Position numbers and translations under genes: made by a program. Of a stretch of 41,642 nucleotides of DNA, positions 1 through 41,642 are shown piece by piece (within the stretch, counting starts at the first letter, position 1; every line of letters begins with the position of its first letter). The notes under the pieces were generated by a model. The model saw only the letters and a program-made list of their open reading frames with translations, ran no database searches and was not told where the DNA came from. Source of the stretch: a virus; IMG/VR virus record IMGVR_UViG_3300028558_000047, positions 1 through 41,642 of that record; one strand, 5' to 3'.

Positions 1-134
1 CACAAGCTCACGGAGAAAAACGGCTCCACAATGTAAAAGCGCGGACGGTTTCACAAGGTTTCGAAATGGTTTCACAAACTCGGGGTAAAAACCAGACCTT
101 TCCAGCGAGTCTTTAAACGCCGCTAACTGACCGT
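1..134. other. Putative left phage end with transposase-type sites
   Basis: No gene is supported here. The sequence GGTTTCACAA occurs at 47-56 and again at 69-78, exactly 22 bases apart. A 14-base stretch, CGGTTTCACAAGGT (46-59), is repeated exactly in inverted orientation at 41598-41611 near the other end. MuA end sites are about 22 bp long and contain a GTTTCA core, so these are read as binding sites for the transposase at 33614-35722. The window opens with CACAAG, which could be the end of a further, truncated site, so the true terminus may lie just outside. Two TTTAAA-containing motifs (115-121 and about 131-139) have no assigned role. Confidence 0.6.
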
Positions 135-431
135 TTAAAGGTAGGGAAAACGCCGGTTAAGCCACCTCTGCCGCTCAGTGCATCCGCAGCTCTTGCCAAA
201 CTTCCTTTGGAACCACGTTTTGAAGTGCTCGGATCGGGCGTCGCCAATGAGGTGAACCACTGTGTCTCCGAGGCCAATATCGCCAGGCTGACGGAATTTC
301 GCTATCGCGCAGGCCCAAAGCGGCCAATCCGACCGCGCCAGTGGCTCTATACGCGACTTTGATTGCGCGGGAGGGGTGACAACGCCGGGGTTTCGGCCTT
401 GGGGCGCCTGGCTCAAGAAGAGCGAATGCAT
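135..431 (-). CDS. Small conserved Cys-containing protein (98 aa)
   Basis: Last gene of the late, leftward block, starting at ATG 431, six bases past the stop of the 1083-aa protein. The C-terminal half reads like a real protein: GLGDTVVHLIGD, then KTWFQRKFGKSCGCTERQ and LNRRFPY. This pattern (GxGDT, a helix, CGC, then NRRFP) is one I recall from small phage and environmental proteins without a known function. The CGC cluster might bind metal, but two cysteines alone do not establish it. A longer reading from upstream overlaps the neighbour and was not chosen. The position at the end of the tail module suggests a virion-associated or end-adjacent accessory role, which is inference only. Confidence 0.6.
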   Translation of the reverse strand: MHSLFLSQAPQGRNPGVVTPPAQSKSRIEPLARSDWPLWACAIAKFRQPGDIGLGDTVVHLIGDARSEHFKTWFQRKFGKSCGCTERQRWLNRRFPYL

Positions 432-436
432 ATATA

Positions 437-3400
437 TTAGCAGCCGGGCAGACTGTAGCCGAATCGGCAGCCGGCGCTGTGGTCGCAAATAATGGCGTGG
501 ACATACCATGGGGTAGACGTGCCGTTGGGTGTGCCTGGGTCGGAGACGCCGGGAGGCTCGGGCGGCAAGGCAACTTCGCCGGCAGTATAATCAACCGGAC
601 TCAGCCATCCTATTTGGATCACTGACGGTAACTCGGCACCGGCTTCAGTTCCGTCCGCGCCATAGGCCGCGCTGCACGAATCTGTGCTGCTCGGCACGGT
701 CAATCGCGCTTCGACTTGCGGCGCGAGTCCAAAGTAATATTGTGGAGCCGGAGCCTCATCGGTTGACGGGCAGGTTCCGGGAACATCGTCAAGGCACAGC
801 CCGTTGTCCATCGTCCATTTTGAACAAGTCTCAATATTGCAAGGCCGATGCGGCTGCTGCCACAACACGTCGGTCATGGTTTGCTGGGGCACCTTCCACC
901 ATTTGGAGCCGTATAACCCGTCGCACGCGAAGTCCGATGGAAAATCGTAGGTAATCCCGTTGGCGAAGGTTTCACCGTTGGGAGAGATGCAGACGACCTT
1001 TGGCGCGCACGGCTGGAATGGCAGGCAGCATTGCGTTTGGTGGAATGATGCGAACGCCGCATCCACCGGGCCGCCCCCGACGTTGGCCGTGGGGCGCGTG
1101 ACTTGCGTGCCACTGCAATCAACCTTGCCCCCCAGCCGATTCCATTCGCCAATGGAGCGCAGATCGGCGAGCCAATCGAGCACGGTGAAGTCACCTTTGG
1201 AATCGGTGTCGTTGACGTAGTGTTTTGCAGCGCCGTGGATTTGAACCCAGGCAACCGTTGCATAAGATGCAACAGTTGAAAATTGCGTGTCGCTGATGCG
1301 CGTCGCAGTGACGTTGGTCGCGACCGCCGTCATCGTCGCGTCATAAAGATCGACCTGCTCCTGGTGAGTTGACGAGTCCATTCCGAACGATGCCTGACTC
1401 GCGTAGGTAAACGTGGTTCCCGGCCCGGTCGTGGTGACAGCAATTCGCCCGAGCAGAGAAGGAGATGACGGCCAGCGGAGCATTCCAAAGCAAAAGTCGT
1501 CGTCAAAATGTCCCGACACCGCGACTTGAGTTCGGCTTTTTGAAAGCCAATTGCTCGGTAAATCAAAAGCCTTCGAACCTAGCGTGACGACGCCGGCGCT
1601 ATAGCTGGTGATGTTGTAGAACCCACCAACCACCGGGCCGCCCCAAATTTTAGTTGTGTCAAACGTGGTCGGAGGCGACCCGGTTCTTTGGTCGATCAAG
1701 TTCCAGGTTGAGCCCGCGCCACTGCCGCTGATGTGGGTGGCGCAATGGACAAAGCTTTCATCAAACCAGAACTTGGCGTCGCCCGCCGGCATGGCGAAGT
1801 TTTGCGACGGCCATTGCTCTAAAATCTCCGCATATTTACAACCCCACAAAGCACCGCCGTCCATGCTGCCGCTAATCGCCCCGTCAGCAGTCGAATGGCA
1901 CCCACTGCCGAAATAGTCGTTCCGGAGGTCATTATAGAACAGGAAAGCCCCAATGGGTTTGTTGACGGATTGAAACCAGTTCGTCCATTGCGTGGCGTTC
2001 AACGGCAAGTGACAACCAGTGGCATTGTTGAATGCGATCACACTCGTGCCCCAACCTTGCAAATACCATGCCCAGTTTTGAGAGCCATCGCCCGGACGGA
2101 AACAACAGCCAGCCCAATTCTGGAAGCGGAAGTCAAAAAAGTCGATTTGGCCGGGTGAATTTGGAGCGCCAAGCATTTCCCCATTGCAGGCAGCAACGCC
2201 GCACGTCACATCGATAGTCACGCCCCATTTTCCATCGTCGCCGACTGTGCCGGTGACATGGCCGGCGCTGGTCATGCTCACGCCGCTCGGAAAGTTTCCG
2301 CCAATCTTTGTGCAGGTAATCGCCGCATCAGTGTGTGCGAATCCCGTCATTTGAATATCAATGACGTTCCCAGTTGCGTAGGGGCCAAGCTGAAATGCGG
2401 TGCGATAGGTTCCGGTATCGGCGGACGGGGCTAGGATCACGCCCGTCGTTCCGTCCCATCCCGGATCGCCAATGGTGAAGCCGTTCGAATCCACGATGGG
2501 AACGTTGTAGTCCTTGACGAAATATCCGGTGCCCTGGAACTCCTGGTTTGGCAGCTCATTGCGGCTCACGAGCGGGGCCACGCCGGCTTTCAAGTCCGTG
2601 CGCCATGGGTATTGCTTATCATTGGCCAGATTCCACTCGTCCAAAAGAGTTTTGATGTCCGCGTAAATAGTGGCATCGGTGATTTGCACTGACAGTGTTC
2701 CGGTCACGGAAATGTCTTCGTGCCCGTGGATGTGATTCACATAATCTGGCACGAAACGGATGTCGTGAGACGAATACTCGATGGTCGTATCGGTCAAGGT
2801 TGCTTCCTCGTGAAAAACCACGACACGCGTAATCCCGAAAGCAAGCGGATCCCAGTCGTAAATGTCCCGGCTGAATGTTCCCGCCGCGAAATCCCAGCTT
2901 ACCACTTCCCGAGTAAACCCGGTGCCTGAGTCCGAAGCGGTGACGTTGCCCGCCGTCCAAACAATGGTGTCCACCGACGCGGTGGTGCCGACAAAATGCG
3001 AAGTGATTTGGCTATACTTCGAAAATGCCCATGCCGAGATAGCTGCCAGCGCCAGGCTTGTTTCGATGTTTGGCGTCACCGTCAGCGCGGTCGCCGACAA
3101 AATTCCCGTTGAGGGGTCGATAACCTCCGTTAGATCGGCGCTTTGATTGATGTTCGTGGATATAGAGCCGCCGACATATTCCAGTTTGCTGTAAGTGGCA
3201 GAGGCGACCAAAGTGCCGTAGCGCGTGCGGTAGAAAGTAGCCTGTGGCGATAACCAGCTTTTCATGGTGCTCGGGTCGGAACATGGCTGCACGGTATCAA
3301 TGCCACCGGCGCTTTTGTCCAGGTAACCTAAGCGGCCGTTCCAAAATCGCCGCGCCATAACGTTTTTGAAACCGCGTTTGCGCGTGACGGCCATGTCCAC

Positions 3401-3688
3401 GAAATCGCCGGTGTCGGTGAAAACGTTCGCTGTGAATGGAGCTTTCCACGCGGAGCAAGGCCCGGCACCGCAATGATTTGTTTCGCAACCCGAAGTCCCG
3501 CTCAAATCCGCGTAGCGTTCGAACGGCGCGATGTCCGCGCCGCCGGCCGGGTTGGGCACCAACGTGGTGTTCGCGTATTTGTGGACGAGCACGGAAGCAA
3601 GCGCGTGTTGATAAGGGTTGCCGAAATAATAGAGCGGTTTGCCGGCCACGCCTTCGCACGGCATTCGGAAGGGAGGTTGGTTGGGCAT
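437..3688 (-). CDS. Large tail-tip or fibre protein with Ig-like segment (1083 aa)
   Basis: Very long leftward gene at the distal end of the tail module. I do not recognise the family as a whole. Residues about 455-497 (ITCTKIGG, then FPSGVSMTSAGHVTGTV) resemble putative Ig domains (He_PIG-like, with a PSGxSxxxxGxxxGT pattern). The protein is rich in Cys, Trp and aromatic residues and in beta-prone Ser/Thr/Gly segments, as in structural adhesins, and ends in a Cys-containing tail (GCRFGYSLPGC). The start MPNQPPFRM at 3688 is preferred. The open frame extends upstream to 3721, but those 11 extra residues (MAFGLWTLDFD) are translated from a short repeat at 3691-3723. Placement after the tape measure and another large tail protein suggests a baseplate, tip or receptor-binding role. 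Confidence 0.7.
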   Translation of the reverse strand: MPNQPPFRMPCEGVAGKPLYYFGNPYQHALASVLVHKYANTTLVPNPAGGADIAPFERYADLSGTSGCETNHCGAGPCSAWKAPFTANVFTDTGDFVDMAVTRKRGFKNVMARRFWNGRLGYLDKSAGGIDTVQPCSDPSTMKSWLSPQATFYRTRYGTLVASATYSKLEYVGGSISTNINQSADLTEVIDPSTGILSATALTVTPNIETSLALAAISAWAFSKYSQITSHFVGTTASVDTIVWTAGNVTASDSGTGFTREVVSWDFAAGTFSRDIYDWDPLAFGITRVVVFHEEATLTDTTIEYSSHDIRFVPDYVNHIHGHEDISVTGTLSVQITDATIYADIKTLLDEWNLANDKQYPWRTDLKAGVAPLVSRNELPNQEFQGTGYFVKDYNVPIVDSNGFTIGDPGWDGTTGVILAPSADTGTYRTAFQLGPYATGNVIDIQMTGFAHTDAAITCTKIGGNFPSGVSMTSAGHVTGTVGDDGKWGVTIDVTCGVAACNGEMLGAPNSPGQIDFFDFRFQNWAGCCFRPGDGSQNWAWYLQGWGTSVIAFNNATGCHLPLNATQWTNWFQSVNKPIGAFLFYNDLRNDYFGSGCHSTADGAISGSMDGGALWGCKYAEILEQWPSQNFAMPAGDAKFWFDESFVHCATHISGSGAGSTWNLIDQRTGSPPTTFDTTKIWGGPVVGGFYNITSYSAGVVTLGSKAFDLPSNWLSKSRTQVAVSGHFDDDFCFGMLRWPSSPSLLGRIAVTTTGPGTTFTYASQASFGMDSSTHQEQVDLYDATMTAVATNVTATRISDTQFSTVASYATVAWVQIHGAAKHYVNDTDSKGDFTVLDWLADLRSIGEWNRLGGKVDCSGTQVTRPTANVGGGPVDAAFASFHQTQCCLPFQPCAPKVVCISPNGETFANGITYDFPSDFACDGLYGSKWWKVPQQTMTDVLWQQPHRPCNIETCSKWTMDNGLCLDDVPGTCPSTDEAPAPQYYFGLAPQVEARLTVPSSTDSCSAAYGADGTEAGAELPSVIQIGWLSPVDYTAGEVALPPEPPGVSDPGTPNGTSTPWYVHAIICDHSAGCRFGYSLPGC

Positions 3689-3690
3689 AT

Positions 3691-3723
3691 CAAAGTCCAA
3701 GGTCCAAAGGCCAAAGGCCAAAG
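3691..3723. repeat. CCAAAGTCCAAAGG-type short repeat
   Basis: About 33 bases made of units such as CAAAGTCCAAGGTCCAAAGG, lying in the 42-base gap between two tail genes. A reverse-oriented copy of the same family lies at 12574-12610 at the start of the fibre gene. Read on the minus strand it could extend the downstream gene at its N-terminus. Confidence 0.75.
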
Positions 3724-3730
3724 TGCGAGA

Positions 3731-5962
3731 TCATGACTTGGTATAGAAGCCAGTGATGTGCGCGACGCCGAAAACTTTATTCCCAGCCTCATCGCAGAAA
3801 GCAACCTCGCGCGGCTGCATGACTTTCAAATCGGCGGTGACGAAGGGAGTGACCGCCGTGGGAGTCGTGGCTGCCAGGGCATCTTTAATCAATTTCGGAT
3901 CGTGATTGAGTTGCCCGCCGATGACGCCCGGCGTGGAACCAGTCGGGAGCGTGGTGTAAAATGTTTGCGCCTGTTTCTGCGGCAGTTTTAATCCCTCCAC
4001 GGTGTTCGCCTGGCCGGCCGCATCGGGAATTTGAATCTCGCCGCCAGCGGCCACCGTGTTATCGGCTTTCAGGTTGGCGCTGAACCAGGCGCGGCGGAAG
4101 CGGCACATGTTCAGCAGCGCGGAAAGCTGATCCGCGCTCAAGTGTTTGGCGATGCCGATCCGGATCGACGTTTCCTTAGTGCCCCAATCCTCTTCAATCT
4201 CCTGAATCTGCGCGTGCATCGTCGTCCACTCGGTGCGGCCGCCGGTGAGGTTCGCCGCGTTCAAAAGACTCACGCCGCTGGTGAAGCTCGCTTCCACTTT
4301 CACGAACTCACCCTCGTATTGCCGCGTCGAAAGCATGTTCCACAAATATTGGGCGATGCCGCCCGCACCGAGGGTGTAGAGCTCGCCCGCCGAGCTGGAG
4401 GCCACGGCACTGTAATCATCGGTCACGCCGTTAGTCAGCTCGCAATTGACGTGCTCCTGATCGGTGGCGTTGTGGCGGTGAATCACATTACCGGTAGTGT
4501 CGGTCTCGCTTGAGCCGGTGGCGTCGTATTCCGCGAATTGCATTGGCGCGACGATCTTCACCTTCACAGATTTGACCGGCACCCCACTGACCAACATCCA
4601 GGGCGCAACGCCAGTCCCGAGCAAGCGGTTTACAAAGAACGAATAATCCGCTGAAGTAAATTCCTGGTTGGCAGCGACGGCCGTGCCGGTGGAATCCAGC
4701 CCGGCGGCGGCGTAATAAATCTTCGCGTTCGGAATTGTTGTCGCTGCTCCGGACTCGTCCTGGAAGCGCGCGCGGGCATCTTCGAGCTTGGCGAGTTCAC
4801 CACCCTTTTTGCTCGCCCACCAATCGCGCCGCGTGGCATGGCTGCCCCCAATGCACGCGAGCGGCTCGCAATTCAAACTGCCCGTGGCGAAGCTAATGCT
4901 GAAACCTTGCAGGTCCAAAATTAGAACGACTACGCCCGGACCGGCGCCGGGATCGCTGCCGCTGTTGGAACCGTGCGGGCCGTATTTATCGATCGCGTAA
5001 TCGATGCCGGTCGTGCCCCCGACCGTGTTCGTGATGCGATAGCCGATGACGATGGCCGCAGGCACCAGGTCATCGCGGCGCTGAAGATTGATGCTCTTGT
5101 GATTCGTGCCATCGAAGAGCGCCAGGTTCACGTCGGCGGCGTTCCCCATGTTTATGAAATAAACCGTGGGCGGTGTCGTGGAATAATCAAAAGCCATGTT
5201 CGTGCGCGGGGACCATTCCAGCAGTTTTTGAATCACCTGCGTCGCGGACATGGGGCGGATGATTTCACTCTTTAAAAAGAGTTTAAAGAGGCTGACATCG
5301 ATGGTGGGAGTGGCGTTGACGTGCTTGATGTAGGCATTGCCGCCGGCATCGGTGTTTTCGCTGATGGCGGCCGTGCCGCTCGTGTTCAGGTTGATCGCGC
5401 CAGTGGTGAGATCGCGGCCCACGTATTGAAACGGCGCAGCGAGACTCAGCGCCGCATAGCTATCCAAAACGAATTGCAGGACGCATTGAATCTGATCGCC
5501 AACACTGATGAAGCGCAGGCCACCGCTTGAGATCAGGGGATAAGCGGCCGTGTTGAGCACATTCTCGCCGGGATTGTAATTGGTGGTCTGGCCTTTGAAG
5601 GTCTGGAGGTATTGCGTGATGTCCAGGTCATACCATGGACCTTGGAATTCGTAAGACACGCCCTGGCGCGCGGCGGCGGCTTGCAGAACGTTCTGAACGC
5701 GTTTGCCCTGAAACTTAATGGTGCCAACGCTGAAGGAATTATCCGAGCCATCCGCGCTCACGCGATTGGTGCGCACTTTGACAAATGCTTCGTAGGGAAA
5801 GATTGGATCGTCGGCAATGTTCGCGCCGGCGACCGTGGCTGTGAAGGTATCCGCCTGGAGATTGCGGCGCTTGGTTTTCGGCGCAGGTTGAAGCGCGAAA
5901 CCCCAACCGGCGAACGTGCGCTCGGTGCCATTGTATTCCAAGGTGTCGTATAGGTTGCTCAT
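3731..5962 (-). CDS. Large tail protein, probable hub or baseplate component (743 aa)
   Basis: Starts at ATG 5962, overlapping the tape-measure stop by four bases (ATGA), so the two are translationally coupled. The protein is mixed alpha/beta, soluble, and has no signal peptide or membrane segment. Segments such as YEFQGPWYDLDITQYLQTF and QVIQKLLEWSPRTNMAFDY look like the hub/tail-associated proteins that follow tape measures. They read like modules that unroll beta-sandwich domains around a FxWxP-type core, but I cannot place the family. Position directly downstream of the tape measure is the main argument for a hub or baseplate role. A protein of similar size (D, P or gp44 type) occupies that place in other contractile or siphovirus tails. 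Confidence 0.65.
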   Translation of the reverse strand: MSNLYDTLEYNGTERTFAGWGFALQPAPKTKRRNLQADTFTATVAGANIADDPIFPYEAFVKVRTNRVSADGSDNSFSVGTIKFQGKRVQNVLQAAAARQGVSYEFQGPWYDLDITQYLQTFKGQTTNYNPGENVLNTAAYPLISSGGLRFISVGDQIQCVLQFVLDSYAALSLAAPFQYVGRDLTTGAINLNTSGTAAISENTDAGGNAYIKHVNATPTIDVSLFKLFLKSEIIRPMSATQVIQKLLEWSPRTNMAFDYSTTPPTVYFINMGNAADVNLALFDGTNHKSINLQRRDDLVPAAIVIGYRITNTVGGTTGIDYAIDKYGPHGSNSGSDPGAGPGVVVLILDLQGFSISFATGSLNCEPLACIGGSHATRRDWWASKKGGELAKLEDARARFQDESGAATTIPNAKIYYAAAGLDSTGTAVAANQEFTSADYSFFVNRLLGTGVAPWMLVSGVPVKSVKVKIVAPMQFAEYDATGSSETDTTGNVIHRHNATDQEHVNCELTNGVTDDYSAVASSSAGELYTLGAGGIAQYLWNMLSTRQYEGEFVKVEASFTSGVSLLNAANLTGGRTEWTTMHAQIQEIEEDWGTKETSIRIGIAKHLSADQLSALLNMCRFRRAWFSANLKADNTVAAGGEIQIPDAAGQANTVEGLKLPQKQAQTFYTTLPTGSTPGVIGGQLNHDPKLIKDALAATTPTAVTPFVTADLKVMQPREVAFCDEAGNKVFGVAHITGFYTKS

Positions 5963-7371
5963 GATTTAGGACGGGTTGCGAGGCTCAAAAGATTTTTATA
6001 CCACGCTTCCAGTTCCGCGATCCGCTGGGTGTGGGATTGATGCAAACGTGCATTGCTCATTTCGAGGGAAAGGATTTTGTCAAACTGCCCATGCACGGAA
6101 TCAAACACGGCGCGAAATGCCTGGTAAGCTTGCTGACCTTTTTGATCCAGCTTTTGACCGTGGGCCAAGGCATCGATGGCGTTCAGGCCGCCCGATAGCG
6201 CGGAATCCACACCACCGGCCGCAGTGACCTTGGCTATTGCCGACTGCTGCGCGGCAGCCGTTTGATGTTCGCGCAACACCGGGATGGCACTATCACGCTG
6301 CGAAGTTTCTTCAGTGATCGCCGTCGTGTTTGCGACCGCTGCGGCGTCGGCTTCATCCACTTTACTTTTGAGCCGGCGAATGGACTCAGTGTGTTCGGCA
6401 ACAATTTGCGTGTTCTTGTCGAACTCCAGCAACGCCTTTTCGGCATTGAGTTTTTGCATCCGGCGAAATGCCTGGTCGAAGGAAAGACTCGAGTCCGCTT
6501 TGGTCGCGGCAATGCGGGCGTCGACATCCGATGAGTATTGATCGCCGCCATTGGCGGCGATCAGCGTGGCGCGATCCTTTCCTTTCAACGCCTGCTGCGC
6601 GGCCATCAGCTCCGGATCAGTCTCGGCAGCGCCCACAGCTTTCTGCGCGGCATAAAATTCGTGCCTCAACTTGAACTGTTCTGTTTTGCGGTGATCGATG
6701 TCGTAGGAAAGCTGATCGATCTTTAACTGTTCAGCCGACAAATCATATTCGCGTTTGAGATCGGCGTAACGGGCGCGGATGCTCGCCTCCTTGTCTTTGT
6801 CACCTTTCGCGGCGGCGAGTTCCTCCTGCTCAAATGCATCCAGCAGTTTTTTATGATCCGCGATCTCCGCCTCGATGAGGGCTTTTTGGGCTTCGAACGC
6901 AGTCTTGATTTTATCGGCCGGCTTTGATGCTTTTTCGAGCGCGTCCTCCAGGTTATGCGTGGACTCGACCGTGTCCTTCACACTGTCGCGCATGGTTTCC
7001 CATTTTAGTTCCAGCACGTCAGCAGCCGCTTTTTTGACGGCGTCGAGATGGTGCTTAATCATTTCGAACGCGCCGACGAGCGCGAAGATCGCCGCCGCCG
7101 GGCCGGCGCCGTAAGCGAGCATCGAAAGAGCTTTGCCCATTTCCGGAATCGCCTGGCCGCCAAGCGCATTGATGACGTGCGCCAATTCCCGTTTCTTGAG
7201 AACGAGTTGGTCGGTGCCCTTGGCGTCGTCGGCGTTCACCGAGATTGCCTTGTTGCCGGCTTGCTGTGCGGCTGCGCCGGTTTCATTCAGCAAATCGCGC
7301 GCGGCGATGGCATCGGCTTTGCCGATGACGTTGAGCTTTATTAAAAGGTCCAGTGTTGAGTCGTCGGCCAT
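5959..7371 (-). CDS. Probable tape measure protein (470 aa)
   Basis: Nearly all alpha-helical, with long charged heptad-like stretches (about residues 110-250 and 280-360) and a single hydrophobic segment at residues 81-105 (ALSMLAYGAGPAAAIFALVG and following). A coiled coil with a short hydrophobic segment is the usual signature of a tape measure protein, which sets tail length and is threaded through the tail tube. At roughly 1.5 angstrom per residue it would specify a tail of about 70 nm, which is short for a tape measure. It overlaps the next gene by ATGA. No lysozyme or peptidase domain is visible. Confidence 0.7.
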   Translation of the reverse strand: MADDSTLDLLIKLNVIGKADAIAARDLLNETGAAAQQAGNKAISVNADDAKGTDQLVLKKRELAHVINALGGQAIPEMGKALSMLAYGAGPAAAIFALVGAFEMIKHHLDAVKKAAADVLELKWETMRDSVKDTVESTHNLEDALEKASKPADKIKTAFEAQKALIEAEIADHKKLLDAFEQEELAAAKGDKDKEASIRARYADLKREYDLSAEQLKIDQLSYDIDHRKTEQFKLRHEFYAAQKAVGAAETDPELMAAQQALKGKDRATLIAANGGDQYSSDVDARIAATKADSSLSFDQAFRRMQKLNAEKALLEFDKNTQIVAEHTESIRRLKSKVDEADAAAVANTTAITEETSQRDSAIPVLREHQTAAAQQSAIAKVTAAGGVDSALSGGLNAIDALAHGQKLDQKGQQAYQAFRAVFDSVHGQFDKILSLEMSNARLHQSHTQRIAELEAWYKNLLSLATRPKS

Positions 7372-7375
7372 AAAA

Positions 7376-7720
7376 TTAGAGTTGAGAGGGTTGAACTTGG
7401 AGCGTCGAAGTCCCCCGCAGGCGGATGAATCGTGCGCCGTGCATTTTCACGAACGCATTCGTGTCCGCATCCGGCTGCCGGGATTGTTCGGCGGCCCACC
7501 ACGGGCCTTGTGCGTTGCTCGCGACTTCGAAGACCCAATCGAAGTTCGTGGCCCATGAGGCGTCACCAGGCCATTGAATGGTAAAGTTTGTTTTGCTCAG
7601 GCCGAAGCGCGCGAACGAAGGGAAGGGATTCGATGGCGTGACCGTCGAGCTTTTCACCGCGACGTAGACACCCACGGCCGTCGCGCTCGCCAATGTCAAA
7701 ATGAGCGGGTAAAATTTCAT
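7376..7720 (-). CDS. Small exported or membrane-anchored protein (114 aa)
   Basis: Start chosen at MKFYPLILTL (7720), which overlaps the stop of the preceding gene by ATGA. An N-terminal hydrophobic stretch (residues 4-23) is a signal peptide or membrane anchor. The remainder ends in NFDWVFEVASNAQGPW followed by ARFIRLRG. This resembles the 'VExSxNLxxW ... FYRLR' beta-sandwich tail that I recall at the C-terminus of many exported Verrucomicrobiota proteins. That would make it a small surface or fibre-associated domain. Function is not recognised. Confidence 0.6.
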   Translation of the reverse strand: MKFYPLILTLASATAVGVYVAVKSSTVTPSNPFPSFARFGLSKTNFTIQWPGDASWATNFDWVFEVASNAQGPWWAAEQSRQPDADTNAFVKMHGARFIRLRGTSTLQVQPSQL

Positions 7721-9051
7721 CGCGTCCAAGGCGCGTAACGCGGGGTTATCAAGGTAAGGGCGAAGGCGTTGTTCGTCGGCGTTGCGGCCGCCCAAATGTT
7801 CGTGTCCTTAGAGTTGAGATTGGATATTTGAGCGGCCAAGGCTGTGATTAGCGCATCGCCCCGTTTCCCGGCATTCCATTGAGTGGTAGCGTTAGCATCG
7901 TAAGCCTGTTCTCCCTGTCCATCACCAGCACTGCCATCCACCAGCGTTATCTCGTCGCAATATCGCCGAGCCCGAATCAGCCTCAGAACTTCGACGCGCT
8001 GATTCCAATTGGCGCCCGTGGTGATGTTGAACAGGTTTATGTCCAGCCGTCCGCTTGAAATCGTTCCGCTCCAAATTGTCGCCCCGTCTTCTGAAAGAGT
8101 AAAATTTCCATTTGGCAGGTTGGTGAACGTCAGCACTTCGTAACTCGCATTGGTGATGAGCAACGCTTCGGTGGCGTCGTTAGTCACAACGTTCGAGTCC
8201 GACAAAGCCGTTCCCGGAACATCCCACGCCATGGAGTGGCGGTCCGCTTTCCAACTGAACGAAAAAGTATTTCCGGTCAGAGCCGCAGAACTTACGACAC
8301 AATGCTGGGTTACTGACACGCTGCCGCCGCTGTAGTTGATAACGCAAGTGTTGACGTTCGTGTCCATCTCGGCTTGCGCGGCAACGATGGCCATATCAAG
8401 ATTCCCAGGTGGGCCGGGATGCGTAAGATCGGGGACTCCAAAGCGCAATGGGTTGCCGTTGTAAACGCTGTTCGACCAACCGGAGGCAATCAGTGGGTGA
8501 AAAATATCCACGCCGCGGTAAGCGATCTGGCTGGCAATATTCGTCGCCGCGTTGTTCCTCAGTTCCTCGGAGTTACCAAGGTTGAACTGGTTCGTGTATG
8601 GAATCGCTCCGAGACCAATCCAATTGATCGAATTAGTGGCGGCCCATCCTCCCACGTTCGTATAGGTGGTTCCGTCGAACGTGTTGGTTGGAGCACGGAA
8701 GGTGTTGGTTAGGTTCTGCGATACCTGAAGCGCGGTGTAGCCGCCGTTATCATCCGCCCAAATCTCTCCCCAGAACTGGCTGCCGGTCGCCCATTGAGCC
8801 AGCCCTTTGCGGGGGATGCGATCCTCATTCGCGCCTTGAAGGCTGTCGCCGCCACGGGAATCCTCATTGCAGTGGATGTGCTGATTTGGCCAGTAAAGAT
8901 ATTTGGCGGAATCCAGATAATCCCCGGCGCGATGCGATGTGAAATAGGAGGACGCAAAGCGATTAAATACCGCATTATTCGAAACGGTCAGTTCGGCGTG
9001 AGCCACCGCGACCCAGCCGAGCAAAATGAAAATGGAAAGCAGCCGCTTCAT
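7717..9051 (-). CDS. Exported protein of the tail module (444 aa)
   Basis: Start at MKRLLSIFILLGWVAVAHA (9051) because it gives an ATGA overlap with the upstream stop and begins directly with a classic Sec signal peptide ending AHA. An alternative ATG at 9058-9060 adds three residues. The mature part is rich in Asn, Thr and Trp and has beta-type composition. A C-terminal segment, EITLVDGSAGDGQGEQAYD, is unusual. I see no catalytic motif that I can name. It sits between two other signal-peptide proteins and upstream of the tape measure, so it belongs to a block of exported proteins placed where fibres or tail accessory proteins are normally encoded. Confidence 0.65.
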   Translation of the reverse strand: MKRLLSIFILLGWVAVAHAELTVSNNAVFNRFASSYFTSHRAGDYLDSAKYLYWPNQHIHCNEDSRGGDSLQGANEDRIPRKGLAQWATGSQFWGEIWADDNGGYTALQVSQNLTNTFRAPTNTFDGTTYTNVGGWAATNSINWIGLGAIPYTNQFNLGNSEELRNNAATNIASQIAYRGVDIFHPLIASGWSNSVYNGNPLRFGVPDLTHPGPPGNLDMAIVAAQAEMDTNVNTCVINYSGGSVSVTQHCVVSSAALTGNTFSFSWKADRHSMAWDVPGTALSDSNVVTNDATEALLITNASYEVLTFTNLPNGNFTLSEDGATIWSGTISSGRLDINLFNITTGANWNQRVEVLRLIRARRYCDEITLVDGSAGDGQGEQAYDANATTQWNAGKRGDALITALAAQISNLNSKDTNIWAAATPTNNAFALTLITPRYAPWTR

Positions 9052-9800
9052 GGCTTCCATACCCCCAACGTCATACCGCCGGCGTTTACCGTTCCCGACA
9101 TTGTAATTGTCGGGTTTATAAATGCTGCCGTGGATTGAATCAGGTAAAACTCACAGCCGCGCATGGGATCTGAAAGCTCCTGCCCTTGCGCGATCAGAGC
9201 CAGGCTTGAATCGACGCTTGCCGTCGCCGCATTGTTATACACAGCGGAGGCAATAATCAGTTCGCTGTTTGCGTTAGGCGTGACGCCCGAGGTTTGAAAC
9301 GTGGTGTCGTTCTCGCCGTTGGGGTGGGTGTAGCTGCTTTGCGCAATGAAGGTCGGCGTTCCGGAGTCGCTCCAATATATCACGTCCACCCTGACATATT
9401 GAGCGCCTGAAACGCTTACGGTGTGTGCGGAAAGAGAACCCGTTGGAGAAATGCAGTCCCACAAATCATTGGTGTAAACCGCGCTCGTATCCCCGCCCCT
9501 TGAACGTCGAGTGTAGGTGTTCCCATTGCCGTCAGAAACGGTTGGACTTCCAGTATAGAATTGAACCGCAACGGTAATTAACTTCGCACCGGTTGCGTTC
9601 TTTGCGGCCGTAGTGGCTGTTGCTGCGCCGCTGACGACGCCCACGGAGTTTGTTATGAACGCGAAACTGCCACCCCCGCCCCCGCCACCGGCTGCGGCAT
9701 TCGTGGCGCTGAACGCGGCGAGTCCGTCCGCAGTGAGAATCGACTGCGCGGAAAGGTTCAACGCAAAGACGCAAAGGAACAAAAACGCCAAAGCTTTCAT
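9048..9800 (-). CDS. Exported poly-Gly-linker protein (250 aa)
   Basis: Begins MKALAFLFLCVFALNLSAQ, a signal peptide with a likely cut after SAQ, then a Gly-rich linker (residues about 38-45, GGGGGGG) and a beta-rich Ser/Thr body (SGPTVSDGNGNTYT-type segments). The gene overlaps both neighbours by ATGA, so it is part of one translational chain with the fibre gene upstream. The hydrophobic core LFLCVFALN is encoded by an antisense copy of the AACGCAAAGACGCAAAGG repeat (9757-9780). The sequence SDGNGNTYTRRS followed by a beta-rich domain resembles a class of environmental secreted proteins but no function is recognised. Confidence 0.65.
   Translation of the reverse strand: MKALAFLFLCVFALNLSAQSILTADGLAAFSATNAAAGGGGGGGSFAFITNSVGVVSGAATATTAAKNATGAKLITVAVQFYTGSPTVSDGNGNTYTRRSRGGDTSAVYTNDLWDCISPTGSLSAHTVSVSGAQYVRVDVIYWSDSGTPTFIAQSSYTHPNGENDTTFQTSGVTPNANSELIIASAVYNNAATASVDSSLALIAQGQELSDPMRGCEFYLIQSTAAFINPTITMSGTVNAGGMTLGVWKP
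9757..9780. repeat. AACGCAAAGACGCAAAGG-type repeat used as signal peptide
   Basis: The stretch TTCAACGCAAAGACGCAAAG lies inside the first 15 codons of the exported protein that starts at 9800. Read antisense it gives LCVFALN, the signal-peptide core. Relatives lie at 17673-17695, 27328-27360, 28237-28258, 31132-31167, 37181-37207 and in the element at 15511-15668. Confidence 0.85.
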
Positions 9801-12616
9801 TGGTTCTCCCTCATGGCCGCTTCAATCTGTGCCGCGTTCGTGCCTCCATAACTCGTCAGCGAGAGCACGCCGTTGGTGATTACGTTGTTTGAACCTGAGA
9901 TCCACTTCGGTTGATAATCGAAAGCAAGCGTATTGTAAGCTGCCGCTCCGACAATTCGATAGCTAACCGAACCATTCGCGCCCGCGAAATGAAAGAACAG
10001 GTTCGTCCCAATGCTTGGACCATTCGTGACGGTAAAGGTTTGCATCGTGCCGTTGAATGAAGCGGTAATGTTAGTGGTCGTTCCCTTGTGCGTCCACGAC
10101 ACCAGGTTCGTCCAAAGATTTCCATTCAAGGTCGTGATCGGATTCGTGTTGGCATCCGTCATCAAATACTGGTTTGTCTGAGTTACCCCCGCGTATGAAA
10201 TGAGCTGATTAGTGGTGGCCACACCGAACCCACCAACCGTAGCCGATGCCGCCGCCAAAGCTCCGGTTGAATTGATTCCACCCGCATAAATCTTTCCAGA
10301 AAACACATTGGATGCTCCCGTGAACGTGTTCACGTTAGCTGCTACAACGTCGCCTGATCCGCCCGGCGTTGCATAGGTCTGGTCTCCACGAAGAAATGTA
10401 GTGCTATTTGCCGTGCCTGAACCAAGCCGGGCCGGGGCAACAGTCCCGCTCGCGAGCGCCGAGGCGTTAATGTTGGTAATATTAGAGCCGTCGGCGGCGT
10501 CCCAGTGGATTACGCTGCCGTTCTGGTTAACCATACTGGGATCGAGCATACCCCGGACAGTCGTGTCCCCGCGTGCCGAAATAAAGTTAAGCCAGGTAGG
10601 AGAAGGTCCTGCCAAATTAAAGACGTTGTTGGCGAGCGTCAGCCAGTTGGTATTTCCGCCGATTTGGTTAACCCCAATAACCTTGCTGCAATTGGAGGAT
10701 AGTATGGAAATGTTGCAATTCTGAATGACGTTGGTGAACTGAGCAAAGTTGAAAGCGCGGTTTTGCACGCCAGTTCCAAAATTTGTGTCCCCCGTGATCC
10801 GCACATTGACATTTTGAAACACCCAAGTGCTGTTGGTTGCGCCGGTAGCAGCACTGAGCATGACCGTATCGTAACCGGCAACCAGCGTTGAATTTTCAAC
10901 AATGCCCGAACAGTTCGTGCTGAAAAACCGGCTGTCGGAGGTGCTGTTTCCCCAAATCGCATCCGAGTCGCCGACAATTTTCATCCGGGTAATCAAGGTG
11001 TTAGTCCCCCTGGACAAGGCGATTGGCATGTAGTAGGTGCCGTTGTTCGCGTTCGTTCCGCAGGTGAAATCCGAAAGCGTGATGTTATCGCCCGCGATGA
11101 CCAGTTCGCACGGCCAGCTTCCGGTGGTCAGTGCCAAACTCAAATTGCCCGGCATCAAAACCGTTTGCGCTACCCCCTGCCCTTGAATGGAAATATTCGA
11201 CAGCAACGCCGACCCATTCGTAGACGCGTCGGTGTAGAACGTGCCGACGCCAAGAATAATTTTCGCCGGGGCGACCGCGCTGGCGAGTGCATTGGTGAAT
11301 GTGCGAAAAGGCTTGTTCCGCATCCCGACGACAGCCGTTACGTCGTTCCCGTTCGTCTCCACAAAATAAATATTGGGGCTGACGGCGATCAATCCGTTCG
11401 TGGCGGCCGTTGCCGCCGCCAGGGCCGCGCCCGCTTGATCGAAGTCAGTGGCCTTCTTGCCGCTGTCGATGATGTGCGTCGTCGTGCTGTCGCTGAGTTG
11501 AGCAAAATTGCCAGTGGTGGACGATCCGCTGCCAGTGACGTTTCCGCCTCCGGGAATAGAACTGGTCGTTAGTTTTCCAGACGAGTTTACACCGAGCACA
11601 GATACAGCAGCCCCTTGGTCTGTGCTTCCGTTCAACTGCAACGTCTGCAATTGCAAATTCCCAGAGCCATCTGAATGAATTGTGTTACCATCCATCTGCA
11701 ATGTCCCGCCGCTCAAAGCGCCGGTTACATGCATCGTTCCTGCAAACACGTCGCCGGAAGCCTTCACATTACCCGCATCCGATATGGCAACGCCGGTTTG
11801 GCCCACCGAGTTCGTCATTATCAAAGTTCCGCCCGCCATCGGAGCGTTGGTCGGCAGGAATGAGTTGGTGTTCTGGAACGCCATAATTTGGCTGTTCGTC
11901 AACCCCATCGAGTTAGTGGCGGCCATAGCGGTCGCCAACCCGGTGCCCGCGCCATCGTAGGCGGATGACAGCGTGAAGGCGGCACTCCCAAGTAAAGCGA
12001 GGGCGCGATTGATCACTGCGACCGCATACGAGTTGGTGTCCCATTTGCCCCAGTTCGTCAAAGTTAGGCTGGGTGGCTGACCACCACCACCACCGCCGCC
12101 GCCCGAAACTCCGCTGGCGTCAATGGTCCACTTCCCTCCGCTGCCAGTCGGCGGCGTCACGATCAGTCCGCCCAAACCGGTAATACTTTCCACACCGCTA
12201 TAAAAAACAACACCATGGCCGGTCTCAATCAAATCAGCCAGGTTCAGCGCCGTGTCCGAATTGGTGACGCTGAACTGAAAGCTCTGCGGGATGCCCGCGT
12301 AAGCCGCGATATATTTTCCCGGCACGAGGTTGAACAATCCAATCCCGTTCGTGGTCGTGAAGTTCGTGCCGTTCACCGGTAGCCGATAAAACTGGCCATT
12401 CCAAATCGTGGGATTATTCACCGCCTTAACGTTGATCGTCGTGTCGTTCGTCGTCCCGATCATCAGCGAGTTCGTGGAATAGATTGGAATCTGCGCGGAG
12501 CCTTTGAAAATTAGAAGAGCAAACAGAAATGGTATCAGGGCTCGACGGAGTCTCGCCCCACCAAATGTGTTCTGACCTTGGACTTTGGACTTTGGACTTT
12601 GGACTTTCATAATCAT
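9797..12616 (-). CDS. Tail fibre with beta-helix domain and signal peptide (939 aa)
   Basis: Probable receptor-binding fibre. ATG at 12616 is chosen because it overlaps the upstream stop by ATGA. Residues 5-15 come from a short repeat; then RLRRALIPFLFALLIFKGSAQ (22-42) reads as a Sec signal peptide. A Gly-rich linker lies near 175. Residues about 435-670 alternate short beta strands with Asn/Thr turns (KPFRTFTNAL, then ILGVGTFYTD, then NITLSDFTCG), the pattern of a right-handed parallel beta-helix of the pectate-lyase type. GTVAPARLGSGTANSTTFL followed by RGDQTYA (about 725) is a common phage fibre motif. A signal peptide on a fibre is odd. The alternative is a secreted, not virion, beta-helix adhesin. 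Confidence 0.75.
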   Translation of the reverse strand: MIMKVQSPKSKVQGQNTFGGARLRRALIPFLFALLIFKGSAQIPIYSTNSLMIGTTNDTTINVKAVNNPTIWNGQFYRLPVNGTNFTTTNGIGLFNLVPGKYIAAYAGIPQSFQFSVTNSDTALNLADLIETGHGVVFYSGVESITGLGGLIVTPPTGSGGKWTIDASGVSGGGGGGGGQPPSLTLTNWGKWDTNSYAVAVINRALALLGSAAFTLSSAYDGAGTGLATAMAATNSMGLTNSQIMAFQNTNSFLPTNAPMAGGTLIMTNSVGQTGVAISDAGNVKASGDVFAGTMHVTGALSGGTLQMDGNTIHSDGSGNLQLQTLQLNGSTDQGAAVSVLGVNSSGKLTTSSIPGGGNVTGSGSSTTGNFAQLSDSTTTHIIDSGKKATDFDQAGAALAAATAATNGLIAVSPNIYFVETNGNDVTAVVGMRNKPFRTFTNALASAVAPAKIILGVGTFYTDASTNGSALLSNISIQGQGVAQTVLMPGNLSLALTTGSWPCELVIAGDNITLSDFTCGTNANNGTYYMPIALSRGTNTLITRMKIVGDSDAIWGNSTSDSRFFSTNCSGIVENSTLVAGYDTVMLSAATGATNSTWVFQNVNVRITGDTNFGTGVQNRAFNFAQFTNVIQNCNISILSSNCSKVIGVNQIGGNTNWLTLANNVFNLAGPSPTWLNFISARGDTTVRGMLDPSMVNQNGSVIHWDAADGSNITNINASALASGTVAPARLGSGTANSTTFLRGDQTYATPGGSGDVVAANVNTFTGASNVFSGKIYAGGINSTGALAAASATVGGFGVATTNQLISYAGVTQTNQYLMTDANTNPITTLNGNLWTNLVSWTHKGTTTNITASFNGTMQTFTVTNGPSIGTNLFFHFAGANGSVSYRIVGAAAYNTLAFDYQPKWISGSNNVITNGVLSLTSYGGTNAAQIEAAMRENQ
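12574..12610. repeat. CCAAAGTCCAAAGTCC-type tandem repeat in coding start
   Basis: Four near-perfect units of GACTTTGGACTTTGGACTTT type. On the minus strand they encode KVQSPKSKVQG at the start of the fibre protein, directly ahead of its signal peptide. Same family as 3691-3723. Confidence 0.85.
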
Positions 12617-13017
12617 GGTGCGGTGGTGGTGAGGTCGTCGGATTCGAAATTGAGTGTGTGCGTCACGCCTTTGCCCTGGTGGTCGTATTCGTAATTCTCG
12701 GAGATCGCGTTGGGCATATATTGCGTAGTCGCGCCTTCGATGATTTTCAGGTGCAGCGGCGAGAGCTTGAACGCGCTGATCGTGAGGATGGCCGTGCGGG
12801 CCGCCGCCGCGCTGGCGTAGATGCTGGTCCATTTGAATTGCGTTTTGCCGACGACGTTGCCGCGTGCGAAGCGTGCCTGGGAGTTTCCTCCGGCCAATGG
12901 ATCGCGCTGAACGATTCCAGTAAATATGCCCTTGTCTGTTTCGAGTGAGTCGCCGGCGGTCTCATCGAACAGGAGCGCATAACTGCTGCCACCCACCGCT
13001 TTGTAATAGACTTGCAT
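12613..13017 (-). CDS. Small tail protein (134 aa)
   Basis: Soluble mixed alpha/beta protein without signal peptide, starting at ATG 13017 and overlapping the fibre gene by ATGA. A beta-rich body (MQVYYKAVGGSSYALLFDET, then FKWTSIYASAAAARTAIL) suggests a structural component. The order tail tube, then this gene, then fibre suggests a tail accessory or chaperone-like protein, but I do not recognise the family. It is separated from the tube gene by a strong twin palindrome (13029-13081), which could reduce its expression relative to the tube. Confidence 0.6.
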   Translation of the reverse strand: MQVYYKAVGGSSYALLFDETAGDSLETDKGIFTGIVQRDPLAGGNSQARFARGNVVGKTQFKWTSIYASAAAARTAILTISAFKLSPLHLKIIEGATTQYMPNAISENYEYDHQGKGVTHTLNFESDDLTTTAP

Positions 13018-13028
13018 CGTTTCATTTG

Positions 13029-13081
13029 GGAGTGCGGCGACATGTCGCCGCTTTCAAAGCGCGGACATGTCCGCGCACTCC
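13029..13081. repeat. Twin ACATGT palindrome (53 bp)
   Basis: Two 18-base perfect palindromes, GCGGCGACATGTCGCCGC (13034-13051) and GCGCGGACATGTCCGCGC (about 13059-13076), sit inside GGAGTG...CACTCC arms. The whole can fold as one long hairpin or two. It fills the gap behind the abundant tail-tube gene and may act as an attenuator, an mRNA stabiliser or a REP-type repeat. No T-run follows it on the minus strand. Confidence 0.8.
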
Positions 13082-13086
13082 AATAA

Positions 13087-14097
13087 TCAGGCGCTGAATA
13101 TCAAGGCCGCGCCGGGAATACTCGGCGTGCCGCTGAAATCAACCTTCGTGACGAAGGCCACTTCGCCGGTTCCCAATTTCGTGCCGCCGAACTCAAAGCC
13201 CTGATTTTCCAGGAACACTTCACAATCTTTGAGCGTGATCGTTTTGCTCGAAGGTCCGGTCAATACCAGGTCCGTCGCGCTGCCTTCGCCGATGGTGCCA
13301 CCCAATGTGTGCGCGAGCACTTTCGCCGCGAGCTGCGTGTGCGTGGGACCGGCCAGCCGGCCTTTGACCATGAACTCCACACTGTCGAGTTTCATGTGCC
13401 GCGTGAGCTTCTGAACCGTTAGCGCCGAATATTTCGCATTCACCGATACGGTCCAAAAATCCTCGACTTCCATGGCGGTGAACCCGGTGATCGCGCCCCA
13501 CGCGCCCGTCCAATGGCCATTGATGAAGTCCGGCACGAATCCGGCCGTGTCGGGATTGGTGCCCCCGGTTTCGGTGATGGCATTGCCGGCGATCAATGCG
13601 CCGGAATCGCCGGGGAACATGGAGGCATCCAGCAGGCCGGTGATCTTCACCGAATCGTAAAGCGGCTGGCCGACGCCAAGCTTGAGGCTCGGATGGCCGG
13701 TGACGGCCGTGCGGACGACGTTGTAAAGCCGGCCGTCCGGCGTCCAGATTTTGGTGGGGGCATTGCCGTTGACGGAACCCGCGGCGACATCATGAGGACG
13801 CGTGCCGATGGCCAGAGCGCCAGTTGTAGCGCCGACGCTGACGCCCAGGAACGCCGGGAACAACACCGGCAGCAAGGACCACATATCGAACGGCGAGAAA
13901 GTGATCTCCGCCATTTGATCGTCGAGCGTGGAACGGTGGTAACCATAGGTCGCTGTCTGCCGCGCCGTTCGTTTTTCGGCGATGGACAGTTTCACCTGGC
14001 CGTTTTCGCCATCGGCGTGAAAGGCGAAAAGCGTGGGGCCGGATCCATTGGAGTGAACGACGCGGCCGGGGCCGGAATATAATGTTTGTGCGCTCAT
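13087..14097 (-). CDS. Probable major tail (tube) protein (336 aa)
   Basis: Begins MSAQTLYSGPGRVVHSNG at ATG 14097. The protein is beta-rich, without signal peptide, and has a segment VKLSIAEKRTARQTATYG and repeated strands typical of tube proteins. FTAMEVEDFWTVSVNAKYSAL and GGTKLGTGEVAFVTKVDFSG fit the beta-sandwich of tail tubes, with one copy of an insert around residues 90-130. Position between the tail-completion genes upstream and fibre/tape-measure genes downstream is the main evidence. A hairpin repeat follows it, as often seen after abundant structural genes. Alternative: a tail sheath is unlikely given its length and lack of sheath motifs. Confidence 0.65.
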   Translation of the reverse strand: MSAQTLYSGPGRVVHSNGSGPTLFAFHADGENGQVKLSIAEKRTARQTATYGYHRSTLDDQMAEITFSPFDMWSLLPVLFPAFLGVSVGATTGALAIGTRPHDVAAGSVNGNAPTKIWTPDGRLYNVVRTAVTGHPSLKLGVGQPLYDSVKITGLLDASMFPGDSGALIAGNAITETGGTNPDTAGFVPDFINGHWTGAWGAITGFTAMEVEDFWTVSVNAKYSALTVQKLTRHMKLDSVEFMVKGRLAGPTHTQLAAKVLAHTLGGTIGEGSATDLVLTGPSSKTITLKDCEVFLENQGFEFGGTKLGTGEVAFVTKVDFSGTPSIPGAALIFSA

Positions 14098-14122
14098 AAA
14101 TTAAATGGTGCTTAAGGGTTGG

Positions 14123-14866
14123 TTAACTGATCGTTTGATTGAGGATTTCTCCGGGGTTGAAGCCGTCCGCATACGCGGCGGCGCGAATGACCTGGCCGCT
14201 CTGCGCGGCGAATGGCGCGGTGTAAATTTTCGATTGCGGATTGAGCGGCGCGGGCGGATCGGAAAGCGGCGCAATGGCCACGTCAGGGTCGCTCGGGAAC
14301 GATCCATCGATCGTGTAACAAATCTTTGCGCCGGGCGTGGCGCAGGCGAGCGTCACGTTTTGCGGATCGGTGATATCGATCTGAAGAGTAGCGGTGCGCG
14401 GGGTCTGGCGGGAAGCGAGCGGCTTGATCTTGAGCGTGAGGCGGCGGGCGTTGATGCCGGGATAATCCCGCGCCGGCGTGCTCAATTTCCCATCCGCCTG
14501 GATGGTGCCGAGCTTGCCGAAACTTTGCAGATGCAGCGCGTCCAACACGTATTGCTCAATTTCCTCCGCGAACAATCCCCCGCCGACATCCGTGAACGCC
14601 CCATCACCATTTTGAAAGCTAACGAAATTAAGAATCACGACCTGCGGCGGGCCGCTGACATTATTGCCGCCGGATTCGATGTCCGGCACTTCGATCAACA
14701 GCCCATCCCCGCTCTTGCCATTGCGCACCGTGAGCCAGACCGCATCCATTTCGATCTGAGATTCAACGATGAATTTCTTTTCGAGGACAATGTTCACCGT
14801 GGCGAGCTGCGGCGCGGACATGAGCAGGCCGAGACAATCCTCCTGGATTTGGTTCAAGTTAATCAT
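14123..14866 (-). CDS. Tail-completion-like protein with chitobiase C-terminal domain (247 aa)
   Basis: Residues 1-150 form a helical/beta domain (MINLNQIQEDCLGLLMSAPQ, then FAEEIEQYVLDALHLQSFG) of the kind found in tail-terminator proteins. Residues about 170-235 (VTLACATPGAKICYTIDGSF, then KIYTAPFA and VIRAAAYADGF) match the chitobiase/beta-hexosaminidase C-terminal Ig-like domain pattern (TPGAxIxYTxDGSxP). The domain is normally an accessory of surface enzymes. Here it decorates a tail protein. ATG 14866 overlaps the upstream stop by ATGA. The small domain might assist in binding polysaccharide on the host surface, but that is inference. Confidence 0.65.
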   Translation of the reverse strand: MINLNQIQEDCLGLLMSAPQLATVNIVLEKKFIVESQIEMDAVWLTVRNGKSGDGLLIEVPDIESGGNNVSGPPQVVILNFVSFQNGDGAFTDVGGGLFAEEIEQYVLDALHLQSFGKLGTIQADGKLSTPARDYPGINARRLTLKIKPLASRQTPRTATLQIDITDPQNVTLACATPGAKICYTIDGSFPSDPDVAIAPLSDPPAPLNPQSKIYTAPFAAQSGQVIRAAAYADGFNPGEILNQTIS

Positions 14867-15495
14867 GCGGTCACGCCTCCTTTGCGGGCTTTGATGCCGG
14901 CGAGACGCTCGCGCGCCGCCGCGAACACCGTGGCGCGATATTCCTCCGGCGTGGGCATGACGTTCGGATTCGGCTTCTGATCCACGCTGCCGACCAGTTT
15001 GAACAGGAAAGTGAGCGTTGCCCGCAAAGGACCCCGACCCTTTGTCCGGGGGCTGCGTGCTTTCGGGTGAGACCCCGAGGTTTGATATTGGACGATGTAG
15101 GCCCCCTTTTTCGTCTTGAGCAAAAATGAACCGGGAAAATCCTTGGCGGTCTTGCCATAACTCAGCGGCGAGATTGGGATCGTGAGCGCGGAGGCCGTGA
15201 CTGGCGCAATGTGTCCGCCCAAATAACGCTGCCGCACGCCCACTTTATCCACCACGATCTTAATCCCGCCAGCGGCCGGCTCCCACCGCGTGGCGCGCGC
15301 TGCCGCTTCCCAAAAATTGGTAGCCGGCCAGCCCTTTTTATTATGGGGCAGCCGTTTCAAATGATCGCGCGTGAGTTCCTGGCAGCGCGGGCCAAATGTG
15401 GCCCGCAACTTTTCCGGGCTCAATTCGCGATTCAATTCTTCCAACACTGCGGTGGCGCCGCGATCAAAGGTGTTGATTTGAAGCGCGACACTCAT
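14863..15495 (-). CDS. Putative virion morphogenesis protein, gpG-like (210 aa)
   Basis: Start at MSVALQINTFDRGATAVLEE (15495) is set by an AAGGAG Shine-Dalgarno (15504-15509 on the complementary strand); the open frame extends further upstream without support. The first 60 residues (LEELNRELSPEKLRATFGPR, then LTRDHLKRLP) and the basic, conserved core (NFWEAAARATRWE, then VRQRYLGGHIAP) resemble Mu G-type tail-completion/virion morphogenesis proteins. These proteins bridge head and tail. The order here (portal, protease, capsid, connectors, this gene, tail) fits such a role. Overlaps the next gene by ATGA. Confidence 0.6.
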   Translation of the reverse strand: MSVALQINTFDRGATAVLEELNRELSPEKLRATFGPRCQELTRDHLKRLPHNKKGWPATNFWEAAARATRWEPAAGGIKIVVDKVGVRQRYLGGHIAPVTASALTIPISPLSYGKTAKDFPGSFLLKTKKGAYIVQYQTSGSHPKARSPRTKGRGPLRATLTFLFKLVGSVDQKPNPNVMPTPEEYRATVFAAARERLAGIKARKGGVTA

Positions 15496-15510
15496 CGGGC
15501 AACTCCTTTT

Positions 15511-15668
15511 AACGCAAGGGCGCAAAGGCGCAGAGAGTTAGCGGGATCAGCAACGTCATCTCCTATCCCGTTTATATCCGGCGTTGCATCGCGGGAGGAT
15601 GACTGGCCCACAAAGTCGTTTCGGCTTTTCTCTCTCTGCGCCTTTGCCCCTTCGCGTCTTTGCGTTGA
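15511..15668. mobile_element. MITE-like inverted-repeat element (about 158 bp)
   Basis: Outer arms AACGCAAGG...GCGCAAAGGCGCAGAGAG (15513-15539 region) and their inverse CTCTCTGCGCCTTTGCCCC...TCTTTGCGTT (15631-15666 region) match almost perfectly once an eight-base gap is allowed. The middle holds about 90 bases of non-repeated sequence. It fills the whole gap between two genes that would otherwise lie close together. The arms are the same repeat family as 9757-9780. The translation of the element on the minus strand (15492-15677, starting NNSTQRREGAKAQRE) is read as element sequence, not a gene. Confidence 0.7.
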
Positions 15669-15673
15669 ATTAT

Positions 15674-16444
15674 TCACGCGGCGGCTTCCTCCACAGGTGA
15701 AAAGAGTTTACTGAAATCAATCTCAGCCGGCTCGGCTTGTTCATCGGCTTTGAGCAAACCGAGTTCAACGCATTCCTTATCGCTCACTTCATTGACATCG
15801 AAGCCGCTATTGAATGCGAACGGCGGAAAAGGATTGCCGAGCGTGTCATCATAACCGCCCGAGCCATCACCGAGGCGCTGCCAGATTTCGGAATTCTTCA
15901 GCGCCATCATGCGCTCGGTCGTTTCGAGAATCCCGATAATGGCGTCCTCATCCTCCAACCCTTCCGCCGCCGCGCGCCAGCGCGCCGGCCAGGCGTCTTC
16001 CGGGTCTTCCACCAGCTTCCCCTTGGAATCCATCTTGAACCCACGCGGCACAGCGCGATCGTAAATGCGCAGCAATTCCCATCCAGGATAGGCTTCCACC
16101 ACGTCCGCGTCATTCGCGCGCACATAATTGCCCGCACCCCGCGCCACCTCCGTGGCGATCTTCACCGTGAAATCGATTTCATCCGCCAACGCCTCGGGCG
16201 TGACCTCCGAAAGAATATCCGCGATCGCATTGCGCGCGGTGGCGGGATTCAAGCCCGTGGTAACAGAGTGTTCCAATCCTTCGCGCGTCTGCTGCTGCGG
16301 ATTTAAAACATCGGTTAACGCTCCTTTAATTCGGTCTAAAATTTGTTTCAACTTCGCATCCGAGACCTCGCCGGAATATTTGCGCATCGCATCCGCAATC
16401 GCCTGCGATTGCTGCCGCGTCAGTTGGGTGGTGATGATGGGCAT
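15674..16444 (-). CDS. Virion protein, conserved head-related element (256 aa)
   Basis: Soluble helical protein with YPGWELLRIYDRAVPRGF and a C-terminal segment NPFPPFAFNSGFDVNEVSD followed by KECVELGLL. The PPFAFNSGxDVxEVxxxxCxELGL pattern is one that I recall from the tail of phage minor head/morphogenesis proteins. ATG 16444 overlaps the stop of the upstream gene by one base. A helical N-terminus (RQQSQAIADAMRKYSGEV, then LKQILDRIKGAL) suggests a structural or assembly role. I cannot show a protease or lytic site, so the name stays general. Confidence 0.55.
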   Translation of the reverse strand: MPIITTQLTRQQSQAIADAMRKYSGEVSDAKLKQILDRIKGALTDVLNPQQQTREGLEHSVTTGLNPATARNAIADILSEVTPEALADEIDFTVKIATEVARGAGNYVRANDADVVEAYPGWELLRIYDRAVPRGFKMDSKGKLVEDPEDAWPARWRAAAEGLEDEDAIIGILETTERMMALKNSEIWQRLGDGSGGYDDTLGNPFPPFAFNSGFDVNEVSDKECVELGLLKADEQAEPAEIDFSKLFSPVEEAAA

Positions 16445-16899
16445 TACAATCCTTCCTGGTCGTGGCGGGAGATGATGCGGTGCGGCCGTTTGATGGCCGG
16501 GCCGATGATGGGTGAAGGCGTCGCGTCGGTGATGGCGGGCAATTCCACGCGCGGACGGTCAGAGGCCTGGCTGGAAATTCTTTCGAGCAATGCGAGGGCA
16601 TCGTCATTCGCTTTTTTGCGCTCGTCGGTTTTAAACGCCTTCAGCGCCGGGAACGAACTAAGCCAGCGCCAGCGCGCAATCGCGATTGCCTCGTCGGCGA
16701 GCTGATCGGGAATGGTTTGGTCAGTCTTGAAATCCAGTTGGTTGCCACCCGCCTTGATGGAGCCGCGCACTTTGCCGATGACCTTGGCGAGAATCGACGC
16801 GAGCTGGCCGTCATTGCCCTGAATGTTATTCAGCATCGCTTTTTCAGCGGGCGTGAACTCATTCAGCACGTCGTCGGTTTTGATTTCGTTCCAGGCCAT
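16444..16899 (-). CDS. Head-tail connector, gp36/DUF1320-like (151 aa)
   Basis: Begins MAWNEIKTDDVLNEFTPAEK at ATG 16899. Helical segments VLNEFTPAEKAMLNNIQG, then LADEAIAIARWRWLSSFPAL are typical of DUF1320-like proteins (gp36 of Mu), which are head-tail connector subunits. The Pro-rich C-terminal tail (LPAITDATPSPIIGPAIKRP) is less conserved. A place immediately after the capsid genes and before tail completion genes fits. The assignment rests on pattern and position; a related connector family is possible. Confidence 0.6.
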   Translation of the reverse strand: MAWNEIKTDDVLNEFTPAEKAMLNNIQGNDGQLASILAKVIGKVRGSIKAGGNQLDFKTDQTIPDQLADEAIAIARWRWLSSFPALKAFKTDERKKANDDALALLERISSQASDRPRVELPAITDATPSPIIGPAIKRPHRIISRHDQEGL

Positions 16900-16914
16900 G
16901 GGTGATTCGTGGTT

Positions 16915-16942
16915 GCCCGATCCCGCCGAAGCGGGACCGGGC
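16915..16942. repeat. TCCCGCCGAAGCGGGA hairpin repeat
   Basis: Stem of GCCCG-TCCCGC against GCGGGA-CGGGC with a CGAA loop (one mismatch pair). It lies in the 50-base gap between the connector gene and the small gene ending at 16950. One of a series of different palindromes, one per gap in the head/tail block. Confidence 0.75.
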
Positions 16943-16949
16943 GTTGACG

Positions 16950-17207
16950 TTATTTCGGAGGTTCACCTTTTGCTTTGGCTTCGGCATCCGCTTTCGCGGC
17001 GGCTTCCGTTTCCAGATTTTCTTTCTGGCGATTGAGGTAGCCGATGCGCATGGAAACGATTTCCTGCGCCTGGGCGATATTCATGACGTCGAGATTCTCG
17101 GTTCCAGTTTTCTTCTGGATCGCGATGGCCTCGTCGTGGGCCATTTCCAAAGTTTCATCGAGCGACTCGCACTGCTCGATCAACTCGGTCACTTGTTTGA
17201 TATTCAT
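16950..17207 (-). CDS. Small helical protein, start uncertain (85 aa)
   Basis: The conservative start is MNIKQVTELIEQCESLDETL (ATG 17207). An in-frame TTG at 17288, right after the upstream stop, would add 27 residues (SYSGNNAWRRLSGVWALPGK and following) that look protein-like, so the true start may be there. The core is alpha-helical and charged with NLDVMNIAQAQEIVSMRIGY, ending in an Ala/Lys/Glu-rich tail (EAAAKADAEAKAKGEPPK). Unknown function. Placed between exported protein 17290-17730 and the connectors, so probably a virion or assembly protein. Confidence 0.5.
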   Translation of the reverse strand: MNIKQVTELIEQCESLDETLEMAHDEAIAIQKKTGTENLDVMNIAQAQEIVSMRIGYLNRQKENLETEAAAKADAEAKAKGEPPK

Positions 17208-17289
17208 ATTTTCGATTGAGAGTTTGCCTGGCAGCGCCCACACCCCTGAAAGACGCCGCCAGGCGTTGTTGCCGGAGTAACTCGGCAAA

Positions 17290-17730
17290 TTATTGACTCT
17301 TGAACAAACCGCCGTTGGTGACCGTGCCGGCGTTCTGGTTCGTTAGCGCCGTGATGCAAATGTATTTGTATCCCCCCAATGCATCGCGCGTGAGATTGCC
17401 GGTGATGTGGTTCGTAGTCGTTGGCCCGGCATTGGCCCCAATAAACCACCAATTGGTCGACGTGGATTTATTCGTCCCGTCGATACTCGGCGTCGCCTGG
17501 TAAGCGACGTTGCTGGCGCCGGTTCCCCAAACAGCCAGGTCAAAGGCCGCACCCTTGTCCTGCTGAAGCTGAAACCAGCTCGTAAGGCTGTTGCTGCTCG
17601 CGCCGGTCGTGACGACAGTCGGCAGGTTGGTTGCGAGCGTCATGTTTATTGACGTGAGTTGCGCTTTAGAACTCAACGCAAAGGCGCAAAGGATCAGTGC
17701 AATGACGAATGACGAATGACGAATGGTCAT
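17290..17730 (-). CDS. Exported protein with repeat-built signal peptide (146 aa)
   Basis: Start at ATG 17730 gives MTIRHSSFVIALILCAFALS then SKAQ: a signal peptide with cleavage after KAQ. Its first ten residues come from an AATGACGAATGACG-type repeat (17701-17726) and the hydrophobic core from an AACGCAAAGGCGCAAAGG repeat (17673-17695). The remainder is beta-rich (WFQLQQDKGAAFDLAVWGTG, NHITGNLTRDALGGYKYICI). An ORF upstream of 17730 adds 45 hydrophobic residues and could be a second small membrane protein or an alternative start; no Shine-Dalgarno supports it. Located right after the major capsid gene, so it may be a capsid or virion surface protein, or a morons-type secreted protein. Confidence 0.6.
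   Translation of the reverse strand: MTIRHSSFVIALILCAFALSSKAQLTSINMTLATNLPTVVTTGASSNSLTSWFQLQQDKGAAFDLAVWGTGASNVAYQATPSIDGTNKSTSTNWWFIGANAGPTTTNHITGNLTRDALGGYKYICITALTNQNAGTVTNGGLFKSQ
17673..17726. repeat. Two adjacent repeats forming a signal peptide
   Basis: 17673-17695 is an AACGCAAAGGCGCAAAGG copy. 17701-17726 is AATGACGAATGACGAATGAC followed by GAATGG. Both are read antisense by the gene starting at 17730, the first giving LILCAFAL and the second TIRHSSFVI. Confidence 0.85.
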
Positions 17731-17899
17731 GATGCCGCGCCAGAATAGGCAAGCAACTCGCCAGACGTTTGATGTGAAAGGCTTGAGGTTTATCCAAACG
17801 CTGTGGAAGAACAACAGCGACAGCAACGCGAGCGTTGAAATGAACAGGATGGAGTAATAATTCATAACGTTTATTTTTTTATTTGAGATTGGTATTGAT

Positions 17900-17925
17900 G
17901 GAGCGCGGGAACATTCCCGCGCTCC
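17900..17925. repeat. GGAGCGCGGGAACATTCCCGC hairpin behind capsid gene
   Basis: A perfect 11-bp stem GGAGCGCGGGA/TCCCGCGCTCC around a four-base centre, eight bases after the capsid stop. It could attenuate transcription or protect the capsid mRNA. No T-run follows on the minus strand, so a classical terminator is not claimed. Confidence 0.75.
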
Positions 17926-17932
17926 GATTTGA

Positions 17933-18877
17933 TCAGCTGACCGTCAAGCGGCGCATCGCGAGCGTTGAGGTTTGCTTAATGTCGCGCGACCAATCGATGA
18001 GGTGACCTTCCCACAATTGGTTCGGCGCCTGGTAGGAGCGCACACCGGCGAAGGGCGAACCCATGCCGACCGTGAAGCTCTTGAAGGGACTCGGATCGTA
18101 GAGCGTGGCATTCGGAACGCTGTAATGCAGGAGGCATTCCGAGTTGAGCACGCGCTGTTTGGATACGGCCACACCGAGGCCGGTGGTATCTTTCACCAGC
18201 GCGGCAATGAACACGTCCACCGGGAACATCAGGATGCCCGCCAGTTGATCACGCGTGATCCCGCCGATCTGCGTGAACTGTGTGCGTGTTTTGATCTTGG
18301 GATGCCGGCGAAGGATGGCCCACGCGTTGACATCGATGGTGAGCTTGATGTTGCTCACCGAGCCGCAATCCAGCGAGAGCTGGAGCAACTGCTCATCTAA
18401 CTGATCAATCGGATCGATGTCGGGATTGCTCCAATTGCCCCGGCCCACAACCGCCGTGACGTTAGCGAGCACGGCCGATACGACCGAGACGCCGTGGCTC
18501 AAGGCCGTTTTGTTCAGCAGCGCGGCAATTTTGCCTTCGCGCAACAATTGCTGTCCGAGCGCGCCCGCGCCGGAACCTGCCGCGTCAATTTCCGCCTGGT
18601 CCACGCGCACTTCGAGTGCCTGCGGCTTGCAGGCGTAAGTGTCGTCGGTGGCCTTGATGCCGATCACATTCGGATCGCCACCGAGCGCGCGACCCGTATC
18701 TTCCGGCAGGAAGGAGTTTTTATCGTCGAACTTTTTGAACGTGCCGGCCGAGCCGGGCACCGGCGTGGACGGCGCGAGCCGTTCCGCCAATGCGCGCGCA
18801 TCCGCAAGATCGTTCATGTGTCCCTGAGCGAACGTCGTCAGGGGGTAATTTAATGTGGCTGTTGATTCTACGCCCAT
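17933..18877 (-). CDS. Major capsid protein (314 aa)
   Basis: Begins MGVESTATLNYPLTTFAQGH at ATG 18877, with an AT-rich leader and no clear Shine-Dalgarno. The 314 residues show an N-arm, a long helix (NDLADARALAERLAP), and a mature core with segments like TYACKPQALEVRVDQAEIDA and NIKLTIDVNAWAILRRHPKI that resemble the phage HK97-fold capsids of the gpE/DUF-type group. C-terminal SPFAGVRSYQAPNQLWEGHL fits. Located after the decoration protein and protease, as in Mu-like heads. A hairpin repeat directly follows the stop. Confidence comes from position and fold-like pattern. Confidence 0.7.
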   Translation of the reverse strand: MGVESTATLNYPLTTFAQGHMNDLADARALAERLAPSTPVPGSAGTFKKFDDKNSFLPEDTGRALGGDPNVIGIKATDDTYACKPQALEVRVDQAEIDAAGSGAGALGQQLLREGKIAALLNKTALSHGVSVVSAVLANVTAVVGRGNWSNPDIDPIDQLDEQLLQLSLDCGSVSNIKLTIDVNAWAILRRHPKIKTRTQFTQIGGITRDQLAGILMFPVDVFIAALVKDTTGLGVAVSKQRVLNSECLLHYSVPNATLYDPSPFKSFTVGMGSPFAGVRSYQAPNQLWEGHLIDWSRDIKQTSTLAMRRLTVS

Positions 18878-18912
18878 AATTTTATTTGGTTAATTTTTTC
18901 GATTTTGGTTTT

Positions 18913-18936
18913 GTAGCGTCGGTCTGTGACCGTCAC
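18913..18936. repeat. GTAGCGTCGGTCTGTGACCG repeat, copy 1
   Basis: Intergenic 24-mer containing a CGGTC-TGT-GACCG hairpin, in the gap between the decoration and capsid genes. A second copy with three differences lies at 19349-19372, so one copy lies on each side of the decoration gene. Confidence 0.8.
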
Positions 18937-18944
18937 CATTTGGT

Positions 18945-19337
18945 TTACGGCAGGATCATCGGGGTGAAGGACACCGCTTCGAACAACTGGCCCGAGACGG
19001 CCGCTTCGAGAGCGAGGCCGACGACGACACGAGCCGTGCCGGGACCGGCGTCGGTGACAACGGTGCCATCCGCCGCCTGTTGAAGGCGGTCGCCTTTGAC
19101 AATGGCGCCGCTGGCGCGCATGCGGATCGGAGCGGCGAGGCCGCCGAGAATGCCGATGGCCGATTTGCCGGTCGTAGGCCGGCCGTCCAGGATCACGCCT
19201 TCGGCGGGAACGGTGGCCGAGGCGCTGATCGTCGCGGTTTCGACCGCGAGTGTGACGAGGTAGCCTTCCATATCCACGTGCGTGGCGGAAGGCGTGAAGG
19301 GAAGGATCGCGTTGCCGCGAGAATATAATGAACTCAT
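18945..19337 (-). CDS. Capsid decoration-like protein (130 aa)
   Basis: Begins MSSLYSRGNAILPFTPSATH at ATG 19337. Beta-rich and Gly/Ala/Val-rich (EGYLVTLAVETATISASATV, then GPGTARVVVGLALEAAVSGQ), with GDRLQQAADGTVV in the middle. This is the DUF2190-like pattern of small head-decoration or capsid-stabilising proteins. It sits between protease/scaffold and the major capsid protein, the usual place for such genes. Flanked on both sides by copies of the same hairpin repeat (18913-18936 and 19349-19372). Confidence 0.7.
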   Translation of the reverse strand: MSSLYSRGNAILPFTPSATHVDMEGYLVTLAVETATISASATVPAEGVILDGRPTTGKSAIGILGGLAAPIRMRASGAIVKGDRLQQAADGTVVTDAGPGTARVVVGLALEAAVSGQLFEAVSFTPMILP

Positions 19338-19348
19338 ATTTTTTGTTG

Positions 19349-19372
19349 GTAGCGGCGGTCTGCGACCGTCGC
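19349..19372. repeat. GTAGCGGCGGTCTGCGACCG repeat, copy 2
   Basis: Second copy of the 24-mer with a CGGTC-TGC-GACCG hairpin, lying in the 81-base gap upstream of the decoration gene, behind the protease stop. Confidence 0.8.
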
Positions 19373-19418
19373 AATTAATTGATTATTGGTTTGGGTTGAT
19401 TGCCGGTGCGGCCCGTAT

Positions 19419-19943
19419 TTATTTGATGCCGAACAATTCCGGTTTCGCGGAGCGCACAGCATTGCGCGCCTCGCCATAGGTGCAGCGGTTGCGGATTTTG
19501 TAATCCTGCACTTCGGCCTCCGCCTTTTGCGCCAGGGCTTTTTCGTCCAAGCCGGCGGTGCTGGCCTTGTCGGGCTGTTTGGTGTCGCGATTGCGCAACT
19601 GGCGTTGCTGCGCGGTCTCGGTGGCCTGGCCGGCTTCGACCAGCTTGAAACCGAAATCGATGAGGGCAGCGACGCGCTCTTCGCGGTTCTTCATGCCGGT
19701 GACGACGAGCTTCAGCCGGTTGCGAACCTTTTCCTCTTTCACGCCGTGCGCATCGAGCAGGGCTTCGACCTGCTCGCCGAGCAGGGTTTTATTTTCGGTT
19801 TCAAGTTCCGTGGAGCGGTTCTTGAGCGTGGTGAGATCGGCGGCAGTGATGTCGCCCCGGTTCAGTAGATTGTCCACTAAGGCGAGGATGGATTCTTCGC
19901 TCGCGTCAGCGGACAGTTTCAATTTTGTAGCAATATTTTTCAT
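19419..19943 (-). CDS. Possible nested scaffold protein (174 aa)
   Basis: In-frame ATG at 19941-19943 begins MKNIATKLKLSADASEESIL inside the protease gene, followed by an almost wholly helical, charged sequence typical of scaffolds (LNRGDITAADLTTLKNRST, then LETENKTLL). Known analogue: Mu gene Z is the scaffold encoded inside gene I. No Shine-Dalgarno is visible upstream, so the internal start is inference. Confidence 0.4.
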   Translation of the reverse strand: MKNIATKLKLSADASEESILALVDNLLNRGDITAADLTTLKNRSTELETENKTLLGEQVEALLDAHGVKEEKVRNRLKLVVTGMKNREERVAALIDFGFKLVEAGQATETAQQRQLRNRDTKQPDKASTAGLDEKALAQKAEAEVQDYKIRNRCTYGEARNAVRSAKPELFGIK

Positions 19944-20585
19944 GCTGTTCTTTACGGTTGTTTTGTTTTTGTCCGCCGACGCACTCACGCCAGCGAAAGT
20001 TTTTTCACAGTTCGGGCATTGCATTTTGCCCGCTGCATTTTGGGAAAGCTTCATGTTGCAATCCGGACACTTCCCGTTCATTGGCATCGCCTGCTCGGCG
20101 CGGTTGGTGATCGGCTTCTGCCCGAGATTGTTGTTCATGTTAGTGAGCGAAAGCCCGTCCAGGCGAAGCGGGCGGATTTTCTTAGGCTCGCCCTTGTTCA
20201 CGATCTTCGTGTCGGCGGGATCGTATTCCGTGGAGAAAAAACGGTAGTCACCGCCATCGACGGCCGTCTTGCCGGTTGCGGTCCAGCGAATACGGCCGTA
20301 AATGCCGTCAGCGCGATTCGCCAATTCCTGGAGCCATCCGTAAGCGCGCGTTTCCTGATCCGGCTGATCCTTGAAATGTTCATGGTCGATCAACATTTCA
20401 TTGCCGTGACGGAGCGAGCCTGCCTTCGCATCCGTGTTGAAACGATTCACGATGCTTTGCGTGGCCTCGTCATCGATGACCTGGACGACGCCAGCGGCAC
20501 GATTCGGATGGTTGCCCTTGGCTTCGATCTGATACCAGCCGTCGACGGGGTGAGTGAAATCGCGATTAAGAATTAAAGAGTTCAT
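19419..20585 (-). CDS. Head maturation protease with internal zinc ribbon (388 aa)
   Basis: Mu I-type protease/scaffold precursor. N-terminal domain contains HGNEMLIDHEHFKDQPDQET and RAYGWLQELANRADGIYG. The (I)DH.H / GW-L pattern is seen in phage-protease families of this position. Residues 173-193 hold a CPDC...CPNC zinc ribbon (C173, C176, C190, C193) that separates this domain from a helical Glu/Lys-rich C-terminal half. That half (from about residue 215) looks like scaffold. ATG 20585 overlaps the portal stop by four bases (ATGA). A nested start at 19943 could give separate scaffold, as Mu gene Z does within I. Confidence 0.7.
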   Translation of the reverse strand: MNSLILNRDFTHPVDGWYQIEAKGNHPNRAAGVVQVIDDEATQSIVNRFNTDAKAGSLRHGNEMLIDHEHFKDQPDQETRAYGWLQELANRADGIYGRIRWTATGKTAVDGGDYRFFSTEYDPADTKIVNKGEPKKIRPLRLDGLSLTNMNNNLGQKPITNRAEQAMPMNGKCPDCNMKLSQNAAGKMQCPNCEKTFAGVSASADKNKTTVKNSMKNIATKLKLSADASEESILALVDNLLNRGDITAADLTTLKNRSTELETENKTLLGEQVEALLDAHGVKEEKVRNRLKLVVTGMKNREERVAALIDFGFKLVEAGQATETAQQRQLRNRDTKQPDKASTAGLDEKALAQKAEAEVQDYKIRNRCTYGEARNAVRSAKPELFGIK

Positions 20586-22258
20586 TTGGTTGCGGGCTTT
20601 AATCCTGACACCAGGGCATCGACCAATTCTGGAAGGAGTTTGTTGGCCAGCGATTTGTTGTGCAGGATTACGGTTTCGAGGTGGGGAAAATTCTTGAGCA
20701 ACGCTTCCACGGCGCGGCGCTGCGTTTCGGGATCGTCGATTTTGCGAATGGCATCGATGCTGTCCAGGATCGGCATGAGCGCTTCATGGATTGTCGCGGC
20801 CAGGTCATCGCCACCCTCGCGGTTTTTCAAATTGCCTGGGAGCGCTGGCGTCTCGCCGGCTTCAGGATTCTCATTCTCCGCTATGGTTGCCGGCGGGACG
20901 CCGGCGCTCCCATCGTTGGGATCGGGCTCTTCATCATCCTTCTCAAACTCATACCCCGTCTGCTCCGCGAGCCAGGGCGTGCTGACGTTCTTGCCCGCAG
21001 TTTTCAGGTTGGCGACGTTCGTGCAAAGCTCGGAGACGTTCTGCTCGTCTTCAGTGACGAGACAGAATTCAACGAGCGGCGGCTGCGTCGGAAACTTTTC
21101 GGTCAGAAATGGAATATCAAAATCCTGATGCAGACTCTGCGCTGCCTTGTTGCCACGGGCGCGGGAAATCTCGTCAAAGGTATCATCCTGCGTCTTCGCA
21201 CTGCCGCGTTTCTCGCCCGGACCTTGCTGCACCAGCATTTTTAGTTTGCCGCCCGTGCCGGCGAGCACCAGGTCCTCATCGAGTTGCGCGATGTGATTCT
21301 TGAAAAGGCTCGAGCCGTCGCGCGGCTGTTCGTTCGCGGTGTAGCTCGCGCCGTTGGGAATCGCGCCGCTTCCGCCTTCCGCGATCATTTTGGCGGACGA
21401 CTCATATTCCGACTCTCGACCAGGTGGCACATTCGCTGGCATCGTCACAACACCGCTCGGGATGCCGAAGATTTCATCAAAGGCCGACCAATCCTTTTCA
21501 ATCAGCTTGCGTCGCACGAAATTTTCCAGAGCGATCTCGTCAATCGGACGGTCGACTTCGCGGATGACGAAATCTGTGCGCGGTAACTGATCGCTGCCGA
21601 TCCGGTTGGCGGCCGTCAAAACATATTCCGGCATCGTGAGCGATTTTGAATCCGGATTCCAAAACCAGTCGCCGAACAAACCGTCGCGGCACATGCAATA
21701 TTGAAACAGGCATTCGAAGTGCGTCACCTCACCATCCAGGTAATGTTTCTGGATATGCGAGTAGCCGCGAAAATCAGCGAGCGCCAGGTGAACCAATCCT
21801 TCGCGAACATTGTCCACCTGCGCATAGGCAGATTTCAGCGCCGCCTGTTGCACCTTGGCTTGCGCCTCCGTGAAACCCTCCGGCATTTCCTTTTTGATGC
21901 GGATGTCCCATTTAAAATTCTCCATGGGCGACTCGCAGCAATCCAAAAGCGATTTCAAAACCGGATGCCGGCGTTCAATAATGCGGTAAGTCCACTGCGC
22001 ATAAGCCATGTCGCCGCGCTGGGATTGTTCCAGGAGCGCACGCACGCGCTGCATGGTGAGCCCAACCAGCGCATTGTAATTCTCGCGCCAGCGATTCCAG
22101 TAGCGCACGAGCTGTCCTGGCGACCCGCTGGTGATGCCACCGCGAACAATCACCGCATTCGCCCCCGCCGCCGTTTGGATGGCCGGAACCTCAATAACTG
22201 AGGAGTTTTTAATCTTGGGCCGCCGGTCACCGGCTGAAATGGTTTGAGCTTTTTTCAT
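20582..22258 (-). CDS. Portal protein, DUF935 (Mu gp29-like) (558 aa)
   Basis: Starts MKKAQTISAGDRRPKIKNSS at ATG 22258; the open frame extends 16 more residues upstream but with no better support. The core ERRHPVLKSLLDCCESPMEN and FKWDIRIKKEMPEGFTEAQ, then FGDWFWNPDSKSLTMPEYVL and IPSGVVTMPANVPPGRESEY, match DUF935 portal patterns. The portal makes the dodecamer at the head vertex. The C-terminal 120 residues carry a foreign-looking segment, GSAGVPPATIAENENPEAGE and TPALPG, encoded by the inverted repeat at 20838-20911, in a region where a flexible loop would tolerate it. Overlaps the protease by ATGA. Confidence 0.75.
   Translation of the reverse strand: MKKAQTISAGDRRPKIKNSSVIEVPAIQTAAGANAVIVRGGITSGSPGQLVRYWNRWRENYNALVGLTMQRVRALLEQSQRGDMAYAQWTYRIIERRHPVLKSLLDCCESPMENFKWDIRIKKEMPEGFTEAQAKVQQAALKSAYAQVDNVREGLVHLALADFRGYSHIQKHYLDGEVTHFECLFQYCMCRDGLFGDWFWNPDSKSLTMPEYVLTAANRIGSDQLPRTDFVIREVDRPIDEIALENFVRRKLIEKDWSAFDEIFGIPSGVVTMPANVPPGRESEYESSAKMIAEGGSGAIPNGASYTANEQPRDGSSLFKNHIAQLDEDLVLAGTGGKLKMLVQQGPGEKRGSAKTQDDTFDEISRARGNKAAQSLHQDFDIPFLTEKFPTQPPLVEFCLVTEDEQNVSELCTNVANLKTAGKNVSTPWLAEQTGYEFEKDDEEPDPNDGSAGVPPATIAENENPEAGETPALPGNLKNREGGDDLAATIHEALMPILDSIDAIRKIDDPETQRRAVEALLKNFPHLETVILHNKSLANKLLPELVDALVSGLKPATK
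20838..20911. repeat. Inverted repeat GGGAGCGCTGGCGTCTCGCC inside portal gene
   Basis: Arms 20838-20860 and 20889-20911 are inverted copies differing at two of 23 positions, with a 28-base centre. The whole element reads in frame within the portal gene as SAGVPPA...AGETPALPG. A single arm copy is found at 25969-25991 and a variant at 37211-37233. Confidence 0.85.
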
Positions 22259-22448
22259 CGATCCATTCCCTCCCACCCCAAAAATGGGGTGATGATCCCA
22301 TGCCACACCCCGTTTAAAACTCGTTTAAAGGGGGCAACGTGGGGTTTTTGACCCCACTGCCGTAACAAAGTGGCTGAACCCGGTAGCGTTAACCGCCACG
22401 AGGCGTTGTGTCCGCGACTTGTTAACCGCAAAATATGGGGGTGTTTCC
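22259..22448. other. 190-bp central non-coding gap
   Basis: No gene is seen between portal and terminase. The stretch carries two direct CGTTTAAA units (22310-22317 and about 22323-22330), an imperfect inverted arrangement of GGGGT/ACCCC runs (GGGGTGATGATCCC; CACCCC; GTGGGGTTTTTGACCCCAC at about 22340-22359) and two TTAACCGC/GTTAACCG motifs. GTGGGGTTTTTGACCCCAC can form a hairpin. It is close to the centre of the window, where Mu has its strong gyrase site, so an origin, attenuator or topological role are possible, none shown. Confidence 0.4.
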
Positions 22449-24500
22449 TCATGCCTCGACGCTCCTGTTCCGCCGCTCCTTATATATATCCGCGCGCCGA
22501 CCGCTTGGCGGGATGAACCGACCTGCGACGATCTTTGGCCCAGCGCACACAATCTCCGCCAGTTTGGAATAGCCATCGGCCAGGAGAAAATGATTCTCGC
22601 AGGCGTCCACGTAATCGCCGAGCGTGCCGTCCGCTTCCTTTGCCCGTTCGGAGCCGGTAATCAAATGGGCGTCGACAATGTCCAGGATCGGCGGATGGCC
22701 GGGATTGTTTCGCGGCAGCAACATGGCCGGGTTTTCTCGAACCTTGCCGTTCACCACATCGACCACGCCTTCAGCCGGCGTCAGGAATTCCCGCACGACT
22801 CGATCAATGGTCTCGAAGCGGTTGCAGGAAATCATCGGCACGAATTTGGTCTGGCCGCCCTCTTCAAAAAACACGATGCCTTGCTCGATGCCCGCGCCGA
22901 GTTTGTTTTTGGTGAACCGCACGACCGCGCATTTGAGATTTAACCAGCGCGAGTTCTTTCCATCCCACGTCAGTCCGCCCGGCAAAGTGATATAGGCTTC
23001 CTTCTCGTTCGTGATATTCGGCCAGGCAGTCAGCGACTGCATGCCATTTAAAGCCAGGGCAATCGTGCGCGATTCATTCACGAGCGGACGCTCGTCAATG
23101 AACAGCGCGGATAGCCCAAGAATATTAAACCGGGCAATCGCGCGGGCGACCACGTCGCCGGCCGTAAACTTGTCCGCTGATAACAAACGAGATTGGCCGT
23201 CCGCCACGGACCGGGAAAACATCCAGCAACGGTCGCCCATATCGAGACCGCCGAAAGCAACGTTACCTTCGCGGACGCGCGGGGCCAGGTCGAACACCTC
23301 CACCGCTCGCGCGCGATCCAGCGTGGAGGGAGTCAACGCCTGCGAGGTGCTTTGCGGAAGGCCGAGCACATCGCAACGGAACACGATCATTTCTTCCGGG
23401 TCGGCAATCGCCGCCTGGAAGCGGCCGACAATTTGCGAGAGGTCAATTGCTCCAATCGCGAGCTGAGAAATCCGGAAAGACCATTTGCGCTGTTTGATTT
23501 GTCCGGGCGCGCGGTGCTCTTCAATCGGCTGTGTGCGGTCCAATTCGGTGCCGCAATCCACGCAGCCTAGATAATACTCGTTCAGCGGATCGTGAGTGGC
23601 GACAACCTCGTCGCTGCCATCCTGTTTGAAATCCCCTGCCCAGGTGAGTTTCGGAAATATAGACCCAAACACCTCAACTTGCTTCCCATCCTCGCGCCAT
23701 GATCGAAGCCGAATGATTTGCGGAAACTGTTCCTCCGCGTTGTGAACCTTGCCGCAGTCCGGACACTTGAAATTGAAGACGCCCTGGCTGCCATCCTTCC
23801 ACGCCTTGTTCATGCCACGGCCGTGAACGCGTTGCGTGCCGATCTTCATCACGAAGCGCAGGTCGCTGGCCGTGAGCCGGCCCTTCACGAACTTCATCAT
23901 CTTCGGTTGGATGTCGTCCACCTCATCCATCGTGGCCACGCTCATGCTGAACGTGGTCGGCACTTTGCCGAGGCCGCGAATCATGCCCACCGCTTTGCGC
24001 TCGCCATCGGTGACCAGGAATGCCCCCTTGCGATCCACCGCCTTGCCGGATTTATTAACCGACTTCCCTACCTTGACCATGTCCGCAAACCACCCGATTT
24101 GATCCACGACGTCGGGTCGCAGTTTGGAATCCACCACGCCTTGCACCAGATCGTCATCCGGCAGATACAAACCGAAGTTGCGGAACAACTGCGAAGTGCA
24201 ATACGCCGCGAGATTCAATTCCAGAATCGTTTTTCCGAACTGCGCACCGCCCGCGAGCGAGACTTCGGCATCGGCAAGTTTCTCAGAAATGACTTTGTCG
24301 ATGACGGCAACCACGGCCTGCAAGGCTTCACGACCCGCGAATGAATACTTCGCATACAGCCCGCCAGCGCTCGGCACGCGCGCGTCATTCAATAGGAACT
24401 CTGCGAACGAGGACCGAAGCGGCGCTTTCACGCCGCGCGAATCGCCGAGCGCTTGCGCGCCAGTTTCGCTGGCAGACAATATTTTCTTTGGCCGGCTCAT
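22449..24500 (-). CDS. Terminase large subunit (683 aa)
   Basis: Packaging motor ATPase/nuclease. Start at MSRPKKILSASETGAQALGD (24500), where ATG overlaps the small-subunit stop by ATGA. Walker A-like AGGAQFGKT is at residues 83-91. Downstream VATMDEVDDIQPKM fits Walker B. Two Cys pairs (FKCPDCGKV and LGCVDCGTEL) flank the middle as in GpA-type terminases. FGGLDMGDRCWMFSRSV and LFIDERPLVNESR carry the Asp residues expected for the C-terminal RNase H-type nuclease. The family is GpA-like in pattern while the portal is Mu-like. The upstream extension to 25076 is read as noise in another frame of the small-subunit gene. Confidence 0.8.
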   Translation of the reverse strand: MSRPKKILSASETGAQALGDSRGVKAPLRSSFAEFLLNDARVPSAGGLYAKYSFAGREALQAVVAVIDKVISEKLADAEVSLAGGAQFGKTILELNLAAYCTSQLFRNFGLYLPDDDLVQGVVDSKLRPDVVDQIGWFADMVKVGKSVNKSGKAVDRKGAFLVTDGERKAVGMIRGLGKVPTTFSMSVATMDEVDDIQPKMMKFVKGRLTASDLRFVMKIGTQRVHGRGMNKAWKDGSQGVFNFKCPDCGKVHNAEEQFPQIIRLRSWREDGKQVEVFGSIFPKLTWAGDFKQDGSDEVVATHDPLNEYYLGCVDCGTELDRTQPIEEHRAPGQIKQRKWSFRISQLAIGAIDLSQIVGRFQAAIADPEEMIVFRCDVLGLPQSTSQALTPSTLDRARAVEVFDLAPRVREGNVAFGGLDMGDRCWMFSRSVADGQSRLLSADKFTAGDVVARAIARFNILGLSALFIDERPLVNESRTIALALNGMQSLTAWPNITNEKEAYITLPGGLTWDGKNSRWLNLKCAVVRFTKNKLGAGIEQGIVFFEEGGQTKFVPMISCNRFETIDRVVREFLTPAEGVVDVVNGKVRENPAMLLPRNNPGHPPILDIVDAHLITGSERAKEADGTLGDYVDACENHFLLADGYSKLAEIVCAGPKIVAGRFIPPSGRRADIYKERRNRSVEA

Positions 24501-25072
24501 GATGGTGAACTCTGGCCTCGGGACTGTTCGGCCTTGAGCGTGGAGAACGCCGTCTTGAACATCGCAACCACCATGGGAAATTCCTTGGCTTCCTCCAGGC
24601 ACATTTCGAGCGCCTTCTGCTGATCGGACTTTTTCGCTTCCGCCGCCTTGTTCTCCGCCAGCGTCACTTCGCGTTCTTTGAACTGCGCCTTGGTCTGCGC
24701 CGAGAGCGCCTGCAAGACGGTGTTCGTGAGCTGATCGGAGAGCTTGAGCAATTCCGGATCGGTCTGACCCGACGTGCTCAACTGCAAAATCAAAACGCGA
24801 TGCAACTTGATCAGCGTTTCCAATTCCGGCGCGGGATTCTTCTTGAACTCCTCGTCCACCCGGCGCACCTGGCTCGCGCCACTGGCAATCCGGTTGAGCA
24901 ATTGATCCTGTTCCCACTTGGAATATAATTGCTGCACATAATCCCCAACCGTGGAACGCCCAACCTTGACGCCCTCGTCCTTCAGCCAGGCTTGCATCTC
25001 TTCGAGCGTCTTGCCCGCGAGCTTCATATCGAGCAGCGTCGCGGCGTGAGGTTTTAAAATGGATTCTTTCAT
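24497..25072 (-). CDS. Terminase small-subunit-like protein, DUF3486 (gp27) type (191 aa)
   Basis: Begins MKESILKPHAATLLDMKLAG at ATG 25072. N-terminal helix-turn-helix (DMKLAGKTLEEMQAWLKDEG, then VKVGRSTVGDYVQQLY) is followed by long helices (LETLIKLHRVLILQLSTSGQ and KAQFKEREVTLAENKAAEAK). DUF3486 proteins (Mu gp27) stand in this place, just upstream of the large terminase, and are thought to recognise phage DNA for packaging. It overlaps the large subunit by ATGA. For a transposable phage, packaging is expected to start near one end of integrated copies. Confidence 0.65.
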   Translation of the reverse strand: MKESILKPHAATLLDMKLAGKTLEEMQAWLKDEGVKVGRSTVGDYVQQLYSKWEQDQLLNRIASGASQVRRVDEEFKKNPAPELETLIKLHRVLILQLSTSGQTDPELLKLSDQLTNTVLQALSAQTKAQFKEREVTLAENKAAEAKKSDQQKALEMCLEEAKEFPMVVAMFKTAFSTLKAEQSRGQSSPS

Positions 25073-25095
25073 TCATGCGCGAGCCGCATCGGCTT

Positions 25096-25353
25096 TCACT
25101 TGAGTTGTTGCGCTTTGATTTTGCCCTTGGGTGTCAGATCCCACATGAGGCCGAACACCTCGTCATTCGTGCCGGCGATCAATAGGTTTTCTTCGGCGCG
25201 GGCAATGTGCGCGCCGAGATCGCCCGCCGTGAAATCGATGTGCGAGAAACCGTTCTTCACGATCTGGCGCAAGGTGGAATCCGTGATCGGCCCGCGCGCA
25301 TGATTCACAGCGCGAAGGATGAATGCCTGGATGTCGCGTTCGGCGTCAGTCAT
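25096..25353 (-). CDS. Small winged-helix-like phage protein (85 aa)
   Basis: Start chosen at MTDAERDIQAFILRAVNHAR (25353) because a strong Shine-Dalgarno, GGGAGGAAAC, precedes it; a longer frame begins at 25377. Overlaps the DUF2730-like gene by eight bases. The helical pattern with a small wing (TLRQIVKNGFSHIDFTAGDL, then GLMWDLTPKGKIKAQQLK) fits the little DNA-binding proteins often encoded with Mu-type gp25-gp27 genes. Function unknown. Confidence 0.6.
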   Translation of the reverse strand: MTDAERDIQAFILRAVNHARGPITDSTLRQIVKNGFSHIDFTAGDLGAHIARAEENLLIAGTNDEVFGLMWDLTPKGKIKAQQLK

Positions 25354-25771
25354 GTTTCCTCCCGATTTTTTGGGCATTCAAAACGTCGACTACGACTTTG
25401 CCCGGCAGGTCGCGAATTTCTTTTTGCAAGAAATCGATTTTGGTGTTCAGGTTTTCCAGGGTGCGACGGCGCTCATCGTTCAACTCGGTGAACTTGCGCT
25501 CCATCTCCACGCGCGCTTCACGCTCCACCTGGTCGATACGGCTGAACAATTGGGAGTGACGCGCCGTGTTGTTTTTGGCGAGTTCATCAAACGCTTCCTT
25601 GGAGGCAAACCGCTTGTGCATTTCCTCAACGATGGTTATGGCGAGCGGTTGCGGAGAAATAACGGTCTCCTGCTTTTTGTTCAGGGAAATGACCGCAACG
25701 ACCAGCGCCCCAATGCCACAGATGGCCCCGATGATCGTGCAACCTAAAATCCATTTTTCAGCTTCGGTCAT
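25346..25771 (-). CDS. DUF2730 (Mu gp26)-like membrane coiled-coil protein (141 aa)
   Basis: Starts MTEAEKWILGCTIIGAICGI at ATG 25771. One N-terminal membrane helix (residues about 7-29, ILGCTIIGAICGIGALVVAV) is followed by a long charged coiled coil to the end. This is the shape of DUF2730 (gp26) proteins that precede gp27/terminase genes in Mu-like phages. Role not known; could be an inner-membrane accessory for lysis or packaging. Its stop is two bases from the next gene start region. Confidence 0.6.
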   Translation of the reverse strand: MTEAEKWILGCTIIGAICGIGALVVAVISLNKKQETVISPQPLAITIVEEMHKRFASKEAFDELAKNNTARHSQLFSRIDQVEREARVEMERKFTELNDERRRTLENLNTKIDFLQKEIRDLPGKVVVDVLNAQKIGRKHD

Positions 25772-25773
25772 AA

Positions 25774-25965
25774 TTATTTTGTTTCCAAAAAACGGTTAAA
25801 CTCACGTTTCAGTTGCGTGATACGGGTGGCGAGTTCCAGCAATTGTTTCCAGGCGCGATGCTTGCCCTGGCCGGGCGCGCGCAGCCTGGCGAAGAGCCGC
25901 TGTTTTTCCCGGCGCTGCCAGGCGGTGGCGGCCTCGAATATTTTGAGTTGCTGGTCGGCGTTCAT
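25774..25965 (-). CDS. Small basic protein (63 aa)
   Basis: Starts MNADQQLKIFEAATAWQRRE at ATG 25965, overlapping the lipase stop by ATGA. Strongly basic, helical (KQRLFARLRAPGQGKHRAWK). The longer frame upstream to 26235 is out of frame with the lipase and not supported. Unknown function; could bind nucleic acid. Confidence 0.55.
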   Translation of the reverse strand: MNADQQLKIFEAATAWQRREKQRLFARLRAPGQGKHRAWKQLLELATRITQLKREFNRFLETK

Positions 25966-26762
25966 GCTGGGAGCGCCGGCGTCTCGCCGGCTTGGGGCGC
26001 GACCTTGTTCAAATCCGCAATGTAATTGTCCACGTGATGATCGGTGATGAGTTCTTCCAACGCAGCGGGCGACCGGCGCGCAAGGTAGGCGGCGGCAATG
26101 GATTCGAGGTCTGAGAACAATCGGAACGGCACGCTCGGGTCTTCGCTGATCCCGCCGGTAAAGGATATAAACTCGTCCCGGCCAGGACGACGGAAGCCAG
26201 AGACATAGCCGGGCAGACGCGGAACAATGTCGCAATCGTTTATGATCGTGAACGTGGCATCGCCAAGCGTATCGAACGGCGATCCGGGAACCGGCAGCGT
26301 ATTATAGTTCCGCTGATATTTCGCGTTGCCGACGCGCGGTGCGCCGAAGTTGTAAACGCTATGAACGTTCACCATGTTCTGGCGCAGGGCGCGGGCCGCA
26401 AGCATCGCGAGCGCACCGCCGAGGGAATGGCCGCACAATACGACCGGCTTGAAACCGTATTGTCTTACCTCCGCGTAAAGTTTGGCGCTGATGCCGTTCC
26501 AGGCGCGCCAAAATCCGGAATGAACTTCGCCGAGCGTGGTGTAACTGCGCCAGCATTTTATATCCGTGACGAAATCCCGGATGTTGGCTGTGCCGCGAGG
26601 AGCAACGACAACACAGTCGCCAAGATCGCGGATCAACACTTGGGTGTCAGTGGGCTTGTCCTCGACAGTCGGTGGCTCGTCATAGGCCATCTTGGCGTAG
26701 AGCACGAGCTCGCGCGCGTTGCCGATGCTGAACGATTTGGCGGTGAGATCGAGCGCGCTCAT
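25962..26762 (-). CDS. Lipase, class 3 alpha/beta hydrolase (266 aa)
   Basis: Class 3 lipase pattern: nucleophile elbow GHSLGGALA with Ser113, an oxyanion-type segment VVVAPRGTAN, Asp176 or Asp178 (NDCDIVPRLP) and His242/His243 (ITDHHVDNYI). That makes a plausible catalytic triad for ester hydrolysis of lipids. No signal peptide is visible, so it would reach membranes by itself, with a holin, or through lysis. Located between two lipoproteins/membrane genes and terminase-side genes, so a lysis or host-envelope role is likely. The last nine residues (AGETPALPA) come from a dispersed repeat. It overlaps both neighbours by four bases. Confidence 0.85.
   Translation of the reverse strand: MSALDLTAKSFSIGNARELVLYAKMAYDEPPTVEDKPTDTQVLIRDLGDCVVVAPRGTANIRDFVTDIKCWRSYTTLGEVHSGFWRAWNGISAKLYAEVRQYGFKPVVLCGHSLGGALAMLAARALRQNMVNVHSVYNFGAPRVGNAKYQRNYNTLPVPGSPFDTLGDATFTIINDCDIVPRLPGYVSGFRRPGRDEFISFTGGISEDPSVPFRLFSDLESIAAAYLARRSPAALEELITDHHVDNYIADLNKVAPQAGETPALPA
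25969..25991. repeat. Single arm of the GGGAGCGCCGGCGTCTCGCC repeat
   Basis: Identical in type to the arms inside the portal gene (20838-20911). Here a single copy encodes the C-terminal residues of the lipase and also lies upstream of the next gene's start codon. Confidence 0.85.
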
Positions 26763-26950
26763 GAGGGGTTCACCACCATGCCGAGGCGCCGCACCTGGAG
26801 AATCACGGTATCGGTGGGCGATGTTTCCGAGCCGTTCAATTTATCGCAGCGCTCGACGAACTTTTTAAATTCATCAATGGCGTTCTCCACAGTTTCCGCG
26901 TGGAACAGTTGCTTGCCAAAGCCGGTGCTGTTGACTTGAAAAATTCTCAT
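26759..26950 (-). CDS. Small unknown protein (63 aa)
   Basis: Starts MRIFQVNSTGFGKQLFHAET at ATG 26950 and overlaps the lipase start by ATGA. Mixed helical/beta (ENAIDEFKKFVERCDKLNGS, then TDTVILQVRRLGMVVNPS). No signal peptide or membrane segment. Function not recognised. Confidence 0.6.
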   Translation of the reverse strand: MRIFQVNSTGFGKQLFHAETVENAIDEFKKFVERCDKLNGSETSPTDTVILQVRRLGMVVNPS

Positions 26951-26954
26951 GGGG

Positions 26955-27434
26955 TTATTTCAATGGAGTGCCCGTGGCGGATTTGTTGATGAGTTGCCCG
27001 GCGGCCGAGCCGATGCCCTGGATGATTTCACTGCTCGCCTCGCCCGCCGCCCGAATGCCGTTCGTGCTCACCTCGCTTTGGAACGAACCGATGCTGAGCG
27101 AGGATGAACCGCCGAGCGCCGTTTGATTCGTGTGCAGGCTCACCAGCTCGCTCGCTTTGGGATCGGCGAGGAACGCGCGACCGCCGCCCGTCCATTCGTC
27201 GCGCCAGATTTCGTGACGCGTCAGAAGCGCAACCGGGTAGCAGCCGGGCCGTTGAAGGATCGTGTAATCAAACCGCTCGTGAATCGTGCGGCCCTTTTTG
27301 TGAGCGGAGACGCAGCCGGGAAGAACGATTAACGCAAAGGCGCAAAGGACGCAGAGAAAGGCAGAGGAATGATTGGCAATGGAATGGAGGAACCGATTCC
27401 TTTGCCGTTCATTCCCCTGCCTAAAAGTTTTCAT
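26955..27434 (-). CDS. Lipoprotein, possible outer-membrane spanin-like (159 aa)
   Basis: N-terminus SAFLCVLCAFALIVLPGC ends in a lipobox (VLPGC, Cys41) so the protein should be lipid-anchored. An AACGCAAAGGCGCAAAGG repeat (27328-27360) read antisense encodes AFLCVLCAFALI, the hydrophobic core. The rest is hydrophilic and ends in ETSEIIQGIGSAAGQLINKS-type helices. Lipoproteins near lysis genes can be outer-membrane spanins, but no coiled coil or Pro-rich rod is clear here. It could instead be a surface protein that blocks superinfection. Start ATG 27434 with a long basic N-region. Confidence 0.6.
   Translation of the reverse strand: MKTFRQGNERQRNRFLHSIANHSSAFLCVLCAFALIVLPGCVSAHKKGRTIHERFDYTILQRPGCYPVALLTRHEIWRDEWTGGGRAFLADPKASELVSLHTNQTALGGSSSLSIGSFQSEVSTNGIRAAGEASSEIIQGIGSAAGQLINKSATGTPLK
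27328..27360. repeat. AACGCAAAGGCGCAAAGG repeat used as lipoprotein signal
   Basis: Antisense copy of the same family as 9757-9780 and 17673-17695; extends further into GACGCAGAGAAAG. It encodes the signal sequence core of the lipoprotein starting at 27434. Confidence 0.85.
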
Positions 27435-27455
27435 ATTATCTTGGTTGGCTTCTGT

Positions 27456-27965
27456 TCACTTTCCGGGAGCGGGCGCTGCCGGCATGCCGGCCACGATGCC
27501 GTCAGCAATGGCGAGCGCGATGGGTTGCAGTTCCGCAAGTCGATCTGCGGGCACTTGAGGAACATCGATTGCGGAGATCAGAAGCGTCGCGCCCTCAAAC
27601 GAAAGTCGCGCGGTCTGGCTCTTCAATTCCTTCACCGGCAGTTGCTGCGCGATGGCAATCAAACTATCCAGGCTGATGCTCGGCGAGGTGGCGAGCAGGC
27701 GCAAGTGATCGGCGGCGAGTTGGAATTGCGGACGCCATTCAGGATGCGACGCGAGAACTTCGGACGTTCCAACCGTGGCCGCCTGGCGGCTGATGGTGGC
27801 AACGCGGACGGTGTCAATGGCCTTGCTGACATTCGTCACGCTATTGCCGGAAGCATCTTTTGTGACGGTGGTCGTGGACTTGCATCCAGCGAATCCGGAA
27901 AAGACGACGATGGGAACGAGTAGGAAAAGACCTACTGTCAGAAGAGACAGGATTTTTGTTTTCAT
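27456..27965 (-). CDS. Lipoprotein of the late left module (169 aa)
   Basis: Start at MKTKILSLLTVGLFLLVPIV (27965). A hydrophobic core followed by FAGC (Cys27) is a lipobox-like site, so it is probably lipid-anchored. The mature part is helical (IDTVRVATISRQAATVGTSE, then LKSQTARLSFEGATLLISAI). A pair of small lipoproteins beside a lipase is suggestive of lysis or superinfection exclusion, but nothing identifies it. The open frame extends a further 40 residues upstream without support. Confidence 0.6.
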   Translation of the reverse strand: MKTKILSLLTVGLFLLVPIVVFSGFAGCKSTTTVTKDASGNSVTNVSKAIDTVRVATISRQAATVGTSEVLASHPEWRPQFQLAADHLRLLATSPSISLDSLIAIAQQLPVKELKSQTARLSFEGATLLISAIDVPQVPADRLAELQPIALAIADGIVAGMPAAPAPGK

Positions 27966-28284
27966 GGTTTGAGGAAAAGAGAAGGACCGGCAAATGTGTT
28001 CGCTTGAACACGGAGGACGCCGATGACAAGTGCGCAGCACCTGCCGGCCTTCAGATTGGTTTCGGTTGAATCGGCGTCCTGACATGCACGCGATTGTGCG
28101 GCATGCCGGGAATTGTGCGCGTTCCTCAGGAACACGATTTGAAGGCGGGAATAAAAAAGCGGAAGCAACCGAGCCGGTCAGGCCATCGGCTGGCGTCCTC
28201 CGCAGGGAGGATTTAAAGCAGGGTTAACTCAGGCTGTCAACGCAAAGACGCGGAGTCGCGGAGTCTTGCCGCGAATTTCACCAA
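27966..28284. other. Non-coding gap (319 bp) with hairpins and repeats
   Basis: No convincing gene. Contains GTGTTC-GCTT-GAACAC (27996-28011), a perfect 11-base inverted pair AGGACGCCGAT (28014-28024) / ATCGGCGTCCT (28070-28080), and GTTCCTCAGGAAC (28119-28131), plus a repeat pair at its left edge (28237-28295). Could hold a small RNA, a terminator for the Sel1 gene transcript or a promoter for the genes to its left. Reading both strands for a tRNA fold gave none. Confidence 0.5.
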
Positions 28285-28295
28285 TTAACGCGAAT
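28237..28295. repeat. AACGCAAAGACGCGGAG repeat followed by CACCAATTAACGCGAAT repeat
   Basis: 28237-28265 is a TCAACGCAAAGACGCGGAGT repeat copy lying in the gap. 28271-28295 is GCGAATTTCACCAATTAACG followed by CGAAT, which overlaps the end of the Sel1 gene and encodes its last residues. A relative of the second repeat lies at 37837-37863. Confidence 0.8.
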
Positions 28296-29055
28296 CAGCT
28301 TGGAAATTCATCTTGGCCAGAAGATCGCGCGCATCCTGATTCCCCTGCGCGGAAGCTTTGGTCAAATATTTTTTGGCGAGTGAATCATCTTTTTCAACAC
28401 CATCGCCTTTGAGGTATCGCTCGCCCATACGGAACTGGCTGAACGCATCACCTGCGTCTGCCTGGTCGCGCACCCATTTCACGGTATTGGCTTCAGTTTC
28501 CCTGTTCTTTTTTTCCTGAGCCAACTTGGCGGCTGCGAGTTGCCCTGCGGTGGGTGGCGGTGGAACGTAAATGTCTCCATAGTCTAACTTCTTAATTGTG
28601 CGCGACCCTCCCATGACTGTGTGGTAGGTGTAAACTCCATCAATCTTTGCGCAGAGGAAAGTTTTCGCCTTAATATCTCTGCCGATAACATCCCCCTCGG
28701 CTACCTCATAAGGAAAATTCGCCACAAAAAAATCAGAGCCGTCTTCTGCGCTTGCCCGCAGACCCGTAAACGTTCCGCGCACTCTTATTCCGCCTGGTTG
28801 AACTTCAACAACCTTGCCCCTGAATTCAACCCATCCGTTCGTCATGTCCTCGCCAACAACCTGCCACAATACCGAACTGCTCAGCCGTAGCGGGTCCTTT
28901 GGCCTCAATAAAGTTGGAGAGGGACTGCCGACGATATTAAATTCCGGCCCTGGAACGAAAGTCATGCGCGACGGCCCGTAACTGGAATATATTTGCGCCG
29001 AGGCGGGGAGCAGCGAACAAAAGGCAACGAAGAGAATGAAGGTTAGAGTTTTCAT
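28285..29055 (-). CDS. Exported Sel1-like repeat protein (256 aa)
   Basis: MKTLTFILFVAFCSLLPASAQ is a signal peptide with cleavage near SAQ. Residues about 205-245 (AGDAFSQFRMGERYLKGDGV, then KYLTKASAQGNQDARDLLAK) match Sel1-like repeats of TPR type. The middle carries a beta-rich segment (WVEFRGKVVEVQPGGIRVRG). Sel1 proteins mediate protein contacts, often on or under the outer membrane. In a prophage this is likely a moron-type gene. It is the first gene of the leftward block, with no Shine-Dalgarno. The last residues (ADSR) are encoded by a repeat. Alternatively it could be the first late gene. Confidence 0.65.
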   Translation of the reverse strand: MKTLTFILFVAFCSLLPASAQIYSSYGPSRMTFVPGPEFNIVGSPSPTLLRPKDPLRLSSSVLWQVVGEDMTNGWVEFRGKVVEVQPGGIRVRGTFTGLRASAEDGSDFFVANFPYEVAEGDVIGRDIKAKTFLCAKIDGVYTYHTVMGGSRTIKKLDYGDIYVPPPPTAGQLAAAKLAQEKKNRETEANTVKWVRDQADAGDAFSQFRMGERYLKGDGVEKDDSLAKKYLTKASAQGNQDARDLLAKMNFQADSR

Positions 29056-29293
29056 TTTGTTATGGGGTGAAGAACGTCTGGACGAGCATAAACTTTATGA
29101 CATGATATGGCCTGTAAATTTAGCGTAAGGTGTGATGACAGGAAATTGCAACTTTCTCAAGCACATCACGACCGGGCGCGCCAATTGGCGCGGCTCGGCG
29201 TGTTTGTGCAATGGGCGTTGCAACCCACCTGTCAGGCATGTCGGGTCCGCGCCTTTCTTTCAGTGGGATAGGGTTTGCAGTCTGAGGGCACAT
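29056..29293. other. Non-coding gap (238 bp), possible late control region
   Basis: Lies between the Sel1 gene start and the repressor stop. Holds a 14-base perfect palindrome GCGCCAATTGGCGC (29178-29191), an operator-like half-site GTAAATTTAGCGTAA (29114-29128) containing CGTAA in the same spacing as the operators at 29887-29935, and an AT-rich stretch that could be a promoter for the leftward late genes (a TTTACA hexamer on the minus strand near 29114-29119). The -10 box is not convincing. Confidence 0.45.
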
Positions 29294-29887
29294 TTATGAA
29301 TCGGAGTGTTGTTTTGGATCGGCACCTTGAGATGTCGATTCGCGGGATGCCGGCGGCTGAACGCCGGAAGCTGTTGATGATTTATCTGCGCTGGGCTTCT
29401 TTGATTGCCGAGTCGTTACATAGCTCACCGCCTCACCCAAATTCTTTTTTGCAACATCCTCCGCGCTGGCAGAACTGATTTCTTTTTTGTCACCCGCCGC
29501 GATCCCTCGCCGAGCCAGTGTAGCGGAAACTTCAGCCTCGGTGCGTTCCATCTGCTTAATGATCTTCTCTGCCCGTTTTATTTGCTCTTCCGTCAGACCG
29601 GATTTTGGCTTCAGTTTCAATGCCTTCATTTCCAAGCGCGCCGCTCGCTCTCGTATCTCTTGCGCCTCGGCAATCAAATCGTCGACCAGGTATTCCGCCG
29701 GGGATTCCTCCTCCGTAAAACTTGGAGTATTCCGGTTTCCGTAAAGCTGATCCAGCGCTTTTCGGAGGCGGTCACTTCCCTTTCCCGTTCTTTCAAGATC
29801 GCTAATCGTGCCTGTGGCGTAGGGGATGAGAGCCGCTACCTGGGCCAGCGTCAATCCTCGCCGATCTCGTTCTGCCTTATAATCCAT
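29294..29887 (-). CDS. XRE-type phage repressor (197 aa)
   Basis: Likely lysogeny repressor. Residues about 12-45 (LTLAQVAALIPYATGTISDL, then ERTGKGSDRLRKAL) are a helix-turn-helix of XRE/Cro type. The remainder is helical and charged (EEIRERAARLEMKAL, LTEEQIKRAEKIIKQMERTE) with a Ser/Gln-rich tail. Its start codon at 29885-29887 touches a palindromic operator (29887-29901), so it likely controls its own gene. It stands divergent to the early operon, as the c repressor of Mu does with ner. The C-terminal tail overlaps a small rightward ORF. Confidence 0.75.
   Translation of the reverse strand: MDYKAERDRRGLTLAQVAALIPYATGTISDLERTGKGSDRLRKALDQLYGNRNTPSFTEEESPAEYLVDDLIAEAQEIRERAARLEMKALKLKPKSGLTEEQIKRAEKIIKQMERTEAEVSATLARRGIAAGDKKEISSASAEDVAKKNLGEAVSYVTTRQSKKPSADKSSTASGVQPPASRESTSQGADPKQHSDS
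29296..29478 (+). CDS. Possible small antisense protein (60 aa)
   Basis: Rightward ORF MNRSVVLDRHLEMSIRGMPA and AERRKLLMIYLRWASLIAES overlapping the 3' end of the repressor on the other strand. A GAGGG stretch stands 8 bases upstream of its ATG (29296). The helical middle looks protein-like, while the overlapped repressor tail is low complexity, so either could be an accident. Only moderate-low confidence. Confidence 0.3.
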   Translation: MNRSVVLDRHLEMSIRGMPAAERRKLLMIYLRWASLIAESLHSSPPHPNSFLQHPPRWQN

Positions 29888-29901
29888 TACGGAAAACGTA
29901 A
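29887..29901. promoter_or_regulatory. Operator 1: TTACG-GAAAA-CGTAA
   Basis: Perfect 5-bp arms with a 5-base centre. It begins at the first base of the repressor start codon, so occupancy would block repressor expression. A near-identical site lies 34 bases further on. Confidence 0.75.
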
Positions 29902-29909
29902 AATTGTTG

Positions 29910-29938
29910 TTGACCTATCTTTACGGAAAGCGTAAAAA
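29910..29938 (+). promoter_or_regulatory. Likely early promoter
   Basis: TTGACC (29910-29915) is a good -35 box. With a 17-base spacer the -10 position reads TAAAAA (29933-29938), a weak match. Operator 2 lies between and over the -10 box, which would let the repressor shut off the early operon. If transcription starts near 29945, the GTG at 29946 would be leaderless. Confidence 0.5.
29921..29935. promoter_or_regulatory. Operator 2: TTACG-GAAAG-CGTAA
   Basis: Second perfect-arm copy, 34 bases (about three turns) from operator 1. Further CCGTAA half-sites occur at 29713-29718, 29739-29744 and 30020-30025, with TTACG at 29950-29954. Confidence 0.75.
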
Positions 29939-29945
29939 CTTACCA

Positions 29946-30143
29946 GTGATTACGCGAAACCAATCCGAGATAACAGTTGAGAAGGCAAAAAGCCACTTGA
30001 AAAAAAACGGATGGAGCTACCGTAAGGCTGCGGAGGAGTTGGAATACAGCTACACGCACATTGCCTGGGTTCTCACCCGCCGGCGGTTCAGCCAGACTGT
30101 TTTGCGAGCGATTCTTGCGCTTCCGAAAAAGGAGGGGAAATGA
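29946..30143 (+). CDS. Small DNA-binding regulator, Ner/Cro-like (65 aa)
   Basis: Rightward first gene of the early operon, opposite the repressor. Helix-turn-helix pattern KSHLKKNGWSYRKAAEELEY followed by SYTHIAWVLTRRRFSQTVL. Ner of Mu turns early transcription down and sits in this same divergent position. GTG 29946 is chosen because the only upstream start, TTG 29904, would put it before the likely promoter; a TTG at 29997 preceded by GAGAAGG is another option. No ATG is available. Confidence 0.6.
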   Translation: MITRNQSEITVEKAKSHLKKNGWSYRKAAEELEYSYTHIAWVLTRRRFSQTVLRAILALPKKEGK

Positions 30144-30451
30144 TCCCTTCTATCCACCGTGCCATTGCCGCGCTAACCAACGCGGAATTTGTGGTCTCGA
30201 CTTCCGGCGGCCGCTACACGGTGGCGTATGGTGTCGAGGTTCTTTTTCGCCAGGGAGACGCGCATGAGTTTCTAATTTTTGCGGACGGTGTCGCAGCCGG
30301 GTTATCCGGTTGCGCGCGCAGATCGCAACGCGCTTCGCTTGAACGCGCTCTCGAAAATTCTCCGCATCATCAGGCGGCGCTCAAACACCCGGAGTTCAAA
30401 TCGGAAATCGCCAATCGGAAATCGCAAATGGGGAAAGGGGTCACGAAGTGA
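30140..30451 (+). CDS. Small early protein with repeat-encoded tail (103 aa)
   Basis: Starts at ATG 30140 with an excellent Shine-Dalgarno (AGGAGGGG at 30129-30136), overlapping the regulator by ATGA. The first 80 residues are a compact alpha/beta protein (IHRAIAALTNAEFVVSTSGG, then EVLFRQGDAHEFLIFADGVA). The last 20 residues, KSEIANRKSQMGKGVTK, come from a repeat (30395-30438). Function unknown. Confidence 0.6.
   Translation: MIPSIHRAIAALTNAEFVVSTSGGRYTVAYGVEVLFRQGDAHEFLIFADGVAAGLSGCARRSQRASLERALENSPHHQAALKHPEFKSEIANRKSQMGKGVTK
30395..30438. repeat. AATCGGAAATCGCCAATCGG-type repeat at a gene junction
   Basis: Encodes the C-terminal tail of the upstream gene, and its end, GGGGAAAGGGG (30429-30439), lies about 9 bases before the next start codon (GTG 30448). 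A close relative (37487-37528) occupies the same kind of position before ATG 37537. Confidence 0.85.
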
Positions 30452-30891
30452 ACGGGCGCACGCTCCTCGTCAAAGTGGATACGGTCCGGCATTTCACCGG
30501 GTTGAGTGCGGATGCGATTTACGAGCGCGCGGATGGTGACAGTCTCTTTGGCGGTTATGTGTGGGTCTGGAACGTCGCCGCTGATCCGGCAGCCGATCAG
30601 CGTGACTTGCGTTTTTGGGCGCGTGAAGTCGTGGCGCCGGAGACGGTGAAGGATTGGACTTTGGATCGCGTCATTAAATCCCTGCTGCCGCCCAAGCGCT
30701 CGCAATATCCGGCGGGAGAAATTTATACCACGCTTTTGAGCATCAGCCGCCAATCGCTGATGCGGCTGCGGGGCGAGTTGAATGGTCAGCTCGCGGTAGG
30801 TAGCAGTTTCTTTCCGCGTGAAGGTTTGGAAACATTTTTGCGCAAGCGTTGGCTCGGCTCCTCAGTCCAAAGTCGGGAGGTGGCGGCGTGA
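30448..30891 (+). CDS. HTH-type early protein (147 aa)
   Basis: GTG start overlaps the upstream stop (GTGA). Contains two helical DNA-binding-like parts: VDTVRHFTGLSADAIYERAD near the N-terminus and SISRQSLMRLRGELNG followed by FFPREGLETFLRKRWL near the C-terminus, the latter of excisionase/MerR-like type. Likely an early regulator or a DNA-end accessory. The tail (SSVQSREVAA) appears to come from a CAGTCCAAAGTCGG-type repeat. Not firmly recognised. Confidence 0.55.
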   Translation: MNGRTLLVKVDTVRHFTGLSADAIYERADGDSLFGGYVWVWNVAADPAADQRDLRFWAREVVAPETVKDWTLDRVIKSLLPPKRSQYPAGEIYTTLLSISRQSLMRLRGELNGQLAVGSSFFPREGLETFLRKRWLGSSVQSREVAA

Positions 30892-31172
30892 ATCGCGAGC
30901 GGATTCGTATTTTGGAACGCGCGCGAACGACCGCACTCAACACCTGCGGGTTAACCAGCCGGGGCACGCCGATGCAGACGCGGCGCCGGGTTTACTCCAT
31001 TGATCCCAAGGCGCGTAAACTCGCTCTGCAAAAGGAGCGGCGGGAAAGATTAGCGGCGAGCGGTCTTACCATTCTCGGCACGGTTCCGAAGCGCGGCTTG
31101 GCGCTGAAGTGGGAAAAGTTCCGGGCCGCGCTTAACGCAGAGACGCAAAGGAGCGGAGGCGCAAAAATATGA
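30888..31172 (+). CDS. Small basic early protein (94 aa)
   Basis: GTG start at 30888 overlaps the upstream stop (GTGA); a longer frame is less likely. Very basic (RERIRILERARTTALNTCGL, then RRRVYSIDPKARKLALQKER). The last residues (ALNAETQRSGGAKI) are encoded by a repeat (31132-31167). Overlaps the next gene by ATGA. Function unknown; nucleic-acid binding is plausible. Confidence 0.55.
   Translation: MNRERIRILERARTTALNTCGLTSRGTPMQTRRRVYSIDPKARKLALQKERRERLAASGLTILGTVPKRGLALKWEKFRAALNAETQRSGGAKI
31132..31167. repeat. AACGCAGAGACGCAAAGGAG-type repeat, sense copy
   Basis: Same family as 9757-9780 but read on the sense strand, giving a hydrophilic tail (NAETQRSGGAK) instead of a hydrophobic core. 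Ends in GGCGCAAAAA right before the next start codon. Confidence 0.85.
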
Positions 31173-31549
31173 TGTCAGAAGCCAGACGTCAGAAGTCAGA
31201 ACGGCTCTCCCGCCCGCCGCTGGAGCGCATGCAGGTGATTATTGGCCTGATGCGGCGAGGCAACTACCCGAATGCCACTGGCCTGGCGCGGCTGTTGGAG
31301 ACTTCGAAAAAAAGCATCCATCGCGACATTGAGTTCTTGCGTGACCGATTGTTCTTCGACATCCGCTACGATGGCTCTCGGTTTGGTTATTTTCTCGCCC
31401 AAGGTCCGTGTGGCTGTCCTTTTTGCAATCCCGATGACGGTCCGTTCTTAAAGGGTCGATCTGCCCCCAGGCACCCGGTATATGGCGGCGCGGTTGATGT
31501 CGCGGAGGGATCAAATAAAACCCTGCAACGGAAATCCCACTACTCATGA
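31169..31549 (+). CDS. Short HTH protein like the N-terminus of WYL/DeoR regulators (126 aa)
   Basis: A winged HTH: LERMQVIIGLMRRGNYPNAT, then GLARLLETSKKSIHRDIEFL and RYDGSRFGYFLA. This matches the DNA-binding part of YafY/WYL-type regulators, but the ligand (WYL) domain is absent. Instead a short Cys cluster PCGCPFCNPDDG (three Cys) follows. Residues 4-11 (EARRQKSE) come from a repeat at 31174-31201. ATG 31169 overlaps the upstream stop by ATGA. Likely a small regulator. Confidence 0.6.
   Translation: MMSEARRQKSERLSRPPLERMQVIIGLMRRGNYPNATGLARLLETSKKSIHRDIEFLRDRLFFDIRYDGSRFGYFLAQGPCGCPFCNPDDGPFLKGRSAPRHPVYGGAVDVAEGSNKTLQRKSHYS
31174..31201. repeat. GTCAGAAGCCAGACGTCAGA-type repeat
   Basis: Sits in the first codons of the HTH gene. 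Relatives: 33551-33590, 35765-35795 and 36986-37018. Confidence 0.8.
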
Positions 31550-31998
31550 ACACCTCGCTCGACCCTTGGTTGAACATCCATTCCTACGCTCACACCTGGC
31601 TGGTTGAGCAAGTGATGGCCGTGCATGGCCGGGGATCTTCCGATCCGGTGACGTATCGCCGCGTGTTGGAACGCATGGATTCTCCGGCGCTGATGCGCGC
31701 CCTTGAAGAATCGGATTTTCCGCGTTCCGATTTCCGCGCTCCGCGTTCAAATGATTTTCCCGCTCTGAGCCTAACTGAGAACGCAGGTGTGATTGCCAGC
31801 GCAGATACAGGCCATGCGCCCGGCTCGGCGCGGGAGACTTTTAGTTCAGCGGAGGAAAGGCCGCAGGTTATGCCAACGGCCGGAGAAAGCCCGGCAACTA
31901 CAGAAGCGCAGACGCCAGCCGAAAAACAGGTTGGGGAACAAACATATTCGGACCCCTGCGCTTCTGAACTTTTAATCTTTCAATCCACCCTGCCATGA
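31546..31998 (+). CDS. Unknown early protein with repeat insert (150 aa)
   Basis: Begins MNTSLDPWLNIHSYAHTWLV at ATG 31546 and overlaps both neighbours by ATGA. First 55 residues are folded-looking; residues about 58-72 (DFPRSDFRAPRSNDFP) come from a repeat (31716-31762). The rest is Ser/Ala/Glu/Pro-rich and probably disordered. No function recognised. Confidence 0.5.
   Translation: MNTSLDPWLNIHSYAHTWLVEQVMAVHGRGSSDPVTYRRVLERMDSPALMRALEESDFPRSDFRAPRSNDFPALSLTENAGVIASADTGHAPGSARETFSSAEERPQVMPTAGESPATTEAQTPAEKQVGEQTYSDPCASELLIFQSTLP
31716..31762. repeat. CGCGTTCCGATTTCCGCGCT-type repeat
   Basis: In-frame insert that changes a coding segment into RSDFRAPRSNDFP. Different in sequence from the other families. 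Confidence 0.7.
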
Positions 31999-32330
31999 AT
32001 CTCTCGTTCAAACTTTGCGCCGAAGAACAAATGAACCTCTATCCAGAGGTGGCGTGGGATCGGTTCACGGAGCGGCACGACGGTATGACGGTTTACGGGT
32101 GGGTCGGACGCGAAGACGCTTACAAGGATTTCATGGTTATCATTATCGAGCTTGTAGGGAGTTCTTTCTTCATCCGCTTTCTTACTTCATCGGCGCGCTA
32201 CTCCGAAGAATTTTCCCGGCGGGCTGGAGGAACACGGCACATTTCCTGCAAACGGGTTGAAGGCGTTTTTAATGTTCGAACAATTTGCTCTCAACTCACC
32301 CCTCAAAACCTCTCACCTTCCGCCCCATGA
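31995..32330 (+). CDS. Unknown small protein (111 aa)
   Basis: Begins MNLSFKLCAEEQMNLYPEVA at ATG 31995. Compact alpha/beta sequence (WDRFTERHDGMTVYGWVGRE, then YKDFMVIIIELVGSSFFIRF), with tail SQLTPQNLSPSAP that looks like a repeat remnant. Overlaps both neighbours by ATGA. Family not recognised. Confidence 0.5.
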   Translation: MNLSFKLCAEEQMNLYPEVAWDRFTERHDGMTVYGWVGREDAYKDFMVIIIELVGSSFFIRFLTSSARYSEEFSRRAGGTRHISCKRVEGVFNVRTICSQLTPQNLSPSAP

Positions 32331-32566
32331 GCTACGACCGTTCCATAGACCGTAACCGCCGCGCCGCGAAGGCGTGGAGGTCCTTCGGCACTGAGGACAT
32401 AAGGCGAGGAGTATTTCTGTTTGATCTCAGGCACTCCGGCATTCAGGTGACGGATTCAGAGGAGGAGTTTCTAAACCGATTTCTTCGCGGTGCTCAATGG
32501 GAATGGACCGACGCACTCCGCTTCGTTTGCGACAAGATGCGCAAGGAATACGGAGGCAGGTTGTGA
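32327..32566 (+). CDS. Unknown small protein (79 aa)
   Basis: MSYDRSIDRNRRAAKAWRSF at ATG 32327 overlaps the upstream stop by ATGA. Charged helical protein (VTDSEEEFLNRFLRGAQWEW). Its stop overlaps the next start (GTGA). Family not recognised. Confidence 0.5.
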   Translation: MSYDRSIDRNRRAAKAWRSFGTEDIRRGVFLFDLRHSGIQVTDSEEEFLNRFLRGAQWEWTDALRFVCDKMRKEYGGRL

Positions 32567-32772
32567 ATTTCGAAGACACTGCCGGGATGCCTCACGTTGT
32601 TATTTTGAGGGACGATTACCAGCTTCAGGTTGTGGAGTTCACTGGCGCGGATGCCCGCGAAAAAGCGCACGAATACGCCCAATTAACCGCAGGCAAATTT
32701 GATGGATGCATCACGGTTGCCGTTCGGGTTCGGCAGCTTTGTCCCTTCCGCAAAAAACATTTGATGACATGA
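32563..32772 (+). CDS. Unknown small protein (69 aa)
   Basis: GTG 32563 is preferred to a longer upstream frame because a GGAGG (about 32552-32556) precedes it and it overlaps the upstream stop. Compact alpha/beta sequence (EDTAGMPHVVILRDDYQLQV, then EFTGADAREKAHEYAQLT). Overlaps the next gene by ATGA. Function unknown. Confidence 0.5.
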   Translation: MNFEDTAGMPHVVILRDDYQLQVVEFTGADAREKAHEYAQLTAGKFDGCITVAVRVRQLCPFRKKHLMT

Positions 32773-33617
32773 AAAATAAAACCACTCAACTCGTTTCCTA
32801 CAAACCGTCCGTGGATCTGAACCAATTTCGGCTGGTCGCCGAGCCGACCGCCGACGCCCTGGCCAATGACGTGGATAAGTTCAGCAAGATTTCCGATAGC
32901 GGAATGGATATGCACATCCTGGGAACGTTCCTGCTCGGCGTCACGCTGATCAAATTGAAAAAGGTGGTCGGCACCGCCAAGCGCGGCGTGCACGGGGGCG
33001 GTGATCCAGGCTGGATGAAATTCACGGCTCAACGCTTCCCGAACATCACGCATCGGTCATTGACGAACGCTGTGAATTTCGCCAAAAGCACCTTCGAAAC
33101 ATGGCAGAATCCTAAATTGGAAAGCGTTTCCAATTTAGGAATTTCCGAGGAAACAACTGCTAAATCCGTTACTTTGGCGGTTCCTCAAGACCCGGTTGGC
33201 TTCCAATTGCCCGAAAACCCCGATGAGCTTAAAGGGCTGTTAACGGCCATTCACGACACAATGGATGGCAAGACGATTACGGCCCTTTACCGTTCTTCCG
33301 GCCGCATTCGCGAGGCGGAAAAACAGGGCACGTATGACCGCAAGCCGAGGGATTTGCGCAAGAGCATTGAGAACGCGGCGGAGGTGGATGAGGAGGCGTG
33401 CAAATCGTGGATCAGCGACACGCTGATGCTGGCCGATGGCCGCAGCCCGATCCTGGCCGATCAGAAAATCACCATGCTGCATAAGCTGGAACAAACCGCC
33501 GAAGTGTTGCTCCACCGCGTGCGTGCGCTGATGAAGGCGAGGAAGGGGAAGCCGGAGGTCGGAGGCCAGAAGCCAGAGGCCAGCAATCGTAAATCGGAAA
33601 TCTCAAATCGCAAATGA
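32769..33617 (+). CDS. DUF3102-like protein upstream of transposase (282 aa)
   Basis: Starts MKNKTTQLVSYKPSVDLNQF at ATG 32769 (ATGA overlap). Residues about 48-105 (GTFLLGVTLIKLKKVVGTAK, then PGWMKFTAQRFPNITHRSLT and NAVNFAKSTF) resemble DUF3102, a family related to phage/plasmid DNA-binding proteins in which a helical array precedes SxRTxxRxxxLA. The C-terminal 22 residues (KPEVGGQKPEASNRKSEISN) are encoded by two repeat families (33551-33616). It overlaps the transposase start by ATGA, tying its expression to the transposase. Role in transposition control is inference. Confidence 0.6.
   Translation: MKNKTTQLVSYKPSVDLNQFRLVAEPTADALANDVDKFSKISDSGMDMHILGTFLLGVTLIKLKKVVGTAKRGVHGGGDPGWMKFTAQRFPNITHRSLTNAVNFAKSTFETWQNPKLESVSNLGISEETTAKSVTLAVPQDPVGFQLPENPDELKGLLTAIHDTMDGKTITALYRSSGRIREAEKQGTYDRKPRDLRKSIENAAEVDEEACKSWISDTLMLADGRSPILADQKITMLHKLEQTAEVLLHRVRALMKARKGKPEVGGQKPEASNRKSEISNRK
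33551..33616. repeat. Two repeat families in tandem at a gene end
   Basis: GGAGGTCGGAGGCCAGAAGC-type units followed by AATCGTAAATCGGAAATC-type units, together encoding the C-terminal tail of the DUF3102-like protein up to the transposase ATG. Confidence 0.9.
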
Positions 33618-35722
33618 CAACGCTCACCACCACTCATTTCAGCGTGCCAAAATCCGATGCGGATTTGTTCACGTCGCTGCCAGACAAGGCGCAATCGCTC
33701 GTTCGCAAACGTCTCCGCGCGATGCGCATCATGCAAGGGATCACCGAGACCAAAAGCGTGAACGCGGCGGCGCGGTCGGTGGCGGCAATGTTCCACGGGG
33801 AACGCGGGTGGAGCGCGGAGACGTTGAACGCGCTTTTCCCGAAATACATGGAGTCCGGCGATTGGACGGTGCTCATTGATAAATCCGTGGCCGGTCCGAA
33901 ATGGTATAAGAACCAGGATCGCGAGTCCGTGCCGGAAGCGGCGATCGATTGGTTTGCATCTGAGTGGGCTTTAGATCAGCGGGGCAAGTTCAAGGCGGTT
34001 TACGCCCGCGCACTCTGTCGGCTGGATCAGTGGAGGCGCGAAGCGACCCTCGACCCTCGACCCTCGACCCTCCGCAAATCCTCGCATGCCATCCCCGGTT
34101 ACGACACGCCACCGCCCGCGAGCGCGAGCAACGGCGCTCCCGCTGGGTGGCATTACAGCAATTTGAAACGCCTGGTCAATGCCCGCGCGTCCAAGTTTTC
34201 CCGCAAGCTCATCCAGATCGGGCCGAAGGCGGCTTCGCAGATCGGGCCGAAGATTCTTTCCACGCGCGTCGGGTTGCGCGTGGGCCAATACTATCTGTTT
34301 GACGACGGTTGGAATGATTTCAAGGTGCGCGCGAAAGATGGCCGCACCGGCACGGTGCAGGTGACGCGGCTGCTCAGTTTTCACGCGCTGGATTTATTCA
34401 GCGGTTGCAACCTGATGCGCGGGCACAAGCCGGCGCTTCGCGACGAGAAGGATGTGGAACAGCGGCTCAAGGAACGGGAAATCGTTTTTCTCGTGAACGC
34501 ATTGCTCACCAGCATTGGCTACCATCAATCCGGCTGCACGCTGATCATGGAAAAGGCCACGACCACCTTGCGCGCGCGCGAGCGGGAAATCCTCGAACAG
34601 TTTTGCCCGGAAATAAAAGTGGAACTCGGCCCACGCGGCGGCGGCGCGGGCATCTCCGGTTTATTCACCGGGCCGGGTGGCGGCAATCCGCGTTGGAAAG
34701 CGCCGCTGGAATCCTGGCACAACCTCCTGCGCAATCGCACGGCGAACATGCTCGAATTTCCCGCGCAGACGGGCAGCTATTCGAGTGGTCTCCCAATGCC
34801 GGAAGGGTTGCCCGGTCTGGAGCGCGATACCCGCGCGCTGATGGAAGCCGCGATTGCCTTGCCGGAAGATCGCGCCGCGCTGCTCCAACTCGGCATGCTC
34901 ACAGCGGAGGAGGCGATGGTGGCGCTCGATAAAGTGATTGAGGTCATGTGCAACTGCCGCACCGACCACGAACTGGAAGGCTGGCGCAAGTGTGGGCATG
35001 TAATCCAGGAATGGCGGCGGCACGCCTCGCTCCCGTGGCAGCCGGACACGGCGCTGCTGCAATATAAGAATGGCGAGGCACACGCGCTTGCGGAGCATCT
35101 GGCGCAACACCCTGAGCTTTGCCGGGAACGCAACCTTTCGCCGCGCGAAGTTTACGAGGTCGGTCGGCAGGAATTGACCAAGCTGCCGCTCGCGGTCGGC
35201 GCGATGTTGATGGGCGATTTAACGGGCGATGAACGGCCCGTTAAACAGAACGTGATCGAGGTTTCCTGTCCCGAGGTTGATCCCGATGAACCGTTGCGAT
35301 TCGGCCTCACCCGCCGGGACGGCCGTGGCACAGAGGAACCCTTGCGCGACACGGAAAAATATCTCGTGCGTGTGAACCCGATGGATGTGCGCTTTGCCTG
35401 GCTTTACAACGCGGACGGTTCCTTTGCCGGTGTGGCGGATAATTACGGCCGCGTGAGCCGCGATGATCCCAAGGCGGTCACGCACGCGTTTGCGCGGAAA
35501 CAAAAAGCGTTGGCCCCGCTCGTCGCCGAAGCTCGCCGCCTGGCCGCGCCGCTCACGCGCGCCGCCAACAAACGCGCCGCGCACAACGCGGGACAGTTTG
35601 CGCCGGATGACAAGGAGGCGCGTCAATTGCAAAACCTGCCCGGCGACGCTTCCGATCTATTGGATACCGCCCCTGTGGCCACATCCACCGACGAAGATTT
35701 TTCAAACGAAAGTTTGCTCTAA
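33614..35722 (+). CDS. MuA-type transposase (702 aa)
   Basis: DDE-family transposase that should cut and join phage ends. N-terminal HTH-rich part (residues about 20-160), then an RNase H-like core: VGQYYLFDDGWNDFKV (D230/D231), strand RLLSFHALDLFSGCNLMRG, then CTLIMEKATTTL with Glu (E313) where a second Asp is usual, and GGGNPRWKAPLESWHNLLRN with E366. A Mu C-type C-terminal domain follows (EVSCPEVDPDEPLRFGLTRR, then YLVRVNPMDVRFAWLYNADG). A tandem repeat at 34044-34075 encodes DPRPSTLR in the linker before the core. Slightly longer than MuA (663 aa). ATG overlaps the preceding gene; the ATPase follows at once. Confidence 0.85.
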   Translation: MTTLTTTHFSVPKSDADLFTSLPDKAQSLVRKRLRAMRIMQGITETKSVNAAARSVAAMFHGERGWSAETLNALFPKYMESGDWTVLIDKSVAGPKWYKNQDRESVPEAAIDWFASEWALDQRGKFKAVYARALCRLDQWRREATLDPRPSTLRKSSHAIPGYDTPPPASASNGAPAGWHYSNLKRLVNARASKFSRKLIQIGPKAASQIGPKILSTRVGLRVGQYYLFDDGWNDFKVRAKDGRTGTVQVTRLLSFHALDLFSGCNLMRGHKPALRDEKDVEQRLKEREIVFLVNALLTSIGYHQSGCTLIMEKATTTLRAREREILEQFCPEIKVELGPRGGGAGISGLFTGPGGGNPRWKAPLESWHNLLRNRTANMLEFPAQTGSYSSGLPMPEGLPGLERDTRALMEAAIALPEDRAALLQLGMLTAEEAMVALDKVIEVMCNCRTDHELEGWRKCGHVIQEWRRHASLPWQPDTALLQYKNGEAHALAEHLAQHPELCRERNLSPREVYEVGRQELTKLPLAVGAMLMGDLTGDERPVKQNVIEVSCPEVDPDEPLRFGLTRRDGRGTEEPLRDTEKYLVRVNPMDVRFAWLYNADGSFAGVADNYGRVSRDDPKAVTHAFARKQKALAPLVAEARRLAAPLTRAANKRAAHNAGQFAPDDKEARQLQNLPGDASDLLDTAPVATSTDEDFSNESLL
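34044..34075. repeat. CGACCCTCGACCCTCGACCC repeat inside transposase
   Basis: About four units of CGACCCT in frame, giving the linker TLDPRPSTLR. A degenerate relative lies at 38040-38066. Confidence 0.85.
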
Positions 35723-35733
35723 CCCAAAACCCC

Positions 35734-35753
35734 AAAACACGGAGGACAAAATG
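35734..35753 (+). promoter_or_regulatory. Duplicated start-site leader, copy 1
   Basis: AAAACACGGAGGACAAAATG, with GGAGG and the ATG of the ATPase gene. The same 20 bases occur at 36955-36974 before the next gene, and CACGGAGGAC occurs at 28009-28018. Confidence 0.85.
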
Positions 35754-36941
35754 ACGATTGACAAGCCAGAGGTCGGAAGCCAGAAGCCGGAAGAAGAAAA
35801 CCTGATCGAAGTTCCCGAGGTCGCGGAAACCTCCCAAAGCTCGGACAACATCCGCGCCTCCTGGAATTTCAGCCTCGATAAAATCCGCCAGTCCACGCAG
35901 CACTATTCCTCTGCGGCGCAGGACGCGCTTGTCGGACTTTTCCGCTGGTGCACGGATGATCGCCACCCGATTTGGCGCACGGATGCCGCCGGTGCTTTAA
36001 AGTGTAGTTCAAACCTTATTTATCAGCTCTTAACCGGGGTCTACCGGAATCCTGACAAGACACTGAAACAGCCCAACCCGGAACTAATTCGCCGCATCCG
36101 CGTTTACCTCGCTGATGAGCTGCGCAAATACGAAGCCGTGGAAAGCGATTTCGTGGAGACGCCCACCGCCAAGAAAATCTTCAATGCCTGCGAGCTGGCG
36201 CGCGAGTCAAAGCGCCCGGTGATTCTGGAAGGCCCGTCGCAGATCGGGAAGACGTTCGCGATGCGCCGCTTTCAGCATAAGAACAATCATGGCAAAACGT
36301 TCCTTCTGGAAATCGAAGCCGCGTGCGGATTGGGCGGGATGGTTCGCTCCTGGGCTAAGTCCTGCGGGCTGAGCGACAATTCCTGCACCGCAAATTTGAT
36401 TGGCCGCATCAAGGGCGCGCTCACATCCGACACGCTGATGCTGATGGATGAAGTTCATCTGCTCAAACACACCTATCGGTTGAATAGTTTCTTTGCCTGC
36501 ATCGAAGTGATTCGCCGCGTGTGGGATTTTCGGCAGATGGGTCTCGTGATGTGCTGGACGAACCTTGCCGACCTCCGCAACGCCAGCCAGGGCGAATTGG
36601 TGCAGGTCTGGCGGCGCGGCGTTCACAAAATCCGCCTGCCGGCCATGCCCACCAAAGCGGATGTGGAGGCCGTGGCGAATCATCTCGGCCTGGAATTTCC
36701 GAGCCCCGATTTGAAATACGAATTCCCGACGCGCAAAGGCAAGCCGATGATCGAGCACCCGCGCGAAGTATTGCGCATGCTCGCTAAGCGGGACGGGCTC
36801 ACGGCCATAACCGAACGATTCCGTTATGCGCAGAAACTCGCTGCCAAGGACAACGCGAAGCTCAGCTGGCATTATTTCACGGACGCGCATCTGCGCATCG
36901 AGAAGCAAGCCATCCAGGACGAACAGGGCGGTTGGGAATAG
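35751..36941 (+). CDS. MuB-type AAA+ ATPase, transposition target selector (396 aa)
   Basis: Walker A GPSQIGKT at residues 161-168, Walker B TLMLMDEVHLL at about 228-238. N-terminal HTH-like part (SNLIYQLLTGVYRN, then NPELIRRIRVYLADELRKYE). This fits MuB-like ATPases that bind target DNA and activate the transposase. It is about 80 residues longer than Mu B (312 aa), largely from an N-terminal extension that starts with repeat-encoded residues (KPEVGSQKPEEE). Shine-Dalgarno GGAGG in the duplicated leader sets the start; the frame opens further upstream inside the transposase, which is ignored. Located right after the transposase as in Mu. Confidence 0.8.
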   Translation: MTIDKPEVGSQKPEEENLIEVPEVAETSQSSDNIRASWNFSLDKIRQSTQHYSSAAQDALVGLFRWCTDDRHPIWRTDAAGALKCSSNLIYQLLTGVYRNPDKTLKQPNPELIRRIRVYLADELRKYEAVESDFVETPTAKKIFNACELARESKRPVILEGPSQIGKTFAMRRFQHKNNHGKTFLLEIEAACGLGGMVRSWAKSCGLSDNSCTANLIGRIKGALTSDTLMLMDEVHLLKHTYRLNSFFACIEVIRRVWDFRQMGLVMCWTNLADLRNASQGELVQVWRRGVHKIRLPAMPTKADVEAVANHLGLEFPSPDLKYEFPTRKGKPMIEHPREVLRMLAKRDGLTAITERFRYAQKLAAKDNAKLSWHYFTDAHLRIEKQAIQDEQGGWE

Positions 36942-36954
36942 TTAACCATCAACA

Positions 36955-36974
36955 AAAACACGGAGGACAAAATG
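36955..36974 (+). promoter_or_regulatory. Duplicated start-site leader, copy 2
   Basis: Exact copy of 35734-35753, providing GGAGG and ATG for the small gene that starts at 36972. Confidence 0.85.
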
Positions 36975-37172
36975 CAGACACAAAACCAGAAGTCGGAGGC
37001 CGGAGGTCGGAAGTCGGATGAACAGCCGGTGGCGGTGAATTATCAATGGTCGGGTAAGGATGGCACGATCTTTCGCGGGCACACGGTGGCCAGCGGCCGT
37101 GACCAGTCACACGCGGAGCGGCGGTTCTTTCGGCAGCATCGCCATGTGCTGCGGGATGGAGGTGGCCGATGA
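36972..37172 (+). CDS. Small early protein with repeat N-terminus (66 aa)
   Basis: MQTQNQKSEAGGRKSDEQPV comes partly from a GAAGTCGGAGGCC-type repeat (36986-37018). The rest (VAVNYQWSGKDGTIFRGHTV, then AERRFFRQHRHVLRDG) looks like a small folded basic protein. Overlaps the next gene by ATGA. No function recognised. Confidence 0.55.
   Translation: MQTQNQKSEAGGRKSDEQPVAVNYQWSGKDGTIFRGHTVASGRDQSHAERRFFRQHRHVLRDGGGR
36986..37018. repeat. CCAGAAGTCGGAGGCCGGAG-type repeat
   Basis: In-frame at the start of the 66-aa gene. Same family as 31174-31201, 33551-33590 and 35765-35795. Confidence 0.85.
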
Positions 37173-37540
37173 AAAAGAATTCAACGCAGAGCCGCAAAGG
37201 CGCGAAGCCTGGGAGCGCCGCCGTCCCGGCGGCAAGTCGTGACGCCACGATTTTCGTGAGCGACCTTGAGGCCAAGGCCGTCGCTCGCTTTTTAACCGTC
37301 GAAGCATGTGGCATGGGCAGTGACGAGACTGATTGCTTTGCGGCCTTGGATGTTCTTCGCCGCATTGTATTCGTCTGTGCCGATCGTCTCTCCATTTGCC
37401 CGGAATGCGGTTCAGGCCACCGGCGCGGCCCCGTGAACGGCGACGAGGCGTTCAGGTGTCTTCATTGCGGCACCAGTTACACAATCAAAATCGGAAACCG
37501 CCAATCACCAATCGCAAATAGGAAAGGGGGTGCCCGATGA
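37169..37540 (+). CDS. Zinc-ribbon protein framed by repeats (123 aa)
   Basis: A zinc ribbon of CPECG and CLHCG with Cys77, Cys80, Cys97, Cys100 in the C-terminal half. Residues 4-22 (NSTQSRKGAKPGSAAVPAA) come from repeats at 37181-37233 and residues 106-119 from one at 37487-37528, so both ends are repeat-derived. The middle (DLEAKAVARFLTVEACGMGS, then FAALDVLRRIVFVCADRL) looks genuine. Possible role: DNA- or RNA-binding early regulator. Its stop overlaps the next ATG. Confidence 0.6.
   Translation: MKKNSTQSRKGAKPGSAAVPAASRDATIFVSDLEAKAVARFLTVEACGMGSDETDCFAALDVLRRIVFVCADRLSICPECGSGHRRGPVNGDEAFRCLHCGTSYTIKIGNRQSPIANRKGGAR
37181..37233. repeat. Two repeats at the N-terminus of the zinc-ribbon gene
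   Basis: 37181-37207 is the AACGCAGAGCCGCAAAGGCG family, 37211-37233 is GGGAGCGCCGCCGTCCCGGC type, directly joined and read in frame. Confidence 0.85.
37487..37528. repeat. AATCGGAAACCGCCAATCAC repeat before a start site
   Basis: Relative of 30395-30438. Encodes the C-terminal tail of the zinc-ribbon protein and ends in GGAAAGGGGG, eight to ten bases before the next ATG at 37537, where it serves as Shine-Dalgarno. Confidence 0.85.
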
Positions 37541-37827
37541 GCCGCGCCTTTCGCGCTCTGATGCCGACCAGCGCGTCGCTGGCGGATGTTATCGCCGAGC
37601 ACGTCGCTGCCGACCGGGCCGAGGTGGAACCTCTCGTCGGCCAGCCGCAATTGATCGCCATCGCGCGGATCGACCGCGAACTGGCGCTCGCGCTCAACCG
37701 GTTGATCGAGCAACTCCAGGAAGCAAATTTTTCGGACGCCGCGTGCACGTCCGACGAACTTTCACACCGCATCCGCACGCATTATCTGCACCTGCTCTCC
37801 GACAAAAGCGGGACGGTTAGACGCTAA
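37537..37827 (+). CDS. Small helical early protein (96 aa)
   Basis: MSRAFRALMPTSASLADVIA at ATG 37537, overlapping the zinc-ribbon stop. Entirely helical and charged (AEVEPLVGQPQLIAIARIDR, then LALALNRLIEQLQEAN), suggesting a dimerising coiled coil. Function not recognised. Confidence 0.55.
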   Translation: MSRAFRALMPTSASLADVIAEHVAADRAEVEPLVGQPQLIAIARIDRELALALNRLIEQLQEANFSDAACTSDELSHRIRTHYLHLLSDKSGTVRR

Positions 37828-37836
37828 AAACCCTTA

Positions 37837-37863
37837 CACGAATTGCACCAATTAACACGAATT
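37837..37863. repeat. CACGAATTGCACCAATTAAC repeat in intergenic gap
   Basis: Relative of 28271-28295. It fills the gap of 36 bases between two small genes and lies just before ATG 37864. Confidence 0.85.
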
Positions 37864-38037
37864 ATGAAACTCAAACTAACAAATCTCCAAATCTTCCGTC
37901 TCCGCGATGCCTACAAAGAGGCGAGTGCTGTGTTGAACGAAATCAAAATAAAACGGCTTACGGGCGACGCACTGAGCGACATGAAGCTTCTGGAACAATC
38001 GGTCCAGGGACTTGAAATCCTGTTGCTCGGCAAATAA
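37864..38037 (+). CDS. Small helical protein (57 aa)
   Basis: MKLKLTNLQIFRLRDAYKEA at ATG 37864. Short, amphipathic helical (EIKIKRLTGDALSDMKLLEQ). Like several small phage proteins of this region it could modulate a host enzyme, but nothing identifies it. Upstream frame start at 37843 is inside a repeat and not preferred. Confidence 0.5.
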   Translation: MKLKLTNLQIFRLRDAYKEASAVLNEIKIKRLTGDALSDMKLLEQSVQGLEILLLGK

Positions 38038-38039
38038 CC

Positions 38040-38066
38040 ACTCGACCCACGACCCTGAACCCTTTC
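38040..38066. repeat. ACTCGACCCACGACCCTGAA repeat remnant
   Basis: Degenerate relative of the CGACCCT family (34044-34075) in the 35-base gap before the Gam-like gene. Confidence 0.6.
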
Positions 38067-38072
38067 CAAATT

Positions 38073-38618
38073 ATGAAACGACAAAAACTTGAACCTTGCA
38101 TCATCACCAGCCGCCAGGCGCTTGAAGCCGTGGTCGCCGATGTGGTGAAACTCAAACTCGAACACGCGGAATACGTCGCTCGCATGGAGCAGGATATTGC
38201 CGCCGTGCAGAAGCGATACCAGGATGCCCTGCTGCCACACATCCGCCAGATCGAATCGAAGGAAGCTGGCGTGTTCGTTTACTGCCAGAAGCATCGCACT
38301 GAATTGTTCCCGGAAAAGAAGTCGCTCGACCTTTTACTCGCGACGGTCGGTTTTGAAATGACCCCGCCGCGCGTGGAGAAGCGCTGCGGCAAAGACACCT
38401 TCGGCAAGATCGCGATGCGGCTGGCCAATTTGCCCTGGGGCGATTCGTATATCCGTTACGGCGAACCGGAGGTGAACAAGGAAAAGGTCCTGTCTGATCG
38501 CGCGAGTCTCACGCCCGAGCAGCTCCAGGAAGTGGGCCTGAAGATCGAGCAGGACGAAAACTTCTTCATCCGCCCGAAATCCGAAGTGGCGGAACAAAGC
38601 GTCAGGGAGGCGGCGTAG
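38073..38618 (+). CDS. gam: Gam-like host-nuclease inhibitor (181 aa)
   Basis: Helical, with charged coiled coil residues about 20-70 (ADVVKLKLEHAEYVARMEQD) and then VFVYCQKHRTELFP and EMTPPRVEKRCGKDTFGKIA. The size (Mu Gam is 174 aa) and the position in the early block fit Mu Gam, which binds DNA double-strand ends and protects them from host exonucleases. ATG 38073 has no strong Shine-Dalgarno. The next gene begins one base after the stop. Confidence 0.75.
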   Translation: MKRQKLEPCIITSRQALEAVVADVVKLKLEHAEYVARMEQDIAAVQKRYQDALLPHIRQIESKEAGVFVYCQKHRTELFPEKKSLDLLLATVGFEMTPPRVEKRCGKDTFGKIAMRLANLPWGDSYIRYGEPEVNKEKVLSDRASLTPEQLQEVGLKIEQDENFFIRPKSEVAEQSVREAA

Positions 38619-38619
38619 T

Positions 38620-39744
38620 ATGGCTGAAAGAACCAACATCTCTTTCGCCCATCACACCGGCTCGCCGTGGATCGGCTGCACCAAAGTTAATGACGACTGC
38701 GCGAACTGCTATGCGGATGCGCTGGACATTAAACGCTTCAGCAAAACGCTGGGCGGAGCGACGAAAGAAAATCCGCAACGGCATTGGGGCAAAGGAATGC
38801 CGCGCGTGAGGACGGTAGGCTTTTGGAATGATGCCCGGACGTGGAACAAATGCCCGATGATATGTGATGCCTGTGGCGGCAATTTCCCGATCCGTGAGGA
38901 TGGCTACCCAGACCATTATGTTCCTCAAACAAAAGAGGATCGAGAGGCGGGGTTGTCAGAGGTCATTTGCAAAGGAGAAACCTTTCAACGCGCGCGCATG
39001 TTCCCGTCGCTCTGCGATTGGCTGGACGACGAAGTGCCGATTGAATGGCTGGTGGACTTTATGAAGCTGGTTTTCGAATGCCAGAATCTTACCTGGATGC
39101 TGTTCACCAAGAGGCCGGAGAACTTTCACCGGCGGATTTATACAGCGCTGGACCTCGCGATAGGTAATTGTTGGATGTCAGGTCAAGCAGTGATTTTTCT
39201 CAGAGATTGGCTTCAGGGAAAACCACCGAAACACGTCTGGATTTTTGCGTCCGCCGGCAACCAGAAAAACGCCAATGTGATGATACCGAACCTGCTTACA
39301 ATTCCCGCCGCTGTTCATGGCGTGAGTTGCGAGCCGATGACCGGGCCGGTAGAGTTCCAATTAGAATGGCTCGCGCCGTTCAAGGATACCGACCCGATGC
39401 TGAACAAAACCCCTCGGGTTGACGTCGTTATTTTTGGCGGCGAATCCGACCAATCCCGCCCCGCGCGCGCGTGCAACGTGCAATGGATTGCAGACGGTGT
39501 TAAGCAATGCCGGGATGCCGGCGCTCTTCCCTACGTCAAACAGCTCGGCTCGCATGTCATTTGCGACAATGTGAACGCGTTCGATTGGCCGCAAGAGGAA
39601 GGGCCGGAATTGAATACTTCAAGGCACACCACAGGTTTCGCTTCCGGTCGTGTGATGCTGGCGCACAAGTCCGGCGCTGACATGCAAGAATGGCCCGAAG
39701 AATTGCGCATCCAACAATTGCCTGAGCGCAAGGAGGCGGCGTGA
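38620..39744 (+). CDS. Phage Gp37/Gp68 family protein, DUF5131 (374 aa)
   Basis: HHTGSPWIGCTKVNDDCANC (C20, C27, C30) followed by YAD matches the Gp37/Gp68 family pattern WxGCxKxxxxCxxCYA. FECQNLTWMLFTKRPEN, AVHGVSCEPMTGPVEF and DVVIFGGESDQSRPARACN are also family hallmarks. The fold is radical-SAM-like, though the three Cys spacing is not the classic CxxxCxxC. A segment of about residues 78-117 carries four additional Cys (C78, C82, C85, C117), possibly a zinc-binding insert. The reaction is not known. Confidence 0.85.
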   Translation: MAERTNISFAHHTGSPWIGCTKVNDDCANCYADALDIKRFSKTLGGATKENPQRHWGKGMPRVRTVGFWNDARTWNKCPMICDACGGNFPIREDGYPDHYVPQTKEDREAGLSEVICKGETFQRARMFPSLCDWLDDEVPIEWLVDFMKLVFECQNLTWMLFTKRPENFHRRIYTALDLAIGNCWMSGQAVIFLRDWLQGKPPKHVWIFASAGNQKNANVMIPNLLTIPAAVHGVSCEPMTGPVEFQLEWLAPFKDTDPMLNKTPRVDVVIFGGESDQSRPARACNVQWIADGVKQCRDAGALPYVKQLGSHVICDNVNAFDWPQEEGPELNTSRHTTGFASGRVMLAHKSGADMQEWPEELRIQQLPERKEAA

Positions 39745-39968
39745 AGGACAACAGCATGATGCACGACGCGACGCCACTGCGACCGGTGCAGCGGCGAATT
39801 TTCGACGTCCAGGCAGCGCAGGAACGCGTGCCGGATTTGGAGTGCAACGATGGGATGCGCAAGCTCGACGAGATGCTCATCAAGGATCAACAGGGATCGG
39901 GCTGCAACCGCTACCTGGTGTTTTACGAAGGCGACGGCCGTTTCCTCGCGTGGAGGGACGAGGATTGA
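39741..39968 (+). CDS. Small unknown protein (75 aa)
   Basis: GTG start overlaps the DUF5131 stop (GTGA). Contains VQRRIFDVQAAQERVPDLEC then DEMLIKDQQGSGCNRYLVFY. Function unknown. The stop overlaps the next start (TTGA). Confidence 0.5.
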   Translation: MKDNSMMHDATPLRPVQRRIFDVQAAQERVPDLECNDGMRKLDEMLIKDQQGSGCNRYLVFYEGDGRFLAWRDED

Positions 39969-40414
39969 TCAGCAAATCTCAAAACAAATGGTATTGGCGC
40001 ATGTGGGGCGCGGTCACGCGCTGGTGCCGGGCTAATGGGCTGTCGGACCCCGACCGCCACGATCTGCACGCCCGCGCGCTCGGCGCTGACAAGTCGCACA
40101 CCGCGTTTGACGACGACGATTTTGATGACGTGATGTCCGCGTTCTACGCCATCGCCGAGCCGGACAATTTCGACATCCAGGTCGAGTTCGCGAAGGGGCG
40201 GCGGACGCGCCGCATCTACGCTTGCCAGCGCAATGCCGTGAAGGCAGTCGGGCAGGCCGGCGCTGCCGGCTATATCCGATCCATCAGCCAGGATAAGTTC
40301 GGCACTAGTGACTGGGAGGGGCTCGAACTTGAACAGTTGCGCGACCTGCGGAATACGCTGGCGCGTTGTATCAGTGCCCGTCAGAAGAAAAACAAAAGTG
40401 GCCCCGCCGAATAA
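39965..40414 (+). CDS. DUF1018 (Mu gp16)-like protein (149 aa)
   Basis: TTG start at 39965 is required by the overlap with the upstream stop. NKWYWRMWGAVTRWCRANGL, then SDPDRHDLHARALGADKSHT and GLELEQLRDLRNTLARCISA fit the gp16/DUF1018 pattern of Mu-like phages. The middle contains a short beta insertion. Function in Mu is not settled; proteins of this type are among the early non-essential ones. An upstream longer frame is not supported. Confidence 0.7.
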   Translation: MISKSQNKWYWRMWGAVTRWCRANGLSDPDRHDLHARALGADKSHTAFDDDDFDDVMSAFYAIAEPDNFDIQVEFAKGRRTRRIYACQRNAVKAVGQAGAAGYIRSISQDKFGTSDWEGLELEQLRDLRNTLARCISARQKKNKSGPAE

Positions 40415-40417
40415 TTG

Positions 40418-40946
40418 ATGAAACCACTCGCTTTAGATTTGTGCTGCGGATCGGGTGGATGGACCAGAGGCTTGTTGGCTGCTGGATGGGATGTGATCGG
40501 CGTTGATATTCAAAAGTTCGACCGCTACCCAGGCAGGATGATTGTCGCGGATGTGTGCCGGCTGAATTTGGATTTTTATCCGCGGCCCTTGTTGGTGGTC
40601 GCCTCTCCGCCTTGTGAAGAATTTTCCCGGCACTCGATGCCATGGACACGTAAAAGAAATCCACCCCCCCCCCAATACGAAAATTTGGAAATCCTGTGAG
40701 CGTATCGCCGCAAAATATGGGGCCAAGTTTTTGCTCGAAAATGTTCGCGGTGCTCAACCTTTTATGGGGAAAGCTCGCGCATCCTTCGGGCCGTTTTATT
40801 TGTGGGGCGATGTGCCGCCGCTATTGCCTCCAGTTGAATATAAAAAGAAGGAGAGTTTTGGTTCAAAGCAGCGTGCCGAGCGGGCTGAAATACCGTTCAA
40901 GTTGGCGCATGAAATTGGCAAGGCGTTTCTCTGGAGACTGACGTAA
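40418..40946 (+). pseudogene. Small DNA cytosine methyltransferase split at a C10 tract
   Basis: Motif I LDLCCGSGGWTRGLLAAGWD, then motif IV VASPPCEEFSRHS with Cys66, then motif VI in the second half (FLLENVRGAQPF) identify a C5-type cytosine methyltransferase of compact size (about 176 aa if joined). At 40664-40673 there is a run of ten C. The reading frame stops shortly after (NPPPPQYENLEIL), and the rest continues in the +1 frame to 40946. A run of nine C would restore one ORF. Either a sequencing error or a phase-variable switch fits. No target recognition domain of ordinary length is visible. Confidence 0.8.
40664..40673. repeat. C10 tract in methyltransferase gene
   Basis: Ten consecutive C residues at the frameshift. 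A homopolymer of this size is prone to slippage in vivo and to sequencing error. Confidence 0.9.
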
Positions 40947-41459
40947 TTGAAACCTTCCCGCCCACAACGCAAACAGCCGACGCCCCAGGAGCTAAGGGAT
41001 ACTCTGATGAATTTCATCAAGACCCATTTTTATCAGGGCCATCCGGTGGATTTCGCCAAGGATTACAAGCGCCTGCTCGGATGGGTGGTTTTGAAGCTGG
41101 CGACCTACTTGGATTCCAAAGCCGTCAGCATTCCCATGGACCGTTACCGCGAGATCATGATGGACGAAATCCTAATGCCGGCGCTTCGTTGCGGGGACAC
41201 CGGAAACATCACTTATCTCCCGGCCTACCTCGGCAGATGCGTGGAAAAACACCTCGCAATTCATGGGGAGGATTATTACAACGAAGGCAAGGCCGTCCGG
41301 GATAGCATTAAGACCTATTTGCCTGAGGCGTTGAAGATCGCGCAGGCTGGCATACAGGGCCGCGATCCAATCCGCGAACTGGCAGAAGCCGCCCGGCTTT
41401 TAAAGAGCCCTAAACGGGTCGTTAAAGCCCCCAAAAACCAGCAGCCAGACCTGCTTTAA
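40947..41459 (+). CDS. Unknown helical protein at right end (170 aa)
   Basis: TTG start 40947 directly follows the methyltransferase stop. Soluble helical protein (TPQELRDTLMNFIKTHFYQG, then DYKRLLGWVVLKLATYLDSK). Ends close to the right terminus. Basic tail (ARLLKSPKRVVKAPKNQQPD). As the last early gene it might be a regulator of late expression, as C is in Mu, but it has no clear HTH. Start codon uncertain. Confidence 0.55.
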   Translation: MKPSRPQRKQPTPQELRDTLMNFIKTHFYQGHPVDFAKDYKRLLGWVVLKLATYLDSKAVSIPMDRYREIMMDEILMPALRCGDTGNITYLPAYLGRCVEKHLAIHGEDYYNEGKAVRDSIKTYLPEALKIAQAGIQGRDPIRELAEAARLLKSPKRVVKAPKNQQPDLL

Positions 41460-41642
41460 AAGAGGTCAAAAATGAGTTCAAACCATTTCAAAACGGCCTT
41501 TGTGAGCAATTTTCTTGTGAAACCGTCCTTCCGGCGAGATTCCGTTCAAAAACGCCCCATTTCCGGGGCTTTCCGCTCAAATCCGGCCTAATCCGGCACC
41601 TTGTGAAACCGCGCGCGCAGACTCAATTGCTGTGCAGGATGT
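41460..41642. other. Putative right phage end with transposase-type sites
   Basis: Non-coding. TTGTGAAACC occurs at 41601-41610 and 41515-41524, inverted relative to the left-end sites. CGGTTTCACAAGGT (left, 46-59) matches its inverse at 41598-41611 exactly, and GCGCG lies just outside in both. A TTTGTGAG at about 41499-41506 might be a third, degenerate site. A TGCA at 41633-41636, 25 bases beyond the last site, lies at about the Mu-like distance of the CA end. The remaining bases (41637-41642) may be host DNA. The exact end is not settled. Confidence 0.6.

Follow-up and report, generated by a model that had tools for sequence, protein, structure and literature searches.

Repeat DNA can end up translated within reading frames, as with Rickettsia palindromic elements, which are longer, palindromic, and found in many protein types. 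In the GDF/BMP family, orthologues retain a functional signal although almost none of its sequence is conserved (PMC2717928). For the Verrucomicrobia phage P8625, the authors detected no signal peptide among 52 proteins (PMC4642752). A literature search for signal peptides encoded by repeats in Verrucomicrobia found none reported. Here, a phage gene is described in which two short tandem repeats code for much of a predicted signal peptide. The stretch of DNA analysed, referred to as the window, is an IMG/VR virus record in its full length (IMGVR_UViG_3300028558_000047; 41,642 nucleotides).

Two tandem repeats in the gene following the major capsid gene

The window belongs to a tailed phage whose head genes are Mu-like. 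These genes, for terminase, portal, protease, and major head protein, lie on the minus strand. We infer a bacterial host of the Verrucomicrobia type. Immediately after the major head protein gene (17933..18877, minus strand; PHROG 1005, E 2.8e-35) lies the gene that carries the repeats (17290..17865, minus strand), an open frame of 191 aa, or 146 aa if translated from the ATG at 17730. Its product has no family assignment in Pfam or PHROG. The structure model is of a small beta-sandwich protein (mean pLDDT 62), with weak matches to tail fibres, carbohydrate-binding modules, and capsid jelly rolls (best E about 1e-3).

Both repeats lie on the minus strand near the 5' end of this gene, were found by TRF with 100% match, and are described here in the frame that opens at ATG 17730. 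The first is an AATGACG heptamer array of 3.6 copies (17701..17725; ATTCGTC on the coding strand), which is perfect and in frame, spans codons 2-10, and codes for a basic n-region; the proposal made in a sequence-only reading of this locus, that residues 2-10 come from repeat DNA, is thus borne out. The second (17675..17692) consists of two perfect copies of the octamer CGCAAAGG (17677-17692) plus 2 nt; it reads CTTTGCGC on the coding strand and encodes LCAFA of the h-region. The same reading had assigned residues 12-19 to the octamer, but its coverage begins with the third base of codon 13 and runs into codon 19, which leaves L12 and I13 outside the repeat. Much of the segment just ahead of the probable cleavage site is nevertheless repeat DNA. 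The two arrays lie one after the other on the minus (coding) strand, and the peptide read from ATG 17730 is MTIRHSSFVIALILCAFALSSKAQ. Octamer-like sites with up to 2 mismatches number 12 in the window versus 0.67 expected, a count reached by 0 of 100 shuffles, and the combined heptamer and octamer pattern was found in none of the genomes searched.

Signals were called with a simple rule based on hydropathy and a cleavage motif rather than with SignalP. By this rule, translation from ATG 17730 gives a good predicted Sec signal, MTIRHSSFVIALILCAFALSSKA followed by Q, with a basic n-region, an uncharged hydrophobic h-region, and small residues at -3 and -1. The codons for A23-Q24 (17659..17664, minus strand) form a predicted signal peptidase I site (cleavage after SKA) that is invariant in 6 of 6 aligned homologues, and the product is predicted to be exported via Sec and cut at the conserved A-Q.

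Computed translations indicate why such arrays resemble signals. Neither 7 nor 8, the unit lengths, is divisible by three, and the coding strand is free of stops; each array therefore encodes one cyclic peptide whichever frame is read. ATTCGTC yields IRHSSFV (basic and semi-hydrophobic), CTTTGCGC yields LCAFAPLR (hydrophobic), and the heptamer CTGCTTT yields LLSAFCF. The opposite strands give charged or interrupted peptides. Therefore, orientation, not frame, decides whether an array is signal-like, and insertion in the right orientation would easily provide a usable n- or h-region. Units of this kind near a gene's 5' end could also form a contingency locus, in which slippage shifts the frame and toggles the protein on and off. 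This is highly improbable, as the copy numbers are only 3.6 and 2 and the octamer is missing from related genes in the four records searched.

Homologues in the same slot of related phages

Orthologous slots in other phages were located via the head protein. Five lineages with 51-70% capsid identity to the window phage (L002, L003, L004, L005-L007, and L008, where L005-L007 are identical in the slot stretch and count once) each have a homologue in the post-capsid slot with a predicted signal. These proteins are 157-169 aa long and have a hydrophobic N-terminus that ends in A-Q-V. Their mature parts are homologous to that of the window protein (hhalign E=1.9e-6), which by both position and mature part is a member of this conserved group of predicted exported post-capsid proteins; A23, Q24, G60, and T86 are invariant among the six. 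Upstream of the conserved A-Q, the N-termini are dissimilar and unlike that of the window protein at both the protein and DNA levels, and no N-terminus shared at the protein level alone was found. The octamer is absent from the relatives' records (four records searched). In L002, the N-terminus of the homologue (5012-5521), KKGGFTLVQLLLVICIIGILAALALPARAQ, combines what resembles a type IV prepilin leader with a signal peptidase I site.

In the prophages L231, L232, L238, and L257 of Verrucomicrobia genomes, the slot also encodes a small protein that bears a signal. A different gene occupies it in many other prophages and in L009, which at 23% capsid identity is the most distant relative. Close relatives of the 17290..17865 gene were found neither in viral_contigs nor in phage records. 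The search turned up no near relative that preserves the sequence before insertion, and thus we infer the insertion rather than see it.

The sequence-only reading had held that the export signal arose de novo from the repeats and had proposed examining orthologues without them. That comparison speaks against it, as all five lineages keep a predicted export signal. If the window lineage had had no export signal until the repeats made one, then a loss followed by a regain would be needed, given that the homologues in 5 of 5 lineages share the A-Q site and bear signals. Despite a predicted signal from 17730 that is largely repeat-coded, and array peptides that are intrinsically signal-like, de novo gain is thus quite unlikely. 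Instead, export of the slot product is most simply read as ancestral within the window phage's own group and would predate the repeats, because signal-bearing homologues occur in five lineages and the octamer in none of the records searched.

Position of the translation start

The minus-strand reading from 17730 is correct, but the start itself is insecure, and a gene start at this position is doubtful. The frame stays open upstream to the ATG at 17865, which adds an extension of 45 codons (MNYYSILFISTLALLSLLFF...; 17731..17865, minus strand), which may be left over from the ancestral signal and is the probable true start region. The distance from the capsid stop is 67 nt for ATG 17865 and about 202 nt for ATG 17730, and it is 56-94 nt in five relatives (hand-counted on the printed sequence) and 48-69 nt in four prophages. 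An A-rich leader like that in relatives and prophages precedes ATG 17865. Codons 1-45 from this ATG have coding-like GC by codon position (0.36/0.38/0.71), and their codon score is highest in the gene's own frame. Spacing, leader, and GC3 favour ATG 17865 over 17730. Additionally, the N-terminus of the extension matches the L003 signal with a score of 40, compared to a maximum of 34 among 125 control signals, although L003 is the only one of nine relatives to stand out and hydrophobic segments align easily.

With a start at 17865, the repeat segment would sit behind an older hydrophobic N-terminus. This ancestral N-terminus might by itself direct export, with the repeats a tolerated insert before the cleavage site that has little function, and the start evidence above (capsid spacing, leader, GC3, and the L003 match) is consistent with such an arrangement. 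Nevertheless, the extension has neither a basic residue before its hydrophobic core nor a nearby cleavage site. Both features are present in the repeat-coded segment, which directly adjoins the conserved A-Q; a largely functionless insert is considered rather unlikely.

Recurrence of repeat-coded signals

Repeat-coded signals recur in other genes of the window. On the minus strand, an octamer pair detected by TRF (9761..9776) codes for the h-region FLCVFAL of a 250-aa predicted exported protein (9048-9800), and another (27333..27348) for part of the h-region (LCAFAL) of a predicted lipoprotein with lipobox LPGC (26955-27434), such that each perfect octamer array of the window (3 of 3) codes for sequence in the hydrophobic signal core of a protein predicted to be exported. 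A CAAAGTC heptamer array (12574..12607, minus strand; TRF) codes for the basic n-region KVQSPKSKVQ of a 939-aa tail-region protein that starts at 12616, the h-region of which is not repeat-coded. Other arrays in the window have different settings. A perfect CGACCCT heptamer array of 4.1 copies (34044-34072) lies inside a 702-aa gene (33614-35722), far from its ends, and oppositely oriented octamer arrays at 15513-15664 lie between genes 14863-15525 and 15674-16444, like chromosomal inverted pairs.

Three other phage contigs, L148, L192, and L198, also have tandem-repeat-coded signal cores, including a heptamer in a 945-aa protein (L192) and an octamer in a lipoprotein (L148). The latter is homologous to the window protein 27456-28085 (E 9e-22), the signal of which is not coded by these repeats; the pair is read as an independent signal swap. 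Array matches in L267, L270, and L080 may be leucine-rich coding DNA only. Separately, predicted Sec signals, unusual for virion proteins, occur on tail-region fibre-like proteins of the window (7717-9060, 9048-9800, and 9797-12616), and likewise in L262 (8277-9260), L264 (9848-11257), and L170.

Arrays were found in the h-regions of 3 of 8 window signals versus 6 of 477 interior 48-nt windows (p=2.4e-4), of 2 of 11 signals in relatives (p=0.008), of 2 of 40 in prophage regions (p=0.03), and of 3 of 22 in viral loci selected for their repeats (p=0.0025), all p-values being exploratory because the definition of an array was adjusted with the window arrays already known (three versions were tried, with two loosenings). 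Under a strict tandem criterion, the count for the window is 0 of 8. Loci from bacterial genomes had no enrichment in signal cores (2 of 91, p=0.25, likewise exploratory).

The repeats in bacterial genomes

The octamer occurs across many bacterial phyla. Both repeats are dispersed in the Verrucomicrobia MAG G007 (57 heptamer and 21 octamer sites), and the sites sampled there are mostly intergenic or at gene ends, which suggests a host-type origin of the repeats. In G005, G006, and other Verrucomicrobia genomes, octamer arrays often form inverted pairs about 30-200 bases apart, as if marking the two ends of a small element.

If the repeats are scattered genome-wide and hydrophobic coding DNA merely looks repetitive, then their place in the signal could be coincidental. 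Consistent with this, octamer arrays had no N-terminal preference at 192 sites of mixed loci, and a start codon ahead of an octamer in Verrucomicrobia genomes gave mostly short or unconvincing frames and rarely long ones. The best of the long frames, L278, has the repeat in the n-region only, and eight further octamer sites in G006 included no clear signal case. Nonetheless, arrays are commoner in signal cores than in gene interiors in the window and viral sets, although not in the genome loci, and coincidence is considered unlikely.

Discussion

The best reading, which we regard as probable, is that an ancestral signal was remodelled or turned over by repeats: the old, conserved export signal of the post-capsid gene would have been rewritten by dispersed, Verrucomicrobia-type short repeats, when heptamer and octamer arrays landed in the window lineage between the gene start and the A-Q cleavage site. 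The repeat in one lineage, the unrelated signals of the orthologues, and the shared cleavage site agree with this, as does the recurrence in other genes. The L002 N-terminus, which is prepilin-like and not a plain Sec signal, counts against it, and so do the different slot genes of L009 and many prophages and the 0 of 8 window signals under the strict criterion. Two versions of the event can be envisaged. In one, the repeat segment would now work alone from ATG 17730 and would have replaced the old signal; in the other, it would have been inserted downstream of an older hydrophobic N-terminus that starts at 17865. In either version, the repeats appear to have replaced or joined an older signal rather than to have created export from nothing.

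Repeats with units that are not multiples of three, and which encode one peptide in any frame, offer a concrete route to fast turnover of export signals, since a chance insertion will often yield a signal-like segment. A broader proposal is more tentative, and we think it possible rather than probable: dispersed heptamer and octamer repeats may supply Verrucomicrobia phages generally, and independently of frame, with n- and h-regions, and the signals of capsid-adjacent and tail-region proteins would be repeatedly rebuilt from host-type repeats. A further puzzle to which the locus points is why capsid-adjacent and tail-region proteins of these phages should be predicted to be exported via Sec.

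In comparison to Rickettsia palindromic elements, the window phage has arrays of heptamers and octamers, placed at N-terminal export signals. Phase-variable contingency loci likewise have short repeats close to where a coding region begins, but the window arrays differ in their low copy number. P8625 is also a tailed Verrucomicrobia phage, but one in which no signal peptide was detected, in contrast to the predicted signals of the phages analysed here (PMC4642752). The likeness to the GDF/BMP family is that orthologous proteins retain a signal (here, a predicted one) despite near-complete sequence change; the difference lies in the explanation, which there is neutral and compensatory point substitution in genes of animals, and in these phage genes would be the arrival of dispersed tandem repeats (PMC2717928).
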